Source of the DNA: an uncultured Neglectibacter sp.
GTDB lineage: Bacteria; Bacillota; Clostridia; Oscillospirales; Acutalibacteraceae
NCBI GenBank assembly: GCA_946554335.1
Contig: CAMNSA010000005.1
Span: 1 to 64,000 of the forward strand
DNA length: 64,000 bases
Direction of reading: 5' to 3'
Part shown: piece after piece, positions 1 to 64,000 of the stretch
How positions within the stretch are numbered: position 1 is the first letter of the stretch
Layout of the letters: each line of letters opens with the position of its first letter
Notes under the pieces: model-generated
The model's input: only the letters and a program-made list of their open reading frames with translations
Database searches by the model: none
Told to the model about the DNA's origin: nothing
Program-made: the position numbers and the translations under genes

Positions 1-1
1 T

Positions 2-82
2 TTCTTGTGTCTACTATCTTTTTACCATTTCAGCTTTGCCGGTGTGATATTTATTGTCGGAAGATATCTCAGAAAGAAATGA
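2..82 (+). CDS. C-terminal fragment of a probable membrane protein
   Basis: An open frame runs in from the left edge and ends with TGA at 80-82. Its 26 residues are hydrophobic and end in a basic tail (GVIFIVGRYLRKK), as expected after a last transmembrane helix. The gene on the same strand follows 75 bases later. Nothing identifies the family and the start lies outside the window, so this could still be chance coding. Confidence 0.35.
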   Translation, partial: FLCLLSFYHFSFAGVIFIVGRYLRKK

Positions 83-157
83 ACTCTCTGCAAAGAGCAT
101 AAACGAGAGCTGATTTTCATAGGATAAACTATCCTGAGCTTTTGAGAGGTCTTTTCT

Positions 158-535
158 ATGAAAAAAGTGAAAGCGATTTTCCTATCCGTTGGCGTGATGA
201 CTGTAGTAAGCGCGCTGTTGTTGATGCTTATATCGGTGATTTTGGCAAAAACAGCTTCCTTGCCCAAAGGCTCGCTTCCGATACTTGTCACAGGAGTGGG
301 CTGTATTTCTATTCTGGCCGGAGCGTTTTTAGCGTCAGTTTATATAAAAGAAAAGGGGATCATCTTTGGGCTTATCAGCGGTGTGATCTATTTGTGTGCC
401 GCGCTGCTTGTCGCGACTCTGGTGCTCCAAGGAGAATTCACTCCGGCGGGAATAGGGAAGGGGGCAGCCTTTTTGATAAGCGGCGCTTTGGGTGGTATTA
501 TGGGGGTCAATCGAAAAAGTAAAGTGAGGTTTTAA
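158..535 (+). CDS. TIGR04086 family membrane protein
   Basis: A 125-residue integral membrane protein with four hydrophobic segments (about residues 6-28, 38-62, 66-90 and 98-117) and a basic C-terminal end (NRKSKVRF). Length and layout match the TIGR04086 family (YrzE-like), found in Firmicutes and of unknown function, often near secDF/yajC. The ATG at 158 is preceded by GAGAGG at 144-149, eight bases away, which fixes the start. A short inverted repeat (AGGATA-aac-TATCCT, 121-135) lies just upstream. A terminator follows directly, so this gene ends its transcript. Confidence 0.75.
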   Translation: MKKVKAIFLSVGVMTVVSALLLMLISVILAKTASLPKGSLPILVTGVGCISILAGAFLASVYIKEKGIIFGLISGVIYLCAALLVATLVLQGEFTPAGIGKGAAFLISGALGGIMGVNRKSKVRF

Positions 536-544
536 CAGTGGGGA

Positions 545-577
545 CGAGGGCGCCGGAAGGACGGAGCCCTCGTTTTT
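545..577 (+). terminator. Intrinsic terminator
   Basis: A perfect 7-bp stem, CGAGGGC (545-551) and GCCCTCG (566-572), is followed by TTTTT. It sits ten bases after the stop of the TIGR04086 gene. Confidence 0.85.
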
Positions 578-694
578 GCATGTTTATTCATTCGGGATTT
601 ACATAAGAAATTCAGGGAAATATACATCGGTTTACATAATGTTATAAACATAAAATTTAAAGAAAATATAAAAAAAGAAAAAATATTCGAGGAA

Positions 695-725
695 TTGACT
701 TGAAAAAAATCGATAGATGTATTAT
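695..725 (+). promoter_or_regulatory. Candidate sigma-A promoter
   Basis: TTGACT at 695-700 and TATTAT at 720-725, with a 19-base spacer, in AT-rich DNA. The spacer is long, and the next gene starts about 370 bases downstream, so the assignment is tentative. Confidence 0.35.
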
Positions 726-1015
726 AGTAGTAAAGTAAGGAAAAAATGAGAGGGTAGTTGATTTATCGTCTTTGTTTTTTCCGGTTTTCTGTTTTTTACC
801 CCAAGTTAAGCCTAGATAACCCTAATTTTTTCAAAAACAACAATATATGCCTGCTTCTTGTTTTGCCAGTAGCATATTTTGCGTTTTTCCATTCTTTTCT
901 CTTTTTGCGGGGAGGCTTTTCTGGAATCAGGAAATACAGATCCTGCTTTTTTCTTTTTTTAAAAAGGCAACCTCAGGTTACCTATAAAAGTTTATTTGTA
1001 TACAAGACTTGCGAT

Positions 1016-1044
1016 TCATAGCTTGTTTCTCTTTCTCATATGAT
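1016..1044 (+). promoter_or_regulatory. Weak sigma-E-like promoter before the SpoIIM-like gene
   Basis: TCATAGC (1016-1022) and CATATGAT (1037-1044) with a 14-base spacer. This compares with the Bacillus sigma-E consensus KMATATT-N14-CATACANT: five of seven and about five of eight positions match. It fits the sigma-E dependence known for spoIIM in Bacillus, but on sequence alone it is weak. Confidence 0.25.
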
Positions 1045-1096
1045 TTCTTATCAGTGTATCGGACAGCCAGGTATTTGAGAGGGAGGATTCGAAAGT

Positions 1097-1702
1097 ATGA
1101 ACACTCGGTTATCTCTGAAAGCTTGTTTTTCTTTTTCAAAGAGTCGCGGTTTTCTTCTCCTGTTTCTGATATTGGGAGTGCTTGCCGGCTCTGCTGTTTC
1201 AGTTTTTTTTCCTCTTTTTGAGGGTCAAACAGTTTTTCCTTTGCTTTTTTCCGGAATACCACAGCTTAGCTTTGGATTTTTTCTTTGTTTTTCCACCCTT
1301 CTTTTGAATTCTCTTTTATCTCTTTTGTTTTTGTTTTTTTCCGGCCTGACGGTCTTTGCCTTTTTTACCGTTCCCGCTTTTTTTCTGGTTAAGGGTTTTT
1401 CCGTTGCTTTGGGCCTGTTTTTCTTCTTTTCGGATACGGCCCGTCTGATCGAAGGCCTGATTTTTTACGCTCCTGCAGCGGCGCTGTCGCTTCTTTTTCT
1501 CTTCTGGTTCTCCGCTTATTCGCTGTCCTTCTCTGAGCGGCTGCGCAAAAGCTTTTTTTCATCGCAGGCTCCTATTTCCCCGGAAAACAGAAGTTTCTTT
1601 CAGGTTTATCTTGGATTTTTTTTCCGTTTTCTGGTTTGCCTGATGGGCATCTCTTTTTTATCTGCAATGCCGGCAGGGGTATATTCGGCACTCTTTTCAT
1701 AG
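1097..1702 (+). CDS. Multi-pass membrane protein, probable SpoIIM-type
   Basis: A 201-residue protein dominated by Phe/Leu-rich hydrophobic segments (about 18-42, 55-100, 104-145 and 170-197). Size, topology and position just upstream of xerD match SpoIIM. SpoIIM is a mother-cell membrane protein that works with SpoIID and SpoIIP in septal peptidoglycan degradation and engulfment; Bacillus spoIIM also lies near its xerD. The start is ATG 1097 with GGGAGG at 1081-1086. xerD begins 16 bases after the stop, so the two are probably cotranscribed. The sequence is divergent and extremely hydrophobic, so the family call rests partly on context. Confidence 0.55.
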   Translation: MNTRLSLKACFSFSKSRGFLLLFLILGVLAGSAVSVFFPLFEGQTVFPLLFSGIPQLSFGFFLCFSTLLLNSLLSLLFLFFSGLTVFAFFTVPAFFLVKGFSVALGLFFFFSDTARLIEGLIFYAPAAALSLLFLFWFSAYSLSFSERLRKSFFSSQAPISPENRSFFQVYLGFFFRFLVCLMGISFLSAMPAGVYSALFS

Positions 1703-1718
1703 AAGGTGAGTAGGGAAA

Positions 1719-2609
1719 ATGATCGATTATTATTCTGCGTTCAGCGAGTATTTGACGCAGCAAAAAGCAAATTCAGCCAATACCAGAGAGTCGTATTTGC
1801 GGGATACGATGTTCTTTCTGGAATACCTTTCTACTCTGGGGGCTGCGCCCCTGGAGGCAGACGAGGCGGTACTCCAGCAGTTTGTCGATCATTTATATGA
1901 GCTAAAGCGCTCTCCTACTACGATTTCCAGAAACCTGGCCTCTGTGCGCTGCTTTTATAAGTTTCTTGTTTTTCGCGGCCTGATGGATTATAATCCCGCC
2001 AAGGGAATCAAGCTGGAAAAGGCCGAAAAGAAGCTGCCCCAGGTGCTTTCGGGAGATGAGATCGAGCTTTTGCTTGCTCAGCCGGATATCACAGAACCTA
2101 AGGGCTGCCGGGATAAAGCTATGCTGGAGCTGCTCTACGCTACCGGCATCCGTGCTTCTGAGCTGATCAACTTAAATTTAAAGGATATCAACCTGCGCTC
2201 CGGCGTTCTCTATTGCAAGGGCGCAAAGGGGATCCGGTCGATCCCTGTTTACCCCTCTGCCGTTGTGGCCGTTTCCGATTATATTTATCGGATGCGCGGG
2301 CTGATCACCGCGCCGGAAAGTGGGAACGCGCTGTTTGTTAACCTCAATGGGGGAAGGCTGACGCGCCAGGGGTTCTGGAAGATCGTCAAAAGCTACGCCG
2401 CCTCTGCCGGGATCACGAAGGAGATCACCCCCCACACGCTGCGCCATTCCTTTGCACTGCATCTGCTGGAAAACGGCGCTTCTGTAAAGGACATTCAGAC
2501 TATGATGGGACATGCCGATATCTCTTCCACTCAGGTTTATGTCCAGCTTCTGGACAGCCATGTGAAGCAGGTCTATAATGACTGTCATCCCAAGGCCAAA
2601 TTGGGTTGA
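1719..2609 (+). CDS. xerD: Site-specific tyrosine recombinase XerD
   Basis: A 296-residue tyrosine recombinase that, in known systems, resolves chromosome dimers at dif in the cytoplasm. An N-terminal SAM-like core-binding domain (about 1-90) precedes the catalytic domain. All active-site residues are visible: Arg145 in ATGIRASEL, Lys170, the HTLRHSF box (His239, Arg242), His265 in GHADISSTQ, and the nucleophile Tyr274. Length is typical of XerD. ATG 1719 has AAGGTGAG just upstream. Start spacing of 16 bases from the SpoIIM-like gene suggests an operon. A second, more divergent Xer-type gene lies at 4271-5311. Confidence 0.93.
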   Translation: MIDYYSAFSEYLTQQKANSANTRESYLRDTMFFLEYLSTLGAAPLEADEAVLQQFVDHLYELKRSPTTISRNLASVRCFYKFLVFRGLMDYNPAKGIKLEKAEKKLPQVLSGDEIELLLAQPDITEPKGCRDKAMLELLYATGIRASELINLNLKDINLRSGVLYCKGAKGIRSIPVYPSAVVAVSDYIYRMRGLITAPESGNALFVNLNGGRLTRQGFWKIVKSYAASAGITKEITPHTLRHSFALHLLENGASVKDIQTMMGHADISSTQVYVQLLDSHVKQVYNDCHPKAKLG

Positions 2610-2651
2610 TGATAAAAATTCAGGAAAAATAAAAAATGGAGTTGGTTTTCG

Positions 2652-3668
2652 TTGGCTTTTTTCGGACTGTTTGGAAATTATAATAAGCCCGGCCCCGGCG
2701 TGAGTAAGGACGAGCCCAAAAAAGCAGCGCCGATCCGCTTTTTTGAGATCTTTGCCAGAAAGTTTACCAAGCTGGTGGAGGCAAACCTGATCTTCGCGAT
2801 CCCCATGACGGTGATCGTAGCGCTGATGGCTGTTTTATGGCTGTTTCCTCTTTTTCCCCTAGTACTCCATTTGGAGATCGCCGGGATTGAGGTGTCACTC
2901 AATGTTTGGAATCTCTATGTCGTTCCCATTCCGCTGATCCTGGTTTCTCCCTTCCGAGCGGGGCTTACATTTATTACCAGAAATTTTGCCAGAGAAGAGC
3001 ACGCCTTTATCTGGTCTGATTTTTGGAGCGCAGTGAAGGGGAACTGGAAGTTTTTCCTGATCAACGGGCTGATCACTTATCTGGTCTACTTTGTTTTAAG
3101 CTTTTCCATGATTTTCTATTATCATCAGGTGACATCGCAAACCTTTTTTTATGTGCCGTTGATTTTGTGCCTGGTGATTCTGATCGTATTTCTCTTTGGG
3201 CAGTATTATCTGCCGGTGATGTTTGTCACCTTTGAGCTGACCTTCCGTCAGGCTTATCGGAACGCTCTTATTTTTGCCATTGCAGGGCTGTTCCGCAATA
3301 TTCTTTTGACCGTCATTTTCGGTGTTACATTGTACGCTTTTATGAAGATGGAAGCCGGAATTGCAATATTAGTCTTCGTTGTGCTGTATCTCTTTTTGAT
3401 TTTTGCGCTTTCCAGTTATCTTGTGAATTTTACCGTTTATCCTTTGATCGATTCCCTGTTGATCAAGCCCTACCAGGAGCGCATGGAGGCCGAAAAGAAT
3501 GGGGAAGAGAAGGACAATTCGGAAGGGTTTTCCGGTCTCTTTTCCAACGAGCCTGTTGAGGGGGAAGATGAGGAGGAAGACAACGATGAGAAGTATGTAT
3601 ATGTGAACGGCAGGCTGATCAAACGCTCCGAACTGAAAAAGCGAGAGGAGAATTCTGGTTCTCAATGA
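2652..3668 (+). CDS. YesL/DUF624 family membrane protein
   Basis: A 338-residue protein with six or so transmembrane helices between about residues 45 and 265. It resembles the DUF624/YesL family in its hydrophobic layout and its loop of the FTRNFAREEHAFIWSDFW type. YesL proteins are of unknown function and are often linked to carbohydrate transporters. The N-terminus is short and cytosolic. The C-terminal 70 residues are strongly charged, with an acidic run near residues 295-312, then a basic end. The start is TTG 2652 with GGAG at 2638-2641; no ATG fits. It lies 42 bases after xerD. Confidence 0.7.
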   Translation: MAFFGLFGNYNKPGPGVSKDEPKKAAPIRFFEIFARKFTKLVEANLIFAIPMTVIVALMAVLWLFPLFPLVLHLEIAGIEVSLNVWNLYVVPIPLILVSPFRAGLTFITRNFAREEHAFIWSDFWSAVKGNWKFFLINGLITYLVYFVLSFSMIFYYHQVTSQTFFYVPLILCLVILIVFLFGQYYLPVMFVTFELTFRQAYRNALIFAIAGLFRNILLTVIFGVTLYAFMKMEAGIAILVFVVLYLFLIFALSSYLVNFTVYPLIDSLLIKPYQERMEAEKNGEEKDNSEGFSGLFSNEPVEGEDEEEDNDEKYVYVNGRLIKRSELKKREENSGSQ

Positions 3669-3687
3669 ATCTGGAAGGAGCTTTCGT

Positions 3688-4179
3688 GTGTTTTACTATG
3701 AGGAAGCGTCATTAGACGCGCTTGACAGGATTTGGGATTATAATATCGCTTCGAATCCAGATGAGGAACTCTGTTGGAGGCGTTGGAAGGAAGAATATAT
3801 CCGGTATCATAAAAGCGGACAGGGAAAAACATTTCTGGTTTTGCATGACCGGGAGCCGGTGGGTGAGGGAACACTCCTGTTTCATCCAAACTTAAAGCCA
3901 GTGGGTGGTCACCGTTCTCTGGCGGATTCCTCTACGGTAGCCTATGTAAATGCTTTGCGGATCCGTAAGGAATTTGAGGGACAGGGGCATATTTCCGCAT
4001 TGGTTCGTGTGATGGAGGACTATACAAAAGGGCATGGATATCGTGCTTTGACCATTGGAGTGGACGCAGCTGAAACCAGGAATTTAGCAATTTATCTCCA
4101 TTGGGGATTTCGGAAGTTTGTTATGGCCGAAGAAGAGGACGGCGAGTTAGTCCTATATTATCGAAAAGAAATTTCATAA
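3688..4179 (+). CDS. GNAT family N-acetyltransferase
   Basis: A 163-residue GNAT-fold protein predicted to transfer acetyl from acetyl-CoA to an unknown amine. The acetyl-CoA-binding motif A appears as ALRIRKEFEGQGHISALV (Q/R-x-x-G-x-G/A type), followed by the typical beta5 region TIGVDAAETRNLAIYLHWGF. The start is GTG 3688 with AAGGAG at 3675-3680. It begins 19 bases after the YesL-like gene, so it is likely the last gene of that transcript, ended by the terminator at 4182-4208. The substrate cannot be told from sequence. Confidence 0.85.
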   Translation: MFYYEEASLDALDRIWDYNIASNPDEELCWRRWKEEYIRYHKSGQGKTFLVLHDREPVGEGTLLFHPNLKPVGGHRSLADSSTVAYVNALRIRKEFEGQGHISALVRVMEDYTKGHGYRALTIGVDAAETRNLAIYLHWGFRKFVMAEEEDGELVLYYRKEIS

Positions 4180-4181
4180 AA

Positions 4182-4208
4182 AAAGAGCCTTGAGATGGCT
4201 CTTTTTTT
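4182..4208. terminator. Bidirectional terminator between convergent genes
   Basis: An 8-bp stem, AAAGAGCC (4182-4189) and GGCTCTTT (4197-4204), ends in a T-run on the + strand and is preceded by an A-run, so it can serve the minus strand too. It separates the GNAT gene from the recombinase gene on the opposite strand. Confidence 0.85.
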
Positions 4209-4270
4209 ATGAAGAAGTTTTTACAGGCCGGCGGTGTAAGCAGCAGGGGAAAGGAAAACAGATTTACATC

Positions 4271-5311
4271 TCAATCGGCCTTTTCTATTTCCTTTTCATC
4301 GGACGCCTCTTTAGAAGAGGATGTCCTGCTGTTCTCCGGGAGCTTGACCTTTGACAGGGGATTGGCTCGGGAAGCTTCTTCCATCTGCATGCTGGAGGTG
4401 TGGGTGTAAATTTCAGTAGTGCCCAGATTTTCATGACCCAGGATGTCCTGGAGTACCCGGATGTCGACATTTCCATGGCGGTACATCAGGGTCGCTGCCG
4501 TGTGACGCAGCTTATGCACAGAATATCCCGGACCGCCGAGTCCAATTTTAGCCAGATATTTTTTTACGATAAATTGCACGGTTTTAGGGCTGATCCTTGT
4601 CTTTCTGTTGCTGAGAAACAGGGCAGAGCGATCGATCACGCCGTCCTTTGGCCGTACCGCCAGATAGCTTTCGATAGCCTGCAGGCAGGCTTCGTTCAAG
4701 TAAACCATCCGCTCTTTATTTCCTTTTCCTAAAATGCGGATCGTAGAGTTATTGTGAAGAACATCAGAAATATTGATCCCAACCAGCTCGGAAAGGCGCA
4801 TACCGCAGTTGAGGAACAGCACTAGAATACAATAGTCCCGCTCTTTGTCCGGACCGTCTACGGCCTTCAAAAGTTCGATACTTTGTTCGAGTGAGAGAAA
4901 ATGAGGGAGGGCTTTCTTTTTTTTGGGAGCCGCCAGGTTATCGGTGGGGTTTTCCTCCAGCAGCTTTTCGTGCACCGTCAGATACTTGAAAAAGGATTTC
5001 AGGGCAGAGGATTTGCGCTGGCGGGTAGAGCTCATATTATTGCGGGCGTCCGCCGCGAAGTTCATGAATTCGAAGATGTCCATGGTGGTGATACCGCGGA
5101 CAAACTCCAGATCAATATCCAGGATCTGAATTTCCTCCAAAGGTGTTTTGGGATCTACCAGCCCGCGATAGCGTTTCAAGAAACGGAAAAAGGTACGGAG
5201 ATCCATACAGTATTCGTCCACAGTGTGGGCTGCCAGGCCACGGATATTCCGAAGGTATAAAGCGTATTGCTGAACAAGCGCGGGCATTTCGTCATGAATG
5301 GAAAAGCTCAT
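4271..5311 (-). CDS. Xer-type tyrosine recombinase with C-terminal tail
   Basis: A 346-residue tyrosine recombinase, longer than XerC/XerD (about 300) through a charged Ser/Glu/Lys-rich tail of about 40 residues. Counting from ATG 5311, the active site is intact: Arg172 in NCGMRLSEL, Lys199 in GKGNKER, the HKLRHTA box (His266, Arg269), His293 and Tyr302. The start at 5311 is chosen because GGAGG (5320-5324) precedes it by eight bases; an in-frame TTG lies at 5326. It may be the XerC partner of XerD, or a recombinase with a separate target. A striking palindrome lies upstream at 5448-5479. No phage genes flank it. Confidence 0.88.
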   Translation of the reverse strand: MSFSIHDEMPALVQQYALYLRNIRGLAAHTVDEYCMDLRTFFRFLKRYRGLVDPKTPLEEIQILDIDLEFVRGITTMDIFEFMNFAADARNNMSSTRQRKSSALKSFFKYLTVHEKLLEENPTDNLAAPKKKKALPHFLSLEQSIELLKAVDGPDKERDYCILVLFLNCGMRLSELVGINISDVLHNNSTIRILGKGNKERMVYLNEACLQAIESYLAVRPKDGVIDRSALFLSNRKTRISPKTVQFIVKKYLAKIGLGGPGYSVHKLRHTAATLMYRHGNVDIRVLQDILGHENLGTTEIYTHTSSMQMEEASRANPLSKVKLPENSRTSSSKEASDEKEIEKAD

Positions 5312-5447
5312 GGGTCGTTCCTCCAAATCGATACATTAGTAGAACGCGGAGATTGCATGTAGAATTTCTTTGAGAGGTTCAAAATGGCTTCGTTCTCTAT
5401 CATTTTTGAAAAATTGAACCGGGAAGAGGTGTCCTTCTCGATTAGCG

Positions 5448-5479
5448 TAATTATACAAAATAAATATTTTGTATAATTA
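5448..5479. repeat. 32-bp AT-only-core palindrome, probable operator or recombinase site
   Basis: Perfect 15-bp arms (5448-5462 and 5465-5479), TAATTATACAAAATA and its reverse complement, surround a 2-base centre. It lies 137 bases upstream of the recombinase start and 128 bases beyond the stop of the DUF6873-like gene. There is only one G/C per arm and no T-run typical of a terminator, so a dimeric protein-binding site is more likely. Each arm ends in TATAAT-like sequence and could also act as a -10 box. Confidence 0.6.
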
Positions 5480-5606
5480 AGGGGAGGGGTTTAACAATCG
5501 TCAGAACCTGAGAAAACCGCAATTTTGCTGGATTTTTAAAAAAGCTGATTGGAAAGCCCTTTGCCAATAATAAAACAGAATCACTTTAATTGGAATCACT
5601 GGAGGC

Positions 5607-6335
5607 TTACAATCGAATGATCCCACCGGTATCCAACAAAGGTTCCTCGGAAAGCTCTAAAAGATCAATGCGAAGATTTTCCAGAAAGCTTTTGATATTC
5701 TCCTTGTCCGGATGGCTGTTTAAAGACCCTGTGAAAGCAATCAAATGATCGTCGAGTTTGCCGCAGCAGCCTCCCAGGAATCCTGTGTCATATCCTGGCA
5801 ACTGAATAAAACCGGGGCGAATCAACAATAGCTCAAATTCCTTTTTTCGCTTTAAAGCCTGATAGACTCCCGGATCTGAGGTGATCGCAGCGTATTCTGT
5901 CACTTTACATACCGCGCATGCGGCATAGCCTTGGCGCACCGAAAGCAATGAATAGTTTTTCTCTTTGGCCTTCTTCAAAATAGCCGGATCTAAGGTTTGC
6001 GGGTTTCCCAAGAGATAATTTCCAAAAGGCGCCGCGCTGCACAAAACATCCTTTGGGTAACGGGCCTCTGGCGTATTCGCTGTTTCCAGGGGTTTAGGAA
6101 GCTGATCCAAAAGGCTGTCTTCCAATAATAAGGGGGATTTTTTCAAAACGAACAAAGTTTCGGGTGGGAGCTTGCAAACCTGCAAATCAGGATGATATCG
6201 GACTGGCTCCGGCAACCTTTGATCCGGGCTGGTAAACAGCAGCCTTGCGCCCCATTTTTCCAGCTCCGTGAATCGTTCCGGGTATTCTCCGGAAACCAGA
6301 AAATTTCCCTTTCCCCCACTTTGGCAGTCTTTCAT
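5607..6335 (-). CDS. DUF6873-like protein (putative GME fold)
   Basis: A 242-residue soluble protein without signal peptide or membrane segments. Conserved-looking blocks are QGYAACAVCKVTEYAAITS (about 136-154) and LPGYDTGFLGGCCGKL (about 183-198). These match my recollection of the clostridial DUF6873 family, predicted to have the fold of guanidino-group-modifying enzymes. No activity is established. The frame starts six bases after the radA stop, so it is translationally close to radA, although no strong ribosome site is seen. Family confidence is moderate; function is unknown. Confidence 0.65.
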   Translation of the reverse strand: MKDCQSGGKGNFLVSGEYPERFTELEKWGARLLFTSPDQRLPEPVRYHPDLQVCKLPPETLFVLKKSPLLLEDSLLDQLPKPLETANTPEARYPKDVLCSAAPFGNYLLGNPQTLDPAILKKAKEKNYSLLSVRQGYAACAVCKVTEYAAITSDPGVYQALKRKKEFELLLIRPGFIQLPGYDTGFLGGCCGKLDDHLIAFTGSLNSHPDKENIKSFLENLRIDLLELSEEPLLDTGGIIRL

Positions 6336-6341
6336 GGGCTG

Positions 6342-7718
6342 TCAGGTAGCTGCCTCAAAGGCAGAACGGATGTCCCGGGCTCCGATCAATTCCATGGTCT
6401 CGAATTTCTTTTCCTCCAGATTCTTAAAACCGTGATATGGCAAAATACACCTGGTAAAGCCCAGCCGCGCCGCCTCATTGATCCGAAGATCCGCGTGGCT
6501 GATATGGCGCAGCTCGCCGGCCAGTCCGATCTCTCCAAATACCACGGTATCTTCCCGCACAGGAACATCCTTCAGGCTGGAGATCAGGGCAATGGCCACT
6601 GCCAGGTCCACAGCAGGCTCATCCAGCCGCAGGCCGCCCACTACATTGAGAAACGCGTCTAGGTTAGAGAAGTAGTAGCCTGCTCTTTTTTCCAGTACCG
6701 CCAGAATCAAAGACATCCGGTTATAATCAAAGCCCGTCGCCATACGCCTGGGAGTGCCGAAGCCGGAGCTGGTGGCAAGTCCCTGTATCTCTGCAAGCAG
6801 CGGCCTGGTGCCCTCCATCACAGCGGTGACACAGGAGCCGGAAACATTTTTGGGCCTGCCGGAAAGCATAGCCTGAGAGGGATTTTCCACCTGGCGCAGA
6901 CCGTGATCCCCCATATCGAAAACGCCGATCTCATTGGTGGAACCATAGCGGTTTTTCACGGCCCGCAGGATCCGATAGGTCATTTGCCGGTCGCCCTCGA
7001 AATACAGAACAGCGTCTACAATATGCTCCAATACCTTAGGTCCGGCGATAGCGCCGTCCTTGTTGACATGGCCCACCACGATAATGGGAATGTCCAGGCT
7101 CTTCGCGCAGCGCACCATGGCATTGGTACATTCTCTCACCTGCGTCACGCTGCCGGGAGAGGAGTTCAGATCAGTATGGTTCATGGTTTGGATGGAATCG
7201 ATCATCACCAGATCCGGCTTTTCGGAACGGATCTGTTCGACCACATATTGGACATCGGTCTCCGTTAAGATCTTCAAATTGGGAGTGTCCACCCCAAGAC
7301 GCTGGGCGCGCAGCTTGATCTGCCGGGCAGATTCCTCCCCGGACACATACAAAATATTCAGATTCTGTCCCAGATGCTCGCAAATCTGCAGAAGAATCGT
7401 GGACTTTCCGATGCCGGGGTCTCCGCTGATCAAAACAAGAGAACCTTTTACAATCCCGCCGCCCAAGACGCGGTCTAACTCGCTGAAGCCTGTATGATAC
7501 CGGTGCTCGTCCTCTGTGGTGATCTCCTGAATGCCCAGGGGACGAGATATATTCTTGGCAGACAAGGAGGACGCGGCTCTACCTGAAAGAGAAACCGGCT
7601 CTTTCAGGACTTCCACCATGGTATTCCATTCGCCGCAATCCGGGCATTTTCCCATCCACTTGGGTGACTCACAGCCGCATTGGCTGCACTGATATACAAT
7701 TTTACTTTTTCCCGCCAT
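6342..7718 (-). CDS. radA: DNA repair protein RadA
   Basis: A RecA-related ATPase that acts in recombination intermediate processing and branch migration. Counting from ATG 7718, the features in order are a zinc finger with Cys11, Cys14, Cys25 and Cys28, the Walker A box GDPGIGKST near 99-107, the RadA-specific KNRYGSTNE motif near 255-263, and a C-terminal Lon-protease-like domain without the need for proteolysis. The start at 7718 is preferred over an in-frame start six codons upstream, because GAGGGG (7725-7730) lies six bases away and the canonical N-terminus begins here. It is 458 residues, normal for RadA. A TTGCAA/TATAAT promoter lies upstream. Confidence 0.95.
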   Translation of the reverse strand: MAGKSKIVYQCSQCGCESPKWMGKCPDCGEWNTMVEVLKEPVSLSGRAASSLSAKNISRPLGIQEITTEDEHRYHTGFSELDRVLGGGIVKGSLVLISGDPGIGKSTILLQICEHLGQNLNILYVSGEESARQIKLRAQRLGVDTPNLKILTETDVQYVVEQIRSEKPDLVMIDSIQTMNHTDLNSSPGSVTQVRECTNAMVRCAKSLDIPIIVVGHVNKDGAIAGPKVLEHIVDAVLYFEGDRQMTYRILRAVKNRYGSTNEIGVFDMGDHGLRQVENPSQAMLSGRPKNVSGSCVTAVMEGTRPLLAEIQGLATSSGFGTPRRMATGFDYNRMSLILAVLEKRAGYYFSNLDAFLNVVGGLRLDEPAVDLAVAIALISSLKDVPVREDTVVFGEIGLAGELRHISHADLRINEAARLGFTRCILPYHGFKNLEEKKFETMELIGARDIRSAFEAAT

Positions 7719-7770
7719 AGCTAGCCCCTCTATCAAGCTGAACCGATCATTTTGACTTCAAAAAAACGAA

Positions 7771-7798
7771 AAAGAGAAATCGAAACCGGTTTCTCTTT
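7771..7798 (-). terminator. Terminator hairpin at the cwlD-radA junction
   Basis: AAAGAGAAA (7771-7779) pairs with TTTCTCTTT (7790-7798), followed on the minus strand by a T-rich run. It ends the cwlD transcript, yet it lies just downstream of the radA -10 box at 7800-7805, so it also forms the very start of the radA transcript. Confidence 0.75.
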
Positions 7799-7799
7799 T

Positions 7800-7827
7800 A
7801 TTATATCATTTTAAGGACTATTTGCAA
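7800..7827 (-). promoter_or_regulatory. Sigma-A promoter for radA
   Basis: On the minus strand, TTGCAA (7822-7827) and TATAAT (7800-7805) have a 16-base spacer, with TGA directly before the -10 box (extended -10). The predicted start is near 7793. Confidence 0.8.
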
Positions 7828-7847
7828 TCTTTTTAAGGGAATCCCCT

Positions 7848-8561
7848 TCAGCCTTTGGCCTCGGCGGTATAATAATCGATCAGGCCGTTATAAATGGCGT
7901 CTGCCATACTTTTTTGATAGCTTTCTTCACAAAGCAGCGACGCCTCTTCAGGGTTGGAAAGAAATCCGCACTCCACTAAAACGCAGGGCACCTGACAGTT
8001 CTCCAAAAGATAGATCCCCCCGTCGCCCAATTTGTTTTCCCGTTTATTCTCAGGCTGCAGGGAGCCTACGATATTCTGACGGATCGCCTCTGCCAAAGCT
8101 GGGCTTTTTTCGTGATTCTTTCCGTAAAACATCTGAGCGCCGTGATACTTGCTTTCCGAAAAATGATTCTGGTGGATGCTAATCAAAATGCAGTCGCCGG
8201 CCTCTTCCACGATCTTTAGGCGTTTCCTGGTATCAGATCGCTTCCTTTCTGCGATTGTGGGAAGGCTTTGGTCGCCAATGGAGTAATCTCCCTCCCTTGT
8301 CATGATCACTTCAAAATGATGGGCCTGCAGATCTTCCTTCAGCATTTGTGCGATGGACAGATTGATGTCTTTTTCCAGTACCTGATTTACGCCTACCGCT
8401 CCCCCGTCTTCCCCGCCGTGTCCGGCGTCAATGACGATGGTTCCCTTCTTTTCAAAGAAATCAGCATGAAACATTACAATGCCGAAGGCCTGCATAGTCT
8501 CAAAAGCAAACAGGACAACGGAAGCGAAAAAAAGGATCAAAGGCAGTGCTTTTCGTCTCAC
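7848..8561 (-). CDS. cwlD: N-acetylmuramoyl-L-alanine amidase CwlD
   Basis: An Amidase_3 zinc amidase that, in Bacillus and clostridia, helps make muramic-delta-lactam in spore cortex so that germination enzymes can act. The N-terminus is a signal anchor (about residues 3-25). Zinc and catalytic motifs are IDAGHGGEDGG, SIHQNHF and ECGFLSN. GTG 8561 is chosen because GGGGAGGAG (8570-8578) lies eight bases upstream; the in-frame ATG at 8606 would sit inside the likely -10 element. Length is then 238 residues, the usual CwlD size. A good sigma-E-like promoter precedes it, in line with mother-cell expression. Confidence 0.9.
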   Translation of the reverse strand: MRRKALPLILFFASVVLFAFETMQAFGIVMFHADFFEKKGTIVIDAGHGGEDGGAVGVNQVLEKDINLSIAQMLKEDLQAHHFEVIMTREGDYSIGDQSLPTIAERKRSDTRKRLKIVEEAGDCILISIHQNHFSESKYHGAQMFYGKNHEKSPALAEAIRQNIVGSLQPENKRENKLGDGGIYLLENCQVPCVLVECGFLSNPEEASLLCEESYQKSMADAIYNGLIDYYTAEAKG

Positions 8562-8601
8562 GGAATTTTCTCCTCCCCTCTTTGACAGAGCTTTCCTTTC
8601 A

Positions 8602-8630
8602 GGCATATGCCTAAAAAAGTGAGGATATTC
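8602..8630 (-). promoter_or_regulatory. Sigma-E-type promoter for cwlD
   Basis: On the minus strand, GAATATC (8624-8630), a 14-base spacer and CATATGCC (8602-8609). Six of seven -35 positions match the Bacillus sigma-E consensus KMATATT, and the -10 shares its CATA core. CwlD is a known mother-cell gene, so context supports it. Confidence 0.6.
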
Positions 8631-8654
8631 GAAACGAAGGCCGTGCTTCGCACA

Positions 8655-8692
8655 AAAAAGGGAAAAGAAAAGCCGCAGGGGATCGCCTGCGG
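8655..8692 (-). terminator. Terminator after tRNA-Gly/tRNA-Cys
   Basis: CCGCAGG (8673-8679) pairs with CCTGCGG (8686-8692). On the minus strand the stem is followed by CTTTTCTTTTCCCTTTTTT. It lies nine bases after the tRNA-Cys gene. Confidence 0.85.
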
Positions 8693-8700
8693 CAGTTTGG

Positions 8701-8772
8701 AGGTGACACCCGGATTTGAACCGGGGAGTGAAGGTTTTGCAGACCTTTGCCTTACCACTTGGCTATGTCACC
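8701..8772 (-). tRNA. tRNA-Cys (GCA)
   Basis: A cloverleaf with acceptor GGTGACA/TGTCACC, D-loop AGCCAAGTGGTAAGGC, anticodon loop CTGCAAA (anticodon GCA) and T-arm CCGGTTCAAATCCGG. Discriminator is T; CCA is not encoded. It is the second gene of the Gly-Cys pair. Confidence 0.95.
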
Positions 8773-8780
8773 AGCTATGG

Positions 8781-8853
8781 AGCGGACGACGAGGCTCGAA
8801 CTCGCTACCTCCACCTTGGCAAGGTGGCGCTCTACCAGATGAGCTACGCCCGC
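8781..8853 (-). tRNA. tRNA-Gly (GCC)
   Basis: Acceptor GCGGGCG/CGTCCGC, D-arm TAGCTCATCTGGTAGAGCG, anticodon stem-loop CACCTTGCCAAGGTG (anticodon GCC) and T-arm with GTTCGAG. Discriminator is T; CCA is not encoded. It lies eight bases upstream of tRNA-Cys and is first in the transcript from the promoter at 8921-8949. Confidence 0.95.
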
Positions 8854-8891
8854 AAATAAATAATCTCCGTAATTTCTGCGGTCTTTATAAA

Positions 8892-8916
8892 AGGCCGCCG
8901 TTATTTTCAGCGGCCT
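8892..8916 (-). terminator. Terminator hairpin between nagZ and tRNA-Gly
   Basis: AGGCCGC (8892-8898) pairs with GCGGCCT (8910-8916), with TTTT following on the minus strand. It ends the SLH-NagZ transcript but lies just downstream of the tRNA promoter, overlapping its likely start point. Confidence 0.8.
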
Positions 8917-8920
8917 CTAT

Positions 8921-8949
8921 ATTATATGCAACTTCCTCATTTTTGTCAA
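8921..8949 (-). promoter_or_regulatory. Consensus sigma-A promoter for tRNA-Gly/Cys
   Basis: A perfect TTGACA (8944-8949), 17-base spacer and perfect TATAAT (8921-8926) on the minus strand. It starts 17 bases past the nagZ stop. Predicted start near 8914. Confidence 0.9.
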
Positions 8950-8966
8950 CTGAAAAAAAGATTTTT

Positions 8967-10664
8967 TCAGTCTTTAAAAAGCCCTTTTTCCTCTTTCCAT
9001 TCCAGAATCCGGCGTACAGAGCTTTCGATTTGCTCCAAAGAGACCTGATTCTGCTTTACGGCCGAGAGCAGAGCCCTGTAATCGCCCTCTATGTCAGAGG
9101 TCAGCAGCAGATCGTTTCCCGCAAGGAAGGCGCTTACAGCGGGAGAAGAATTGGGTGTATATTCCTGAATGGCGCTCATGGACAGGTCGTCTGTCATGAT
9201 CACGCCGGTAAATCCCAGCTCGCGGCGCAGGATATCGTGTACTTTTTTTGAAAGAGAGGCCGGCTTCTGAGGGTCCATGGAAAGGACGATATTGTGGGAC
9301 ACCAGAACTCCGGGAGCGCCTGCCTCTATCCCCGCCTGAAAGGGAAGAAAATCATTTGTCAGAAACTGCTCATAAGGTCTGGGATCAACAGAGATCCCGG
9401 TATGAGTGTTCAGATTATTTCCATAGCCCGGAAAATGCTTTAAAGTGCCCGAAAGGCCCTTTTCCTCCATCACGGCTACAGTTTCCCCTATTACCTTGGC
9501 AGTCTCTTTGGCGGAAACACCCAGCGTCCGGTCATAAATATAATCCTCCGAATCGGTGGAGACATCACAGACAGGGGCCAGATTCAAATTAAGGCCCAAG
9601 CTCAGCAAAAGGTCGGCTTTTTTCCTTGTGTCCGTCCTGATCCCCTCTATACCGGAGGCCTGATAGATTTTCTGCGGGGATCGGAAGGGCTCAGGGGCCA
9701 GATTCACATTGCTGCTCACACGGATGACAGAGCCTCCCTCCTCGTCCACCGCGAGAAAGAGCGGCACCTCGGAAACCTGTTGACAGGACCTCAGCATGTC
9801 GGTTACCTGCGCCTTTGTCTTTCCGGAAAAGTCCTTTTCGTAAAGCGTATATCCGGCAGGGTGATATTGCTTGGTAACGGTGTTGACAGAAGCGTCGGGG
9901 AACCGTGGAAGGAAAAGCTGCCCCACCTTTTCCTCCAGCGTCATGCTGTAAAGCATATGATCAATTTTTGAGGGTACAGGCAGGGAGACCTTCTCCCCTA
10001 TCATTTCCTTCTTTTGAAGGACAGTGCGGGCGTTATAAAAAATCTGGGCGGTCTGGGCCCGTGTAGCTGCCCCTTTTGGGTTCAGGCGAGTGGGCGTTAC
10101 CCCGTTGATGATTCCCTTTTCGATCGCCCAGTCCATGGCGGTTTTCGCGTAGGAGGAGATTTTGGAATAGTCCTCAAAACGCCCTCCGCCGCCGGAAGTC
10201 ACCGAGATATCATTCCCGGCAGCCTGGGCGTAGCGGTAGAGAATGGCCGCGATCTGTTCTCTTGTAACCTGTCCTTCCGGACGGAACTGGAACTTTCCCA
10301 CTCCCGTGACTAAGCCATAGCTTGCGGCCCATTCCACACTTTTCCCGTACCATTTGGCGAGAGGCACATCAATAAAATGTTGGATATCGAAAGCTTCTTC
10401 GGATAAGGCGGAGCGGTTGGCCAAAACGGTGACGAACATCGATCTGGTCATGGTTCCATCAGGCCGGAAGCGATCGGGAGAAACTCCATGGAAAAGGTCG
10501 TTTTCATAGACATAGGAAACGGCCTCATAGTACCATGCGGCAGGATCTGTATCAGTGAAAGGCAGCAAGGGCTCGTCCCGTCTCGCGTCATTCGCGGCAG
10601 AAGCTCCCCAAAAAGCCCAAAAAGGAAAGAGTAAACAAAAGAAAAGAGAAAAAAATCGTTTCAT
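8967..10664 (-). CDS. SLH-domain protein fused to a GH3 beta-N-acetylhexosaminidase (NagZ-like)
   Basis: A 565-residue secreted protein. A signal peptide (about 1-23) is followed by three S-layer-homology repeats (about 35-85, 97-145 and 162-212) that should bind secondary wall polymer, then a family 3 glycosidase domain (about 235-560). NagZ hallmarks are KHFPGYGN (His410) and the nucleophile Asp492 in the MTDDLSM region. Such enzymes remove GlcNAc from muropeptides. Here the enzyme would be held outside the cell on the wall, rather than acting in the cytoplasm as in Proteobacteria. RBS GGGGGAGG precedes ATG 10664. Its promoter is at 10687-10715. Confidence 0.88.
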   Translation of the reverse strand: MKRFFSLFFCLLFPFWAFWGASAANDARRDEPLLPFTDTDPAAWYYEAVSYVYENDLFHGVSPDRFRPDGTMTRSMFVTVLANRSALSEEAFDIQHFIDVPLAKWYGKSVEWAASYGLVTGVGKFQFRPEGQVTREQIAAILYRYAQAAGNDISVTSGGGGRFEDYSKISSYAKTAMDWAIEKGIINGVTPTRLNPKGAATRAQTAQIFYNARTVLQKKEMIGEKVSLPVPSKIDHMLYSMTLEEKVGQLFLPRFPDASVNTVTKQYHPAGYTLYEKDFSGKTKAQVTDMLRSCQQVSEVPLFLAVDEEGGSVIRVSSNVNLAPEPFRSPQKIYQASGIEGIRTDTRKKADLLLSLGLNLNLAPVCDVSTDSEDYIYDRTLGVSAKETAKVIGETVAVMEEKGLSGTLKHFPGYGNNLNTHTGISVDPRPYEQFLTNDFLPFQAGIEAGAPGVLVSHNIVLSMDPQKPASLSKKVHDILRRELGFTGVIMTDDLSMSAIQEYTPNSSPAVSAFLAGNDLLLTSDIEGDYRALLSAVKQNQVSLEQIESSVRRILEWKEEKGLFKD

Positions 10665-10686
10665 GTCCTATCGCCTCCCCCATCTC

Positions 10687-10715
10687 AGTATACAGGAAGA
10701 AAGAAAATTCTTCAA
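10687..10715 (-). promoter_or_regulatory. Sigma-A promoter for the SLH-NagZ gene
   Basis: TTGAAG (10710-10715), 17-base spacer and TATACT (10687-10692) on the minus strand, 22 bases before the start codon. The -35 box abuts the tail of the tRNA-Phe terminator. Confidence 0.7.
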
Positions 10716-10718
10716 GAA

Positions 10719-10757
10719 AAAAGCCTCAAAAAGCCAAACCGGCTTTTTGAGGCTTTT
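10719..10757 (-). terminator. Strong terminator after tRNA-Phe
   Basis: Perfect 17-bp arms (10719-10735 and 10741-10757; AAAAGCCTCAAAAAGCC and its complement) with a five-base loop. The stem ends in TTTT, followed by C and further T's on the minus strand. It lies six bases after tRNA-Phe. Confidence 0.92.
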
Positions 10758-10762
10758 CCTGG

Positions 10763-10835
10763 TGCCTCCGATCGGAATCGAACCAATGACACGGGGATTT
10801 TCAGTCCCCTGCTCTACCAACTGAGCTACAGAGGC
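10763..10835 (-). tRNA. tRNA-Phe (GAA)
   Basis: Acceptor GCCTCTG/CGGAGGC, D-arm TAGCTCAGTTGGTAGAGCA, anticodon stem-loop GGGGACTGAAAATCCCC (GAA) and T-arm TTGGTTCGATTCCGA. Discriminator is A; CCA is not encoded. It is last in the Val-Asp-Phe transcript. Confidence 0.96.
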
Positions 10836-10843
10836 AAATATGG

Positions 10844-10917
10844 CGACCCGGAACGGGCTCGAACCGTCGACCTCTAGCGTGACAGGCTAGCGTTCTAACC
10901 AACTGAACTACCGGGCC
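10844..10917 (-). tRNA. tRNA-Asp (GTC)
   Basis: Acceptor GGCCCGG/CCGGGTC, D-arm TAGTTCAGTTGGTTAGAAC, anticodon stem-loop CTAGCCTGTCACGCTAG (GTC) and a T-arm with GGTTCGAGCC. Discriminator is G. It lies between tRNA-Val and tRNA-Phe. Confidence 0.96.
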
Positions 10918-10927
10918 ACATAAAAAG

Positions 10928-11004
10928 TGGTGGGGACAATAGGACTCGAACCTATGACCCCCTGCTTGTAAGGCAGGTGCTCTAACCAGCTGAGCTATGC
11001 CCCC
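10928..11004 (-). tRNA. tRNA-Val (TAC), CCA encoded
   Basis: Acceptor GGGGGCA/TGTCCCC, D-arm TAGCTCAGCTGGTTAGAGC, anticodon stem-loop CCTGCCTTACAAGCAGG (TAC) and a T-arm with GGTTCGAGTCC. Discriminator A is followed by CCA at 10928-10930; of the five tRNAs in this window only this one encodes CCA. It is first after the promoter at 11042-11070. Confidence 0.96.
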
Positions 11005-11041
11005 AAATCATTCGCAGCTGTCACCTTTCAGCGACTTCAAC

Positions 11042-11070
11042 ATTTTACCTGATTCCAAAAGATTTGTCAA
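11042..11070 (-). promoter_or_regulatory. Sigma-A promoter for tRNA-Val/Asp/Phe
   Basis: TTGACA (11065-11070), 17-base spacer and TAAAAT (11042-11047) on the minus strand. It starts just upstream of the hslO stop side and 38 bases before tRNA-Val. Confidence 0.88.
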
Positions 11071-11078
11071 TAGGATTT

Positions 11079-11987
11079 TCAAGAATTTTTGTCCTTTCCC
11101 ATTTGGGCTGCTTCCTTTGCCAGATCCTGAAGCTCCTCCTCAGTAAAATAGTATTTGCGGCTGCAGTAATGGCACACAGTTTCCACCTTTTTTTCCTCAT
11201 TCAGCGGAAGAGCCAAAAGCTCTTCCGGCCCCAGCGTGAGCAGGGCCCTTCTGTATCGCTCTTTGCTGCAATTACAGGCATAGTGCACCTCAAATTCGTC
11301 CAGCTTCTCTACGGTAAGGCCCTTTAAAGCCAGGCGGCACATCTCTTCCGGCGTAATCCCTTTGGCAAGCATGGTGGTCACAGACTCCAGCGTGGAAAGA
11401 TTTTTTTCCAGAAGCTCGAGAGATTTTTCCTCTGCCGCGGGAAGCGCCTGGATCAAAAGCCCGCCGGAAAGCAGCATTTCTCCGCTTTCCCGATCCACCA
11501 GAACTCCCAGCGCGCAAATGGTGGGAGTCTGTTCGCTGTTGGCATAATAACTGGTGATATCCTCGGCGATCTCGCCGCTGACAAGGGCGACCTGTCCCAC
11601 ATAGGGGTCTCCGGCGCCCAGGTCGCGGATCACGGCCAATCTTCCCTCTTTTCCGACTGCCCTGCCTACATCCAGCTTGCCGTCGGCTCTTACAGGCAGC
11701 TCCAATTCCGGGTGGTCCACATATCCACGCACATTTCCCCTGCTGTCAGAAACGGCGACCAGATTGCCCAAGGGACCTTTTCCATCGATTTTCAAGGTGA
11801 CGGAGGCATTATCATTCTTCAGCATAGCGCCCATCATAGAGGCCGCTGTGAGAAGCCTCCCCAAAGATGCGCAGGAGGTTTTGGTCAATCCATGAAGCTT
11901 TTGGGCCGTATACACAAAACCGGTAGAGTCAATGGCAGAGGCCATAAGGCTGCCGTCAGAAGTAATACACCGGATAATTTTGTCCAT
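11079..11987 (-). CDS. hslO: Redox-regulated chaperone Hsp33
   Basis: A 302-residue cytoplasmic holdase that is switched on by oxidation. The C-terminal zinc-binding redox switch is intact: CNC in the ACNCSKERY segment, then CHYC in VCHYCSRKYYF, giving the Cys-x-Cys and Cys-x-x-Cys pattern. The N-terminal substrate-binding domain is complete. ATG 11987 is preceded by AGGAG. It starts four bases after the methyltransferase stop, so it is the last gene of the TrpR-like/methyltransferase/hslO unit. Confidence 0.95.
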   Translation of the reverse strand: MDKIIRCITSDGSLMASAIDSTGFVYTAQKLHGLTKTSCASLGRLLTAASMMGAMLKNDNASVTLKIDGKGPLGNLVAVSDSRGNVRGYVDHPELELPVRADGKLDVGRAVGKEGRLAVIRDLGAGDPYVGQVALVSGEIAEDITSYYANSEQTPTICALGVLVDRESGEMLLSGGLLIQALPAAEEKSLELLEKNLSTLESVTTMLAKGITPEEMCRLALKGLTVEKLDEFEVHYACNCSKERYRRALLTLGPEELLALPLNEEKKVETVCHYCSRKYYFTEEELQDLAKEAAQMGKDKNS

Positions 11988-11991
11988 TTCA

Positions 11992-12738
11992 CTAACTCCT
12001 CTTTTTTGCTGCGATCAATAAGCGCTGGCTATCTTCCTGAAAGGGCGAAAAGCTCAGTCCGTCGAAAAGCCGGACCTCTTCAAAGCCGGACTGTTCCAGG
12101 ATGGTCTCAATCTTTTTGACAGGATAGGCCCATTCCGAAAAATGCTCAGAGCTTCTGATATAATAATTTTTTTCTTTCTCAAAAAAATCCAGATGGATAT
12201 CCACCCGTCCGGAAGAAGGTGTAAAGCGGTTCTGCCATACACAGTAAACGCCGGAAGTGTCATAGATAAAGGTGTTGTTCCCCAAAACCTTTTCATGCTT
12301 ATAAAGGGTGTTCATGTCAAAAAGAAAACAGCCTCCGGGATTCATGAAAAAAGAGACCTTGGAAATCGCTTTTATAAGCTCCGCCTCTCCGGGAAGGTGA
12401 TTCAGACTGTCAAGAGAGCAGATCACCGTATCTACCGTACCATACAGGTCCAGATCCTGCATTTTCTGGCAGAGAAACAGGATATCAGCCCCCTCTTCCA
12501 TGCACTTTTCCCTGGCTTGGGAGAGCATAGAAACAGAGGCGTCGATCCCGTAGATATCGACACCCCGGCGAAAGAGTTCTAAGGTAAGGCTGCCTGTTCC
12601 GCAGGCAAGGTCTAAGGTGATGCCCATAGGATGCGAAAGCCTTTTGCACAGCTCCAAATAGTAGTCTGCATACCGGGAATAGTCCACATTCTTGGTCAGG
12701 CTGTCGTAGTAGCGGGCAAACTGGGAATAACCGCTCAT
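11992..12738 (-). CDS. Class I SAM-dependent methyltransferase
   Basis: A 248-residue Rossmann-fold methyltransferase. Motif I is LDLACGTGSLTLELFRRG (about 43-60), followed by the acidic ribose-binding end of strand 2 (YGIDAS) and motif IV region DTVICSLDSLNHL. Substrate is unknown; the overall pattern resembles the YqeM/DUF4942-type small-molecule methyltransferases. RBS AGGAG lies before ATG 12738. It lies between the TrpR-like regulator (nine bases upstream) and hslO (four bases downstream) in one transcript. Confidence 0.85.
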   Translation of the reverse strand: MSGYSQFARYYDSLTKNVDYSRYADYYLELCKRLSHPMGITLDLACGTGSLTLELFRRGVDIYGIDASVSMLSQAREKCMEEGADILFLCQKMQDLDLYGTVDTVICSLDSLNHLPGEAELIKAISKVSFFMNPGGCFLFDMNTLYKHEKVLGNNTFIYDTSGVYCVWQNRFTPSSGRVDIHLDFFEKEKNYYIRSSEHFSEWAYPVKKIETILEQSGFEEVRLFDGLSFSPFQEDSQRLLIAAKKRS

Positions 12739-12747
12739 AAGGGACTC

Positions 12748-13041
12748 CTAGTCTTTCTTCTTCAAACGGTCAAATACCAGCTCATATCCGTCGCTTCCGT
12801 AATTCAAGGAGCGGTTTACACGGCTGATCGTGGCGGTGGAAGCGCCGGTTTCCGCGACGATATCGCTGTAGACCTGTTTTTGACTTAACATCTTTGCCAC
12901 AGAGAGGCGCTGGGACATGGCTTTCAGCTCCGGTATGGTGCAGAGATCATCAAAAAACTGATAACACTCCTCTACCGTTTTCAAACTCAAAACTGCCTGA
13001 AATAAAAAATCGATATTTTTATCCTGAAGCTTACCATTCAT
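12748..13041 (-). CDS. YerC/YecD family TrpR-related protein
   Basis: A 97-residue all-helical DNA-binding protein. The residue pattern KTVEECYQFFDDLCTIPEL, then AMSQRLSVAKML and the helix-turn-helix DIVAETGASTATISRVNRSL, is diagnostic of the YerC/YecD branch of TrpR-related proteins in Firmicutes. Its target genes are not known. It is the first gene after a TTTACT/TAAAAT promoter and is followed by the methyltransferase and hslO, so it may regulate its own operon. Confidence 0.9.
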   Translation of the reverse strand: MNGKLQDKNIDFLFQAVLSLKTVEECYQFFDDLCTIPELKAMSQRLSVAKMLSQKQVYSDIVAETGASTATISRVNRSLNYGSDGYELVFDRLKKKD

Positions 13042-13081
13042 CGGCCTTACTCCTTTTATCTATTCATTCGTTTACTTTAGA

Positions 13082-13110
13082 ATTTTAGCATATAAAAGCG
13101 CAAAAGTAAA
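13082..13110 (-). promoter_or_regulatory. Sigma-A promoter for the TrpR-like/methyltransferase/hslO operon
   Basis: TTTACT (13105-13110), 17-base spacer and TAAAAT (13082-13087) on the minus strand, about 40 bases before the first gene. Confidence 0.7.
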
Positions 13111-13141
13111 CTGCAAAAACAGATAAAAAACTGAAATAAAC

Positions 13142-14437
13142 TTATAAATCGTTTAAAACCAGATCTTCATAGGTTTCCCGCCTGATGATCACGCGGGACT
13201 TCCCTTTTGACACCATCACACAGGCGGGGCGAGGGTTCCGGTTATAGTTGGAGGCCATGGAATAATTGTATGCGCCGGTGGATAAAACCGCCAAAATATC
13301 ACCGCTTTGCGGCTTTTGGATCAGCGTGTTTTCCTGGATCAGATCGCCGCTTTCGCAGCACTTTCCGGCGATAGTGGCCAAATAGTCAGCGGGATCATTT
13401 GCCCGGTTTCCGAGAAGACAGGTGTATTCAGCCTGATACAGAGCATATCTGGGATTTTCAAACATTCCTCCGTCGATGGACACATAATTTCTCACCTGGG
13501 GAATCTCCTTGACAGCTCCCACCGTATAGAGGGTGATCCCCGCCTCGCCCACGATGGAACGCCCCGGTTCAATATAGATTTTCGGAATGGGATAATCCGC
13601 TTCGGCACATTTTTTATGAACCGCCCTGGAAACCGTTTCCATATAGTCTTCATAGGGAATCGTATCGTCCTTCTCTATGTACTTGATCCCGAAGCCGCCG
13701 CCCAGATTCAGATGCTCCAGGGTGATCCCCAGTTCTTTTTTCAGCCGGAAAAAGAAGTCCAGCATTACTTGGGCGGCATGGACAAACGGCTCCTTTTCCA
13801 TGATCTGGGAGCCAATATGGCAGTGCAGGCCTTTCAGGGAAACAAACTTCATGCTCTGTGACTTTTTCACTGCCTCCAGCGCTTCTCCGCTTTGCAGATC
13901 CAGGCCGAATTTGGAATCGATCTGACCTGTCCGGATAAATTCATGGGTATGGGCGTCGATCCCGGGTTTAACGCGAAAAGAGATGGAGGCTTTCTTCCCC
14001 GTCCGTTCTCCCAATGCCTCCAAAAGCTCCAGCTCGTAAAAGTTGTCCACAACAATGTCGCCAACATTTTTCTCCACGGCAAACTGAAGCTCGTCCGGCG
14101 TTTTGTTATTCCCCTGAAAATGGATCTTTTCCGCCGGAACCCCGGCCAAAAGGGCAGTGTAAAGCTCTCCCCCGGACACTACTTCAGTCTCTAAGCCCTC
14201 CTGTGCGATAATGCGGTAGATCTCCTTGCAGGAAAAGGCTTTGCTGGCGTAGATCGGACAGCCATACCCGTCATAGTTCTTCTGAAAAGAGGACAGATAC
14301 CGCCTGCACACTTGTCGGATCTTATCCTCGCTCATCACATAAAGAGGCGTGCCGTACTCCCGGACAAGCTCAACGGTATCACAGCCGCTGATCACAAGAT
14401 GGCCCTGACTGTTTATGGTAAGGCAATCGGAAATCAT
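13142..14437 (-). CDS. lysA: Diaminopimelate decarboxylase
   Basis: A 431-residue PLP enzyme that decarboxylates meso-diaminopimelate to L-lysine, the last step of lysine synthesis. It has the fold-III motifs: PLP-lysine segment ASKAFSCKEI, HIGSQ, the glycine-rich LNLGGGFGI, EPGRS and the active-site cysteine in CCESGD. Length is typical. RBS GGGAGG precedes ATG 14437. It begins 17 bases after the engB stop and may be carried by the upstream lon-engB transcript. Confidence 0.95.
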   Translation of the reverse strand: MISDCLTINSQGHLVISGCDTVELVREYGTPLYVMSEDKIRQVCRRYLSSFQKNYDGYGCPIYASKAFSCKEIYRIIAQEGLETEVVSGGELYTALLAGVPAEKIHFQGNNKTPDELQFAVEKNVGDIVVDNFYELELLEALGERTGKKASISFRVKPGIDAHTHEFIRTGQIDSKFGLDLQSGEALEAVKKSQSMKFVSLKGLHCHIGSQIMEKEPFVHAAQVMLDFFFRLKKELGITLEHLNLGGGFGIKYIEKDDTIPYEDYMETVSRAVHKKCAEADYPIPKIYIEPGRSIVGEAGITLYTVGAVKEIPQVRNYVSIDGGMFENPRYALYQAEYTCLLGNRANDPADYLATIAGKCCESGDLIQENTLIQKPQSGDILAVLSTGAYNYSMASNYNRNPRPACVMVSKGKSRVIIRRETYEDLVLNDL

Positions 14438-14454
14438 AGGAGATTCCTCCCTTT

Positions 14455-15042
14455 CTAAAGCGATTCGGAAACCGCCTGCTCGATCAAAAGCTTCACGGCT
14501 TCTATCCCTGTGCCATTCACGGCAGAAAAGGGGTAAAACGGGATCTGGGCGTCATGGAACAAATCGGAATAATAAGCTTCCTGAGCAAGGCGTTGGGATT
14601 GATTCAATTTATCCGACTTCGTGCAGATCACGGCAAAAGGAAGCTCAGTTTGCAGGAGAAAGTCGATCATTTCTTCGTCATTTTCAGAGAGAGGATGCCG
14701 AAAGTCCAATAGTTGAAACACCAACGCGATTTTCCGGCTTTCCTGGAAATACCCTTCCACCAGGTCGCCCCAGCGTTCCTTTTCCGCTCTGGAGACCTTT
14801 GCGTATCCATAGCCGGGAAGATCCACAAAGCGGCACTGAGGAAAGCGGTAGAAATTGATCGTGACGGTTTTGCCCGGGGTCGCGCTGACACGGGCCAGAG
14901 ATTTTCGATTTACCAGCCTGTTGATGAGGGAGGATTTCCCCACATTGGATTTTCCGGAAAATACGATCTCCGGCAGCTGGGACTCAGGAAACTGTCCCTT
15001 TTTTCCGGCTGAAAGCTCAAAGGTCACATTTTGAAAGTTCAC
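14455..15042 (-). CDS. engB: Ribosome biogenesis GTP-binding protein YsxC/EngB
   Basis: A 195-residue TrmE-Era-like GTPase needed for assembly of the large ribosomal subunit. G1 is GKSNVGKSSL, G3 is LPGYGYAK and G4 is TKSDK. GTG 15042 is chosen because the normal N-terminus ([12 protein letters not shown]) begins there and AGGAGAGG lies four bases upstream; the longer open frame to 15177 is lon sequence in another frame. It overlaps the lon 3' end by 26 bases, as in the lon-ysxC pair of Bacillus. Confidence 0.94.
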   Translation of the reverse strand: MNFQNVTFELSAGKKGQFPESQLPEIVFSGKSNVGKSSLINRLVNRKSLARVSATPGKTVTINFYRFPQCRFVDLPGYGYAKVSRAEKERWGDLVEGYFQESRKIALVFQLLDFRHPLSENDEEMIDFLLQTELPFAVICTKSDKLNQSQRLAQEAYYSDLFHDAQIPFYPFSAVNGTGIEAVKLLIEQAVSESL

Positions 15043-17452
15043 GGAACCTCTCCTTCTGCTGTACCAGGGGGGTGCTGATCTTGTGGTCGGCGCAAAGCTC
15101 GGCGCTCTTCTGGGGAATAAAAGTGAGGGCGGTCTCCCATACGGCGTCAATACGCTTGACAGGCAGGAAGGACACATGCTTCTTCACTGTCTCATCCACC
15201 TCGGCCAGGTCGGGGATATTGTCATAGGGGATCAGAACCGTCTTGATCCCGTTTTTATAAGCGGCCATAGACTTTTCCTTCAACCCGCCGATGGGCAGCA
15301 CTCTGCCCTGCAGCGTGATCTCCCCCGTCATAGCCACATCGTGCCGGACGGGGACAGCGCACAGAGCCGAGGCGATAGCGGTGGCCATGGCGATTCCGGC
15401 GGAGGGACCGTCCTTGGGGACCGCGCCCTCCGGCGCATGAATATGGATATCGTACTTTTCGTAAAAATTGGAGGGGATCCCAAGGGAAGCGGCGCGGGTG
15501 CGGACACAGGTGAGCGCCGCGTTGGCGGACTCCTTCATCACATCTCCCAGAGAGCCGGTGAGTTGGATCTTTCCTGTACCCTCCATAACCGCCACCTCAA
15601 TGGGCAGCAGTTCTCCCCCTACGCTGGTCCAAGCCAGGCCATTGACCAGGCCCACAGTGTCGTCTGTGTTCAGGTTATCCCGCACAAACTTCTTAGGCCC
15701 TAACAGCTCCTCCAGGTTTTCGGGCTTTACGGTTAACCCGGGGAAATTTTCATCAGAGACGATGGATTTCGCCGTCTTTCGGCAGATGGAGGCAATCGTG
15801 CGCTCTAAGGTGCGTACACCGGCCTCCCGGGTATAACCTTCGATCATAGCCTTCACGGCCGGTCGGGTAAATTTCAGCTGAGAGGGCTCGATACCATGCT
15901 TTTTCAGCTGTTTTTTAATCAAATGCTTGATGGCAATATTGATCTTCTCCTCCAGCGTATAGCTGCCCAGCTCAATAATGTCCATGCGGTCATAGAGCGG
16001 GCCGGGGATCCGGGAGATGTCGTTTGCGGTGGTGATAAAAAGCACATGGCTCAAATCAAAGGGAATGTCCAGATAATGATCGGTAAACTCGCTGTTTTGC
16101 TCGGGATCCAACACCTCCAGCAAGGCAGAGGAAGGATCTCCCTTAAAGTTTTGGCCCAGCTTGTCGATCTCGTCCAGAAGAATGAGAGGGTTCTGGGTGC
16201 CTGCCTGCTTGATGGCATTGATAATGCGGCCGGGCATGGAGCCCACATAGGTTTTCCGATGGCCCATGATCTCCGCCTCGTCGCTGACGCCGCCCAGAGA
16301 AACACGCACATACTTTCTGCCGGTAGCCTCCGCGATCGAGCGGGCCACAGAGGTTTTGCCAACGCCGGGAGGACCGGCCAGACAGATGATCTGTCCGCTG
16401 GGTTTCTTGGTAAGGGCCCTCACCGCCAGAATTTCCACAAAGCGGTCTTTTACCTTGTCGAGGCCATAGTGGTCCCGATCCAGAATTTTTCTTGCGCGAA
16501 CGATATCCAGGCGCTCTTTGGAGTAGAGATTCCAGGGAAGCTCCAGGCAGGTGTCCAGATACATCCGGATCACGCTGGCCTCATGAGAGCCGTAAGGCAT
16601 TTTATAGAGCTTATCGCACTCCTTCAAAAGCTTTCCCTCACAGACGGCAGGCAGGTGCATAGAGAGCACCTTCTCCCGAAGCTCGTCTGCCTCCTGCTGT
16701 GGATTGTCCTCCTCTCCCAGCTCATTTGTGATCGCCCGCAGCTGTTCCTTTAAAAAGTATTCCCGCTGGTTTTCATCGATCTGTGCCTGCGCCTTCTGGT
16801 TGATTTCCTCCTCCACAGAGAGGATCTGGATCTCTTCTGTCAGCACATCGATCAGCTTTTTCAGTCTTCTTAAGGGACGCAGTTCGTCCAGGATGTACTG
16901 CTTTCGCTCGAAGTCGATGGAAAGATTGGAGGCCAGGTAATCCGCCAGGCGCCCACAGTCCTTTTCCTGCAGCACACCCAGCAGCACATCGGGGGGGACG
17001 CGCTTAAACAGGCGCAAATATTCGTCAAATTTCTCGTGAACGATTCGGATCAGCGCCTCGGACCGATAAGATTTTTTGTAGGCCAGAACAGGGCATTTGA
17101 CAATATTCCCCAACAGGTAGGGCGTTTCCCGCCTAAGAGAAGAGATCTCTCCCCTGCAAAGACCCTCCACATGAAGCTTCACGCCCTCATCGTGGTGGAC
17201 CGCCTGCTTGACCCGCGCAATCACGCCGATCTTATAGAGATCGTCCCCCGTGGGCTCGCTGTCGGAAAGATTCACCTGAGTGACGAGAAAGATCAGATGG
17301 TCCTTTTCAATGGCCTGCTTCACCGCCAGAGTGGACTTTTTTCTGGCAACATCAAACTGCAGCATCATGCCAGGGAAAAATACCAGTCCGCGAATGGCCA
17401 GCACGGGTAAAATCAGATTATTTTCCACTTGATTCTTATCCTCTGTAAACAT
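15017..17452 (-). CDS. lon: ATP-dependent protease Lon
   Basis: An 811-residue LonA protease that degrades misfolded and regulatory proteins in the cytoplasm. It has an N-terminal substrate-binding domain (about 10-205), coiled coil, AAA+ module with Walker [11 protein letters not shown] at 359-368 and Walker B ILLDEIDK, and the C-terminal protease with catalytic Ser684 in KDGPSAGIA and Lys727. All are intact. It lies downstream of clpX, with a strong hairpin in the 72-base gap (17479-17517). Confidence 0.97.
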
Positions 17453-17478
17453 TTGTCAATATGTACTCCTAAAATCAG

Positions 17479-17517
17479 GGAAAGACTGTGCCGAAGACTT
17501 CCGGCATCAGCCTTTCC
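17479..17517 (-). other. Long hairpin in the clpX-lon gap
   Basis: GGAAAGACTG (17479-17488) pairs with CAGCCTTTCC (17508-17517). Inside it TGCCGAA (17489-17495) pairs with TTCCGGCA (17499-17506). Together they make a 17-bp stem with one bulge and a four-base loop. No U-run follows on the minus strand, so it is unlikely to be a full terminator. It may stabilise or split the clpX and lon messages. Confidence 0.6.
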
Positions 17518-17524
17518 GTTTTTC

Positions 17525-18826
17525 TTATGATGCCGAATCTTTGCGATCCCGGCGTTTTGGCTGCGTAATTTTGATCTTTATCGGTTTCCTGTCTTTGTTG
17601 TACACGATTTGAGGCTGCACGCCCTCTTCCACCATTTCCTTTGTGACCGTGACCTTTTCCACCGTGTAATCGCTGGGAATATGATACATCACGGGCATCA
17701 GGGTCTCTTCCATGATAGAGCGCAGTCCTCTGGCGCCGGTCTTTCTTTCCAGCGTCCTTTTCGCCACACTGACGAGGGACTCCGGGGTGAATTCCAGATC
17801 CACCTTATCCAGATCAAACAGCTTCTTATATTGATTCACCAGGGAATTCTTGGGCTCTGTCAAAACCCGTACCAGGGAATCCTCATCCAAAGCGCTCAAA
17901 GAGGTGATAACAGGGATCCGTCCCACAAGCTCTGGAATCAGTCCGTATTTGACCAGATCGTGAGGCACGACATCCTTCATCCAATCGATCTCGTCCAGCT
18001 CTTTTTTGCCATGGACCATTCCGCCGAATCCCAGCATAGTGGAAGCGGAGCGCTGCTGTACGATCTTTTCCAGTCCATCAAAGGCTCCTCCGCAGATGAA
18101 GAGGATATTGGAGGTGTCGATCATGATGGCGTCCTGCTGGGGATGCTTTCTCCCTCCCTTGGGAGGAACGCTGGCAGTGGTGCCCTCCAGGATCTTCAAA
18201 AGCGCCTGCTGAACGCCCTCGCCGCTTACATCTCTCGTAATGGACTGGTTTTCTGACTTACGGGAGATCTTGTCGATCTCATCAATATAGATGATGCCAT
18301 GCTCGGCCTTGAACACATCGTAATCGGCGGCTTGGATCAGGCGCAGCAAAATGTTCTCCACATCGTCGCCCACATAGCCCGCCTCTGTCAAAGTGGTGGC
18401 GTCCGCAATGGCGAAAGGAACATCCAGGAGCTTGGCAAGGGTCTGCGCCAGATAAGTTTTTCCCACACCGGTAGGCCCTAAAAGCAGCACATTGCTTTTG
18501 GAGATCTCCACATTGTCATCGGAAAAGTAAATGCGCTTATAGTGGTTATAAACGGCTACAGAGAGGGCAATTTTCGCCCGGTCCTGCCCTACCACATATT
18601 CATCCAGCTTCTTTTTGATCTCCTGGGGCTTGGGAAGGACAATGCCTGTTTCCTTTTCATCGCTTCTGCCCTTTCTCAGGCGGTCCTCATCTTCGATGAT
18701 AGACATACAGAGCCTGACGCAGGCGTCGCAAATATAAACGCCTGCCCCGGCAATCAAACGGTCCGCAGCGGCCTGAGGTTTTCCGCAGAAGGAACAACAG
18801 ATCTCATTTTCGTCTTTTCCTGCCAT
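17525..18826 (-). CDS. clpX: ATP-dependent Clp protease ATP-binding subunit ClpX
   Basis: A 433-residue AAA+ unfoldase that feeds substrates to ClpP. The N-terminal zinc-binding domain shows Cys pairs in CCSFCGK and CDACV. Walker A is [14 protein letters not shown], Walker B is IYIDEIDK, and the pore/sensor regions are present, as is the ClpP-contacting MLGFGG stretch (IGF-like loop). It lies 17 bases downstream of clpP. The C-terminal end is basic. Confidence 0.97.
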
Positions 18827-18843
18827 CCATGAGCTTCCTTTCT

Positions 18844-19425
18844 CTACCGTTTTTCGATCACTTTGTCGATCAGCCCGTACTCAAGCGCTTCCTGGGCGGA
18901 CATGAAATTATCTCTTTCCGTATCTCTTTCAATGACCTCCAGAGGCTGGCCGGTTCTTTCCGAAAGGATCGTATTGAGCTTTTTCTTCACGGACAGAATA
19001 TGATTTGCATGAATGCTGATATCCGTGGCCTGGCCCTGCGCTCCGCCGCTGGGCTGATGGATCATGATCTCACTGTTGGGAAGTGCCAGACGCTTTCCCT
19101 TGGCGCCGGCCGCCAAAAGGAAGGAACCCATGCTGGCTGCCATACCGATGCAGATCGTGGACACATCGCATTTGATATACTGCATGGTATCGTAAATTGC
19201 CATTCCGTCTGTGATCACTCCGCCGGGGCTGTTGATGTAAAGGGAAATGTCCTTTTCCGGATCCTGTCCCTCCAGATAGAGAAGCTGTGCCACTACCACG
19301 CCGGCGGAAGCGTTGTTCACTTCCTCATTGAGAATGATGATGCGGTCATTGAGCAGGCGGGAAAAAATATCATAGGACCGTTCCCCGCGGCTGGTTTGTT
19401 CTACAACATAAGGGATTAAACTCAT
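18844..19425 (-). CDS. clpP: ATP-dependent Clp protease proteolytic subunit ClpP
   Basis: A 193-residue serine peptidase that forms the ClpXP chamber. The catalytic triad is visible: Ser in AASMGSFLL, His in MIHQPSGG and Asp in [11 protein letters not shown] 19425 is chosen because the mature-type N-terminus ([15 protein letters not shown]) follows and AAAGGAGAG lies just before; a longer in-frame start at 19470 lacks support. The gene order tig-clpP-clpX-lon is standard. Confidence 0.97.
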
Positions 19426-19496
19426 GAGAGACTCTCCTTTCAAACCTTGACATAGTATGAAAGCAAACAACCGGATTTATTCCAATCTTCGGAAAT

Positions 19497-20939
19497 TTAG
19501 CCTTCTGTCTTTTCCTCTTTCTCTTCTTTCACGGCTTCCTTCTTCACAGGCTTTTTCCTGGGCTTTGCAGGAGCTGCCGGCGCATCGGCTGTTTCTGTCT
19601 TTTTTTTCGCCGGTTTCTTGGCGGCAGGCTTCTTTTCCTTCTTCTCTTCCGGCTTCTTATCGGTAAAGACGGCGTTCTCCCGAATAAAGTCTATTACCTT
19701 CTGGTTGGCGATATCACTGTTGATGGCGTCAACGGCGATCAAATTCTTCACATTCTCCAAAGGCATCTGATAGGAATCCGCCAGCTTTTGATACTCCGCC
19801 TCGGTCTCTTCCTCGGTGGGCTTGATATCCTCCAGCTTGGCGATCTTTTCCAGGCCCAGACGGACCTTTACCTGGCGCTCCGCCTGTACCTTGTACTGCT
19901 CTCTCAGGTTCTCAGTGGTCATGCCGGTATACTGCAAATAGGTTTCCAGCTTCAGCCCCTGAGACTGGAGACGGTAAGCGAAGGAATTGATGATCTCATC
20001 GATCTCGTTTTCGATCATCTCGTTGGGGATCTCAGCCTCCACCTTTTCGATCACCGCGTCCACCATCTGGTTTTCCGCGTCGGCATCGGCTGCCTTCTGG
20101 CGCTGCTCCAGAAGCTTTTTCTCAATGTCGCTGCGATAGTCGGCAAGGTTGTCAAACTCGCTGACATCCTTTACAAACTCATCGTCCACTGTGGGCAGCT
20201 CTTTCATCTTGAGCTCATGCAGCTTGATTTTGAAAACGGCGTCTTTTCCCTTGAGCTCTTCGGCGTGGTAATCCTCCGGGAACTTTACATTCACATCGAA
20301 TTCCTCACCGGTCTTATGGCCCACGACCTGCTCTTCAAAGCCGGGGATAAACTGCCCGGCGCCCAGGGTGAGGTCATAGTTTTCGGCCTTTCCGCCGTCA
20401 AACTGCTTTCCGTCCACATAGCCGTCAAAGTCGATGGTGGCAATATCCCCCTTCTCGGCGGCTCTGTCCTCTACAGTCATCACGCGGGAATTGCGCTCTC
20501 TGACCCGCTCGATCTCCGCGTCGATATCGCTCTGTTCTACAGAGACAGGAGTTTTCACTACAGTGATCCCCTTATAGCCCTCGATCTTCACTTCGGGCTT
20601 TACCACCACAGTGATCTTGCAGGAAAGTCCCTTTTCCAGGCTGACATCCTCAATCTTAAACTCGCCGATGCTCACGACCTCCAGCTGAGACTTTTCTACC
20701 GCTTCCATCACCATGGGACGATAGAGATGGTCGATTGCGGCCTCAAAGAAAACCTCTTTGCCGTAATATCTTTCAATGATGGCCCTGGTGGCCTTTCCCT
20801 TGCGGAAGCCAGGCACATTCATTTTCTTGCTCTCTCTTTTGTACACCTCGTTGATGGCGCCGTTGAATTCCTCAGGGGAAACTTCCAGCTCCAGCTCGTA
20901 CCGATTGGTTTCTACATTTGTGGTGGATTTCAAATTCAT
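19497..20939 (-). CDS. tig: Trigger factor with extended lysine/alanine-rich tail
   Basis: A 480-residue ribosome-bound chaperone and peptidyl-prolyl isomerase. The N-terminal ribosome-binding signature lies in VPGFRKGKATRAI, the FKBP-type domain follows (about 160-245), and the helical C-domain ends near residue 428. About 50 extra residues then form a low-complexity tail of Lys, Glu, Ala and Pro (PAAKKPAKKK and similar), not found in most trigger factors. ATG 20939 is preferred over the in-frame TTG at 20957, since GAGAGG lies between them. It heads the tig-clpP-clpX-lon group. Confidence 0.94.
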   Translation of the reverse strand: MNLKSTTNVETNRYELELEVSPEEFNGAINEVYKRESKKMNVPGFRKGKATRAIIERYYGKEVFFEAAIDHLYRPMVMEAVEKSQLEVVSIGEFKIEDVSLEKGLSCKITVVVKPEVKIEGYKGITVVKTPVSVEQSDIDAEIERVRERNSRVMTVEDRAAEKGDIATIDFDGYVDGKQFDGGKAENYDLTLGAGQFIPGFEEQVVGHKTGEEFDVNVKFPEDYHAEELKGKDAVFKIKLHELKMKELPTVDDEFVKDVSEFDNLADYRSDIEKKLLEQRQKAADADAENQMVDAVIEKVEAEIPNEMIENEIDEIINSFAYRLQSQGLKLETYLQYTGMTTENLREQYKVQAERQVKVRLGLEKIAKLEDIKPTEEETEAEYQKLADSYQMPLENVKNLIAVDAINSDIANQKVIDFIRENAVFTDKKPEEKKEKKPAAKKPAKKKTETADAPAAPAKPRKKPVKKEAVKEEKEEKTEG

Positions 20940-20981
20940 GTCGTTTTTTCCTCTCAAAATAAACTTTACGGAAACTAAGCT

Positions 20982-20990
20982 ATTATATCA
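20982..20990 (-). promoter_or_regulatory. Extended -10 promoter for tig
   Basis: TATAAT (20982-20987), preceded by TGA (20988-20990), gives an extended -10 element on the minus strand, with no good -35 box. The predicted start is about 35 bases before the tig start codon. Confidence 0.6.
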
Positions 20991-21058
20991 TACTTGCCTT
21001 CAAGAATCCATATGTTTCGATAGAAATATTTCGAAAAAAACAGAAAAAAGAAGACAAA

Positions 21059-21754
21059 TTATGGCTGCGCGATCCTCACAGGGCAAAAATTGACATAGTC
21101 GCAGGAGACAAGGTGCATGGAGATCCCCTGAAAGCTTCCCGCCGGAGCCTTTAAAGCGGCGCGCTGACCGTGAATATGGCCAAAATAGCAGCGTTTAATT
21201 TTCTCCTCTGCCAGCAGCTCCAGAATTTCCCTGCACACCATATTGTCGTAGACAGGAGGATAGTGAAGGAACACCAAAGGGATCCCGCCCAGCTTTCTCC
21301 CCTCCTCCAGAGAAAGCTTCAGCCGCCCCACTTCCCGCAGGACAATTTTTTGATCCTCTTCCGTCTCCGAGTTATAAAGCCAGCCCCGGGTCCCGCAGAG
21401 AGCGTAGTCTCCCACCCGGTAAGCGCAGTTGTGGAGAATGAAAAAGTCCGAAAAGCCGTGCTGCGAAAAGAATTGTTCCAGCTTCGTTTTTGTGGACCAC
21501 CAATAGTCGTGGTTTCCCTTCAGAAGGATCTTGCGGCCGGGCAGCGAGTGGAGAAAAGAAAAGTCTTCCAGGGTGTCCTCCAGCTTCATTGCCCAGGAAA
21601 TATCTCCCGCCAGCACAACGGTATCCTCTTCTCCCACAAGGGAACGCCAGTTCTTTTCCAGCCGGCTTACATAATCTTTCCATCCGCGGAACACATCCAT
21701 GGGCTTGTCCGCCTTCAGGGAAAGATGCAGGTCGGCAATAACAAACAGCGCCAT
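21059..21754 (-). CDS. Calcineurin-like metallophosphoesterase
   Basis: A 231-residue cytoplasmic phosphoesterase with the binuclear metal motifs in order: DLHLS (Asp/His), GDISWAM, GNHDYWW, HYPPV and GHIHGQ. It belongs to the small uncharacterised branch common in clostridia; substrate is unknown. It starts 12 bases downstream of the thrC stop, so it is probably expressed with thrC. Confidence 0.88.
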   Translation of the reverse strand: MALFVIADLHLSLKADKPMDVFRGWKDYVSRLEKNWRSLVGEEDTVVLAGDISWAMKLEDTLEDFSFLHSLPGRKILLKGNHDYWWSTKTKLEQFFSQHGFSDFFILHNCAYRVGDYALCGTRGWLYNSETEEDQKIVLREVGRLKLSLEEGRKLGGIPLVFLHYPPVYDNMVCREILELLAEEKIKRCYFGHIHGQRAALKAPAGSFQGISMHLVSCDYVNFCPVRIAQP

Positions 21755-21766
21755 AACGACCGCTCC

Positions 21767-23269
21767 TTAAATTTGAGGCAGACAGCGAAGCACAGCCTGC
21801 CGGAGCTGGTCTTTTGAAGCGACCTCTGTAAAGCGGACGGACTTTTCTTTCAGCTGTTTGATCTGCAAGGGCGCTTTCACGCCGGAAAACTCCTCCAGGC
21901 GGATCAGGTTCTCAAACTCATCCTTTTCCTTGGGTTGGCCTATTGCCTGCAGAACGCTGGAAGCGAATTTATAGGGATCGGCGGTAGAGGCGATCACGGT
22001 AGGCGTGTTATCTTGGCTGTTTGCAAGATACTGCCGGTAAACATCTACAGCCACTGCCGTGTGAGGGTCGCAGAGGTATTGTTCCTTAGAAAGCATTTCC
22101 TGAATTACGGCGGCGGTACGGACATCATCGCAGCTTCCTCCGAAGAAGAGCGCTTGCAGCTTTTCCTTCACGCTGTCTCCTACCTGATAACAGCCCTTCT
22201 GGGAGAGCTCGTTCATCCAGCCGGAGAGCGTCTGATGGTTTTCCCCGCACAGGGCGAACAAAAGCCGCTCCAGATTGCTGGAGATCAGAATATCCATGGA
22301 GGGCGAAGCGGTGGTGTAAAATTCCCGGCGACGGTCATAGACCCCGGTGCTGATAAAGTCGGTAAGCACCCGGTTCGCATTGGAGGCGCAGATGAACTTC
22401 TTTACCGGAAGCCCCATCCGGGCCGCATAGTAGGCCGCCAGAATATTCCCGAAATTCCCGGTGGGCACCACGATATTGATCCTGTCGGAAAGGGATGGGA
22501 GAGCCTTCGTGCGGTACAGCTCAAAATAGGAATAAAAATAGTAGACCAGTTGAGGCAGAAGCCTTCCCCAGTTGATGGAATTGGCGCTGGAGAAAAAGAC
22601 GCCGTGCTCTTTTAAACGCGCCTTGATCTGCTCGTCGGTGAAGATGGCCTTCACTCCGCTTTGCGCGTCGTCAAAATTTCCCTCTACCGCGCAGACAAAT
22701 ACATTTTCCCCTTCCTGAGTCTGCATTTGCAGCTGCTGCATGGGGCTGACCCCATTCTTCGGATAAAACACCAGGATCCGGGTGTGCTCCACATCCTTAA
22801 AGCCCTCCAAAGCAGCCTTTCCGGTATCGCCCGAGGTGGCCACCAGGATCAGAGCAGTCTGATCCCCTGCCTGCTTTTTGAGGGCCGTACCCAGAAAATG
22901 AGGCAGGATCTGAAGCGCCATGTCCTTAAAGGCGCAGGTGGGTCCATGCCACAACTCCAAAAGGTACTTGTTCTCCCCTGTACCGGTCAGCGGCACCAGA
23001 CGCACCGGCTCCTTTCCCCCGAATTTCTCAGGAGAATAGGCCTTTTTCACACAGTCTTCTATCTCTTCCTGTGTAAAGTCTGTGAGAAAGAGGGAAAACA
23101 GGAAACGGGCAAGCTCCTGATAATCCATTTTAGCCATATTTTCAAAAGAAGCTTTCAGGTCAGGAAAAGATACGGGCACAAAAAGTCCGCCCTCAGGAGA
23201 AATCCCCTGCATGATTACCTGGGAGGCGCTCATTTTGACGGAAGGGTCCCGTGTGCTTTGATATTCCAT
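21767..23269 (-). CDS. thrC: Threonine synthase
   Basis: A 500-residue PLP enzyme converting O-phosphohomoserine to threonine. It is the long form of the enzyme. The N-terminal signature YQSTRDPS is followed by the PLP lysine in GPTCAFKDMALQ, and the phosphate-binding region VPTGNFGN. ATG 23269 is used; an in-frame GTG at 23281 lies too close to the AAGGAG ribosome site. A TTGACA/TATATT promoter overlaps the 3' end of the upstream dipeptidase gene. Confidence 0.95.
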   Translation of the reverse strand: MEYQSTRDPSVKMSASQVIMQGISPEGGLFVPVSFPDLKASFENMAKMDYQELARFLFSLFLTDFTQEEIEDCVKKAYSPEKFGGKEPVRLVPLTGTGENKYLLELWHGPTCAFKDMALQILPHFLGTALKKQAGDQTALILVATSGDTGKAALEGFKDVEHTRILVFYPKNGVSPMQQLQMQTQEGENVFVCAVEGNFDDAQSGVKAIFTDEQIKARLKEHGVFFSSANSINWGRLLPQLVYYFYSYFELYRTKALPSLSDRINIVVPTGNFGNILAAYYAARMGLPVKKFICASNANRVLTDFISTGVYDRRREFYTTASPSMDILISSNLERLLFALCGENHQTLSGWMNELSQKGCYQVGDSVKEKLQALFFGGSCDDVRTAAVIQEMLSKEQYLCDPHTAVAVDVYRQYLANSQDNTPTVIASTADPYKFASSVLQAIGQPKEKDEFENLIRLEEFSGVKAPLQIKQLKEKSVRFTEVASKDQLRQAVLRCLPQI

Positions 23270-23316
23270 ATTTCCGGTCACTCCTTTCTTTTAAAACCTC
23301 TTGAAAACCAAAAGAT

Positions 23317-23345
23317 AATATATCTCATTTTTCGCAATCTGTCAA
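23317..23345 (-). promoter_or_regulatory. Sigma-A promoter for thrC
   Basis: TTGACA (23340-23345), 17-base spacer and TATATT (23317-23322) on the minus strand. It overlaps the last codons of the dipeptidase gene. Confidence 0.75.
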
Positions 23346-24248
23346 AACCCCGTTTCTGGAAAAGAAGTCAGAGGCGTTCTGCCAGAAAAGCTTCTGAACC
23401 AGGGTCTCGCTGTAATTGCGGCGCAGGAACAGCTCTCTGAGAGCGCTTACCGACCGAAGTCCCTCCATGTCTTCGGGAAGCCGGGCCCCGTCAAAGTCGC
23501 TTCCCATAGCCACGGTATCTTCTCCGCCCAGGGAAAGAAAATGCTCCGCATGGCGCAGGATGTCCTCCATCCCCGCCTTTTCGGGGGTATCGTTCAGAAA
23601 TCCCCGGAAGAAATTGAGGCCTACCAGCCCCCCCGCTCTCCGGATCGCTTCAAACTGGTCATCCGCAAGATTTCTCGGATGAGAGCAAATGGACTTCGCG
23701 TTGGAATGAGAAGCCACAAAGGGCTTTTTCGCAAGGGCCTGCACATCCCAGAAGAGCTCCGGGCTGGCATGGGATATATCGATAACGATCCCGGCCTCCT
23801 CCAGCAGAGGAAGCGCTTTTTTCCCCAATTCGGTGAGGCCTTCGCTTCCCGGAGACAAAACGCCTCTTCCCAGCTGGTTTGCGCCGTTCCAGGTAAGGGT
23901 GAGCATCTTTACACCGCGCTTTTTGAATTCCGCGATATTATTCAGGTCGCCTCCCAGAGCGGAACCGTTTTCTACCGTCAGGATAGCCCTGCACTTTTCC
24001 CCTGGGGAAAAGGAAATGCGCTCCCGGTTTTCCTCCACCTGCTGGAACAGACAGTCGGAAAGCTTCAAAAAGTGGCGGTAAGCCTCTTCCGGAGAAAGTT
24101 CATCCGGAATCCAGGCGGCAAAGCACTGGGTGTATCGGGACAAGGAGTCAGCGCTTTCCAGATCTATGTGCAGGTCATTTTTCAAAAGGGGCTTCTCTTT
24201 CAGAGCACAGTCCATAATGGTGTCGCAGTGCAGGTCAAAATAATCCAT
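23325..24248 (-). CDS. Membrane-dipeptidase-type peptidase (M19 family)
   Basis: A 307-residue zinc peptidase of the M19 renal-dipeptidase family, which cleaves dipeptides and can act on D-amino-acid-containing ones. The metal motifs are FDLHCDT near the N-terminus, the glutamate in LTVENGSAL, and the histidines in DISHASPE and ASHSNAKSI; GSDFDGA lies near the end. No signal peptide, so it is cytoplasmic. It starts 30 bases after the yraN stop. Confidence 0.92.
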   Translation of the reverse strand: MDYFDLHCDTIMDCALKEKPLLKNDLHIDLESADSLSRYTQCFAAWIPDELSPEEAYRHFLKLSDCLFQQVEENRERISFSPGEKCRAILTVENGSALGGDLNNIAEFKKRGVKMLTLTWNGANQLGRGVLSPGSEGLTELGKKALPLLEEAGIVIDISHASPELFWDVQALAKKPFVASHSNAKSICSHPRNLADDQFEAIRRAGGLVGLNFFRGFLNDTPEKAGMEDILRHAEHFLSLGGEDTVAMGSDFDGARLPEDMEGLRSVSALRELFLRRNYSETLVQKLFWQNASDFFSRNGVLTDCEK

Positions 24249-24278
24249 AGGATCCGTCCTTTCAAAAATGGGCGCTTG

Positions 24279-24635
24279 TCAGGTAAAACAGTTTTCCAGG
24301 TATTCTGTTTTGACGATCTTTCCGTTTTCGGTGGTGACGGCGGCAGCGTCAAAGCGGGGCTGCTGGGTGATGCGGTGCTGTTCCAGGTACATCCCGGCCG
24401 TGAGGCGGATCTTTCGCTGCTTTGCGGGCGTGATGGCTTCAAAGGGATGGATCAGGCTGTCGCTGTCCCTGGTTTTCACTTCCACAAAGAGGATATAGTC
24501 CTTGTTTTGGGCGATCACATCGATCTCCCCAAAGCGGGAATGATAGTTTTGTTCCAGCACGGTAAAGCCCTTTTTGCGCAGCAGCTTTGCCACATGCGCC
24601 TCTCCCAGTGCTCCTGACGCGTTATTTCTTTTCAT
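24279..24635 (-). CDS. YraN family (UPF0102) nuclease-fold protein
   Basis: A 118-residue protein of the YraN/UPF0102 family, with an endonuclease-like fold and no proven role. Conserved residues are GEAHVAKLLRKKGF, NYHSRFGEIDVIA and FVEVKTRDSD, which hold the D-ExK-type acidic cluster. It overlaps the 3' end of rnhB by 14 bases. This rnhB-yraN pair is the usual clostridial arrangement. Confidence 0.9.
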   Translation of the reverse strand: MKRNNASGALGEAHVAKLLRKKGFTVLEQNYHSRFGEIDVIAQNKDYILFVEVKTRDSDSLIHPFEAITPAKQRKIRLTAGMYLEQHRITQQPRFDAAAVTTENGKIVKTEYLENCFT

Positions 24636-25239
24636 CCAGATTCTTCAAAAATGTTTTCCGGTGCTGAGGAAGCAGCCCGAAGCGGCGGATGGCTTCATAA
24701 TGGGCTTTTGTGCCATAGCCCTTATGCTGTTCAAAGCCGTATTCAGGGTATTCCTCCCCCAGCTGTTTCATGACCCGATCACGGCTGACCTTTGCCAAAA
24801 TGGAGGCGGCCGCGATACTGGCGCTTTTCGCGTCTCCCTTTACGATGGTCTCTCCCGGGATCGGGAGAGGCGGCATCCGATTGCCGTCTACCAAAGCCCA
24901 TCCGGCAGGAACCGAAAGGGCCTCCACCGCCCGTCTCATGGCAAGAAAGGTAGCCCTGAGAATATTGATCTCATCGATCTCCTGCGCTGTTGCAAAGCCA
25001 ATGCCGTAGGAAACCGCCCGGGCAATGATCTGGGGAAAAAGAAGCTCGCGCTTCTTTTCGGAAAGCTTCTTTGAGTCGTTAAGGCCCTGGATCTCACAAT
25101 TCTCCGGCAGGATGACCGCGGCGGCATAGACAGGCCCTGCCAAAGGGCCCCGTCCGGCCTCGTCGATGCCGCAGATCACTGTATTTCCCCGGGCTTTTGC
25201 CCTTTTCTCATAGAAAAACCAATCCTGCGTCTCCGACAT
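24622..25239 (-). CDS. rnhB: Ribonuclease HII
   Basis: A 205-residue RNase HII that nicks at ribonucleotides in DNA. The active-site DEAGRG motif (ICGIDEAGRGPLAG) is near residue 25. Further conserved blocks are LNDSKKLSEKKR, VDGN and KGDAKSASIAAASILAKVSRD. It lies between rbgA and yraN, as in many Firmicutes. Length is normal. Confidence 0.95.
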   Translation of the reverse strand: MSETQDWFFYEKRAKARGNTVICGIDEAGRGPLAGPVYAAAVILPENCEIQGLNDSKKLSEKKRELLFPQIIARAVSYGIGFATAQEIDEINILRATFLAMRRAVEALSVPAGWALVDGNRMPPLPIPGETIVKGDAKSASIAAASILAKVSRDRVMKQLGEEYPEYGFEQHKGYGTKAHYEAIRRFGLLPQHRKTFLKNLDEKK

Positions 25240-25278
25240 TTTTATCCCCTTCTTCTGAAAAGATTGAAAAGCGTAGGC

Positions 25279-26160
25279 CTACTTCTTTTGAGGGGCTTGC
25301 TCCAGGGTGATCCTCCCCAGTTTCCCGCTGCGAAACTCGTCTAACAGCATGGCGGCAGCCCGCTCCAGGTCGATCTCTCCTTTGGAAAGCAGCATCCCCC
25401 GCTTGCGGCCGATCTGCTCTAAGATCTCATATCCGGGAGGGACCGGCTCTTTTGGCACCTCGATTTTATACCGCTGATCCACCGCCTGAGGATACAGCTC
25501 CATGAGCAGCTCCACAAGGCGAAAGGAGAGCCCCTCCAGGTCCAGGATCTCATCCTTGACGGCGCCTGTGAAGGCCAGATGCTCTCCCACTAAAGGATCT
25601 TCAAATTTGGGCCACAAAACTCCCGGCGTATCCAGAAGTTCGAAACCCTTTCCGATGGTAAACCACCGGTTCTGCCGGGTGACACCGGGACGATCCTGTA
25701 CCTCCGCCTTTCCGGCTTTTCCACCGATCATCCGGTTGATCAGGGAAGATTTTCCCACATTGGGAATGCCCAGCACCATGATCCGGATAGGTCTGCCCAC
25801 CATTCCCTTTTCCTTCCAGATGGAAAGCTGTGCGCCGAGCCTTTCCTGAACGGTCCGGTAAAAGTTGGGAACACCTTTTCCGGTTTTACAATCTACCGCG
25901 ACGGCGGGGATCTTTTGAGAGCGGTAAAAAGCGATCCATCGGTCCGTTTCCTTAGGGTCTGCCAGATCGCTTTTATTGAATACGGCCAACCTCGGTTTTG
26001 AGCGGATGATTTCCTGCAAAACAGGATTGGAGCTGCTTTGAGGGATCCTGGAGTCCAGAATTTCCGCCACGATATCCACCAGCTTCAGGTCTTCTCCGAT
26101 CTTCCGGCGGGTTTTTGCCATATGTCCCGGAAACCACTGAACAGACTGGACCTCACTCAT
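25279..26160 (-). CDS. rbgA: Ribosome biogenesis GTPase YlqF/RbgA
   Basis: A 293-residue circularly permuted GTPase for late 50S assembly. The G motifs occur in permuted order: NKSD (G4) comes before GIPNVGKSSLINRM (G1), then the DTPGVLWPK (G3) box. The N-terminus QWFPGHMAKTRR is diagnostic. It sits between lepB and rnhB in the common rplS-lepB-rbgA-rnhB order. Confidence 0.96.
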   Translation of the reverse strand: MSEVQSVQWFPGHMAKTRRKIGEDLKLVDIVAEILDSRIPQSSSNPVLQEIIRSKPRLAVFNKSDLADPKETDRWIAFYRSQKIPAVAVDCKTGKGVPNFYRTVQERLGAQLSIWKEKGMVGRPIRIMVLGIPNVGKSSLINRMIGGKAGKAEVQDRPGVTRQNRWFTIGKGFELLDTPGVLWPKFEDPLVGEHLAFTGAVKDEILDLEGLSFRLVELLMELYPQAVDQRYKIEVPKEPVPPGYEILEQIGRKRGMLLSKGEIDLERAAAMLLDEFRSGKLGRITLEQAPQKK

Positions 26161-26235
26161 TTTTAACGCCCTCCTTTCCCGTCAACGCAATATAGAGCAA
26201 AATAGTCTACGATCTTTTTAGGTCAGAATGATAAT

Positions 26236-26814
26236 TTATGCCGCAGGGCCGAAAATGGAAAAGGGATACACATTGAAGACCACTTTTCCCAGAATATTGC
26301 GCTGGTCTACCATGCCCACTTCCAAAAAACGGCTGTCCTTTGAATTATCCCGGTTATCTCCCAGCAGAAAAACGGAACCCTTGGGGACCGTCTGAGGGAA
26401 TTCCATCACCTGTCCCGGATAGTCCGGCACCACGGTAATGGAGTTTTCGATCCCGTATTCTTCTCCCTTTATAGGAACAGAATCTACCGTCACTTCATGC
26501 AGCACCGGGTCGAAATCCACTGTCTGTCCTTCGGTGGCGATGACCCGCTTGATAATGGGCTCCTGCAGGGCGTGGACCACGATCACTACATCCCCCGCCT
26601 CCGCTTTTCCGGCAAGCTTTGTCACCAGGACCCGGTTCCCGTCATAATAAGTGGGCTCCATGGATTTTCCGTCCACGGTAATGATCCGGAAAAAGAATGT
26701 GAACAGGATGGAGATCAGCACAACGGCGAACACGATCTCCCCAGCCCATTCCAAAACAGACTGTGTGAGCTTTGAAAGCTTGAGGCCCTCCTCTTTTACC
26801 GCTTCCTCTTCCAT
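26236..26814 (-). CDS. lepB: Signal peptidase I (first of a tandem pair)
   Basis: A 192-residue membrane-anchored signal peptidase. A single N-terminal transmembrane helix (about residues 24-46) leads to the catalytic Ser in DGKSMEPTYYDGN and the general-base Lys in EPIIKRVIATEGQ, then GDNRDNSKDSR. It removes signal peptides outside the membrane. It is closely related to the next gene upstream and was probably made by duplication. Confidence 0.95.
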   Translation of the reverse strand: MEEEAVKEEGLKLSKLTQSVLEWAGEIVFAVVLISILFTFFFRIITVDGKSMEPTYYDGNRVLVTKLAGKAEAGDVVIVVHALQEPIIKRVIATEGQTVDFDPVLHEVTVDSVPIKGEEYGIENSITVVPDYPGQVMEFPQTVPKGSVFLLGDNRDNSKDSRFLEVGMVDQRNILGKVVFNVYPFSIFGPAA

Positions 26815-26859
26815 GCTGCGGCGCCTTCCTTTCCTACAGGTTAAAGACCGTCCATATCC

Positions 26860-27420
26860 TTATTTTCCAAAGGGAAATATTTTGAAAACGGCCTTTCCAA
26901 GGATATTTCTTTCGTCGATCATCCCAACGATTTTATAGCGGCTGTCTTCGGAAACCTCCCGGTTATCTCCCAGGACAAACACACAGCCTTTCGGCACTAC
27001 AGCGGGAAACTCCAGAATTTCAAAGGAGCTGTAGGGGAGGTCTGTGATGCCGCTTTCCAGGCCGAATTGACTTTCGTTGAGAAGCTTGCCGTCAATGAGC
27101 ACCGAACGGCTCTGGGCGTTGAAATCCACCGTCTGTCCTTCGGTGGCGATGACCCGTTTGATAATAGGCTCTTCCAGCACATTGGTGATCACCACCACAT
27201 CCCCCTGCTTGACGCCGAAAGGAGTACCGGCAACCAGGACACGATCGCCGTTATTGTAATTTGGCACCATAGAGGTGCCTGTAACCGTGATGATACGAAA
27301 GAAAAAGGTAAAGACGACAGCGATCAGCACCACTGCCATCACCAGCTCTTCCCCCCACTCCAATACGGTTTTTACCACCTTTCCCGGCTCCTTCGGCGGG
27401 GATTCCCAAATCTCTTCCAT
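26860..27420 (-). CDS. lepB: Signal peptidase I (second of a tandem pair)
   Basis: A 186-residue paralogue of the neighbouring lepB. It has the same anchor (about 22-44), the catalytic Ser in TGTSMVPNYNNGD, the Lys in EPIIKRVIATEGQTVDF, and GDNREVSEDSR. The substrate-side loops between these blocks differ, which may change specificity. ATG 27420 is chosen; the longer frame to 27570 would run through the rplS terminator. The two genes are 45 bases apart. Confidence 0.94.
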   Translation of the reverse strand: MEEIWESPPKEPGKVVKTVLEWGEELVMAVVLIAVVFTFFFRIITVTGTSMVPNYNNGDRVLVAGTPFGVKQGDVVVITNVLEEPIIKRVIATEGQTVDFNAQSRSVLIDGKLLNESQFGLESGITDLPYSSFEILEFPAVVPKGCVFVLGDNREVSEDSRYKIVGMIDERNILGKAVFKIFPFGK

Positions 27421-27446
27421 TATTTTCCTACTCCCTAAATGATAGC

Positions 27447-27475
27447 AAAAAAGGGACAAAACCTTGTCCCTTTTT
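27447..27475 (-). terminator. Terminator after rplS
   Basis: GGGACAA (27453-27459) pairs with TTGTCCC (27464-27470), with an A/T extension and TTTTTT following on the minus strand. It lies between rplS and the lepB pair. Confidence 0.88.
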
Positions 27476-27493
27476 CCTGTTTTATTTTGTGCC

Positions 27494-27838
27494 TCAGCGG
27501 ATCTGTTCCTTGACCTTGGCGGCCTTGCCCACTCTGTCGCGCAGATAGTAAAGCTTGGCTCTGCGGACACGGCCCTGACGGACGACCTCTACCGCCTTGA
27601 CATTGGGAGAATGAAGAGGAAAGACACGCTCTACCCCTACGCCGTAAGAAACGCGGCGAACGGTAAAGGTCTCGCTGACTCCGCTGCCCTTGCGAGCAAT
27701 CACGGTGCCCTCAAACATCTGAATTCTCTCTCTCTCACCTTCGCGAATGTTTACGCTTACTCTTACAGTGTCTCCCACGGAAAACTGGGGGAGCTCTTCC
27801 TTCAGAGACTCCTGTGAGATCATTTTCAATGCATCCAT
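27494..27838 (-). CDS. rplS: 50S ribosomal protein L19
   Basis: A 114-residue ribosomal protein at the subunit interface. Signature blocks are [22 protein letters not shown], split here as two adjoining segments, and [24 protein letters not shown] in the core. ATG 27838 matches the usual L19 N-terminus and has GGAGG about ten bases upstream; the frame is open further to 27871 without support. It has its own promoter and a leader of about 130 bases. Confidence 0.96.
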
Positions 27839-27968
27839 TTGACTGATTCCTCCAAAAAATAATTCAGACATTCATGCTGTGATACAGCAGCGGACTGTCC
27901 GCTTCCTCGCGCTGTGCGCGCTGAACCCTACAGGCAAGCCTTTGAGAAAGCCTGCAGATTTCAAATGC
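27839..27968 (-). promoter_or_regulatory. rplS 5' leader, possible L19 autoregulatory region
   Basis: About 130 transcribed bases separate the rplS promoter from its start codon. The minus strand can form several hairpins, such as GCAGGC...GCCTGT and CAGCGCGCACAGCGCG. L19 leader elements are known upstream of rplS in Firmicutes; I cannot confirm that this belongs to that family by eye. Confidence 0.35.
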
Positions 27969-27974
27969 TTTTCT

Positions 27975-28003
27975 ATTTTAGCACGACCTTTGAAAGATTG
28001 CAA
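27975..28003 (-). promoter_or_regulatory. Sigma-A promoter for rplS
   Basis: TTGCAA (27998-28003), 17-base spacer and TAAAAT (27975-27980) on the minus strand, directly after the stop of the DUF2344 gene. Confidence 0.75.
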
Positions 28004-28010
28004 GAGATTT

Positions 28011-28667
28011 TTACCGGATTTCAGCAAAATCTTTTGTCAAAAGCTTCTGCCGGCAGACGTCCGCCAAAACCTCCATGCCGCAGCAGCTTTTCAGGGCGTC
28101 CTGCAAGAGCCCGGGGTTCACGGAACCGGAGACGCTGCAGGGAAGCGTCACCACCCCCGCCAAAAGGCCGGAAGACTGAAGGTCAAAGCTTCCCGGAGAG
28201 AAATAGGGCTTGATGTCAAAATCCTTCTCCCCTTTTTTCGTATGCTTAGAAACGATGACGGCCTCCCGGGAAAAAAGCTCTTGAAGCTGATGTAAAAGCA
28301 AGCTGCCGTCCTCCGCTTTCCACTCATAGTGGTATTGAGCCCACTGGATCTGATCAAACTTGCAAATAGGTTCTGACACCTCAAGCACCTGCATCCCAAG
28401 AGGAAGGTGACCGTTCATCCTGCTTTGGATCTCCTGAAAGGGAAATTCTTCCGTCAGCCGGATATCCATGCACTCCCGTTCGCCGCTGATTCCCAGGGAA
28501 AGAGGCATGGCAAAGGTCATATACACTCTGGGATTGAAACCCTCTGTGTACCATACCGGAATACGGCAGATCCTCAGCACCCGTCCCATGCACCTGGAAA
28601 GGTCCAGATGGGAGATATATTTTGCAGCGTCTTTCTTTTTAAACCAGATCCGCGCGTTTTTCAACAC
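28011..28667 (-). CDS. TIGR03936/DUF2344 radical-SAM-associated protein
   Basis: A protein of about 218 residues of the DUF2344 family, which is always found fused or next to the TIGR03960 radical SAM protein. Its early block FKKKDAAKYISHLDLSR and the later EGFNPRVYMTFAMPLSLG match the family. The start is GTG 28667 or TTG 28664, behind GGAGGG at 28672-28677, and lies about 28 bases inside the end of the radical SAM gene; the long upstream extension of the frame is that gene read out of frame. The role of the pair is not known, though a link to tRNA or ribosome maturation has been suggested. Confidence 0.85.
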   Translation of the reverse strand: MLKNARIWFKKKDAAKYISHLDLSRCMGRVLRICRIPVWYTEGFNPRVYMTFAMPLSLGISGERECMDIRLTEEFPFQEIQSRMNGHLPLGMQVLEVSEPICKFDQIQWAQYHYEWKAEDGSLLLHQLQELFSREAVIVSKHTKKGEKDFDIKPYFSPGSFDLQSSGLLAGVVTLPCSVSGSVNPGLLQDALKSCCGMEVLADVCRQKLLTKDFAEIR

Positions 28668-30495
28668 AAAGCCCTCCGCCATAGCAGGCTGCTCCGCAGC
28701 CGGAACATTTTTCCCTGCAGTTGGGCGTTGTTTTCCCTTCAAAGGCCCGCCTGCATTCCCTTTCCAGAAATTCTTTTTTGATCCCATAGTCCAAATGATC
28801 CCAGGGAAGCACTTCAGAGAACTCTCGATGCCGGGCACAGTAGAAATCAGGGTCGATCCCCAGCTCTTCAAACAGTGACATCCACTTTTCAAAGTCGAAA
28901 CAGCTCTCCCAGCCGTCAAAATGGATCCCACGCTCCAAGGCAAGCTCCAGCACATCCCCCAGGCGCCGGTCGCCTCTGGCAAACACAGCTTCCAGATAGC
29001 TTGTTTTGGCGTCATGGTAATTGACCGTCATCCTCTTAGAAGGAATGTGATCCTTTAAGGCGTGCTGCTTTTTTCTCAGGGTCTCCATGGAATCCTGCCC
29101 AAACCATTGGAAGGGAGTAAAGGGTTTGGGCACAAAGGCAGCGGCGCTGAGAGTCACTTCCACGCCCTTTCCACCGGGCCTGTCCTTTTCCTGATAAAAG
29201 GCGTCCACCACCTTTTGCCCCAGTTTTAAAATCGCATCAATATCCTCCATGGTTTCCGTGGGGAGGCCGATCATAAAGTAAAGCTTGATCTTTGTCCAGC
29301 CCGCCCGAAAGGCCACTGCCACCGTATGGAGAAGCTCCTCTTCCGTAACATTTTTGTTGATCACATCTCTCATGCGCTGGGAGCCCGCCTCCGGCGCAAA
29401 GGTGAGTCCGCTTTTTCTCACGGAATTGATCCGGTCCATAAGCTCCGGTGAGAACCCGTCCACCCTGAGTGAAGGGAGAGAAAGGCTCACCTTTTTCTCC
29501 ACCGTCCAGCAATGCAGCTTGTCGATAAGCTCGTTGAGCCTGCTGTAGTCGCTGGTGCTTAAGGAGGCTAAAGAGATCTCGTCATAGCCGGTGCTTTCAC
29601 ATAAAGCCTTACACTGAGCGTCGATAGTCTCGATGCTTTTCTCCCGGAAGGGCCGGTATAAAAAGCCTGCCTGACAAAACCGACATCCCCGGATACAGCC
29701 CCTGAGGACCTCTTCGGAAATGCGGTCATGTACGATATCGATATTGGGGACCACCATATAGTCCGGGTAATAGGTTTGATCCAGATCCATCATGATCCGT
29801 TTTTTGACAGTTGCCGGAGCCCCGTCCTTGGGGGTATAGGAACGGATCGTGCCGTCTTCCCGATAGCTCACCTCATAGAGGGAGGGCACATAGACGCCCT
29901 CAATCTGAGAGGCCAGGTGCAGAAACTCCTGCTTCTTTATCCCCTGCTCCTTACAGCGCTGATAAAGACGCATCACTTCCAGGTCTACTTCTTCCCCGTC
30001 TCCCAGGAAAAACAGGTCAACGAAGTCAGCCAACGGTTCCGGATTGCAGGCGCAGGGCCCGCCCGCTACCACCAGATTGAAAAGGTCGTGCCGGTCGCAG
30101 CTTTTGACGGGAACCCCGGCGAGCTTCAGCATATTGAGGATATTGCTGTAGCTGAGCTCATATTGCAGAGTAAACCCAATAATGTCGAAATCCTTTACAG
30201 GATCTCCGCTTTCCAGCGCATACAGAGGGATCTCGTTCTCTATCATCAGCTCCTCCATATCCACCCAAGGGGCAAACACCCGCTCGCACCAGAAATCCGG
30301 CACCTGATTCATGGCTCCGTAAAGGATCTTCAGTCCCAAATGGGACATGCCGATCTCATAGGTGTCGGGAAAGCAGAAGGCAAAGCGCACCCTTACCTCC
30401 TCCTTGTTTTTGATAACGGAGTTGATTTCTCCGCCCACATAGCGCCCCGGCTTCTGAACCTTCAGAAGAAGCTTTTCCACATCTTTTGGATACAT
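28639..30495 (-). CDS. TIGR03960 family B12-binding-domain radical SAM protein
   Basis: A 618-residue protein with an N-terminal B12-binding-like domain (about 20-170) and a radical SAM core. The iron-sulphur cluster motif is CIRGCRFC (Cys-x3-Cys-x2-Cys) within EEVLRGCIRGCRFCQAG. The C-terminus carries an extra cysteine-rich end (CREKCSGCGAACYGGG) that could bind a metal cluster. Substrate is unknown. It is translationally coupled to the DUF2344 protein and has its own promoter at 30579-30607. Confidence 0.9.
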   Translation of the reverse strand: MYPKDVEKLLLKVQKPGRYVGGEINSVIKNKEEVRVRFAFCFPDTYEIGMSHLGLKILYGAMNQVPDFWCERVFAPWVDMEELMIENEIPLYALESGDPVKDFDIIGFTLQYELSYSNILNMLKLAGVPVKSCDRHDLFNLVVAGGPCACNPEPLADFVDLFFLGDGEEVDLEVMRLYQRCKEQGIKKQEFLHLASQIEGVYVPSLYEVSYREDGTIRSYTPKDGAPATVKKRIMMDLDQTYYPDYMVVPNIDIVHDRISEEVLRGCIRGCRFCQAGFLYRPFREKSIETIDAQCKALCESTGYDEISLASLSTSDYSRLNELIDKLHCWTVEKKVSLSLPSLRVDGFSPELMDRINSVRKSGLTFAPEAGSQRMRDVINKNVTEEELLHTVAVAFRAGWTKIKLYFMIGLPTETMEDIDAILKLGQKVVDAFYQEKDRPGGKGVEVTLSAAAFVPKPFTPFQWFGQDSMETLRKKQHALKDHIPSKRMTVNYHDAKTSYLEAVFARGDRRLGDVLELALERGIHFDGWESCFDFEKWMSLFEELGIDPDFYCARHREFSEVLPWDHLDYGIKKEFLERECRRAFEGKTTPNCREKCSGCGAACYGGGLCVEKRADLV

Positions 30496-30540
30496 AAAAC
30501 TCTCATTTCCCTTTAAAATTCCAACGGTTTTTCATTTTCG

Positions 30541-30569
30541 GAAAAATGGCCCCAGCACCCCGGGGTCAT
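30541..30569 (-). terminator. Terminator after the SpoIVFB-like gene
   Basis: ATGGCCCC (30546-30553) pairs with GGGGTCAT (30562-30569) with one mismatch, and TTTTT follows on the minus strand. It lies just downstream of the -10 box of the next gene, so it also begins that transcript. Confidence 0.7.
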
Positions 30570-30578
30570 TTCTCTTCC

Positions 30579-30607
30579 ATTATAGCCGTTTGATTTTTAC
30601 TTTGCAA
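30579..30607 (-). promoter_or_regulatory. Sigma-A promoter for the radical SAM gene pair
   Basis: TTGCAA (30602-30607), 17-base spacer and perfect TATAAT (30579-30584) on the minus strand. It lies in the gap after the SpoIVFB-like gene. Confidence 0.8.
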
Positions 30608-30615
30608 CCGTTCTC

Positions 30616-31218
30616 TCAAAGGGAAAGGTCCTTTTCTCCGAAAATCAGGTAAAGCATGAGATAGACGCTTATGGCCAGCAGGGAAAAATTAGTCCCGCTG
30701 TAAAGCAGCACGGAAAATCCCAGGACCGCCAGAGGAAGCAGAAAGGTAAGGGATAGGAAAAAGCTGACAGTCTCCGCCCTTTTCTCCCCAATCTTCCATT
30801 TCAGCAGCCCCTTCACCGCCAGGCCGCCGTCCAGAGGCTCCACAGGACACAGATGCAGGCACCCGATTAGAAGGTTGATAGAAAAAAGCGAAGTATCGCC
30901 CCTTCCGAAGAGCCATAACGCCCCGGCCAAAAACAGGTTTGCCCCCGGGCCCAGGAGAGATACTGCGATACTTTGGGGATAGGTAAGGCTGTTTTTTGAG
31001 GAAAGGATCAAGCTGCACCCCAGCAGAGAGACAGTCACCCGCTCCGGCGGCACGCCGAACAGGAGCATCCCTCCCAGATGAGCCACCTCGTGGAGAAGAA
31101 AGGAGAACAAGAGAAGCGCGCCGCTCCCGGAGCTGCCTGTAAGACAGCAGAAGGTGAGCAGCGCGAGAAAGGAAAATCCGATTTGAAATCGGCAGCTCTT
31201 CAGCGTAAATTCCAGCAT
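30616..31218 (-). CDS. M50 site-2 metalloprotease, SpoIVFB-like
   Basis: A 200-residue polytopic membrane protease. The zinc motif HEVAH lies in the helix LFSFLLHEVAHLGGMLL, the second conserved block is LLGPGANLF, and the third zinc ligand sits in PLDGGLAV. Size and the location beside spoIVA point to SpoIVFB, which cleaves pro-sigma-K in the mother cell outer forespore membrane. It starts inside the end of the upstream small gene (19-base overlap). A general site-2 protease cannot be excluded. Confidence 0.82.
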   Translation of the reverse strand: MLEFTLKSCRFQIGFSFLALLTFCCLTGSSGSGALLLFSFLLHEVAHLGGMLLFGVPPERVTVSLLGCSLILSSKNSLTYPQSIAVSLLGPGANLFLAGALWLFGRGDTSLFSINLLIGCLHLCPVEPLDGGLAVKGLLKWKIGEKRAETVSFFLSLTFLLPLAVLGFSVLLYSGTNFSLLAISVYLMLYLIFGEKDLSL

Positions 31219-31556
31219 GACGCTCGCTGTATGATCCCGCCCTGGGAGCTTGGTTCCGCCTTTTTTTCCTCTTCTCTTCCCCTTTCCTCCGTCCCCTCTT
31301 CCGGCGCCCGAAATTCCGGAAGCTCAATCTCTTTGGAAGCTTCGCTGTGATACCAGGCGGAGAACTCGCTGTACTTTTCTCTGTCGGAAAACCGCAGGAC
31401 CAAAAGGCCCAAAAGAAGGAAGAGACAAATCGCCGCCTGAAACAGTGGAAGGAAGGACCCTCCTCTCTTTTTTTCTTCCCCGAACTCCTCTGTATTCTCC
31501 CCTGGTTCCTCGCGGCCCAGCTTTTCAATTTCCTGAAGTTCTTCCCTCCCAATCAA
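31200..31556 (-). CDS. Small single-pass membrane protein, possible SpoIVFA-like partner
   Basis: A 118-residue protein with a charged, Glu-rich cytosolic N-terminus (1-33), one transmembrane helix (about 36-57), and a short outer part with FSAWYHSE followed by a charged end. It lies between spoIVA and the SpoIVFB-like protease, overlapping both (4 and 19 bases). In Bacillus the partner SpoIVFA holds SpoIVFB inactive. This protein has the right topology but lacks the C-terminal LytM domain of SpoIVFA. No clear sequence match is visible, so the role is inferred from context. Confidence 0.6.
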   Translation of the reverse strand: MIGREELQEIEKLGREEPGENTEEFGEEKKRGGSFLPLFQAAICLFLLLGLLVLRFSDREKYSEFSAWYHSEASKEIELPEFRAPEEGTEERGREEEKKAEPSSQGGIIQRASCWNLR

Positions 31557-33028
31557 AGGATAATGCAGATCAGGCCGCTGCAGCCGTCGTTAATGATCCG
31601 TTCGATGGTCTCCCGTACTTTGTCTCTGGCGTCCTCCGGCATCCGGTAAAGCTTGTTGTGCATACCCTCATTCACAAGGGAGTGAAGTGATTTGCCGAAG
31701 ATATTGGATTCCCAGATCTTCGCGGGGTTCTCCTCAAATTCCTTGAGCAGATAGAGGACTAGTTCTTCCGACTGCTGCTCTGACCCCACGATGGGTGTGA
31801 TCTCGGTAAAGATCTGGGTTTTCATCATATGGATGGAGGGGGCGGTAGCCTTGAGGCGGATACCGTATTTCCCATTTTGTTTCAGGATTTGCGGCTCCTC
31901 GAGACTCAATTCCTCCACATCCGGCATCACGATGCCGTAGCCGGTTTCCTGTACATCGTCATAGGCCTGCTGCAGCTTCTGGAACTTTTTCTTGATCTCC
32001 GTCATCTCCATCAGCTGGGAGAGCAATTCCGATTCATCGTTGACCTGAAGCTCGGTCTTTTCGCTTAAGACCCGGAAGAAAAGAGACTGATCGAAAACGA
32101 GCTCTACCCTGCTTTTTCCGCTTCCCAGATTGATGCTTTCCACCGTGATGCTTTTGATATACTCACATTTCCGGATCTCTTCCAGCATGGGCTTTACCTC
32201 GCACATCTTGGAAACCGCGCTGGAGGCCCGTACCTGCTCCAGCACGGAGGAAAGGAGCCAATGGTCCCCTTCCAAAGAGGTCACCCAGCCGGGCAGCTCC
32301 ATCTCCACTTCCCGGATGGGGAACTGATAAAGCAGGCTCGCGATGATCTCCTTGATCCCCTCCTCCGTGATGTCAATACAGTTGACAGGGATCGCGGGAA
32401 CGCCGTATTTTCGGGAAAGCCGCTCCCCTAAGGCAAGGGCGGCCGGGGAGTCCGGCTCCACGCAGTTGAGCAGAATCACATAGGGCCGCTTTGTCTCGTT
32501 GAGCTCGGCGATCACCCGCTCCTCCGCCTCTTCATACTCCTCTCTGGGAATATCGCTGATGCTTCCGTCTGTAGTGATCACCAGCCCGATGGTGGAGTGC
32601 TCTGTGATCACCTTTTTTGTGCCGATCTCCGCCGCCATATTGAAGGGGATCGGGTCTTCGAACCAGGGTGTTTTCACCATTCTGGGCTGATCTTCCTCAA
32701 TATAGCCGATAGCGCTGGGCACGATGTATCCCACGCAGTCGATCATGCGGACATCGAAGCTGGCGGAGTCGTCGATCTGAACGGAAATGGCCTGTTCCGG
32801 AATGAATTTGGGTTCCGTGGTCATAATGGTCCTGCCGGCAGAGGACTGGGGAAGCTCATCCACCGCCCGCTCCCGCTGAAGCCCCTCCGGAATATTGGGA
32901 AGGACTACAGTATCCATAAACTTCTTGATAAATGTGGATTTTCCCGTGCGCACCGGCCCCACCACGCCGATATAGATCTCCCCGTTCGTGCGGTTTTGGA
33001 TATCCCGATAGACATTAAATTCTTCCAT
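31553..33028 (-). CDS. spoIVA: Stage IV sporulation protein A
   Basis: A 491-residue ATPase that polymerises on the forespore surface to form the base of the spore coat. The N-terminal Walker A is GPVRTGKSTFIKKF (about 24-37), followed by the GTPase-like central part. The C-terminal domain that contacts SpoVM is complete. It is the most conserved spore coat protein. It lies 32 bases downstream of the SipL-like gene, which is a known partner in clostridia, and overlaps the next gene by four bases. Confidence 0.97.
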   Translation of the reverse strand: MEEFNVYRDIQNRTNGEIYIGVVGPVRTGKSTFIKKFMDTVVLPNIPEGLQRERAVDELPQSSAGRTIMTTEPKFIPEQAISVQIDDSASFDVRMIDCVGYIVPSAIGYIEEDQPRMVKTPWFEDPIPFNMAAEIGTKKVITEHSTIGLVITTDGSISDIPREEYEEAEERVIAELNETKRPYVILLNCVEPDSPAALALGERLSRKYGVPAIPVNCIDITEEGIKEIIASLLYQFPIREVEMELPGWVTSLEGDHWLLSSVLEQVRASSAVSKMCEVKPMLEEIRKCEYIKSITVESINLGSGKSRVELVFDQSLFFRVLSEKTELQVNDESELLSQLMEMTEIKKKFQKLQQAYDDVQETGYGIVMPDVEELSLEEPQILKQNGKYGIRLKATAPSIHMMKTQIFTEITPIVGSEQQSEELVLYLLKEFEENPAKIWESNIFGKSLHSLVNEGMHNKLYRMPEDARDKVRETIERIINDGCSGLICIIL

Positions 33029-33060
33029 AAGCGTACTCCTCTTTCTAAGTCAGATTCCTG

Positions 33061-34596
33061 TCAGCGGCTGCAGATCAGGATCGGTCCGGAAGCCTGGATC
33101 GTGTCCTCCAATAGGTCGTTCTGCGCGCGGATATCAGACAGCAGCGCCCGATGGCTTTTGGCGATATCCCAAAGGGATTCTCCCTGAGAGGCATAATACA
33201 CAGAAAGCCTGGAATGTTTTTCATAGGGTTTCTCCCCTTCCGCTTCCTGGGCGCTTTCCAGATACCGGATCACGGATTTTGTATACAAAAGGGACACCAC
33301 CGTCGTCTCCACAGAGACCTCCACCGTATTTTTATCGGAGATCCTGTATTCCCAAAGATCCAAGTAAAACCGGGTCTCGCTCTTTTTGGCCTGGGACTCC
33401 TCCAGGTCTGTGGAGAAGTTGAAATCAAAGCTTTTCTCCGTATATAAGATCCGATTCTGAGAACCCAGGTACAGCATACACAGATTGCAGCGCACCCGAT
33501 AATTCAGCTTCCCCTTATCGCAGTAAGACTGCACATCGCACTCTTCGCTCCAAAGGTCGATCACCTTCTGGATCTCGTCGTCGCTCACCGTCAGGCTGCA
33601 CTTCTTTTTCAGTACCTCGCTCAAGGTGCTTTGGATCTCCGTGATCCCCGTCTGCCGGTATTTGAGGTCCAGAGGCGCGCGGATGGAATAGGCGTCGTCG
33701 ATCACCTCGATCTCCTTTTCCTCATAGAGAAAGGCGACGAGGAACACCTTTAAAACCACATGGACGCCGGTACATTCTCCCACGCTATCCTCCTTGGGCT
33801 GTACAGTGCTTTCCCCCGGAGTGATTCGGATATCACAGACGCATCCTTCCTTGGCTCCGATACAGTCAATATTCTGGCTGAAATCAATGCTTGCGGACAT
33901 CCGTTCTGTCGTCGTGCCGTCGATGGCAGAGAGATAGAGGAAGGAAAGCTCCGCTGTACCGTTTACGGTCAGCCGGTCATCCTCTGTTTTAAATTCGGAA
34001 ACACGGCAGGCCACCTCTTTTCTCAGGATGCTCTCAATGGGAGGCTTCCCGTTTTTCAGTGTCAGTTCGTCCTCTAAAGTAAACTGATGGCTGACGGCAT
34101 TCACGGCCTGTGAGGCCTTGACCCTCGCCGAACGCTTCTCCACAGTTTCCTCCTCCAGCTCGCAGGTAATCGCCTCTTGCTTCTGCGCTACGGCTAAAAT
34201 CTGTAGGGAAAGGGTCAAATGCAGGTCAATCTTTCGGGCGCTCATGGCCCGGCAGGTGCAGTGCGCCACCGCCGCCTTGATACAGGCAATGGCCTTTTCC
34301 TCCGAGGCCTTCATTTTGATAGACGCGGAAAACTCCTTGGTAAACTCGCAGCAGCGGATACTATCCGACTTCGAGTCGAGATACAGCACCCGGATGTCCG
34401 CGGCCCCTTCACAGCTCAGCGTGTCCTCTGAAATGAAGTAGGAGGAAATCTCGGGAAGCACTCTGCATTTCAGAATTTTTTGGATATCGGCGCAGTAATC
34501 CGGTAAATTGTATTCGGTATCTATGGGGACTTCATATGTTCCGTCAAATACGGGATCAAAGTATTCGTATGGACGCTTTTTTATTTTTGCCTGCAT
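33061..34596 (-). CDS. sipL: SPOCS (DUF3794) and LysM protein, SipL-type
   Basis: A 511-residue protein with repeated SPOCS/DUF3794 domains over about residues 10-430 and a C-terminal LysM domain (about 450-500, YYASQGESLWDIAKSHRA). This domain order and its position next to spoIVA match SipL of Clostridioides difficile, which binds SpoIVA through its LysM domain and is needed to attach the coat. ATG 34596 has GGAGAGG upstream; the longer frame to 34662 is not supported. An almost perfect sigma-E promoter lies before it. Confidence 0.88.
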   Translation of the reverse strand: MQAKIKKRPYEYFDPVFDGTYEVPIDTEYNLPDYCADIQKILKCRVLPEISSYFISEDTLSCEGAADIRVLYLDSKSDSIRCCEFTKEFSASIKMKASEEKAIACIKAAVAHCTCRAMSARKIDLHLTLSLQILAVAQKQEAITCELEEETVEKRSARVKASQAVNAVSHQFTLEDELTLKNGKPPIESILRKEVACRVSEFKTEDDRLTVNGTAELSFLYLSAIDGTTTERMSASIDFSQNIDCIGAKEGCVCDIRITPGESTVQPKEDSVGECTGVHVVLKVFLVAFLYEEKEIEVIDDAYSIRAPLDLKYRQTGITEIQSTLSEVLKKKCSLTVSDDEIQKVIDLWSEECDVQSYCDKGKLNYRVRCNLCMLYLGSQNRILYTEKSFDFNFSTDLEESQAKKSETRFYLDLWEYRISDKNTVEVSVETTVVSLLYTKSVIRYLESAQEAEGEKPYEKHSRLSVYYASQGESLWDIAKSHRALLSDIRAQNDLLEDTIQASGPILICSR

Positions 34597-34630
34597 ACAG
34601 TAAATCCTCTCCTTTTCTTTTCTTACCCAA

Positions 34631-34658
34631 TATGTATGCACGGACAACGGGAATATGC
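34631..34658 (-). promoter_or_regulatory. Sigma-E promoter for sipL
   Basis: On the minus strand, GCATATT (34652-34658) matches KMATATT at all seven positions. A 13-base spacer leads to CATACATA (34631-34638), which matches CATACANT at seven of eight. It starts 36 bases before the sipL ATG. Confidence 0.75.
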
Positions 34659-34665
34659 CCATAGG

Positions 34666-34700
34666 AAAAGGCCCGGCAGTAATTTACTGCCGGGCCTTTT
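34666..34700 (-). terminator. Terminator after spoVM
   Basis: AAAAGGCCCGGCAGTAA (34666-34682) pairs perfectly with its complement at 34684-34700, ending in TTTT on the minus strand. It lies nine bases past the spoVM stop and seven bases before the sipL -35 box. Confidence 0.88.
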
Positions 34701-34708
34701 CCGCCCTG

Positions 34709-34795
34709 TCATTGCTCAGAAAGTTTTTTGATGCCGAACATTTTGCGAAGTAGGAATCCCATGAAGCCTTTGCCCTGTACCACGACCACTCTCAT
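34709..34795 (-). CDS. spoVM: Stage V sporulation protein M
   Basis: A 28-residue amphipathic peptide beginning MRVVVVQGKGFMGFLLRKMF and ending in a Lys-rich segment. It resembles SpoVM, the tiny curvature-sensing helix that anchors SpoIVA to the forespore membrane: basic and hydrophobic residues alternate, with a central Gly-Phe pair and an LLRKMFG core. Position is as in Bacillus, just downstream of thiN. ATG 34795 has CGGAGG at 34803-34808, seven bases away. A terminator follows at once. Confidence 0.8.
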   Translation of the reverse strand: MRVVVVQGKGFMGFLLRKMFGIKKLSEQ

Positions 34796-34810
34796 CGTAA
34801 AACCTCCGCC

Positions 34811-34984
34811 TCAGTGTCGTAACAGCGAAATGCCGAGGGCCACCATAATGACCGCGCAAAGAAACAGCGTCAGCCCTGTCGGGCAAAAACAGGAAAGGGA
34901 CATTCCCAGCCCAAAGCAAATTGCACACATACATCTGCTGTGGTAATTCTTCATACAGGAAAGATTGCATTTGGATGGAAGCAT
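34811..34984 (-). CDS. 57-residue Cys-rich membrane peptide of unknown function
   Basis: An unrecognised small gene. The N-terminal half carries the cysteine clusters C6, C10, C18, C20 and C23, then C32 and C34; the C-terminal half is one transmembrane helix (about 37-54) with another cysteine at 43. ATG 34984 follows GGAG by eight bases (GGAGATGTTCTT then ATG). The stop is three bases before the spoVM ribosome site, so the two are probably translated from one message. Its position between thiN and spoVM suggests a sporulation link, but this is only inference. Confidence 0.6.
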   Translation of the reverse strand: MLPSKCNLSCMKNYHSRCMCAICFGLGMSLSCFCPTGLTLFLCAVIMVALGISLLRH

Positions 34985-35055
34985 AAGAACATCTCCGTTT
35001 TTCTGTCTGCCGATTCGCCTGCTCAGTATAGTATATACGCAAAGGAGAATTTTGG

Positions 35056-35697
35056 TTACGGATGATAGAGAACGATCAAAGCGGTTCCCACATGTACGGA
35101 GATCTCCGCCTGATCGGAGACCACGCTGTTGCTGACTCCCATAGGGACTCCGGCACAGGTAAGAGTCCTGTGAGAAAGCGGATAGAGAAGCCCTTCATAG
35201 GACACATTGCAGAAGCTTCCCAGATAGGGAAAGACGGAAACGGTAGTTCCCTTCATCCGGGAAAGCCGCATCCGGCTCCCCTTCAAAAGCAGCACCTGGG
35301 TGTGCTCATCCGCCAAAGTGCCCCTTGCTCCCTGCTCCAGAAGATATTCCAGGACTTCCAGGTTGGCGATGGAGTGATCGAACCTGTCGCCCCCCAGGCA
35401 CCCCAGCAGCACAAAGCTGGTAAAGCCCCGGGAGAGCCCCTGCATGACGGCATACATGGTATCCGTCACATCCTTTTTCACCGGGATCGTAATGGTGTTC
35501 ATAGACTTTGGAGGCTTGTGGGCGGCGGAGTCAAAATCGCCGACGATCAGATCCGGCGTCACCTGGTATTTCAGGGCGGTTTCAAAGCCAGCGTCCGCGC
35601 AGATCACAAAATAGTCTGAGGGCCGGTATTGGGAAAAGACGGCTGCGTCCTTAATAGGGGAAGCGCCGATGATCATACATTTTTGTTTTTCTGCCAT
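35056..35697 (-). CDS. thiN: Thiamine diphosphokinase
   Basis: A 213-residue thiamine pyrophosphokinase that makes thiamine diphosphate from thiamine and ATP. Family blocks are VICADAGFETALKYQVTPD, LIVGDFDS, then KKDVTDTMYA and LLGCLGGDRFDHSIANL. It overlaps the rsgA 3' end by 25 bases. The rsgA-thiN-spoVM order is conserved with Bacillus (rsgA-rpe-thiN-spoVM); rpe is absent here. Confidence 0.93.
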   Translation of the reverse strand: MAEKQKCMIIGASPIKDAAVFSQYRPSDYFVICADAGFETALKYQVTPDLIVGDFDSAAHKPPKSMNTITIPVKKDVTDTMYAVMQGLSRGFTSFVLLGCLGGDRFDHSIANLEVLEYLLEQGARGTLADEHTQVLLLKGSRMRLSRMKGTTVSVFPYLGSFCNVSYEGLLYPLSHRTLTCAGVPMGVSNSVVSDQAEISVHVGTALIVLYHP

Positions 35698-36575
35698 TGT
35701 TTCACATCCTTTATCTCTTCATACATAACGCGGTAGCTCTCCATTCTGGAGGAGCTGATCTTTCCCTCTTCCACAGCCCGCAGCACTGCGCAGCCCTTTT
35801 CACAGGTGTGAGAGCAGGAGGAAAAAAGGCATTGGTCGAGAAAGGGCAGAAACTCCCGGAACCCGTAAACGAGCTGATCCTTGTCGGCCATTTCGTAGCG
35901 CTGAATATCAAAGGTGGAGAAGCCGGGGGTATCCGCCACATAGCTTCCTTCCCCAATCTCATACAGCTCTACCTCTCTGGTGGTGTGCCTGCCTCTGCCC
36001 AGCTTTTCGCTGACCTCGCCGGTCTTCAAAGAGAATTCGGGAAAAAGAGCGTTGAGCAGCGTGGACTTTCCCGCGCCGGAATTCCCTGTAAAAGCAGAGA
36101 CACAGCCGAACAGCAGCTTTCTCACCTCTTCTACCCCCTCTCCCGTAACGGAAGAAACGCAGAGGGTAAGAATCCCCGCTTGCCGGTACACCTGTTCCAG
36201 CTCCTCGGCAAGCTCCAGGTCCGACTTGGTAAAGACCACTACCGGCTCAATGCTTTTAAGCTCTGCCGCGGCGATTGTCTTATCGATCATCAGAGGGTCC
36301 GGATAAGGGGTCTGGGTGGAAACAATGATAAAAAGCCTGTCTATATTGGCCACCGGCGGTCGGACAAGAAAATTCTTTCTGGGGAGGATCTCGTCGATCC
36401 ACCCGGTCCCGTCCTCCTGCTCGGAAAGCAGAACCCGGTCTCCCGCGTAGGGAGTGATCCGCTCCTTGCGGAATTTTCCTCTGGCCTTACAGGTATAAGT
36501 CCCGTAGGCGGTTTCCACATAATAGAAACCGCCTACGCCTTTTCGCAGTAATCCTTCCAGCTTTTTCTTTTCCAC
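35673..36575 (-). CDS. rsgA: Ribosome small subunit-dependent GTPase A
   Basis: A 300-residue circularly permuted GTPase of 30S maturation. An N-terminal OB-fold is followed by FTKSD (G4), GNSGAGKSTLLNAL (G1) and DTPGFSTF (G3), and a C-terminal zinc site (C, C, H, C in CLFSSCSHTCEKGC). GTG 36575 is chosen: it lies three bases past the prkC stop with GAGG upstream, and the usual N-terminus begins there. The frame to 36641 lies inside prkC. Confidence 0.95.
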   Translation of the reverse strand: MEKKKLEGLLRKGVGGFYYVETAYGTYTCKARGKFRKERITPYAGDRVLLSEQEDGTGWIDEILPRKNFLVRPPVANIDRLFIIVSTQTPYPDPLMIDKTIAAAELKSIEPVVVFTKSDLELAEELEQVYRQAGILTLCVSSVTGEGVEEVRKLLFGCVSAFTGNSGAGKSTLLNALFPEFSLKTGEVSEKLGRGRHTTREVELYEIGEGSYVADTPGFSTFDIQRYEMADKDQLVYGFREFLPFLDQCLFSSCSHTCEKGCAVLRAVEEGKISSSRMESYRVMYEEIKDVKQWQKNKNV

Positions 36576-36579
36576 GCCG

Positions 36580-38601
36580 CTATTCCTCAGGGATATCGCT
36601 GCTGTCTGTTCCCCCCTCTGAGCCAGAGGAGTCGGGTACAAAGGTAAACTCTTCTACCAGTGAAACCGTCTGTGTGTCGTAATTGAATTCCAACCGCTGA
36701 TAGGTCTGCCCATTGAGTTCTACTACAACGCTCTCAACCCCGGAAGTCCCGGTGAATTCCAGCGTGTAAGAACTGTTGTAGGCCGGATTGACGGTTTCAG
36801 AGCTCTCCTGCGTTCCGTTGCGGTAAACGGTGACCGTCACATCCTGATCCACCTCAGGCAGGCCCACGCTGTATTGCAGGACCTTGGGCGCTCCCTTACC
36901 GGAGCTTACCGTGATATCCACCACGGAGCCTTCGGCTACGCTGCTTCCCGGAGCAGGATTGGTGTTGAGCACAATATTGGCGGCCTCTTCGCTGGTATCG
37001 TCCCAAGTGATGGTTCCCACTTTCAGCTTGGCATCCTCCAGCAAAGCGGTAACATTAAACAGCAGCTCGCCTCTCAGGTTCTCCGGCACCTTGATCTTTT
37101 TCTGGGCAGGTCCGCTGCTCACAAACAGCTTCACTTCCGAGCCCACATTCACAGGAGTCCCGGCCGGGGGATCGGTTTTCGTCACCTTCCCCAGCTCAAA
37201 TTCATCGGAGGGAACGCTTTCCACCTTATAGCGCAGCCCCACATCATTTAGCAGTCTGATAGCCTCAGACTGGTCGTAGTTCTCTAAGACAGGTACATCC
37301 ACCTGTTCTACTCCGCCGTTTACCGTCAGCACCACCTCACGGCCCTTCTTGACCAGGATACCGCCCTCCGGATCCTGCCGGATGACCTCACCATCCTTCT
37401 TCTGAGGATTGCTTCCGTTTTGGATCACAAACTTGAAATCTTTATAGGCGTCGTTGCCCGCGATCTCGTCCGCGTAGATCATTCCCACGAAATTAGGCAG
37501 CTGAATCTGGTCGTCTTCCTCCGGCTCCGCATTGCTCCAGAGATTGAAAAGGTACACGGCAGCGACCGCCAGAAACACCATGACGGCGGCGGCCAGCACA
37601 CCCTTGACAGCCATAGAGCCTTTGGCGCGCTTTCTGGAACGCACCAACTCCTCCTCGTACTCGTAATTGTCGTTATAGGAGGGAGAAAAACGCTCGGTGT
37701 CATAGGTATCCATACTGCGGGCAGCGTCATAGTGTGAGGCGCCCGCTTGAAGATCGTAACGGAAGATGACCCGCGGATCCCTTTTGAACTCGTCCAGATC
37801 GTCCAGCATCTCTCCGGCGGACTGGAACCGGTCGATAGGGTTTTTCTCCATGGCCTTCATGGTGATCTGCTCCAGGCCTCTGGGAATATTGGGGTTGAGC
37901 TCTCTGGGCATGACCGGCTTCGCCTGAAGCTGCATCAGAGCCACCGAAACTGCGTTATCCGCCTCAAAGGGAAGCTTTCCTGTGATCATCTCATACAGCA
38001 TCACGCCCACAGAGTAGATATCAGCCTTATCGGTGATATAATCCCCTCTGGCCTGTTCGGGGGCAATATAATGGACAGAGCCGATGGCCTTATCGGTCAT
38101 GGTCTGTGTTTCACTTTGCAAAAAACGGGCGATTCCGAAATCAGCCACCTTGATGGTGCCGTCCCGCAGAAGCATGATATTCTGGGGCTTGATGTCCCGG
38201 TGAATGATCCCCTTCTCATGAGCGTGCTCCAAGGCAAGCAGGATCTGGGTGGTGAAATGCAGGGCCTCATTCCAGCGGATGACGCCCTCCTGCTCAATAT
38301 ACTCCTTCAGGGTGATCCCATCAATATACTCCATGACGATATACTGGATCTGGTCGCCAAAGCTCACATCATACACCTTGACGATATTGGGATGGGAAAG
38401 CACGGCAATGGCCTTGCTCTCGTTGCGAAACCTGCGAAGGAAATCGCTGTTGTTGGAAAACTCTGACTTTAGGATCTTTACAGCAACCCACCTGTCCTCT
38501 GCTCTGTCATAGGCGCGGTACACATAGGCCATGCCGCCCACGCCGATCAGATCGTGGATCTCGTATTTTCCATCTAGTCGCTTCCCGATAAATCTATCCA
38601 T
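36580..38601 (-). CDS. prkC: Serine/threonine protein kinase with PASTA domains
   Basis: A 673-residue membrane kinase. The N-terminal Hanks-type domain (about 10-270) has GVGGMAYVY, the catalytic HRDIKPQN and the DFG motif in VADFGIAR. A single transmembrane helix lies at about 335-355. Three PASTA repeats follow (about 368-575), which bind peptidoglycan fragments and, in Bacillus, wake spores. The end holds a further beta domain and a short acidic tail. It lies next to its phosphatase prpC, an invariant pairing in Firmicutes. Confidence 0.95.
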   Translation of the reverse strand: MDRFIGKRLDGKYEIHDLIGVGGMAYVYRAYDRAEDRWVAVKILKSEFSNNSDFLRRFRNESKAIAVLSHPNIVKVYDVSFGDQIQYIVMEYIDGITLKEYIEQEGVIRWNEALHFTTQILLALEHAHEKGIIHRDIKPQNIMLLRDGTIKVADFGIARFLQSETQTMTDKAIGSVHYIAPEQARGDYITDKADIYSVGVMLYEMITGKLPFEADNAVSVALMQLQAKPVMPRELNPNIPRGLEQITMKAMEKNPIDRFQSAGEMLDDLDEFKRDPRVIFRYDLQAGASHYDAARSMDTYDTERFSPSYNDNYEYEEELVRSRKRAKGSMAVKGVLAAAVMVFLAVAAVYLFNLWSNAEPEEDDQIQLPNFVGMIYADEIAGNDAYKDFKFVIQNGSNPQKKDGEVIRQDPEGGILVKKGREVVLTVNGGVEQVDVPVLENYDQSEAIRLLNDVGLRYKVESVPSDEFELGKVTKTDPPAGTPVNVGSEVKLFVSSGPAQKKIKVPENLRGELLFNVTALLEDAKLKVGTITWDDTSEEAANIVLNTNPAPGSSVAEGSVVDITVSSGKGAPKVLQYSVGLPEVDQDVTVTVYRNGTQESSETVNPAYNSSYTLEFTGTSGVESVVVELNGQTYQRLEFNYDTQTVSLVEEFTFVPDSSGSEGGTDSSDIPEE

Positions 38602-38638
38602 ACTAGTTTACCAAAACCCTTTCCAAAGTAATTCCAGC

Positions 38639-39376
38639 TCAAGTGTCCGCCAGCACGGCGGCGGTGATATTATCTGATCCGCCCTGTTCCACCGCGTGGC
38701 GGATCAGCGCCTTTGTCAGAAGCTCTCCGTCTTTCTCATACTTTTTCAGATAGCTGAGAAGCTCCGGCTCCTCGATATAATTACTCAGGCCGTCAGAACA
38801 GGCGACCGCCATATCCCCTTTGGAAAAATCACATTCCTGATAATCGCACTGCACCTGCTCGTGCACCCCAAGCACCCGGGTAATAATATTGCGCTGAGGA
38901 TGATTTTTTGCCTCCTCGGGAGTGATCTGCCCCAAATTTACCAAATCCTGCACATAGGAGTGATCCACCGTCAGCTGACGGATCTGACTGCCGCTGCACA
39001 GGTAGGCGCGGCTGTCCCCCACATGGGCCGTATGAAGCCTGCCCTTGCTTGCGATCATCAGCACAACGGTGGTGCCCATTCCCAAAAGCTCTTCCCGCTC
39101 CTTGGAGAGACGGTATACCGCGAGGTTCGCCTCTTCTACCGCGTGAAGCATCAGGGACTTGATCTGCTCTGCTGTCATCTCTCCGTCAAATCCGGAAAGG
39201 ATGATTTCCCGAATTGCCCGGACTGCCGTTGAGCTGGCCACATCTCCGCCGTTGGCTCCGCCCATGCCGTCGCACACGATGACCCAGGCGCTTTGAGGGG
39301 AGAAGGAGCCGCAATCGCAGGAATCCTGATTGGACGAGCGCACCGGGCCGATATCGGTAGCGCAATTAACTCTCAT
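38639..39376 (-). CDS. prpC: PP2C-type serine/threonine phosphatase (PrpC/Stp1)
   Basis: A 245-residue PPM-family phosphatase that reverses PrkC phosphorylation. The metal-binding motifs are DIGPVRSSNQD at the N-terminus, CDGMGGANGG, and GDSRAYL, with the C-terminal GGSDNITA. ATG 39376 is chosen because AGGAGGAG lies six bases upstream, inside the end of rlmN; the gene overlaps rlmN by 11 bases. It is followed by prkC. Confidence 0.95.
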   Translation of the reverse strand: MRVNCATDIGPVRSSNQDSCDCGSFSPQSAWVIVCDGMGGANGGDVASSTAVRAIREIILSGFDGEMTAEQIKSLMLHAVEEANLAVYRLSKEREELLGMGTTVVLMIASKGRLHTAHVGDSRAYLCSGSQIRQLTVDHSYVQDLVNLGQITPEEAKNHPQRNIITRVLGVHEQVQCDYQECDFSKGDMAVACSDGLSNYIEEPELLSYLKKYEKDGELLTKALIRHAVEQGGSDNITAAVLADT

Positions 39377-40427
39377 CTTCCACTCCTCCTTCTTTTTCAT
39401 ATCTTCGTTTTAGCTGGCCGCAGGAGGCCTCTATGTCGGAACCCAGCGTGCGTCTCACCGTTGCGGGAAAGCCGTGGGAATTTAAAATGGAAATAAACCT
39501 TTTCTGCCGGGGAATACCGCTCTTCTGATATTCCGCGCCGGTCACAGAGTTGACCGGGATCAGATTCACATGGGCCAGGATCCCGTTTAAACGCTTCGCA
39601 AGTACTTCTGCACACCAGTCCATATCGTTTACATCCTTGATCATGGCGTATTCAAAGGAGATCCGCCGCCCGGTTTGGCAGCTGTAGTAGCGACAGGCCT
39701 TCAAAAGCGCTTCCATGCCCCACTTTCGATTGACAGGCATGGTGCTGCTGCGAATTTGGTCGTTGGGCGCATGGAGAGAAACCGAAAGGGTCAGCTGAAG
39801 CTTTTTGTCCGCCAGCTCGTAGATCTTATCTACCAGCCCGCAGGTGGACAGGGAAATATGCCGCATCCCAATATTCATTCCCTCTTCCGAGCTTACCAGC
39901 TCCAGGAAACGAAGGACATTTTCATAATTGTCCAAGGGTTCGCCCATTCCCATCAAAACAATATGGGAAATGCGCTCTCCGGCGTCTCTCGCTGCCTCCT
40001 GGATCTGGGAGAGCATCTCGGAGGGAAGCAGATCTCTGGAAAAACCGCTTTTACCGGTGGCGCAGAAACTGCAATTCATTTTACACCCAACCTGTGTGGA
40101 AATGCAAATGGAATCTCCGTGGCGGTATTTCATCAGCACCGACTCCACATGCTCCCCATCGTTCAGGCGAAAGAGATACTTTACGGTCCCGTCCAGTTTA
40201 GAGACCTGCTTTAAGCGGATCTGCGCCCCTCTGATCTCGGTATTCTGTGCTAATATCATGCGCATTTCTTTGGGGAGATCTGTCATCTCTTCAAAAGTTC
40301 TCACTCCCCCGCGAGGGTCGTGCAGCCAATGGTATATTTGCTTTGCCCGGTAGCCGGGGAATTCCATTTGTCTCATCATGTCCTGAAGCTCGTCCAGGGT
40401 TTTGGATTTGATATCAATTCTCTGCAA
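39366..40427 (-). CDS. rlmN: 23S rRNA (adenine-2503-C2) methyltransferase
   Basis: A 353-residue radical SAM enzyme that methylates A2503 of 23S rRNA and A37 of some tRNAs. The cluster motif is GCKMNCSFCATG (Cys-x3-Cys-x2-Cys). The radical-acceptor cysteines are present, one near SLSTCGLV and one in SDIEASCGQL near the C-terminus. MGMGEPLDNY is diagnostic. It precedes prpC with an 11-base overlap. Confidence 0.96.
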   Translation of the reverse strand: MQRIDIKSKTLDELQDMMRQMEFPGYRAKQIYHWLHDPRGGVRTFEEMTDLPKEMRMILAQNTEIRGAQIRLKQVSKLDGTVKYLFRLNDGEHVESVLMKYRHGDSICISTQVGCKMNCSFCATGKSGFSRDLLPSEMLSQIQEAARDAGERISHIVLMGMGEPLDNYENVLRFLELVSSEEGMNIGMRHISLSTCGLVDKIYELADKKLQLTLSVSLHAPNDQIRSSTMPVNRKWGMEALLKACRYYSCQTGRRISFEYAMIKDVNDMDWCAEVLAKRLNGILAHVNLIPVNSVTGAEYQKSGIPRQKRFISILNSHGFPATVRRTLGSDIEASCGQLKRRYEKEGGVEDES

Positions 40428-40478
40428 ACTGTTCTCCTATTGTCTGTTCTCCCGGTCCCCCACAGGGAAGCGCCGAGG

Positions 40479-41810
40479 TCATGCCCGCTGAAACATGGCG
40501 GCGAAAAAACCGTCTGAGCCGCCGGAGAAAGGCGTTAAAAGAGCCATATGCTCCGGAAGGTCCTGCACTTGTTCCACCGTTTGGGGCCATTCTATCTTTC
40601 TCGGGATGAACCCGTTGTTTTCCTTTAAAAACCGTTCGGCCACCTCTTCGTTTTCCCGGGGATCCAGGGTGCAGGTGGAATAAAGCAGTACCCCGCCGGG
40701 CTTTACCAGTTTGGAGGCGTTTTGCAGGATCTCGTATTGCAGTCCCGGAAGGGATTCTACCGTATCCAGCTTTTTATAGCGGATCTCCGGTTTTCTGCGG
40801 ATCACTCCGAAGCCGGAGCAGGGCACGTCGCAGAGGACCCGGTCAGCGGGAGGAATATCGGGAAAGCCTTTCAGGGCGTCATTGACTCCCGGCCGGACAC
40901 AGGATAGACCCAGGCGGTTTGCACCCTCTGTGATCAGCCCCACTCTGCCCTTGTAAAGATCCAGTGAAGTGACCCTCCCCTCATTTCCCATCTCCTCCGC
41001 AATGGTAAAGCTTTTTCCACCGGGAGCCGCGCAGCAGTCGCAGATATGCTCGTGGGGCTCGGCGCCCAGGGCGAGACAAAGCAGCTGAGCGGAGAGATCC
41101 TGAATGTGGAAGAGGCCCTTTTGAAACTGAGGCGTTTTCATGGGGGAACCGCAATTTTCCAAAACCCCCGCATGATCCGAGCCAGAACAGGGCGAAAGGA
41201 CAATATTTTCAGCGGAAAAGCTATCTTGCAGCTTGAGAAAGTCGGTTTTCAGGGAATTGACCCGAAGGTAGATAGGCGCCTTGTGGTCAAGGGAGGAAAG
41301 GAGCTTCCTCGTAAAGGAAAGGCCATAGGACTTCTGCCAAAGTTCAATGAGCTCTGCCGGGATCGAGTGGCGGACAGAAAGGGCTTTTGCCGTATCTCCC
41401 TGGGGATAGGAAAAAGTGTCCTGCTTTCGTAAAAAGCCTCTGAGGACTCCATTTACAAAGCCTGCAGCCCCAGGCATTTTCAGCTCCTTAATGGATTCCA
41501 CCGCCTCGTTCACCACAGCGGAGGCGGGAATACGGTCAAGGAACATCAGCTGGTAAGCGGCGGCTCTTAAGACGATACGCACCTTTTTGGAAACGGGCTT
41601 TCCGGGCTGAAGAAAACACTGCTCTAAAAAGTGATCCAGCGTGATCTCCTTTTCCAGTGTGCCGTAAAAAATGGCGGAGGCCAAAGCGCTGTCCCGTCCT
41701 GAAAGCTCATAGGCGCGCAAAACTTTATCTAAAACCAGATTGGAGTAGCCCTCATTTTCCTCTACCTGCAAAAGCGCCTCAATGGCGGCGTTTCTGGCTG
41801 TATGCTTCAT
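40479..41810 (-). CDS. rsmB: 16S rRNA (cytosine-967-C5) methyltransferase
   Basis: A 443-residue RsmB. The N-terminal NusB-like RNA-binding domain (about 1-135) is followed by the SAM methyltransferase with CDCCAAPGGKSFTIAEEM (motif I), DVPCSGFGVIRR (motif IV, catalytic Cys) and YSTCTLDPRENEEV (motif VI). It shares its first base with the fmt stop. Confidence 0.95.
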   Translation of the reverse strand: MKHTARNAAIEALLQVEENEGYSNLVLDKVLRAYELSGRDSALASAIFYGTLEKEITLDHFLEQCFLQPGKPVSKKVRIVLRAAAYQLMFLDRIPASAVVNEAVESIKELKMPGAAGFVNGVLRGFLRKQDTFSYPQGDTAKALSVRHSIPAELIELWQKSYGLSFTRKLLSSLDHKAPIYLRVNSLKTDFLKLQDSFSAENIVLSPCSGSDHAGVLENCGSPMKTPQFQKGLFHIQDLSAQLLCLALGAEPHEHICDCCAAPGGKSFTIAEEMGNEGRVTSLDLYKGRVGLITEGANRLGLSCVRPGVNDALKGFPDIPPADRVLCDVPCSGFGVIRRKPEIRYKKLDTVESLPGLQYEILQNASKLVKPGGVLLYSTCTLDPRENEEVAERFLKENNGFIPRKIEWPQTVEQVQDLPEHMALLTPFSGGSDGFFAAMFQRA

Positions 41811-42742
41811 CAGATCTCCTTTGCAAACCTTGCGCCAGGCGTCAAGGGATGGCCCATCAAATAGCTTTTTGAGTCCATTTTCTTTCCGTTTTCAGGCTGG
41901 ATCTCCGTCAAAAGCAAAGCGCCCTCTTTACAGAACACGGCCATGCCCTCAGCAAGCTCAGTGAGCGTTCCCGGCTCTCCGGACAGGTAAGGAACCACTC
42001 TTGCCCGGTGGATCTTCAGCTTTTTCCCATCCAGAATCCCATAGGCGCCGGGCCAGGGGTTGAGACCACGGATCCTGTTGAAAAGCTCTTTCGCGGAAAG
42101 ATTCCAATCAAGGCAGGACAGCTCCTTGGAAAGCAGGGGGGCAAAGGTCGCCTCCTCCTCCTTTTGCGGAACCGGTTGAATAGAGCCTTCCGAAAGGCCC
42201 TTCAGGGTTTTCAGAAGTAATTGTGCGCCGGTCTCCTTCAATCTGTCAAACAGCTCTCCGGCTGTCTCCTCTTCCCCCACATGCGTCTGCTCCTTTAAGA
42301 GAATATCGCCGGTATCCACACCCTCGTTCAGAAGCATGGTAGTGACGCCGGAAACAGAATCTCCGTTGAGGACGGCCCACTGCACCGGCGCGGCGCCCCG
42401 ATATTTCGGAAGAAGGGAACCGTGTACATTGACGCAGCCCAAAGGCGGGATCTCCAAAACCTCTTTTGGCAGGATCTTCCCATAAGCCACCACCACGAAC
42501 AACTCCGGCTTCAGCGAGCGAAGCTGTTCGGCAGCTTCCGGCGTACGCAGCGTACCTGGCTGAAAAACAGGGATATTTCTGGAAAGAGCCAGCTCCTTCA
42601 CCGGTGAGGGCATCAGCTTGTGTCCTCGTCCCTTCGGTTTATCCGGCTGGGTGTAAACCGCGCACACCTCATAACCGTTTTCTATCAGGATCTGTAATGA
42701 GGGAACGGCAAAATCCGGTGTTCCCATAAATACAATGCGCAT
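41810..42742 (-). CDS. fmt: Methionyl-tRNA formyltransferase
   Basis: A 310-residue enzyme that formylates initiator Met-tRNA with 10-formyl-THF. The N-terminal IVFMGTPDFAVPSL, the active-site segment NVHGSLLPKYRGAAPVQW and the catalytic Asp in GVDTGDIL are all present, with a complete C-terminal tRNA-binding domain. It lies with def, the deformylase that later removes the formyl group. Confidence 0.96.
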   Translation of the reverse strand: MRIVFMGTPDFAVPSLQILIENGYEVCAVYTQPDKPKGRGHKLMPSPVKELALSRNIPVFQPGTLRTPEAAEQLRSLKPELFVVVAYGKILPKEVLEIPPLGCVNVHGSLLPKYRGAAPVQWAVLNGDSVSGVTTMLLNEGVDTGDILLKEQTHVGEEETAGELFDRLKETGAQLLLKTLKGLSEGSIQPVPQKEEEATFAPLLSKELSCLDWNLSAKELFNRIRGLNPWPGAYGILDGKKLKIHRARVVPYLSGEPGTLTELAEGMAVFCKEGALLLTEIQPENGKKMDSKSYLMGHPLTPGARFAKEI

Positions 42743-42788
42743 TTTTTCCTCCTCCCGGTTTCCAGTGATCCATCCATTATCTTGACAT

Positions 42789-43274
42789 TCAGTCGTCCGT
42801 ATATTCCCCGGTTTCCAGCTCCTCCTGGGTCAAGAGCCTGCTCATCTTGGAGGTGAAAAGGATCCCGTGGAGATGGTCGATCTCGTGGCAGAAAGCCCTG
42901 GCACAAAGCCCCTCTCCTGTCTTTTCAAACCAGTTTCCGTTTCGGTCCTGGGCCTTTACTGTGACCTGCATGGGACGCTTTACCAGTCCGTACTGGCCGG
43001 GGTTGGATAGGCAGCCCTCCGCTCCGTTCTGCTCTCCCTGAGTGTGAATGATCTCGGGGTTGATCAACTCGATGGGACCCTCTCCCACATCCACGATACA
43101 GATCTGCCGAAGGATCCCCACCTGAGGGGCGGCAAGCCCCGCACCGTTGGCGTCTGTCAAGGTCTCCTTCATATCCTCCAAAAGCTCAAAAAGCTTCTCG
43201 TCAAACTTTTCTACCGGCCGGCATTGCTTATCGAGGATATCCTCTCCGAATTTGACGATCGTCCGAATTGCCAT
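42789..43274 (-). CDS. def: Peptide deformylase
   Basis: A 161-residue metallopeptidase that removes N-formyl from nascent proteins. All three motifs are intact: GLAAPQVG, EGCLSNPG and HEIDHLHG, with the metal ligands Cys and two His. Length is normal. It lies 21 bases downstream of priA and upstream of fmt, the usual order. Confidence 0.96.
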   Translation of the reverse strand: MAIRTIVKFGEDILDKQCRPVEKFDEKLFELLEDMKETLTDANGAGLAAPQVGILRQICIVDVGEGPIELINPEIIHTQGEQNGAEGCLSNPGQYGLVKRPMQVTVKAQDRNGNWFEKTGEGLCARAFCHEIDHLHGILFTSKMSRLLTQEELETGEYTDD

Positions 43275-43295
43275 TTTTCTTCCTTCCTTTCCTTC

Positions 43296-45731
43296 CTACA
43301 GCACCGTATAGGGGTTTGGGTCTGCGTAGACCGTGATCTCCTTGAGAAGAGGCTCTTTGGAAGCCTCCTTGAGCAGTCTGCTTATCATCTCGCGAAAAGC
43401 GGCGGTGTTTCGATGCTTGATGATCATCTTATAGCGGTATTTTCCGTTGAGCTTGACCACCGCGGCAGGCGAAGGGGGCAAGACTCGCAGAGGAAGCTTT
43501 CCGTATTCCGCTGACGCCAGTGCGCTCAACCGCTGCAAAAAGACCTCCGCGCCCTTTCTCACCGGGACCTCCTTTTCCCCTACAAAGCCGATCAGCAGCA
43601 GGTCGGAAAAGGGCGGATACAACAGGGCCCGCCGGTAAGCGATCTCCCGTTCATAGAAGCCCAGGTAGTCCTGGCTGGCAGCCAGGGAGAGCACCGGGTT
43701 TTCCGGGAAAAAAGTCTGGACCATGGCCCTGCCGGGGGTCTTGCCCCGGCCCGATCTTCCCACCACCTGGGTCAAAAGATCGAAGGTCCTTTCATTGCTG
43801 CGAAAATCATCGCTGTATAGAGACTGGTCGGCGGATAAAACGCCTACCAGAGTGACATTTTCAAAATTCAAGCCCTTTGCCACCATCTGGGTCCCCACCA
43901 TCACCTGATAACGCCCTTTGGCAAAGTCGTCCAGCTTTCTCTCCAGAGAATGGCGTTGGGAGACAGAATCGGTATCGATCCGCAGAACGGCAGCGTCCGG
44001 CAGCAGTAAATTCAACTGTTCCTCCGCTCTCTGGGTTCCGCCGCCCCGAAAGACGACGGTTTCCTGCTTACAGCTGGGACAAACCTTGGTAAAAGGGATA
44101 GAATATCCGCAGTAATGGCACATCAGGCGGCCATTGGCGGAGTGGTAGGTCAGAGAGATGCTGCAATGAGGGCAGTTAAGCGTCTCATGGCAGCTGCGGC
44201 AGGAGGCGAAGGTGTGATAGCCTCGGCGGTTTAAAAGGATAATGGACTGCTCTCCCCGCCGGAAATTTTCCTGCAATGCGTCAGCCAGGGTAGGCCCGAT
44301 CTCCTGCCCTTCTCCGGGGGGCTCCAGGTTCTGGTCGATCAGCTGTACTTCAGGCAAAACCGCCTCGCCGAACCGGGAGGGCAGCTGGTAAAGCCGGTAT
44401 TTCTTCTCCTGCGCCAGATAAAAGCTTTCCAAAGAAGGGGTCGCGGAGGAAAAGAGACACAGGGCGTCTTCCTGCCCGCAGCGAAAACGGGCAACCTCTC
44501 TGGCGTCATAGCGCGGAGAGGATTCCGAGCGGTAGGTGTGCTCCTGCTCTTCATCCAGGACAATGAGCCCCAGATCCTTCACGGGGGCAAACACGGCGGA
44601 ACGCGTCCCGATGACGATGCGCGCCTCGCCCCGCTTCACTCGCTTCCACTCGTCCAAACGCTCTCCTAAAGAAAGCCCACTGTGGAACAGGGCTACCTGA
44701 TCGCCGAAAAGGCCACGGAATTGGCTGATGGCCTGGGCAGTGAGGGCGATCTCAGGCACCATGGCGATCACGCCTCTGCCCCGGGCGGTCACATAGTCGA
44801 TCAGCTTCAAAAACACAGAGGTTTTTCCACTTCCCGTCACCCCGTAAAGCAAGGCGCAGCCCTTTTCCCCCTCGTATTGGGCAATGAGCTTCTGAAGCTC
44901 AGAAGACTGCTGAGGGGACAGGGCGATCTCCCCTGGCTGTCGTACCTCCACGCCGGAATCAGGCCGGCGGTAGACCTCATATTGGAAGCTTTCCGCAGCG
45001 CCCTTGCTGACCAGAGCCTTCAGCACCGCGGAAGAAGCGCCGGTAAAATAAGAGAGCTCCTTTTCGGATGCCTCCCCCGCGTCGCAAAGCACTTCAAAGA
45101 CGGTTTTCTGCCTGGGAGAAAGCTTTCCGGAAAAGTCCGGAATGGGACGCAGCATCTTGGAAACAGCGTCTCCCACTTTCCCAGAGGCAGAGCTGACGCG
45201 GCAGACGGCTCCCTTTTCCAGAAGGGCCAGGAATTCAGGATCCTTTTGAGAGATTCCCAGATCACTTTCCAGCTTTTCCAAAGGAACGGAATGGCCCGCC
45301 TCGCGAAGGAAAAGAAGCAGCCTCCACTGCAAGGTCGTATAGCCCTCCCGGTCAAAATCCTTAAAGTCCGGTGCAAGGATATAGCTATTTTTCACCTTGA
45401 GATGAATACCGGTAGGCACCATCAGCTTTACAGCCTCAAAGAGCGTGCAGAAATAGCGGTTCTGCATCCATTGGGCCAGCTTGAGCTGATTTTCGGAAAG
45501 CACCGGAGCCATATCCAGAAGGGAGAGGATCTCCTTTACTCCCGAAGCCTCTTCCCCGTTTAGAGAAAAGACCATCCCCACCCGCTCCCGGTTCCCAGGG
45601 CCAAAGGGCACCATTACCCGCATACCGGGCGAAAGCCGGGAAAGAAGGGAAGAGGGCACCTGATAGGTGAAAAGCCGGTCAAAATGATACACGGTGTTTT
45701 CCACCGCCACGAGCGCGAAGGTGCCGCTCAT
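43296..45731 (-). CDS. priA: Primosomal protein N' (replication restart helicase)
   Basis: An 811-residue DNA helicase that restarts stalled forks. An N-terminal DNA-binding domain is followed by helicase motif I LLYGVTGSGKTSVF, the DEEQ Walker B box in VLDEEQEHTYRS, and two zinc sites in CRSCHETLNCPHC and CHYCGYSIPFTKVCPSC. The C-terminal domain is complete. It overlaps rpoZ by four bases. Confidence 0.96.
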   Translation of the reverse strand: MSGTFALVAVENTVYHFDRLFTYQVPSSLLSRLSPGMRVMVPFGPGNRERVGMVFSLNGEEASGVKEILSLLDMAPVLSENQLKLAQWMQNRYFCTLFEAVKLMVPTGIHLKVKNSYILAPDFKDFDREGYTTLQWRLLLFLREAGHSVPLEKLESDLGISQKDPEFLALLEKGAVCRVSSASGKVGDAVSKMLRPIPDFSGKLSPRQKTVFEVLCDAGEASEKELSYFTGASSAVLKALVSKGAAESFQYEVYRRPDSGVEVRQPGEIALSPQQSSELQKLIAQYEGEKGCALLYGVTGSGKTSVFLKLIDYVTARGRGVIAMVPEIALTAQAISQFRGLFGDQVALFHSGLSLGERLDEWKRVKRGEARIVIGTRSAVFAPVKDLGLIVLDEEQEHTYRSESSPRYDAREVARFRCGQEDALCLFSSATPSLESFYLAQEKKYRLYQLPSRFGEAVLPEVQLIDQNLEPPGEGQEIGPTLADALQENFRRGEQSIILLNRRGYHTFASCRSCHETLNCPHCSISLTYHSANGRLMCHYCGYSIPFTKVCPSCKQETVVFRGGGTQRAEEQLNLLLPDAAVLRIDTDSVSQRHSLERKLDDFAKGRYQVMVGTQMVAKGLNFENVTLVGVLSADQSLYSDDFRSNERTFDLLTQVVGRSGRGKTPGRAMVQTFFPENPVLSLAASQDYLGFYEREIAYRRALLYPPFSDLLLIGFVGEKEVPVRKGAEVFLQRLSALASAEYGKLPLRVLPPSPAAVVKLNGKYRYKMIIKHRNTAAFREMISRLLKEASKEPLLKEITVYADPNPYTVL

Positions 45732-45934
45732 TCCTCTGTGGGATCCGGCTCTACGATCAGATACTTGTCGTTGGCAAAGTCCTGTACGGCCAGGTCTACC
45801 GGCTTATCTGTCAGGAGCTCGCCCTCGTTTTCCGCCTTCTCCGCAATCTCTCTGGCTCGTTTGGCCACGGCGATCACAAGAGAATAGTTGCTTTGATGAG
45901 GCGTTTTGATGATATTAGCGGAAGGTTTCAGCAT
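45728..45934 (-). CDS. rpoZ: DNA-directed RNA polymerase omega subunit
   Basis: A 68-residue omega subunit that helps assemble beta-prime. The block NYSLVIAVAKRAREIAEKAEN is shared in two adjoining parts with the family, followed by KPVDLAVQDFANDK. Its start overlaps the gmk end by 20 bases and its end overlaps priA by four bases, so all three are translationally coupled, as in most Firmicutes. Confidence 0.92.
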   Translation of the reverse strand: MLKPSANIIKTPHQSNYSLVIAVAKRAREIAEKAENEGELLTDKPVDLAVQDFANDKYLIVEPDPTEE

Positions 45935-46535
45935 TGTTCAACACCCTTTCTATAGAATCTGTATTTCTCGTATATTTCAGTTTTTCTGCCTTCAAAATAC
46001 TGGCCAGATCCGCTGCCGCATCCTCCAGCCTGTCGTTAAAAACGATATAGTCGTAGTCCTTTGCGCAGGGGATCTCTTTTCTCGCGGTCAAAAGGCGCTT
46101 TTCTATTACAGCCTCCTCCTCTGTCCCCCGGGCGCGAAGTCTTTTTTCCAGCACCTTCATGGAAGGAGGCAGGATAAAAATCGAAACGCAGTCCGGCACC
46201 AGACGCTTGATCTGCGCCCCTCCGGCCACATCGATCTCCAGAAACACATCTTTTCCCTCCTCGCGCCAGGCTTCCACCGGACCCTTTGGAGTACCGTAAA
46301 AATTACCGCAATACTCGGCGTGCTCCAGCATCTTTCCTTCGGAAATCAGCTTTTGAAACTCCTCGCGGCTGAGAAAATAATAATGCTTTCCATGCACTTC
46401 TCCCGGCCTTGGAGAGCGGGTCGTCGCGGAAACTGAAAACACCAGGTTGCTGTCTCTGGAAAACAACTCCTTTAAAATCGTGCCCTTTCCGCCGCCCGAG
46501 GGCGCGGAGACAACTACCAGTAATCCCTTACTCAT
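45915..46535 (-). CDS. gmk: Guanylate kinase
   Basis: A 206-residue enzyme that phosphorylates GMP to GDP. The P-loop is [14 protein letters not shown]. The GMP-binding segments [19 protein letters not shown] and [11 protein letters not shown] are present. ATG 46535 is chosen, with GGAGGGGG upstream inside remA; it overlaps the remA stop by eight bases. Confidence 0.96.
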
Positions 46536-46800
46536 CCTCTTCCCCCTCCACGGCCGCAAGCTCCTCTTTTCCGTTGAAGCGTCCGGCCAGAGTTTCCGGC
46601 AGCAGGGCAGAAAGCACCACGCTGTCGCAGTTGGTGATCAAAACCGACTTTGTCTTTCTGCCAAAGGTGGCATCGATCAGGGTCCCCTTCTCTTTGCTGT
46701 CCTGTACGATTCTTTTGATCGGAGCGGATTCCGGACTGACCACTGCAACAATTTTGTCGGCGGATACGAGATTCCCGAACCCAATATTGATCAGCTTCAC
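46528..46800 (-). CDS. remA: Extracellular matrix regulator RemA (DUF370)
   Basis: A 90-residue DNA-binding regulator. The family block [20 protein letters not shown] is followed by [18 protein letters not shown]. In Bacillus it activates biofilm matrix and osmoprotection genes. GTG 46800 is chosen: GAGGTGG at 46806-46812 lies five bases upstream and the normal RemA N-terminus begins there; an in-frame GTG at 46809 is the alternative. It lies just after yicC, as in Bacillus. Confidence 0.92.
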
Positions 46801-46810
46801 CTTGTCCACC

Positions 46811-47689
46811 TCATTCGATGTTCTGTATTTGCTCACGGATCTTTTCGATCTCAGACTTGACGTCCACTACCAGGTAGGCGATTTTTGAATTGACGGATTT
46901 GGAGCCGATGGTATTGGCCTCCCGATTCATCTCCTGCACCAGAAAGTCCAGCTTCCTGCCTATCGGCCCCTCGCTTTCCAGCATGGACTTCAGTTGGGAG
47001 AAATGGCTTCTGAGGCGAACGACCTCCTCATCCACTGCCACCTTGTCGGCAAATATCGCCACCTCGGTAAGCACCCTCTGCTCGTCGAACCGATTGCTGC
47101 CTAAAAGCTCTTCGATTTTTCCTTTCAGGCGCTCTTCATATTCCCGGATCGTCTCCGGCGTGATGGAATCTATCTTGTCCACCAGGGAAAGAATGGTTTC
47201 CGCCTTCGTCAGCACATCCGCCTTCAGCCGGGCGCCCTCCGCCATTCGCATCTGAAGGAAGGAATCAACAGCCTTATCGGCCACCGGCCTTACGGCGTTC
47301 CAGATCTCTTCCTCGTTCTCCGGCGCCTTGTGCACGGAAAAGATGTCAGAATATCTTGTCAGAAGAGATAAGGAAGGGGCGTCGGACAGCCCATGGCGCT
47401 CCTTGAGCTCCTCAAGGGCCCGAAGATATCCGGAAGCCAGAGAGTGGTTCACCTGTACCTCTACATCCGTTTCCTCCAGGGTCTCGATCTGTAGGAAGAC
47501 ATCAACCTTGCCCCGGGACAGTTTACCTTGAATATAGGACTTCAGCTTTTCCTCCAGAAAGAGATAGCTTCTGGAAATGCGAGAAGAAAACTCAAAATAT
47601 TTATGATTGACCGCTTTGATCTCAAAGGAGATGCGCCGCCCGCCAATCGTCTCCTCGTTTCGCCCATAGCCCGTCATGCTCTGCACCAT
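46811..47689 (-). CDS. YicC/YloC family endoribonuclease
   Basis: A 292-residue protein. The N-terminal block [21 protein letters not shown], in two parts, and the C-terminal [20 protein letters not shown] are diagnostic of YicC/YloC, a family shown to include endoribonucleases. It heads the long yicC-remA-gmk-rpoZ-priA series, with a TTGCAT/TAAAAT promoter upstream. It overlaps no real gene; its stop lies 11 bases before remA. Confidence 0.94.
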
Positions 47690-47748
47690 AAAAATCTCCT
47701 TTTCTTCTCTGCTCTCTCAGGAAAAAACAAACATTCCACTGAAAGAAT

Positions 47749-47777
47749 ATTTTACCATTTTGAAGGTTTTAATGCAA
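47749..47777 (-). promoter_or_regulatory. Sigma-A promoter for the yicC-remA-gmk-rpoZ-priA series
   Basis: TTGCAT (47772-47777), 17-base spacer and TAAAAT (47749-47754) on the minus strand, about 55 bases before yicC. The genes to thiN follow with short gaps, so it may serve a very long transcript. Confidence 0.75.
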
Positions 47778-47825
47778 CCGAAAACTACGAAAACTTTCGT
47801 GATTTAATAGATCGTTAAGAAAAAA

Positions 47826-47850
47826 GAAAAAAGGCTGTAGAATTACAGCC
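47826..47850 (-). terminator. Terminator after the small protein gene at 47860
   Basis: GGCTGTA (47833-47839) pairs with TACAGCC (47844-47850), followed by TTTTTTCTTTTTT on the minus strand. It separates this gene from yicC. Confidence 0.88.
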
Positions 47851-47859
47851 CTTGCTTCT

Positions 47860-48246
47860 TTATTCGTAATGAACGATGGTGCTCATCGGGGTAAAGGCAT
47901 GGGTCTCGTCAACGGTAAATCCCCTGTTTTTGAAGAAATCCCAAAAGTCGGGAAAGACGGTAAGAACTTCGTTTGCGCCCTTGGTCTCGCCAAAAGAGGC
48001 CGCGGCGCGCATCAGGGAGTCCAGGATAAAAAGGGCTTCTCCCAGAGGCTTCTGAGAAGGGTCATAACCCTCTGCCCACAGCTTTAAAATGAAGACCTTC
48101 CCTTCCTTCACTGCGACCGCAGCATAACCCATCATATGCTCTCGCTCACACATATGGAGCACCCGGGAGGAATCATCTGCCTCTTCCAGCCCGGAAAGCA
48201 GCTCCCGTTCCTTTTCTCTGTCCTCCATAGGCAGGATTTCGATCAT
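47860..48246 (-). CDS. Uncharacterised protein, possible GNAT-like fold
   Basis: A 128-residue soluble protein. The end has FPDFWDFFKNRGFTVDETH, which recalls the last strands of GNAT acetyltransferases, and the middle (GYAAVAVKEGKVFILKLW) could be their central beta sheet. The acetyl-CoA pyrophosphate loop is not clear, so this may be a degenerate member. RBS GGGGGAAGAG lies before ATG 48246, inside the 3' end of rluB, with a 74-base overlap. It is last in its transcript. Confidence 0.7.
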   Translation of the reverse strand: MIEILPMEDREKERELLSGLEEADDSSRVLHMCEREHMMGYAAVAVKEGKVFILKLWAEGYDPSQKPLGEALFILDSLMRAAASFGETKGANEVLTVFPDFWDFFKNRGFTVDETHAFTPMSTIVHYE

Positions 48247-48985
48247 TTTCTCTTCCCCCTTCTTTTTTGGACTCGGCCAGCAAACCGCGCACCTCTTCCT
48301 TTGAAAGCTCCCGGAAGCTGCCCTGTCGGAGCATCCCCAAACGCACCGGGCCGATGGCAGTCCTTTTCAGCCTTGCCACTTCCAGCCCCAGCGCCTCGCA
48401 CATTTTCCTGATCTCCCGGTTTCTCCCCTCAAAGAGGACGATCTCCAGCACCACCCGTTCTCCCTGCTGTTCCAGAACGCGCGCCTTTGCGGGAGCGGTT
48501 TTCTTTCCGTCGATCAGAACGCCGGTACAAAGCTTCGTCAGCTGTCCCTCGGTAATGCCCGGGCGCACTGTGACACGATACACCTTGGGAACATGCTGTT
48601 TCGGATGAGAGATCCGGTTGGCAAATTCGCCGTCGTTGGTCATCAGCAAAAGCCCCTCGGAATCCTTGTCCAGTCTTCCTACCGGATAGACCCGATCCGG
48701 GATCTCCTTCACCAGCTGAGCAACGCACTTTCTGTCCTTCTCGTCCTGCATAGTGGTCACAAAGCCTCTGGGCTTATAGAGAGCCAGATACCATTTTTTC
48801 TGTGGGACAGTCACCTTTTCTCCATCCACCCGCAAAACATCCCGGGTGGGGTCCGCACTGTCTCCCAGCTTAACTTTTCTGCCGTTTACCGTCACTCTCC
48901 CGCTGACGATGAGCTCCTCTGCCTTTCTGCGGGAGGCGACGCCATATGCGGCCAGCAATTTCTGTATCCTGCTTTTTTCTTCCAT
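48173..48985 (-). CDS. Pseudouridine synthase RluB-type
   Basis: A 270-residue RsuA-family pseudouridine synthase. The N-terminal S4 domain (RIQKLLAAYGVASRRKAEELI) is followed by the catalytic-Asp motif GRLDKDSEGLLLMTND and the FEGRNREIRKMCEALG block. It probably modifies 23S rRNA near position 2605. ATG 48985 is chosen, with AAAGGA upstream; the frame to 49036 is not supported. The C-terminus has a short basic tail that overlaps the next gene. Confidence 0.9.
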   Translation of the reverse strand: MEEKSRIQKLLAAYGVASRRKAEELIVSGRVTVNGRKVKLGDSADPTRDVLRVDGEKVTVPQKKWYLALYKPRGFVTTMQDEKDRKCVAQLVKEIPDRVYPVGRLDKDSEGLLLMTNDGEFANRISHPKQHVPKVYRVTVRPGITEGQLTKLCTGVLIDGKKTAPAKARVLEQQGERVVLEIVLFEGRNREIRKMCEALGLEVARLKRTAIGPVRLGMLRQGSFRELSKEEVRGLLAESKKEGGRENDRNPAYGGQRKGTGAAFRAGRGR

Positions 48986-49005
48986 CTTTTTCCTTTCTTC
49001 TGCCG

Positions 49006-50148
49006 TTAATCTCGGGAAAAGAAGGCGGCGATCCATGAAAAGAACCCCTTCTCCTCTTTTTCCTTCTGGCCAACGCTTTCCTGCGCCGTGATAGGGACGC
49101 TGAAGATCTCCGCGCCCTCCAAAGAATACACGACTTTTCCCAAAACCTCACCCTGCTCTGCCGGAGCGTAGACAAACCTGGGCAAAAGCACCTGCCGTTT
49201 TATCTTCTCCGCGTCCGTGGCAGGCACCGCAAGCTCCCCTCCGGAAAGCCCGCGAACCGTGACCTGCTCCTGTTCCCCGCCGACGACCGGCAGAGACAGG
49301 ACCCTATCACTTTCGTCAAAGGACACCTTCTTTAAAGACGAAAAACCTTCCTCGAAGAGAGAGATGTGGTCGTTCCAGTCATCCGCGGCGTCCAGAGTGA
49401 CGGCGATCAGCGTGATCCCGTCTCTTTTCGCGGCAGACACCAGGCAGCGTCCGGATTTTTTTGTAAACCCGGTTTTTACCCCGATAGCTCCCTCATACTG
49501 CCATAAAAGCTTGTTGTGGTTGGTAAACTGCACCGTCTTTTCCGGCGCTTTAAAGGAAACGGTATAAGTTTTCGCGCCGCAGAGCTCCCCAAAACGCTCG
49601 TTTTGAAGAGCGGCTTTAGTCAGGATCGCCAGATCCCGGGCAGTGGAATAATGCCCTTCGGAATCCAGACCGGAGGGTGTGACAAAACCGGTATTCTTTA
49701 AGCCCAACTCTTTTCCGCGGCTGTTCATTTGCTCAGCAAAGGCTTCCTGAGAACCGGACAGATACAGCGCGGCGGCGTTGGCCGCATCGTTGCCGGAGGC
49801 CAGCAGCATCCCGGCTGCCAGATTGGAAAGCGTGATCTCATCCCCCGCCTGAAGGCCCATGGAGGAGCCTTCCACCTCCACCATTTCCTCTGTGATCGGT
49901 ACGACCGGATCCCCTGTCTTCTCGGCCGCCTCCAAAGCGAGCAGCGCGGTCATGATCTTTGTGGTGCTGGCCATAGGACGAGGCATATCCGCGTTTTTTT
50001 CATAGAGAGTAAGACCTGTGTCGGCACAGATCAGCACCGCGCACCGGGCGGAAACCTCCAGCGCGCAAGCCGGGGAAGCGGGTAAGGCGCAAAGGCACAA
50101 AACGGCGGAAAGCAGCAGAGAAAAAAGTTTTTTCCATTTATTTCGCAA
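49006..50148 (-). CDS. dacF: D-alanyl-D-alanine carboxypeptidase (DacF-type)
   Basis: A 380-residue secreted penicillin-binding protein that trims the terminal D-Ala from peptidoglycan. A signal peptide (about 1-29) is followed by SxxK in ASTTKIMTA, SGN in LASGNDAANA and KTG in GVKTGFTKKSG. The end (FFSWIAAFFSRD) is a likely amphipathic membrane anchor. Context beside ytfJ favours the sporulation carboxypeptidase DacF over the vegetative DacA. Confidence 0.9.
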   Translation of the reverse strand: MRNKWKKLFSLLLSAVLCLCALPASPACALEVSARCAVLICADTGLTLYEKNADMPRPMASTTKIMTALLALEAAEKTGDPVVPITEEMVEVEGSSMGLQAGDEITLSNLAAGMLLASGNDAANAAALYLSGSQEAFAEQMNSRGKELGLKNTGFVTPSGLDSEGHYSTARDLAILTKAALQNERFGELCGAKTYTVSFKAPEKTVQFTNHNKLLWQYEGAIGVKTGFTKKSGRCLVSAAKRDGITLIAVTLDAADDWNDHISLFEEGFSSLKKVSFDESDRVLSLPVVGGEQEQVTVRGLSGGELAVPATDAEKIKRQVLLPRFVYAPAEQGEVLGKVVYSLEGAEIFSVPITAQESVGQKEKEEKGFFSWIAAFFSRD

Positions 50149-50199
50149 AGCGGCATCACCGGAAAATACTATGCGAAGAAAAGGACAAATATGAAAGCG

Positions 50200-50595
50200 T
50201 TACTCCTTCTTTTCCTCAGCGCCGTCCTTCTTTCCGAACAGAGCGGAAAGCTTATCTGCAATATCGGGAACCTTGTCCAGCGCCCGATCAACGGAGCTGA
50301 GGTAGGGCTCGATCTGCAAGACGCGTACCGTACCGTTCTGGATGGCGAGGAAAGCGATAGGACTGATGGTGATCCCCGCACCGCTTCCTCCCGCGAAAAG
50401 CCCGGAAGCCGGCTGCGCTTTGGAAGGCAGATCAGAACCGCCCGCGACAAAGCCATAGCTCACCTTGGAAACCGGGATCACTGTCGTGCCGTCAGCGGTA
50501 GTGACCGGGTCGCCGATCACCGTGTTCACATCCACCATCTTTTTGATCTTTTCCATGGACTCGCCCAGAAGGTTGTTTACCTGATGGTCACTCAT
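50200..50595 (-). CDS. ytfJ: GerW/YtfJ family spore protein
   Basis: A 131-residue protein. The conserved blocks are ESMEKIKKMVDVNTVIGDP and GGSGAGITISPIAFLAIQNG, typical of YtfJ (GerW), which is needed in Bacillus for germination responses and is made in the forespore. It starts four bases after the DUF2953 gene. This scpA-scpB-DUF2953-ytfJ-dacF order is common to spore-forming clostridia. Confidence 0.92.
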   Translation of the reverse strand: MSDHQVNNLLGESMEKIKKMVDVNTVIGDPVTTADGTTVIPVSKVSYGFVAGGSDLPSKAQPASGLFAGGSGAGITISPIAFLAIQNGTVRVLQIEPYLSSVDRALDKVPDIADKLSALFGKKDGAEEKKE

Positions 50596-50598
50596 CTT

Positions 50599-51249
50599 TT
50601 ACTCACCTTTTTTCCTTTCTTTTACTGGCTGATCCTTCTTATTGAGAAACATTTTTATTAGCGGCATTCCACCCGCCAGAAGGCCGATCCCTTCCTTGAG
50701 AAGGGCGATGGGCCTGACGGAAAGACGGGCAGAAAAATTCACAAGATCTTCCGGCACATTGAAATTCAGATCTACGCAAACGCCTTTTTTTCGGCATTTT
50801 TTCAACTGAAACAGCACCCCGCAAGCGGAATAGATCCCGGCGCTAAGCTCACCGTAACGCTGCGCCGCCAATGCTGCGTCCTCTTTTCCCCCCACGGTAT
50901 AGTAAAGGTCGAATTTCAAAACCTTCAGTCCGGCAGCGAGCCGAAAGGTGGAAGCCTTTACAAGGGCAAGAAAGTCAAACAGAGCGCGAAGGAACCCGGA
51001 GGCGCCCTGCTGTTTTAAGATGCTTCGAAGGCGTTGTACGCCGCTTGGGGAGGCTTTTGAGGGCTTTTCCGGCTCCTCTTTCTCCTCCTTCTTTTCTTCC
51101 TTCTTGGAGGGCAAGAGAGGAAATCTCAGGAAAAGGTAACGGAGGGAAAGGGAAAATTCCGTTTGAAAAGAGATCTCCGCCCGCAAAGGACAGAGTAATA
51201 ACAGAAAAAGAAAAAAAAGCACTCCGAGCAGGATCCACAAAACGATCAT
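50599..51249 (-). CDS. DUF2953 domain membrane protein (YtfI-like)
   Basis: A 216-residue protein with an N-terminal transmembrane helix (about 2-20), a highly charged linker of Lys/Glu (48-62), and a DUF2953 domain with FDLYYTVGGKEDAALAAQRYG. In Bacillus the homologue YtfI is encoded next to ytfJ and is made during sporulation; function is unknown. It overlaps scpB by four bases and precedes ytfJ. Confidence 0.88.
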   Translation of the reverse strand: MIVLWILLGVLFFLFLLLLCPLRAEISFQTEFSLSLRYLFLRFPLLPSKKEEKKEEKEEPEKPSKASPSGVQRLRSILKQQGASGFLRALFDFLALVKASTFRLAAGLKVLKFDLYYTVGGKEDAALAAQRYGELSAGIYSACGVLFQLKKCRKKGVCVDLNFNVPEDLVNFSARLSVRPIALLKEGIGLLAGGMPLIKMFLNKKDQPVKERKKGE

Positions 51250-51815
51250 GACTCTTTCTGCCTTTCCGGCGCAGAAGAGGGCTCCTCCCCGTCCTCCGCT
51301 TCCTCCTGAGAGGGCACGGGAGGAAGCTCAGAGATAGAGGACATTTGAAAACACCTTAGAAAGTTTTCTGTCGTTCCGTAAAGCAAAGGTCTTCCGGGCA
51401 GCTCCAATCTGCCCCGTTCCTCCAAAAGCCCTTTCTGCATCAGGCTTCCGATCACGCCGGAGCAGTCCACACCCCGCACCTGTTCTACGAAGGCTTTGGT
51501 CACCGGCTGGTTATAGGCGATGACCGCCAGGACCTCCATCGCGGCCTGAGACAAAGGCGTATTGCGCCGAAGCTCCAAAACGGATCGGATGGAACCGGCA
51601 AATTCCGGATTTGTGCAGAACTGGGCGGTATTTTCCAGCAAGAGCAGATGCACTCCGCTTTCCGGCGTATTGTATTTTTCCTTCAAAAGCTCCAAAGCCG
51701 CCTCCACCTCTGTGGTGCGCACCTCCAGCACCTGGGCGATACGGTCCAGAGAGACAGGCTCTCCGCCAGCAAAAATAATGGCTTCCGCCCTGCCGGCCAA
51801 CTCGGTCCTGTTCAA
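51246..51815 (-). CDS. scpB: Segregation and condensation protein B
   Basis: A 189-residue winged-helix subunit of the SMC condensin complex that organises the chromosome. The family blocks AEAIIFAGGEPVSLDRIAQVL, in two parts, then EVLAVIAYNQPVTKAFVEQVRG and LLYGTTENFLRCF are present. The last 25 residues are acidic. It overlaps scpA and the DUF2953 gene by four bases each. Confidence 0.95.
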   Translation of the reverse strand: MNRTELAGRAEAIIFAGGEPVSLDRIAQVLEVRTTEVEAALELLKEKYNTPESGVHLLLLENTAQFCTNPEFAGSIRSVLELRRNTPLSQAAMEVLAVIAYNQPVTKAFVEQVRGVDCSGVIGSLMQKGLLEERGRLELPGRPLLYGTTENFLRCFQMSSISELPPVPSQEEAEDGEEPSSAPERQKES

Positions 51816-52528
51816 CGCTTTTCCCTCCCGTTCACCAGGATGATCTCGCTTTGATCGCCGTCCCCCTCCACGCGCACCCGGCGGTTCTTGATAAGCTCCA
51901 AAACAGCCAGAAACGCCGCCACCCGCTCAGAGCGGTCCTTCTTCCCGTGAAACAGGGAGCGATAAGCGATCCTCTTCTTTTTCCACAGAGTGCGAAGCAC
52001 ATAGACTACCTGGGAAGCAACGGACACGATCTTTTTGCTCACAAGGGCGGAAAAGCTTTCCGCTTTCGGCGGCAAAAGGCTTTTCCCCTTCCCGAAGGCG
52101 GAGATCAAAGAGGAAAGGATCTCCTCGCGCTGATGTTCTCTGCGGTACAGCAGATCGGCCGGAAGCTCCTGGGGAGAACGCACCAGCCGGTCAAAGGAAC
52201 ACCGTGCTTCCAGCTGGGCCGCGGCGCGTTTACACTGCTGGTATTCCAGAAGGATCCCGGTAAGCTCCAGGCGGGGGTCCTCTTCCTCCTGCCTGGGAAG
52301 CAGCGCGGCGCTTTTGATCTGCACCAGCCTGGCGGCCATTTCCAAAAATTCACTGGCAATGTCCAGATCAGCCTCGCGCATCAGGGCGATCTGTTCCAGA
52401 TACTGCTCCAGAAGCTGGGCGATGGGAATATCGTAAATATCGATCTTATTTTTCGCGATCAGCGAAAGCAGCAGATCCAGCGGTCCCTCAAAGGCCTCCG
52501 TCTTATACTGAAGCTTCTCCATGCTCAC
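51812..52528 (-). CDS. scpA: Segregation and condensation protein A
   Basis: A 238-residue kleisin that bridges the SMC heads. The N-terminal block EAFEGPLDLLLSLIAKNKID is followed by ASEFLEMAARLVQIKSAALLP, the usual kleisin signature. The C-terminal winged helix closes the ring (VAAFLAVLELIKNRRV). It overlaps scpB and the site-2 protease gene by four bases each. Confidence 0.96.
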   Translation of the reverse strand: MSMEKLQYKTEAFEGPLDLLLSLIAKNKIDIYDIPIAQLLEQYLEQIALMREADLDIASEFLEMAARLVQIKSAALLPRQEEEDPRLELTGILLEYQQCKRAAAQLEARCSFDRLVRSPQELPADLLYRREHQREEILSSLISAFGKGKSLLPPKAESFSALVSKKIVSVASQVVYVLRTLWKKKRIAYRSLFHGKKDRSERVAAFLAVLELIKNRRVRVEGDGDQSEIILVNGREKR

Positions 52529-53220
52529 AGCACTCCAAACAGGCGGAAAGGAAGAGCCGCGCCCTGTAGGATCAGATTGGAGAAGAAGTTCTGCGCCACT
52601 CTCAAAGGACCGGAAGCTGCGCCGGAAAAAAGCAGCACAAAGGTGACCATCGATAGAATATTCTGATACTGATAGTAAAGGGCAATGGTCCTGCTGCTGA
52701 GAAATGCCATGAGGATCTTAGAGCCGTCCAGCGGCGGAAGGGGAATCAGATTAAACACGGCAAGAGAGATGTTGATCATCACATAAAAGGACAAAATTTG
52801 CAGCAAAAAGGCGGTTGCCCTGTGATCCGGCAGAAAGCAAAGGACCACATAAAAGAGGATTGCTCCTAAAAAGGCCGCAATCAAATTGGACAGCGGACCC
52901 GCCAGAGCGGTGATAGCCATATCCCGGCGGGGCTTTTTAAAATAACGGCTGTCTACCGGAACGGGTTTTGCCCAGCCGAAGCCGAACAGCAAAAGGGCCA
53001 AGGCGCCCACAGGTTCAATGCTGGCCAGAGGATTGAAGGTAAGCCTTCCATCCAGGCGGGCCGTAGGATCTCCCAGTTTATTGGCAGTCCACCCATGAGC
53101 GAACTCATGAAGGGGCAAAATGCAGAAGATCACAAACAGGGTGGAAAGCAGCTGCGCCAAAACAGTGAAAATATCCACATGGCCTCCGGAAACCAGGGTC
53201 CTGATCACATTGATAAGCAT
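52525..53220 (-). CDS. Site-2 protease family protein (M50)
   Basis: A 231-residue membrane zinc protease. The motif HEFAHGWTANKLGD lies after the first transmembrane helix, and FNLIPLPPLDGSKIL (third zinc ligand Asp) near the end. It is the short clostridial form without a PDZ domain. Targets are unknown. ATG 53220 has GGGAGAG upstream. It leads the scpA-scpB-DUF2953-ytfJ-dacF-rluB transcript, with a promoter divergent from rpmB. Confidence 0.92.
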   Translation of the reverse strand: MLINVIRTLVSGGHVDIFTVLAQLLSTLFVIFCILPLHEFAHGWTANKLGDPTARLDGRLTFNPLASIEPVGALALLLFGFGWAKPVPVDSRYFKKPRRDMAITALAGPLSNLIAAFLGAILFYVVLCFLPDHRATAFLLQILSFYVMINISLAVFNLIPLPPLDGSKILMAFLSSRTIALYYQYQNILSMVTFVLLFSGAASGPLRVAQNFFSNLILQGAALPFRLFGVL

Positions 53221-53245
53221 GAGAACTCTCCCTTCTATGTTTAGG

Positions 53246-53274
53246 ATTATAATACATCCCAAAGAAAAACACAA
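53246..53274 (-). promoter_or_regulatory. Sigma-A promoter for the site-2 protease/scpAB series
   Basis: TTGTGT (53269-53274), 17-base spacer and perfect TATAAT (53246-53251) on the minus strand, 26 bases before the start codon. It is divergent from the rpmB promoter 18 bases away. Confidence 0.75.
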
Positions 53275-53291
53275 TTCCTTTCAAAAAAAAC

Positions 53292-53320
53292 TTGATTTTC
53301 TTCCCTTCTTCTGCTATAAT
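53292..53320 (+). promoter_or_regulatory. Sigma-A promoter for rpmB
   Basis: TTGATT (53292-53297), 17-base spacer and perfect TATAAT (53315-53320), with TGC directly before the -10 box (extended -10). Confidence 0.85.
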
Positions 53321-53366
53321 TCTGTTCGTTATAAATTTGAGAATCGTTTTTTAAGGAGGTGCAGAT

Positions 53367-53555
53367 ATGGCAAAATGTGATATTTGCGGCAAGGATGTAG
53401 CTTTTGGCATCCGGGTTTCTCATTCCCACAGGCGTTCTAACAGAACTTGGAAGCCTAACATCAAGCGCGTCAAGGCGATTGTGAACGGTACTCCGAAGCG
53501 TGTGTACGCCTGCACCCGTTGCCTGCGTTCCGGCAAGGTTACCAGAGCGGTTTAA
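53367..53555 (+). CDS. rpmB: 50S ribosomal protein L28
   Basis: A 62-residue ribosomal protein of the large subunit. The N-terminus AKCDICGKDVAFGIRVSHSH carries the first zinc-binding Cys pair, and CTRCLRSGKV carries the second, so it is the zinc-binding C+ form. AAGGAGG precedes ATG 53367. It is the only gene on the + strand in the last 59 kb. In Bacillus rpmB lies next to spoVM; here it has moved away. Confidence 0.97.
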   Translation: MAKCDICGKDVAFGIRVSHSHRRSNRTWKPNIKRVKAIVNGTPKRVYACTRCLRSGKVTRAV

Positions 53556-53580
53556 GTTCTTTCCCGCGAATAAAGACGAT

Positions 53581-53615
53581 AAAAGAGTATGAGGCTTTCG
53601 GCTTCATACTCTTTT
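53581..53615. terminator. Bidirectional terminator between rpmB and the phospholipase-like gene
   Basis: AAAAGAGTATGA (53581-53592) pairs with TCATACTC (53604-53611), extended inward by a G-T and two G-C pairs, with TTTTT at the + end and an A-run at the other side. It ends both convergent transcripts. Confidence 0.9.
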
Positions 53616-53640
53616 TGTTTTTGCTTTTTCTCCCCCTGCT

Positions 53641-54513
53641 TTATCCAAAAGGTCTATCCTCAGTCAGAATGGAAAAATCACAGCCGTCAAATCCCTCTAT
53701 CATGGCCTTCGCCAGCTCTTTCGCCTGATCGAACAGCTCAAAGAAGCTTTCCTTATGGGAAACGCCCCGGGCCTCCCAGGGAGAATTCCCGATGTTGGCG
53801 TAATCGATCTCCGGGTTTTCCGTCAGAGGCACCAGATGGGAGGAGATCAGATGAGGCTTTCCTTTTTCAATGGCGTCAAAAACCTTCTTTTTTAAGGTGG
53901 TGCGGTCCGTCAGGCACAGGAAAACAAAATGGGCGTCACAGGTGGCGCGAAACAGTTCTTTTTCTTCCGCCTCTTCCGAGAACAAACGGAAAATCAAGTC
54001 GTGATAGAGCTTAGCGATCCGTCTTTGCACCGCTTCCTCCTTTGGGAACATCCGTTTCAGGGGAACCTCTGTGGGAAGCTGTCCGGTCTCCCTGCGCAGA
54101 ATGATCGCGTCCAGCGCCGCTTCGGTCTCTCCGTGCAGGGTGCCCTGGGTCTCATAAGGGCGCTGCCGCAGCAAAGTGGAAGCCAAGGCGTTGATATAGG
54201 GGTGACAGAAAGAATCCAGGGCGTAATGGCAGACAAGGCCATAGGCATAAGAGCGATAGGCTGGGTCCGGGTGATCCTTTAAAAAGTCCCTTACGCCGTC
54301 GAACACCAGAGAGGGCTTGGAAGCGTGGATCCGGTTCCCGTAGGATTTCAGGCTCTTTCCCCGCATCCAGGGAAAATAGCGGTGGCAGAAAAGAAAATCC
54401 GGACCCTGGGCCCCCCAGTCAAACGCGGTTTCCCGGATGGCCTTCTGTTCCGTTTCGGGAAGGACTTCCAAAACCCTGTGGGCAAATTGATTATGAGCTA
54501 AACAAGCGGGCAT
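53641..54513 (-). CDS. Zinc-dependent phospholipase C family protein
   Basis: A 290-residue protein of the S1/P1-nuclease/PLC-like fold. The histidines and acidic residues that would hold zinc are seen in ACLAHNQFAHRVL, GAQGPDFLF, the central CHYALDSFCHPY, and HGETEAALDAI. There is no signal peptide, so it is probably cytoplasmic, and substrate is unknown. ATG 54513 is chosen with AAGGAGG seven bases upstream; it overlaps the upstream gene by 16 bases. Confidence 0.82.
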   Translation of the reverse strand: MPACLAHNQFAHRVLEVLPETEQKAIRETAFDWGAQGPDFLFCHRYFPWMRGKSLKSYGNRIHASKPSLVFDGVRDFLKDHPDPAYRSYAYGLVCHYALDSFCHPYINALASTLLRQRPYETQGTLHGETEAALDAIILRRETGQLPTEVPLKRMFPKEEAVQRRIAKLYHDLIFRLFSEEAEEKELFRATCDAHFVFLCLTDRTTLKKKVFDAIEKGKPHLISSHLVPLTENPEIDYANIGNSPWEARGVSHKESFFELFDQAKELAKAMIEGFDGCDFSILTEDRPFG

Positions 54514-55409
54514 CGTATTTCCTCCTTCTCTTCCTTTTGAGAAATGGCCGGAAGCCAGGGAAAGGCTTTCCGGATATCGCTGCTCATTTCTAAAGTGAAG
54601 CTTCTGTTCACCGAAAGGGCCGGACAACACAGGCGGAGAAACCCGCAGTGAAGCGCCTGCCGGGAAAGCTTCTCCCGGCTCCCGCCATACAGGTCGTCCC
54701 CCGCCAGAGGGTGACCGATATGAGAGAGGTGGACTCGGATCTGATGAGTCCTTCCCGTTTCCAGGCATAGCCTCAAAAAGGTGTGCCCGTCATAGCTTTC
54801 CAGCGCTTCCCAATGGGTGACCGCCCGTTCTCCCTCCCCTGCCCTGCGCTGGATCTTGCTTCCCGGCGCGAGAGTGATGGGAAGGTCGATGGTCCCGTTA
54901 CCGGAAAGGATCCCTTCGCATACGGCATAGTAGCGCTTCTCTATCTGAGCGCCGGAAACCGCCAGACGGTTTTTCCCGGCAGGAAGGATCCCGCTGGTAT
55001 CCTTATCCAGCCGGTAAAGCGGCCGGAAGGAGCAGGATTCTCCATGTTCGCGGTAATGAAAGGCAGCGGCATTCAACACGCTGTCCCGATCATGGCCCGG
55101 AGAAGGATGTACCGGCATCCCGGCCTCCTTCCCGATCACCAGGTAATCTTCACTTTCCCATAGGACGAGTAGCTCTTTTTCCAGCGCCGGGTAATCGGAC
55201 GATTCCTCCGGCAGGAAGAACTCAAGAAGATCTCCCTTGCTCAGCAGGTCGATGCTTCTGCAGGGGCTGCCGTTTAAGAGCATCCCATCCGGCAGATATT
55301 TCTGGGCTATGAAAACACTTGCGGAAAAGCCCAGGACCCCTCGCGCGTATTGCTGCACCGTCATTCCCGCCTGCTCATGGGAAATGCAGTAGGAAAGCTT
55401 CCTTCTCAC
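54498..55409 (-). CDS. RluA family pseudouridine synthase with a shortened insert
   Basis: A 303-residue pseudouridine synthase. The catalytic motif is YRLDKDTSGILPAGKN (Asp). Upstream lies an S4-like RNA-binding part (QYARGVLGFSASVFIAQ). The later block GRTHQIRVHLSHIGHPLAGDDLYGG is intact. The segment between GKN and KRYYAVCEG is about seven residues shorter than the usual RluD form. Substrate RNA is unknown. It overlaps the ispA-like gene by four bases. Confidence 0.85.
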   Translation of the reverse strand: MRRKLSYCISHEQAGMTVQQYARGVLGFSASVFIAQKYLPDGMLLNGSPCRSIDLLSKGDLLEFFLPEESSDYPALEKELLVLWESEDYLVIGKEAGMPVHPSPGHDRDSVLNAAAFHYREHGESCSFRPLYRLDKDTSGILPAGKNRLAVSGAQIEKRYYAVCEGILSGNGTIDLPITLAPGSKIQRRAGEGERAVTHWEALESYDGHTFLRLCLETGRTHQIRVHLSHIGHPLAGDDLYGGSREKLSRQALHCGFLRLCCPALSVNRSFTLEMSSDIRKAFPWLPAISQKEEKEEIRCPLV

Positions 55410-56290
55410 CGCTCCCGCACCGCCAGGCTCCGGGCAAAATCTGTCAGGAATTCCCCTTCACGGGAAAAGCGCCCGAGGGCCTTTACTGCCTGATCTGTGT
55501 AGCGCTCTACCAGGCGCTGAGATTCCTCGATCCCCAGAAGGGAAACATAGTTGCGCTTCTGGTTTTTCTCGTCCACGCCCACATTCTTTCCCAGCTTCTC
55601 GGAAGTGCCCAGCACATCCAGCACATCGTCCCGGATCTGAAAGGCCATCCCAATGTTCTGAGCGTATTCATCAGCGGCCTGAAGCTGCTCTTCATCGGCC
55701 CCCGCCGCCACACAGCCCATTTGACAGGCGGCCGAGATCAGAGCCCCGGTCTTTTTGCTGTCCATAGCCTGAAGCACGCTTAAATCCGTCTCTTTCCCCT
55801 CGGTTTCCAAATCGATGCACTGGCCGCCCACCATGCCCTCGTCCCCTGCCAGGGATGACAGGATCAAAGCAGCTTTAGCAGTGGCGTCAGAGGGCAAAGA
55901 CGCGGAAAGCGCCGCCTCAAAGGCCTTCGTGAGAAGCCCGTCTCCCGCAAGCAGGGCAGCAGCCTCGCCGTACACCTTGTGATTGGTGGGCTTTCCCCTG
56001 CGCAGATCGTCGTTGTCCATACAGGGCAGGTCGTCATGGATCAGCGAATAGGTGTGCACCATCTCCACAGCGCAGGCAAAGGGAATGGCGTCCTGTACCC
56101 TTCCCCCGCACAGCTCACAAAAAGCCAGCGTCAGCATGGGGCGCACTCGCTTTCCGCCGCACAAAAGGCTGTAGCGCATGGCGCTTTTCACCTTGGCGTC
56201 CGGCGAAAGCGGCGAGGGCTCGGGCAGCATTTCCACAAGAGCTTTCTCGATCAGTTCCAGATACCTTGCTTCATTCTTCTTCATTTTCAC
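55406..56290 (-). CDS. ispA: Polyprenyl synthetase, farnesyl diphosphate synthase type
   Basis: A 294-residue trans-isoprenyl synthase. The first aspartate-rich motif is DDLPCMDNDDLRRGK, with four residues between the Asp pairs, and the second is FQIRDDVLDVLG. It makes C15 farnesyl diphosphate for wall carriers and quinones. It overlaps xseB by 20 bases, the usual ispA-xseB-xseA order. Confidence 0.95.
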   Translation of the reverse strand: MKMKKNEARYLELIEKALVEMLPEPSPLSPDAKVKSAMRYSLLCGGKRVRPMLTLAFCELCGGRVQDAIPFACAVEMVHTYSLIHDDLPCMDNDDLRRGKPTNHKVYGEAAALLAGDGLLTKAFEAALSASLPSDATAKAALILSSLAGDEGMVGGQCIDLETEGKETDLSVLQAMDSKKTGALISAACQMGCVAAGADEEQLQAADEYAQNIGMAFQIRDDVLDVLGTSEKLGKNVGVDEKNQKRNYVSLLGIEESQRLVERYTDQAVKALGRFSREGEFLTDFARSLAVRER

Positions 56291-56495
56291 TCTCCGAAGC
56301 CTGCGTCAGCTTTGTAAATTCCGTGATCCTCTGCTCTGCCTGAGAAAGAGCCCCATAGCACTCCTTGGAAAGCTTTGCTCCCTCTTCAAAAAGCGCCATG
56401 GAATCCTCCAGAGACTCCTTCCCACTCTCCAGGGCAGTTACGATCTCCTGCAGCCGTCCAATGGCCTCCTCAAAGCTTCTCTTTTGTTCCATCAA
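56271..56495 (-). CDS. xseB: Exodeoxyribonuclease VII small subunit
   Basis: A 74-residue helical protein. The family signature runs through FEEAIGRLQEIVTALESG, then KESLEDSMALFEEGAKL. It binds XseA to form the exonuclease that degrades single-stranded DNA. It overlaps xseA by 26 bases and ispA by 20. Confidence 0.94.
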   Translation of the reverse strand: MMEQKRSFEEAIGRLQEIVTALESGKESLEDSMALFEEGAKLSKECYGALSQAEQRITEFTKLTQASESENEEE

Positions 56496-57699
56496 TGTTT
56501 CCTCCTTCCGTGACCAGCGCTTTCAGTTTCCCTTTTAAAAGTCGGATCTCAAGGCTGTCCCCGAGCGAGACCCGACTGGCGTCCGTCACAGGTTCACCCT
56601 TTTCATTTTGCACCAGAGCAAAGCCTCGCCCCAGCACCTTCAGCGGACTTAGCTGGTCTAGGGAAGCGCTTAAAAGAGAAAGGCGCTCCTTTTCCTTTTG
56701 CAGCCTGCCCGTTCCTGAGGCTTCCAGACGAGCGGTGAGAAGCTGCAATCTTTCCCGCCAGGAACGAAGAAACACCTGGGGATCCTTCAGGCCGAAGGAG
56801 AACAGCAGCAGGTCCAGCTTCTGTCTGCGCGTCTCCAGCCATTGCCGCGCTCCGGCCGTAAAATATTCCCTGAAATCCCGAAGGCGTCCAAGCTCCTCCT
56901 GCAGGTCCGGCGTACAAAGCTCCGCCGCCGCACTGGGAGTGGGAGCGCGAAGATCCGCCGCGAAGTCACAGATGGTGAAGTCCGTCTCATGGCCTACCGC
57001 GGAAATCACCGGGATCTCAGAGGCAAATACCTCTCTTGCCAGCTCTTCATCGTTGAAGGCCCAAAGGTCCTCCAAAGAGCCGCCTCCTCTGCCCAAAATA
57101 ATCACATCTGCGGCTTCTTCCCGATTCAGGGCCCGCAGCGCTTTCACCATCTGAGGCGCTGCGTTTTCTCCCTGCACCAGCACCGGGCAGAAAACGATCT
57201 CAGCCACCGGCCAGCGCCGCCTGGTAATCTGAAGAATATCCTGCACGGCCGCCCCGGTAGGCGAGGTGACCACCCCGATCCTTTGGGGATAGGCCGGCAG
57301 TGGGCGTTTATACTCCTGGTCAAAAAGTCCTTCCGCCTCCAGCTTTCTCTTGAGCTGTTCAAAGGCGACGGTCAACGCCCCCACTCCGTCGGGCTGCATA
57401 TTCTCCACATAAAGCTGGTACTGCCCAGAGGGTTCATAGACGGATATCTTTCCCCGGGCGATCACCTTCATTCCCTCCTGAGGGCGAAATTTCAGGCGCT
57501 TAGCGGAGCCTGCGAACATAACGGACTTCAAAACAGCCCCTTCGTCCTTCAGGGAAAAATACAGGTGGCCGGAGCGGTAATGATCCGTGAAATTGGAGAT
57601 CTCCCCTGTGAGGATCACATCGGAAAGCCGTCGGTCTCCCTCCAAAAGAGATTTGATATATCGGGTGACCTGAGAAACGGTCAATACAGCTGCACTCAT
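56470..57699 (-). CDS. xseA: Exodeoxyribonuclease VII large subunit
   Basis: A 409-residue nuclease subunit. An N-terminal OB fold (about 1-105, LTVSQVTRYIKSLLEGD) is followed by the catalytic core with GVVTSPTGAAVQDIL and RGGGSLEDLWAFNDE, then a coiled coil. ATG 57699 is chosen; the frame to 57816 covers nusB in another frame. It begins 22 bases after the nusB stop. Confidence 0.95.
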   Translation of the reverse strand: MSAAVLTVSQVTRYIKSLLEGDRRLSDVILTGEISNFTDHYRSGHLYFSLKDEGAVLKSVMFAGSAKRLKFRPQEGMKVIARGKISVYEPSGQYQLYVENMQPDGVGALTVAFEQLKRKLEAEGLFDQEYKRPLPAYPQRIGVVTSPTGAAVQDILQITRRRWPVAEIVFCPVLVQGENAAPQMVKALRALNREEAADVIILGRGGGSLEDLWAFNDEELAREVFASEIPVISAVGHETDFTICDFAADLRAPTPSAAAELCTPDLQEELGRLRDFREYFTAGARQWLETRRQKLDLLLFSFGLKDPQVFLRSWRERLQLLTARLEASGTGRLQKEKERLSLLSASLDQLSPLKVLGRGFALVQNEKGEPVTDASRVSLGDSLEIRLLKGKLKALVTEGGNIDGTKEKL

Positions 57700-57721
57700 T
57701 ATCCTTCCCCTTTTCTCCCGG

Positions 57722-58144
57722 TCATTCCTGAGAGGCTTGTCCCGTCTCCTTCGGAAGTTCTTTGTCCACAGAGGCCAACACTCCGTTGAGGTAGGGCGCA
57801 TCATCCTTTCCCCCATACGCTTTCGCCAGCTCTACCGCCTCATTGATGGAAACACTGCGGGGAATGGAGGGTTCAAACAGCATCTCATACACCGCCAGGC
57901 GCAAGAGGGCCAGCGTCACCTTGGATAGGCGGGCTATGCTCCAGCCTCTGATATATTTGGAGATTCTCTCGTCGATCTCCTCCCGATGCTCCTCCACTCC
58001 AAAGGAAAGCTCCTTAGCAAAGGGAGCAGGTACAAAATCTCTGGCTTCATTGGCATCTTTAAAGATCTCTTCCACCGTTTTTCCGGTGACCGCCTGCTCA
58101 AACAAGATCTGGAATCCCTGCTCTCTGGCCTCACGCCTTGTCAT
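57722..58144 (-). CDS. nusB: Transcription antitermination factor NusB
   Basis: A 140-residue all-helical RNA-binding protein that works with NusE (S10) and boxA in rRNA antitermination. Family blocks are MTRREAREQGFQILFE near the N-terminus and SINEAVELAKAYGGKDDA near the end. ATG 58144 is chosen with GGTGGT upstream; an in-frame start at 58282 lies in the leader. Its leader of about 170 bases contains an attenuator-like structure. Confidence 0.95.
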   Translation of the reverse strand: MTRREAREQGFQILFEQAVTGKTVEEIFKDANEARDFVPAPFAKELSFGVEEHREEIDERISKYIRGWSIARLSKVTLALLRLAVYEMLFEPSIPRSVSINEAVELAKAYGGKDDAPYLNGVLASVDKELPKETGQASQE

Positions 58145-58170
58145 TTCTACCACCCTTACTGATAAGTAAA

Positions 58171-58205
58171 ATAAAAAAGAAAAGCCCACCGCCAGGTGAG
58201 CTTTT
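58171..58205 (-). terminator. Intrinsic terminator inside the nusB leader
   Basis: On the minus strand, AAAAGCTCACC (58205-58195) pairs with GGTGGGCTTTT (58190-58180), with one G-T, a four-base loop and TTTTTT following. It lies 27 bases before the nusB start, downstream of the nusB promoter, so it can only be an attenuator or a passed-through terminator. Confidence 0.75.
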
Positions 58206-58316
58206 ACAAGAAAATCACATCTAATTTTCAAGCTTCCAAGCGAAAACAGCTGCGGTGGGCACTCGTAAAACTGCTTTGACACAAGCTGAAAGCAATCCTC
58301 TCGACCGCAAGCCTTT
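58171..58316 (-). promoter_or_regulatory. Candidate attenuator/riboswitch-like leader before nusB
   Basis: The leader holds mutually exclusive pairings. The segment GCCCACCGC (minus strand, 58260-58252) can pair over nine bases with GCGGTGGGC (58192-58184), which is the 3' arm of the terminator. A further GCGGT (58308-58304) can pair with the ACCGC end of that first segment. Between them are hairpins at 58273-58293 (GCTTT/AAAGC) and near 58207-58230 (GAAAAT/ATTTTC). This is the layout of an antiterminator and anti-antiterminator. No known riboswitch class was recognised. Confidence 0.5.
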
Positions 58317-58322
58317 TCGCAT

Positions 58323-58350
58323 ATTATATCACAAGATTCTTCCAGAACAA
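58323..58350 (-). promoter_or_regulatory. Sigma-A promoter for nusB
   Basis: TTGTTC (58345-58350), 16-base spacer and perfect TATAAT (58323-58328) preceded by TGA (extended -10) on the minus strand. It lies 20 bases past the spoIIIAH stop. Predicted start near 58316. Confidence 0.8.
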
Positions 58351-58369
58351 GTATTTTCGGGAAATATTT

Positions 58370-58924
58370 TCAGTTTGACGGCAGGATCTTGATTTGATCG
58401 GCAGAATATCCTGTCTGTTCCATAGCGATCTCTTGAACGATGAGGAGGTCCGTGTCCTGAAGCTGTCCGGACACCACGATGCTACATTCCTCCGGCGTGA
58501 TATAGGCAACCGTCTCTTCAAAGCCTTTGGCTTTCAGCAGGTTTTCCACATTGGTTTCCTTCAGGATGTTTTGCGCCATGGCGGAGGCTTCCTCCACAGC
58601 GGACTTCTTTGCGTCAGGATCCGCGTCCACGCTTTCCAGTACCTCGTCCAGAAGCTCCATGGCTTCATCTCTGGAATTCTGCCGGTTTTCTCTGGCCTCG
58701 GAAAGGCTGCTTTTTGCGCCTCGCTGTTTTAAAGGATCCGTCACGGTTTCCAGATAGGCGTTATTTACCAGCTGTGCCGCTCCCAACTCGCTGGTTTCTT
58801 TGGAGTCCTCTCCCACCGGGAGTTTGTTGGTTCCCGCGAACTGCCAGTTCAAGTATACAGCCGCTCCCAAAGCCAGCACAAGAGACGCCAGGACGATTTG
58901 TTTTTTGCCGAATTTTTTCATCAT
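58370..58924 (-). CDS. spoIIIAH: Stage III sporulation protein AH
   Basis: A 184-residue protein. One N-terminal transmembrane helix (about 8-26) leads to a linker and a C-terminal ring-building domain (about 100-182). SpoIIIAH in the mother-cell membrane joins SpoIIQ of the forespore and forms part of the feeding channel. It is the last gene of the spoIIIA operon here and is followed by nusB with its own promoter. Confidence 0.92.
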   Translation of the reverse strand: MMKKFGKKQIVLASLVLALGAAVYLNWQFAGTNKLPVGEDSKETSELGAAQLVNNAYLETVTDPLKQRGAKSSLSEARENRQNSRDEAMELLDEVLESVDADPDAKKSAVEEASAMAQNILKETNVENLLKAKGFEETVAYITPEECSIVVSGQLQDTDLLIVQEIAMEQTGYSADQIKILPSN

Positions 58925-58943
58925 AATAACCTCCAGGATACAT

Positions 58944-59486
58944 TTAATTTGCCGTTCTGCTGCTTACTACGCACACCTTTCTGGAAGAGACGCTCAGCAC
59001 GGTTTTCACCGCCTGTGTCAACGCTTTCCGCATGGATGCGCTGCCTGCGTATCTGCTTACCACTACCACCCCTTTGACCTTAGGCTGTATTTCCGTCACC
59101 TTCAGAGCCTGCTGAGTCCCGCTGGAATCCCGAAGTAAGACATGAGCGCTTTCCTCCTCTTTCCCTTCGGACTGAACGCTGCTTTTTTCATCGGAGGCAT
59201 ATACATACCGCGCGCTGCTTTCCAGGGTGACCATCACCTTGGGATCTTCCTCTCCCGTAATGGCAGACACCAGCTGTGTAAGATTTTTTTCCAGCTCTCT
59301 CTCATAAGAAACTGCCCCCGCTTCCTTTTCTGCCGTTTCTTCCCTCTTTTCACCGGAAGAGTGGGGAAAAAAACCGGAAAAGTAGATCAACGCGATCCCA
59401 CAGAGCCCCAGGATCAAAACCAGCTGTTTTCCCCTGTCCTGTTTCAAAAGCTTTTGAAGCCTTTGTGAAAGCTTCTTAACTTCCAT
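58944..59486 (-). CDS. spoIIIAG: Stage III sporulation protein AG
   Basis: A 180-residue protein with one transmembrane helix (about 20-38) and a ring-building domain that ends in GVVVVSRYAGSASMRKALTQ. In Bacillus SpoIIIAG forms a large ring in the channel between mother cell and forespore. Its start overlaps the spoIIIAF end by 11 bases. Confidence 0.92.
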   Translation of the reverse strand: MEVKKLSQRLQKLLKQDRGKQLVLILGLCGIALIYFSGFFPHSSGEKREETAEKEAGAVSYERELEKNLTQLVSAITGEEDPKVMVTLESSARYVYASDEKSSVQSEGKEEESAHVLLRDSSGTQQALKVTEIQPKVKGVVVVSRYAGSASMRKALTQAVKTVLSVSSRKVCVVSSRTAN

Positions 59487-59946
59487 CCTCTGCTACCTCC
59501 ACCTCTATTTCCTCTCCCAGCACGCCTTTTAAAAGCTCTTCGCCCCTCTGAGCCTGTGAGGCATGCTCAAAAAGGACGCTCACCTTTGTTAATACTATGC
59601 CGCTGTCCTCCGGGATATCTGTAAACACCTGAATTTTTTTTGCCCTGACCCCCGCCGCCTCAAGCAGTCCTTCCAAAAACTCTGCTTCCTCCTGCTGCAC
59701 GGCCTGCTGGGCTTTGTCCTGCACATATCCGCTCAGCTCCTCCTGTCTGCTTTCCACCTCCTGTAAGGGCAGGGAGAGATCCCAATCCTGAGAAAAGAAA
59801 GCGAGGCACAGAGAAACAAGGAGCAAAAGGCAGATCACGGAACGAAGCAGGCGCAAAAGCCCTTCCTTAGGGCAGAGCCATACGATCAGCTCCATGACGA
59901 TCCACAGACCGCACACCGATAAAACCGTCTCTTTTACAGCGCTCAT
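59476..59946 (-). CDS. spoIIIAF: Stage III sporulation protein AF
   Basis: A 156-residue protein with two transmembrane helices near the N-terminus (about 8-24 and 32-50) and a soluble C-terminal domain. This matches SpoIIIAF. ATG 59946 is chosen with GGGGG upstream; it overlaps spoIIIAE by four bases. The longer frame to 60159 is not used. Confidence 0.9.
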   Translation of the reverse strand: MSAVKETVLSVCGLWIVMELIVWLCPKEGLLRLLRSVICLLLLVSLCLAFFSQDWDLSLPLQEVESRQEELSGYVQDKAQQAVQQEEAEFLEGLLEAAGVRAKKIQVFTDIPEDSGIVLTKVSVLFEHASQAQRGEELLKGVLGEEIEVEVAEDGS

Positions 59947-61055
59947 AGGTTCCCCCTCAAAAACAGCACCACGGCGGCAGACACCACGCACACCAGCGCC
60001 GTGCTGCTCAGTACCGCCAGGATCATTTTTCCTGTACAGAGACAGGCCCCCAGAAACTTTTTCAGCTTCGGGACCTCGAAAAGCTCTGCCCCGATCTCTC
60101 CCGCCGCGCACACTCCGGACCAAAGCAGGGTCTCCAGGATCAGGGGCAGGAAAATGCACAGAGCCGCCAACATTCCAAAGGCCCCCACCCCGGACCTCAC
60201 TACTCCGATGCTGCTTTTAATGGCGGAGAGAGAGTCGGAAAATGCCCCTCCCACAATGGGCAGCGCAGAGGACATGATCATCTTTGCCGCCTTCCCCGTG
60301 GCGGAATCCGCCTGAATATTCAGCACCGTCTGAATGGAAAGGGCCCCGGAGAAAAGAGAGACGAGAAGCACCAGGATCCATTTGAACACCCCGTAAAGCT
60401 TTCCAAGAAAGGCGTCAAAGCCCTGCTCGGACACCGCGCTGGTAAGGGCGAGGGCCAAAAAGATGTGAAGCATGGGGAAAATCACGGCGGTGGCAAAGGC
60501 GGGAATACAGTTGGCGGCCGCAAGGGTCAAAAGCCCGTAGGAGCTTCCGGTGATCACCTCCCCGCTTGCCGCCAGTAAAGCGGAATACACGGGAACGGAA
60601 GCCATCAAAAAGACAGAGGCGTTTTGGATCACCACGGTGCTGGAGGAGATCAGACGGATCAGCGCCGGAAGCAGGACAGCGCCGCAGGCAGCCGCTCCCG
60701 CCAGAGAAGCGGCCGCGCTGCCGCTTCCGGAGGAAACGCATTGAAACAGTCTACAGAGAAAAAGGCTTAAAAGGATGGCGGCTGCCGCTTTCAAGGGGCC
60801 GGAGATCCGGTCCCTCATCATCTGGGACAGGGCGGAAAAGAAATCTTTTCCCGCAAAGCCCTGGGTGATCCGAGGGGAATCCACTCCCGCTTCGCTCAGC
60901 AGCTCTCTTGTGTCCTCTTCGAGGCTTTCGTACATTCCAAAAGCCCCGCTCTTTTCCAGCACTCCCTCGCTTTCCGCGGCTTCTGCTTTTATCGGAAAGC
61001 AGAACACCAGCAGCGCGCAGAGCATCCATATCATTTTTCTTTTCCCAGCTTTCAT
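59943..61055 (-). CDS. spoIIIAE: Stage III sporulation protein AE
   Basis: A 370-residue polytopic membrane protein with a signal-like N-terminus (about 8-25, cleaved or retained) and about eight transmembrane helices after residue 75. It is the largest integral part of the SpoIIIA channel complex. ATG 61055 is chosen because it directly follows the spoIIIAD stop; GGGGATCTGAT is the weak ribosome site. Confidence 0.93.
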   Translation of the reverse strand: MKAGKRKMIWMLCALLVFCFPIKAEAAESEGVLEKSGAFGMYESLEEDTRELLSEAGVDSPRITQGFAGKDFFSALSQMMRDRISGPLKAAAAILLSLFLCRLFQCVSSGSGSAAASLAGAAACGAVLLPALIRLISSSTVVIQNASVFLMASVPVYSALLAASGEVITGSSYGLLTLAAANCIPAFATAVIFPMLHIFLALALTSAVSEQGFDAFLGKLYGVFKWILVLLVSLFSGALSIQTVLNIQADSATGKAAKMIMSSALPIVGGAFSDSLSAIKSSIGVVRSGVGAFGMLAALCIFLPLILETLLWSGVCAAGEIGAELFEVPKLKKFLGACLCTGKMILAVLSSTALVCVVSAAVVLFLRGNL

Positions 61056-61056
61056 A

Positions 61057-61440
61057 TCAGATCCCCATCGCTTTGGAAAGCAGCTCAAATATTTTTGAAA
61101 TAACGGGAAAGGCCGCCAGCAGCACCGCGGTTTTTGAAGCGATCTCCACCCCATAGGCGATGGAGTTTTCTCCCGCGTCTTTGCACAGGGAGGAAGCGAT
61201 CTGCCCGGAAACGGTGATCCCGGCCGCCTTGAGCATCACAGAGAGGTATTCCCCGCCCTGGATCCCGGAAAGCTCCTCAATCCTTGTGAGATAGGGCTCT
61301 AACTGACCCAGGGTATCTAAAAGGATCAACACCACGGCGCAGACAGCCAGCAGCAGGGCATACTCCCGATTCTGTTTTTTCAAAAGGGACGCAAAGGCCG
61401 CGATAAATACGGCACAGGCGCCCAGCCCCAAAATATCCAT
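61057..61440 (-). CDS. spoIIIAD: Stage III sporulation protein AD
   Basis: A 127-residue membrane protein with four hydrophobic segments (about 3-22, 28-47, 65-85 and 103-120) and the family block YLSVMLKAAGITVSGQIASS. It is a channel component. It lies five bases after spoIIIAC and one base before spoIIIAE. Confidence 0.93.
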   Translation of the reverse strand: MDILGLGACAVFIAAFASLLKKQNREYALLLAVCAVVLILLDTLGQLEPYLTRIEELSGIQGGEYLSVMLKAAGITVSGQIASSLCKDAGENSIAYGVEIASKTAVLLAAFPVISKIFELLSKAMGI

Positions 61441-61445
61441 AGCGC

Positions 61446-61640
61446 CTACAGCCCGAAAATCGATTTGATGGCCTGAAACAGCGCGTCGATCTCATGGATA
61501 ATCATCATCAGCACCACAATGAGCCCTGCCAGAGTGGTCATCATGGCCTGCTCCTCCCGGCCGGAACGGATCAAAAGCTGATTCAGCACGGCGACAATGA
61601 TCCCAATGGCAGCTATTTTGAAAATCAGATCCACTTCCAA
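61446..61640 (-). CDS. spoIIIAC: Stage III sporulation protein AC
   Basis: A 64-residue protein with two transmembrane helices and a connecting loop SGREEQAMMTT, the usual SpoIIIAC form and length. It is a channel component, related to SpoIIIAD. It lies 30 bases after spoIIIAB. Confidence 0.93.
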   Translation of the reverse strand: MEVDLIFKIAAIGIIVAVLNQLLIRSGREEQAMMTTLAGLIVVLMMIIHEIDALFQAIKSIFGL

Positions 61641-61670
61641 ACTGGGTCACATCCTTTCTTTTCAGGCCCT

Positions 61671-62150
61671 TTAAAGCAGTACAAGGCAGGTGAGCACTCC
61701 GCAAAAGCTTCCCAGCACAAGGCAAAGCCTGGATTTCTTTTCAATATCTTCTCTTGCCTTGCTGAGATTTCCCTCCAGAAGCCCCAGGGTAAGGTCAATA
61801 TGCTCCAGCTGTCCTTTGGTCCCGCTCACTCCAAGATCCTGCAAAAATCCCAGGAACAGCTTGAGATCTTCCTGAGTTTGAAAGCTCTTTTTTCCCGCTT
61901 TTGTCAAAGCGGACTTAGGGCTTTCTCCTTCCTTCAGGAACCCGCTCGCCAGCTCGCAAAGAGGAAAATCCCGACTGCTGAGGATCAGCTCTCCAAGGTC
62001 TTTGGAGGCAAATTCGATCTCCGTCTTAAAGCGCTGCAAAAGCCTTCTCAGTTCAAGCAGCGCCCTTTCTCTTTCGCAGAAGGCCCGGCTTTTCAGAAGT
62101 CCCGCTAAAAACCCGCTGACGATCAGCAGGATCGTTCCCAGATATTTCAT
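61671..62150 (-). CDS. spoIIIAB: Stage III sporulation protein AB
   Basis: A 159-residue protein with N- and C-terminal transmembrane helices (about 4-20 and 140-158) around a helical cytosolic domain with LRRLLQRFKTEIEFASKDLG. In structure it resembles the GspF fold of type II secretion. ATG 62150 is chosen with AGGAGG four bases upstream. It lies 43 bases after spoIIIAA. Confidence 0.92.
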   Translation of the reverse strand: MKYLGTILLIVSGFLAGLLKSRAFCERERALLELRRLLQRFKTEIEFASKDLGELILSSRDFPLCELASGFLKEGESPKSALTKAGKKSFQTQEDLKLFLGFLQDLGVSGTKGQLEHIDLTLGLLEGNLSKAREDIEKKSRLCLVLGSFCGVLTCLVLL

Positions 62151-62193
62151 GCCGCCTCCTGTTTTCTCGTAAAGCGCCCCCGCTTTCGACCTT

Positions 62194-63129
62194 TCAAGCG
62201 AGCAAGCGCCTCTCCTCTTTGAAAAGCTCCTCAATACTTTTGACACCGCAGACGCTGCCGGGCGCACTTCGGTCTTTTAAAAACACTACGCTGGAAAAGG
62301 CGCCTGTCTCCAAAAGCTGCCTGCAAAGGGGCCGCTGTAAAAAATCCTCCCGCCGGGCATGTACGGCGGCAATCACCGCGACGCCGGCGAATATGGCTGA
62401 CCTCAACGCCTCCAGATCCTGCGTAGTCAGTTCATCGCAGACAAGATATTGGGGGGATAGCATCCTTAAAGCCGTCTCAAAGGCCGCCTGTTTCGGATAG
62501 CCTCTCAGGATATCAGCCCCCGGGCCCAGGTCGAAATCACCGCCCAGCTCCCCCCGTTCGTCCAGCACGGCCAGACGGCAGGGAGAAAGAAAGCGTCCTT
62601 CGGAAAGAGCCAAAGAGAGGTCCCGCAGGAGAGTGGTCTTCCCGCTGGAGGGCGGCCCCGCGATCAGCACGCCCTGCTCCATGGGTACTCCTTGCAGAAA
62701 GAGCCTGTCCGCGCAGCCTCTTCGCTCTCTGGGGATCCGAAATACCAGAGAGGAGATATCCTTCACTGTTTTGACCCGTTCCCCCTCCCGCACAGCGGTG
62801 CCGCAGACGCCCACCCGGTATCCGCTTCTTAAAGAGAGGAAGCCTGAACGGATCTCGTCCTCATGACGGAACACAGATTGTCCGCAAATTTCAAAAAAAA
62901 GCTCCCGCAATTCCTTTTTCCCGCACAGTGGCAGGTCGTCCTGCTGCTTTTTCGTCACGCTTCCGTCTTTGCGCAGGAAAAGCATCCCCATACTGCCGCA
63001 CAGGCAAAGAGGCTGCCCCTCCTTCAAACGGATATCAAAGGTAGAGCGCTTGACCTCCTCCGGCAAAGCCCTGAGCCTTGCTTCATATCCGGGAAGCAGT
63101 GAAGCAACCCGGTCAAATTCCCGTTCCAT
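62194..63129 (-). CDS. spoIIIAA: Stage III sporulation protein AA (ATPase)
   Basis: A 311-residue ATPase that powers the SpoIIIA channel, related to secretion ATPases. Walker A is AGPPSSGKTTLLRDL (about 168-182) and the Walker B area is YLVCDELTT. The N-terminal part holds the RLKEGQPLCL and GYRVGVCG blocks. It is the first gene of the operon, with AAGGAGG before ATG 63129. A weak sigma-E-like pair lies about 60 bases upstream (TTCTATT and AATACTTA), below the level I would list separately. Confidence 0.95.
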   Translation of the reverse strand: MEREFDRVASLLPGYEARLRALPEEVKRSTFDIRLKEGQPLCLCGSMGMLFLRKDGSVTKKQQDDLPLCGKKELRELFFEICGQSVFRHEDEIRSGFLSLRSGYRVGVCGTAVREGERVKTVKDISSLVFRIPRERRGCADRLFLQGVPMEQGVLIAGPPSSGKTTLLRDLSLALSEGRFLSPCRLAVLDERGELGGDFDLGPGADILRGYPKQAAFETALRMLSPQYLVCDELTTQDLEALRSAIFAGVAVIAAVHARREDFLQRPLCRQLLETGAFSSVVFLKDRSAPGSVCGVKSIEELFKEERRLLA

Positions 63130-63204
63130 TTTTTCCCTCCTTGCCCTTTGGGATATTCATAAGTATTGCGGTGAAGCCCAAAATAGAACAAGCCTTCCCA
63201 AGGC

Positions 63205-63246
63205 AAAAAAGCAGGACCCGCTGCGAAAGGCAGCAGATCCTGCTTT
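63205..63246 (-). terminator. Terminator after pduL
   Basis: AAAGCAGGA (63208-63216) pairs with TCCTGCTTT (63238-63246), with an inner CTGC/GCAG stem, followed by TTTTTT on the minus strand. It separates pduL from spoIIIAA. Confidence 0.88.
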
Positions 63247-63276
63247 ACTATATGTTTTAAGCTTAAAACAGAAGGA

Positions 63277-63843
63277 TCAGAGAACGATCTCTCCATCCAC
63301 CGTTCCGGGCAGTGCGGCGGCATTGGCCTCATCGGTGTCCACATGCATGGCCAGAGCGTACTTGGGGCTGACGCGGCAAACCACATCACCGAAGGTCAGG
63401 GCTCTGCCGTTGTAATCCACCTTGACAGAGACGATCTGCTTGTCAGTGACGCCGGCTTCTTTTGCCTCATCGGGATTAAAATGGATATGACGCTTGGCGG
63501 CGATCACACCCTTCGTCAGTTCCACCTCTCCGGCAGGACCCTTCAAAACACAGCCGGGAGTCCCCTCCAGATCGCCGGATTCCCGAATGGGAGCGGTAAC
63601 GCCCAGCTTTCTGGCATCGGTCAAAGAGATCTCCACCTGAGTTTCCGGGCGGGTCGGGCCTAAAATAGACATGGACATGGAGCCTTTGGGCCCCACTACC
63701 TCAACCTTTTCCGCACAGGCAAACTGCCCGGGCTGGGAGAGGTCCTTCTTATTGGTCAAGGCAGTGCCCTTTCCGAAAAGTGTTTCCAGATCCTGCGCAG
63801 AGACATGAACATGATGCGCGGAAGTTTCCACCATAACCTTCAT
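63277..63843 (-). CDS. pduL: Phosphate propanoyltransferase (PduL)
   Basis: A 188-residue zinc enzyme that swaps acyl groups between CoA and phosphate. The PduL repeats carry the metal histidines in SAHHVHVS and AKRHIHFNPDEA, with GPTRPETQVEIS between. No encapsulation peptide is seen at the N-terminus, and no microcompartment genes lie near, so it probably acts in the cytoplasm as the phosphotransacetylase for acetate or propionate formation. RBS AAGGAGG precedes ATG 63843. Confidence 0.92.
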   Translation of the reverse strand: MKVMVETSAHHVHVSAQDLETLFGKGTALTNKKDLSQPGQFACAEKVEVVGPKGSMSMSILGPTRPETQVEISLTDARKLGVTAPIRESGDLEGTPGCVLKGPAGEVELTKGVIAAKRHIHFNPDEAKEAGVTDKQIVSVKVDYNGRALTFGDVVCRVSPKYALAMHVDTDEANAAALPGTVDGEIVL

Positions 63844-63883
63844 TGATCGTATCCTCCTTCAAAATTTGCTTTCCTTCCCCATC

Positions 63884-63912
63884 ATTTTACTCCCCATAAC
63901 GGTTTTTTTCAA
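63884..63912 (-). promoter_or_regulatory. Sigma-A promoter for pduL
   Basis: TTGAAA (63907-63912), 17-base spacer and TAAAAT (63884-63889) on the minus strand, about 40 bases before the start codon. Confidence 0.75.
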
Positions 63913-63919
63913 CTCTCAA

Positions 63920-63948
63920 TTTACTTTGCAGGCTGATTATGTTAAAAT
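63920..63948 (+). promoter_or_regulatory. Divergent promoter reading off the right edge
   Basis: TTTACT (63920-63925), 17-base spacer and TAAAAT (63943-63948), with TG one base before the -10 box. Downstream the bases CAGCAGTTTTCCGCTG (63952-63967) and a GC-rich part (63971-63995) can fold, suggesting a structured leader or a start-proximal hairpin. The gene is outside the window. Confidence 0.5.
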
Positions 63949-64000
63949 GACAGCAGTTTTCCGCTGTGAAGCCCCGGCAGGATACGGCGCCGGAGCTATG

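Follow-up and report, generated by a model that had tools for sequence, protein, structure and literature searches.

A boxA-like element and two mutually exclusive helices ahead of nusB in a family of Clostridia: a putative NusB-responsive transcription attenuator

The nusB leader in the window

How is transcription of nusB, which encodes an antitermination factor, controlled at a locus where an intrinsic terminator stands just in front of the gene? The locus lies in the window (the whole 64,000-nucleotide stretch of DNA that was analysed, from an uncultured Neglectibacter sp.), in which a minus-strand leader of ~170 bases between promoter and nusB lies between the presumed spoIIIA genes and nusB. 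A first-pass annotation had described a strong promoter just past spoIIIAH, a leader of this length and an intrinsic terminator ~27 bases before nusB, and had proposed an attenuator, with self-regulation by NusB possible and a ligand-binding RNA "equally open". Promoter, leader and terminator are all found where it had placed them. The word "strong" fits the extended -10 element and not the -35, and the promoter, good in its -10 region only, is absent from the list of a consensus promoter scan. The position just past spoIIIAH also stands, with the gene named by position: no NCBIfam model fitted that ORF, and the one before it matched spoIIIAG below the cut-off. The parts of the locus are the following.

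58350-58345, minus: -35 element TTGTTC, a poor match
58331-58323, minus: extended -10 promoter element TGATATAAT, with +1 expected at about 58317-58316
58318-58242, minus: 5' hairpin domain, from MFE folds, containing GCGGT (58308-58304) and GCCCACCGC (58260-58252)
58241-58232, minus: antiterminator 5' strand GCUUGGAAGC, overlapping boxA, from the MFE fold and the helix in relatives
58235-58223, minus: boxA-like element AAGCUUGAAAAUU, a putative NusB-S10 (NusE) site by its likeness to the rRNA boxA of congeners, with the core UUGAAAA at 58231-58225
58217-58210, minus: UGAUUUUC, partner of GAAAAUUA (58229-58222) in boxA when the window leader adopts its readthrough fold
58205-58180, minus: 11-pair stem of the intrinsic terminator hairpin AAAAGCUCACC-UGGC-GGUGGGCUUUU, with covariation in the stem, followed by a U-rich tract to ~58171
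58144-57722, minus: nusB, the presumed regulated gene (TIGR01951, 127.4 bits, cut-off 88.35)
57816-56470, minus: ORF of xseA, exodeoxyribonuclease VII large subunit (TIGR00237, 504.4 bits, match from residue 46); the true start probably lies inside this ORF
56495-56271, minus: xseB, exodeoxyribonuclease VII small subunit (TIGR01280, 75 bits, cut-off 35)
56290-55406, minus: ispA-like farnesyl diphosphate synthase (NF045485, 339.2 bits, cut-off 275)

The U-rich tract of the terminator ends ~27 bases before the nusB ATG (58144). When the window leader was folded without the 3' arm of the terminator, the MFE structure contained a helix of GCUU (58241-58238) and AAGC (58203-58200), the latter in the terminator 5' arm. 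The full leader folded modestly better than shuffled sequences (z = -1.86, with 13 of 200 shuffles equally good), and thus folding energy alone is no proof of a switch. A 221-base leader query found a single place in the window genome. The window-type 5' hairpin domain is missing or different in relatives with short leaders, and the pairing of UGAUUUUC with boxA is no general feature of relatives.

Both segments from which the first-pass annotation had built its helices lie inside the 5' hairpin. As it had noted, GCCCACCGC is the exact reverse complement of GCGGTGGGC in the 3' arm of the terminator, and GCGGT can pair in turn, which it does with ACCGC in the MFE fold. As a conserved switch, the pairing of GCCCACCGC with the terminator was rejected: GCCCACC is present upstream of boxA in three of 13 aligned genus leaders (the window, L003 and L008), and it does not follow the changes in the terminator arm in L003, with two mismatches, or in L008, with one. 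The pairing may be active in the window's own lineage. A further reason for the rejection was that the 13-mer GTGCCCACCGCAG around this segment (window 58250-58262) turned up 15 times across 9 of the 29 genus genomes, with six copies in a single genome (G003). The L008 leader has segments related to this 13-mer. It is perhaps a small repeat that entered some nusB leaders.

A boxA-like element and its occurrence ahead of nusB

The 16S gene of the window genome is unassembled, and the rRNA boxA pattern ACCTTGAAAAYTRAAYAA had no match in that genome. We compared the leader with the rRNA boxA of congeners, which has the form ACCUUGAAAA(U/C)U(A/G) in both 16S leaders and 16S-23S spacers. Nine of ten bases are equal between the leader AGCUUGAAAA and the congeners' ACCUUGAAAA. 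Where the upstream sequence suffices, the 16S leaders of the genus show GGACCUUGAAAAUUAAACAACG; most 16S-23S spacers have GUACCUUGAAAACUG(A/G)AUAAAGC. A search of the 29 genus genomes with pattern ACCTTGAAAAYTRAAYAA gave 36 places, spread over 18 genomes, and none for the reversed control. Two inspected places among the 36 (in G001:C105 and G010:C92) have no rRNA after them. At these, on the minus strand (L259, G001:C105:5360-5377; L260, G010:C92:14932-14949), the rRNA-type boxA ACCTTGAAAATTGAATAAGGC heads a similar stretch of ~580 bases, apparently mostly non-coding and with no Rfam match at cut-off, which is followed by an ORF. We take this ORF to resemble the PD-(D/E)XK (Rpn-type) transposase-family proteins.

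Across an unguided MAFFT alignment of leaders from the genus only (A1, 13 rows), the core UUGAAAA is invariant, GC precedes it in 12 of the 13 rows, and a variable loop and then the terminator follow it. Leaders and rRNA copies share the core CUUGAAAA and a downstream (A/G)AA. They differ in that the rRNA copies serve antitermination and have ACC, whereas the genus leaders have AGC; immediately 5' of CUUGAAAA, the genus leaders have G where rRNA boxA has C. The boxAs of E. coli and B. subtilis have C there as well. With G in place of C, the affinity for NusB-S10 may be lower. In another genus (g101), the leaders L085 and L099 read UUGAAAACUGAAU, a sequence shared with the boxA in the spacers of genus g1. 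Across 15 genera, 87% keep the A at position +11 relative to the core, which the rRNA copies also have. Leaders of the later cross-genus tests were located by the core pattern TTGA[AC]AA, which by itself accounts for part of the core invariance in those tests; the support for the core obtained without this guide comes from alignment A1 and the model matches described below. As PMC10931766 describes for E. coli, boxA is the site of NusB-S10, which binds it in single-stranded form. By its likeness to these sites, the leader boxA would likewise be bound by NusB-S10.

All 60 relatives searched gave a NusB-like match, some to the RsmB type only, and a nusB locus was obtained from 27 of the 29 genus genomes (L002-L028). 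In 13 of these 27 loci, nusB is preceded by the same layout of antiterminator strand, boxA, loop and terminator. L022, a divergent GCUUUCAAA variant, is a fourteenth, and L015 was judged in part, as its contig begins 122 bases upstream. Among the nusB loci of the genus, L020 (G016) has ~170 extra, partly repetitive bases between boxA and nusB, which place boxA 258 bases from the start. The pattern AGCTTGAAAAN{8,38}GGCTCRCC was found in 8 of the 29 genus genomes, once in each and always just upstream of nusB (reversed control, 0).

The same four-part layout stands ahead of nusB in 15 genera of the family, Acutalibacteraceae. With a covariance model built from the genus (R1), all seven extra-genus places at E<=1e-5 in 300 family genomes lay upstream of nusB. 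When 398 family genomes were searched with a second model (R2, from 21 leaders), 25 places reached E<=3.3e-6, again all upstream of nusB; 11 of these are training members and 14 are not, with one of the 14 sharing its core with a training row. Above E 3.3e-6 the R2 places are mixed, as nusB is present in the locus for L129, L137 and L141 and absent from it for L126, L127, L128 and L101. In 394 genomes of the order, a single place outside the family had E<1e-5, at a locus without nusB. This place (L130, G563:C88:4799-4873; R2 E 9e-8) has UUGAAAACAGAA and then a terminator, ahead of a sugar isomerase/epimerase-like ORF. The family and order searches with R1 and R2 used stricter filters and scored 12-15 candidates per genome, so a missing match does not equal absence.

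A survey of 108 nusB loci of the family, nearly all from different genera, found the element in ~16. A crude filter had flagged 18, of which 14 were kept by eye, and L192 and L216, missed by the filter, were added. By eye, L215 and L222 from this filter were doubtful, and L212 and L242 were chance matches. In L166 (G170), the GUGGA strand and the CCCUCCAC terminator are kept upstream of nusB with no recognisable boxA. The element is thus patchy, tied to nusB and, as far as sampled, an element of this family.

This distribution bears on which protein would be sensed. S10 might be sensed instead of NusB, or another boxA-binding complex might read the site; boxA is bound by NusB and S10 as a pair (PMC10931766), and PMC5725501 lists a putative boxA upstream of rpsJ in three gammaproteobacterial genera. 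However, all the confident places that we found sit at nusB, and we consider this reading improbable.

Terminator and antiterminator helices

The conserved antiterminator strand lies directly 5' of boxA, runs into it and pairs with the 5' arm of the terminator. Covariation was scored on A1 and on a wider unguided MAFFT alignment (A2, 21 rows). L022 was left out of A1, A2 and later sets, and L088, a duplicate of L087, was left out of A2. On A2 the terminator had a covariation of 0.389 compared to 0.197 in shuffled alignments, and 7 of its 10 pairs had changes on both sides. The antiterminator had 0.205 compared to 0.092; 83% of its cells were paired, and in four of its eight pairs both partners had changed. 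For either helix, none of 500 shuffles and no slid version reached the score. In the 3' strand of the antiterminator, A2 places the GUGGA-type leaders about two bases off. The antiterminator signal on A1 is thin: its score of 0.144 was reached by 3 of 500 shuffles, a slide of +3 gave 0.192, and its number of pairs with both-side changes was equalled by 122 of 500 shuffles.

Across genera, the antiterminator pairing is found in unlike sequences, such as CCGGUGC/GUACCGG (L184), GCCG+GUGAA/UUCAC+CGGC (L089), GAAGGCGCA/UGCGCCUUC (L253) and GUGGAAG/CUUCCAC (L137). When one leader per genus was taken, the Fisher p over 15 genera was 1.4e-5, with 9 of the 15 at p<=0.15; 35 control leaders without boxA deviate a little too (Fisher p 0.047, 8 of 35 at p<=0.15). 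In a cross-genus swap test, native strands averaged -10.8 kcal/mol compared to -7.8 kcal/mol for swapped ones (42 native, 1518 swaps). This test says little for GUGGA-type leaders, many of which are interchangeable with those of other genera. L119, for which a wrong terminator was picked, was kept among the 42 and left out of the promoter, folding and per-genus tests. Three leaders (L118, L141 and L173) have hardly any native antiterminator. The window and L013 keep 4 of the 8 aligned pairs, and L003 keeps 6; the window duplex alone is no better than shuffles (p 0.225), and the window's own antiterminator is a weak version. A small helix beside boxA, P2 (CUGC/GCAG), was rejected, as all four of its pairs are present in 3 of the 13 A1 rows (L006, L009 and L019).

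Folding without the terminator 3' arm produced the antiterminator in 37 of 41 leaders, and with the 3' arm the terminator was the MFE structure in 38 of the 41. The leader has two mutually exclusive helices with compensatory changes across genera, as expected of a terminator/antiterminator attenuator. Mutually exclusive helices had been predicted by the first-pass annotation, which had also proposed a covariance search upstream of nusB; the compensatory changes are seen for terminator and antiterminator, and the helices that it named are not the conserved ones.

The promoters of the leaders limit how much RNA could take part. Fifteen of 41 leaders have a -10 box ending 14 bases upstream of the core of boxA, and transcription should then start about at the antiterminator strand. 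A box matching TATAAT at five or six of six positions lies within 45 nt upstream of the core in 27 of the 41, with TGN in front in 24 of those; the window's own -10 is farther upstream than this range. In the shortest leaders there is no room for anything besides antiterminator strand, boxA, loop and terminator, which speaks for boxA as the sensor and against an aptamer. A riboswitch for a small molecule, or another RNA that binds a ligand, would have the same terminator and antiterminator architecture, and the window leader does have an extra 5' hairpin. Nevertheless, besides the promoter positions, no Rfam family matched at the gathering cut-off in the window leader or in loci L083, L085, L089 and L113, and with this result we also rejected a T-box; the best sub-cut-off match in the window leader was rnk_pseudo, at 27.4 bits compared to a gathering score of 55. 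We give a ligand-binding RNA almost no credence, and the view that it was equally open is not supported.

The same promoter data address whether the hairpin simply terminates transcription of the upstream genes, with TTGAAAA serving as the -35 of a nusB promoter. Such a TTGAAAA, -35-like and with a -10 after it, does precede nusB in several relatives without boxA (e.g., L175 and L199). In the boxA leaders, however, the best match to a -10 at the proper spacing after UUGAAAA averaged 2.85 of 6 compared to 2.99 expected, with at least 5 matches in 1 of 41, and the TATAAT-like boxes lie upstream of the core. In addition, the sequence upstream is not spoIIIAH in L013 and L096. We regard this explanation as very improbable. 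Among element-less loci with nusB upstream sequence, L154, L165, L175, L198, L199, L240 and L245 have the promoter-like TTGAAAA ~65-80 bases before nusB, and TTGAAAA as a -35 in such relatives is a trap for boxA searches.

Putative control by NusB-S10

We propose that the antiterminator strand, which would be made first, pairs when free with the 5' arm of the later terminator, and that formation of this antiterminator would give readthrough into nusB-xseA-xseB-ispA. Free NusB-S10 beyond the amount taken up by rRNA boxA would bind the leader boxA and remove the antiterminator strand from pairing; the antiterminator would be weakened and the terminator would form. The net effect would be negative feedback on nusB linked to the demand of rRNA transcription. 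We put at roughly 0.6 the probability that the leader is a NusB-responsive transcription attenuator with negative autoregulation by NusB-S10 on boxA. Self-regulation by NusB through attenuation, which the first-pass annotation had considered possible, is supported by the conservation of the leader ahead of nusB, the exclusive helices and the boxA-like site. What we infer beyond this is the binding of NusB-S10, the direction of control, the nusB-xseA-xseB-ispA operon and the sensing of demand.

Blocking boxA in the fold cost a median of 5.4 kcal/mol (8.6 in the window), and at least four antiterminator pairs remained in 35 of 41 leaders, indicating that binding would weaken the antiterminator and not abolish it. 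This remainder would also suit the opposite sign of control at the same boxA, in which NusB-S10 loads with NusA and NusG and processive antitermination through the terminator gives positive feedback; boxA is described as an antitermination signal on rRNA and lambda (PMC12691694, PMC10931766). Yet positive control would make the conserved antiterminator strand overlapping boxA superfluous, the tested boxA control of a Nus gene, as reported for suhB in PMC5725501, is repression, and positive feedback on a Nus factor would presumably be unstable. We think the opposite sign rather unlikely.

The suhB system of E. coli is the nearest comparison for negative autoregulation by NusB-S10. There, according to Baniulyte et al. 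2017 (PMC5725501), boxA-mediated autoregulation works by translational repression followed by Rho-dependent termination. In both systems, the gene for a Nus factor has a boxA in its 5' UTR, with feedback by a Nus complex (proposed here). Unlike suhB, the present element belongs to Clostridia, immediately precedes nusB, and combines an intrinsic terminator with an antiterminator strand that shares bases with boxA. In the window, boxA lies 89 bases from the nusB start codon with the intrinsic terminator between them, a layout that would suggest a mechanism other than the suhB type. The survey in PMC5725501 used the consensus GYTCTTTAANA within 50 bp of starts in 940 gammaproteobacterial genomes; its account of the results gives no boxA directly upstream of nusB and names ribH-nusB only, in six Pseudomonas, as suggestive of NusB autoregulation, with suhB the tested case and rpsJ and others putative.

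Two other leaders, the rimP-leader (PMC2965389) and the rpsJ motif of Peptostreptococcaceae (PMC11109978), likewise precede genes for transcription or translation factors and probably serve autoregulation. The rimP-leader, in its authors' description, has no visible antiterminator, unlike the nusB leader, and the rpsJ motif is set apart by its description in PMC11109978, which concerns another gene and another family. Our searches of open-licence full texts turned up nothing recognisable as a nusB leader or as a boxA attenuator ahead of nusB. A nusB version of boxA-mediated Nus autoregulation that acts via an intrinsic attenuator looks new.

Bacteria with the leader probably use it to sense the NusB already present and to turn nusB down. 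We see about even odds for the more specific reading of a compact, transcription-only NusB switch, down to ~70 nt, with boxA inside the antiterminator so that binding of an antitermination factor causes termination. If true, the leader would be a minimal RNA whose boxA, of the type that keeps rRNA transcription from terminating, promotes intrinsic termination on an mRNA, and what decides the outcome of boxA binding would be testable with a 70-base template and two small proteins. In the bacterium itself, nusB, exonuclease VII and isoprenoid genes would be coupled to how much NusB-S10 rRNA transcription demands, and the regulation of mRNAs by boxA would be extended to a family of Clostridia.
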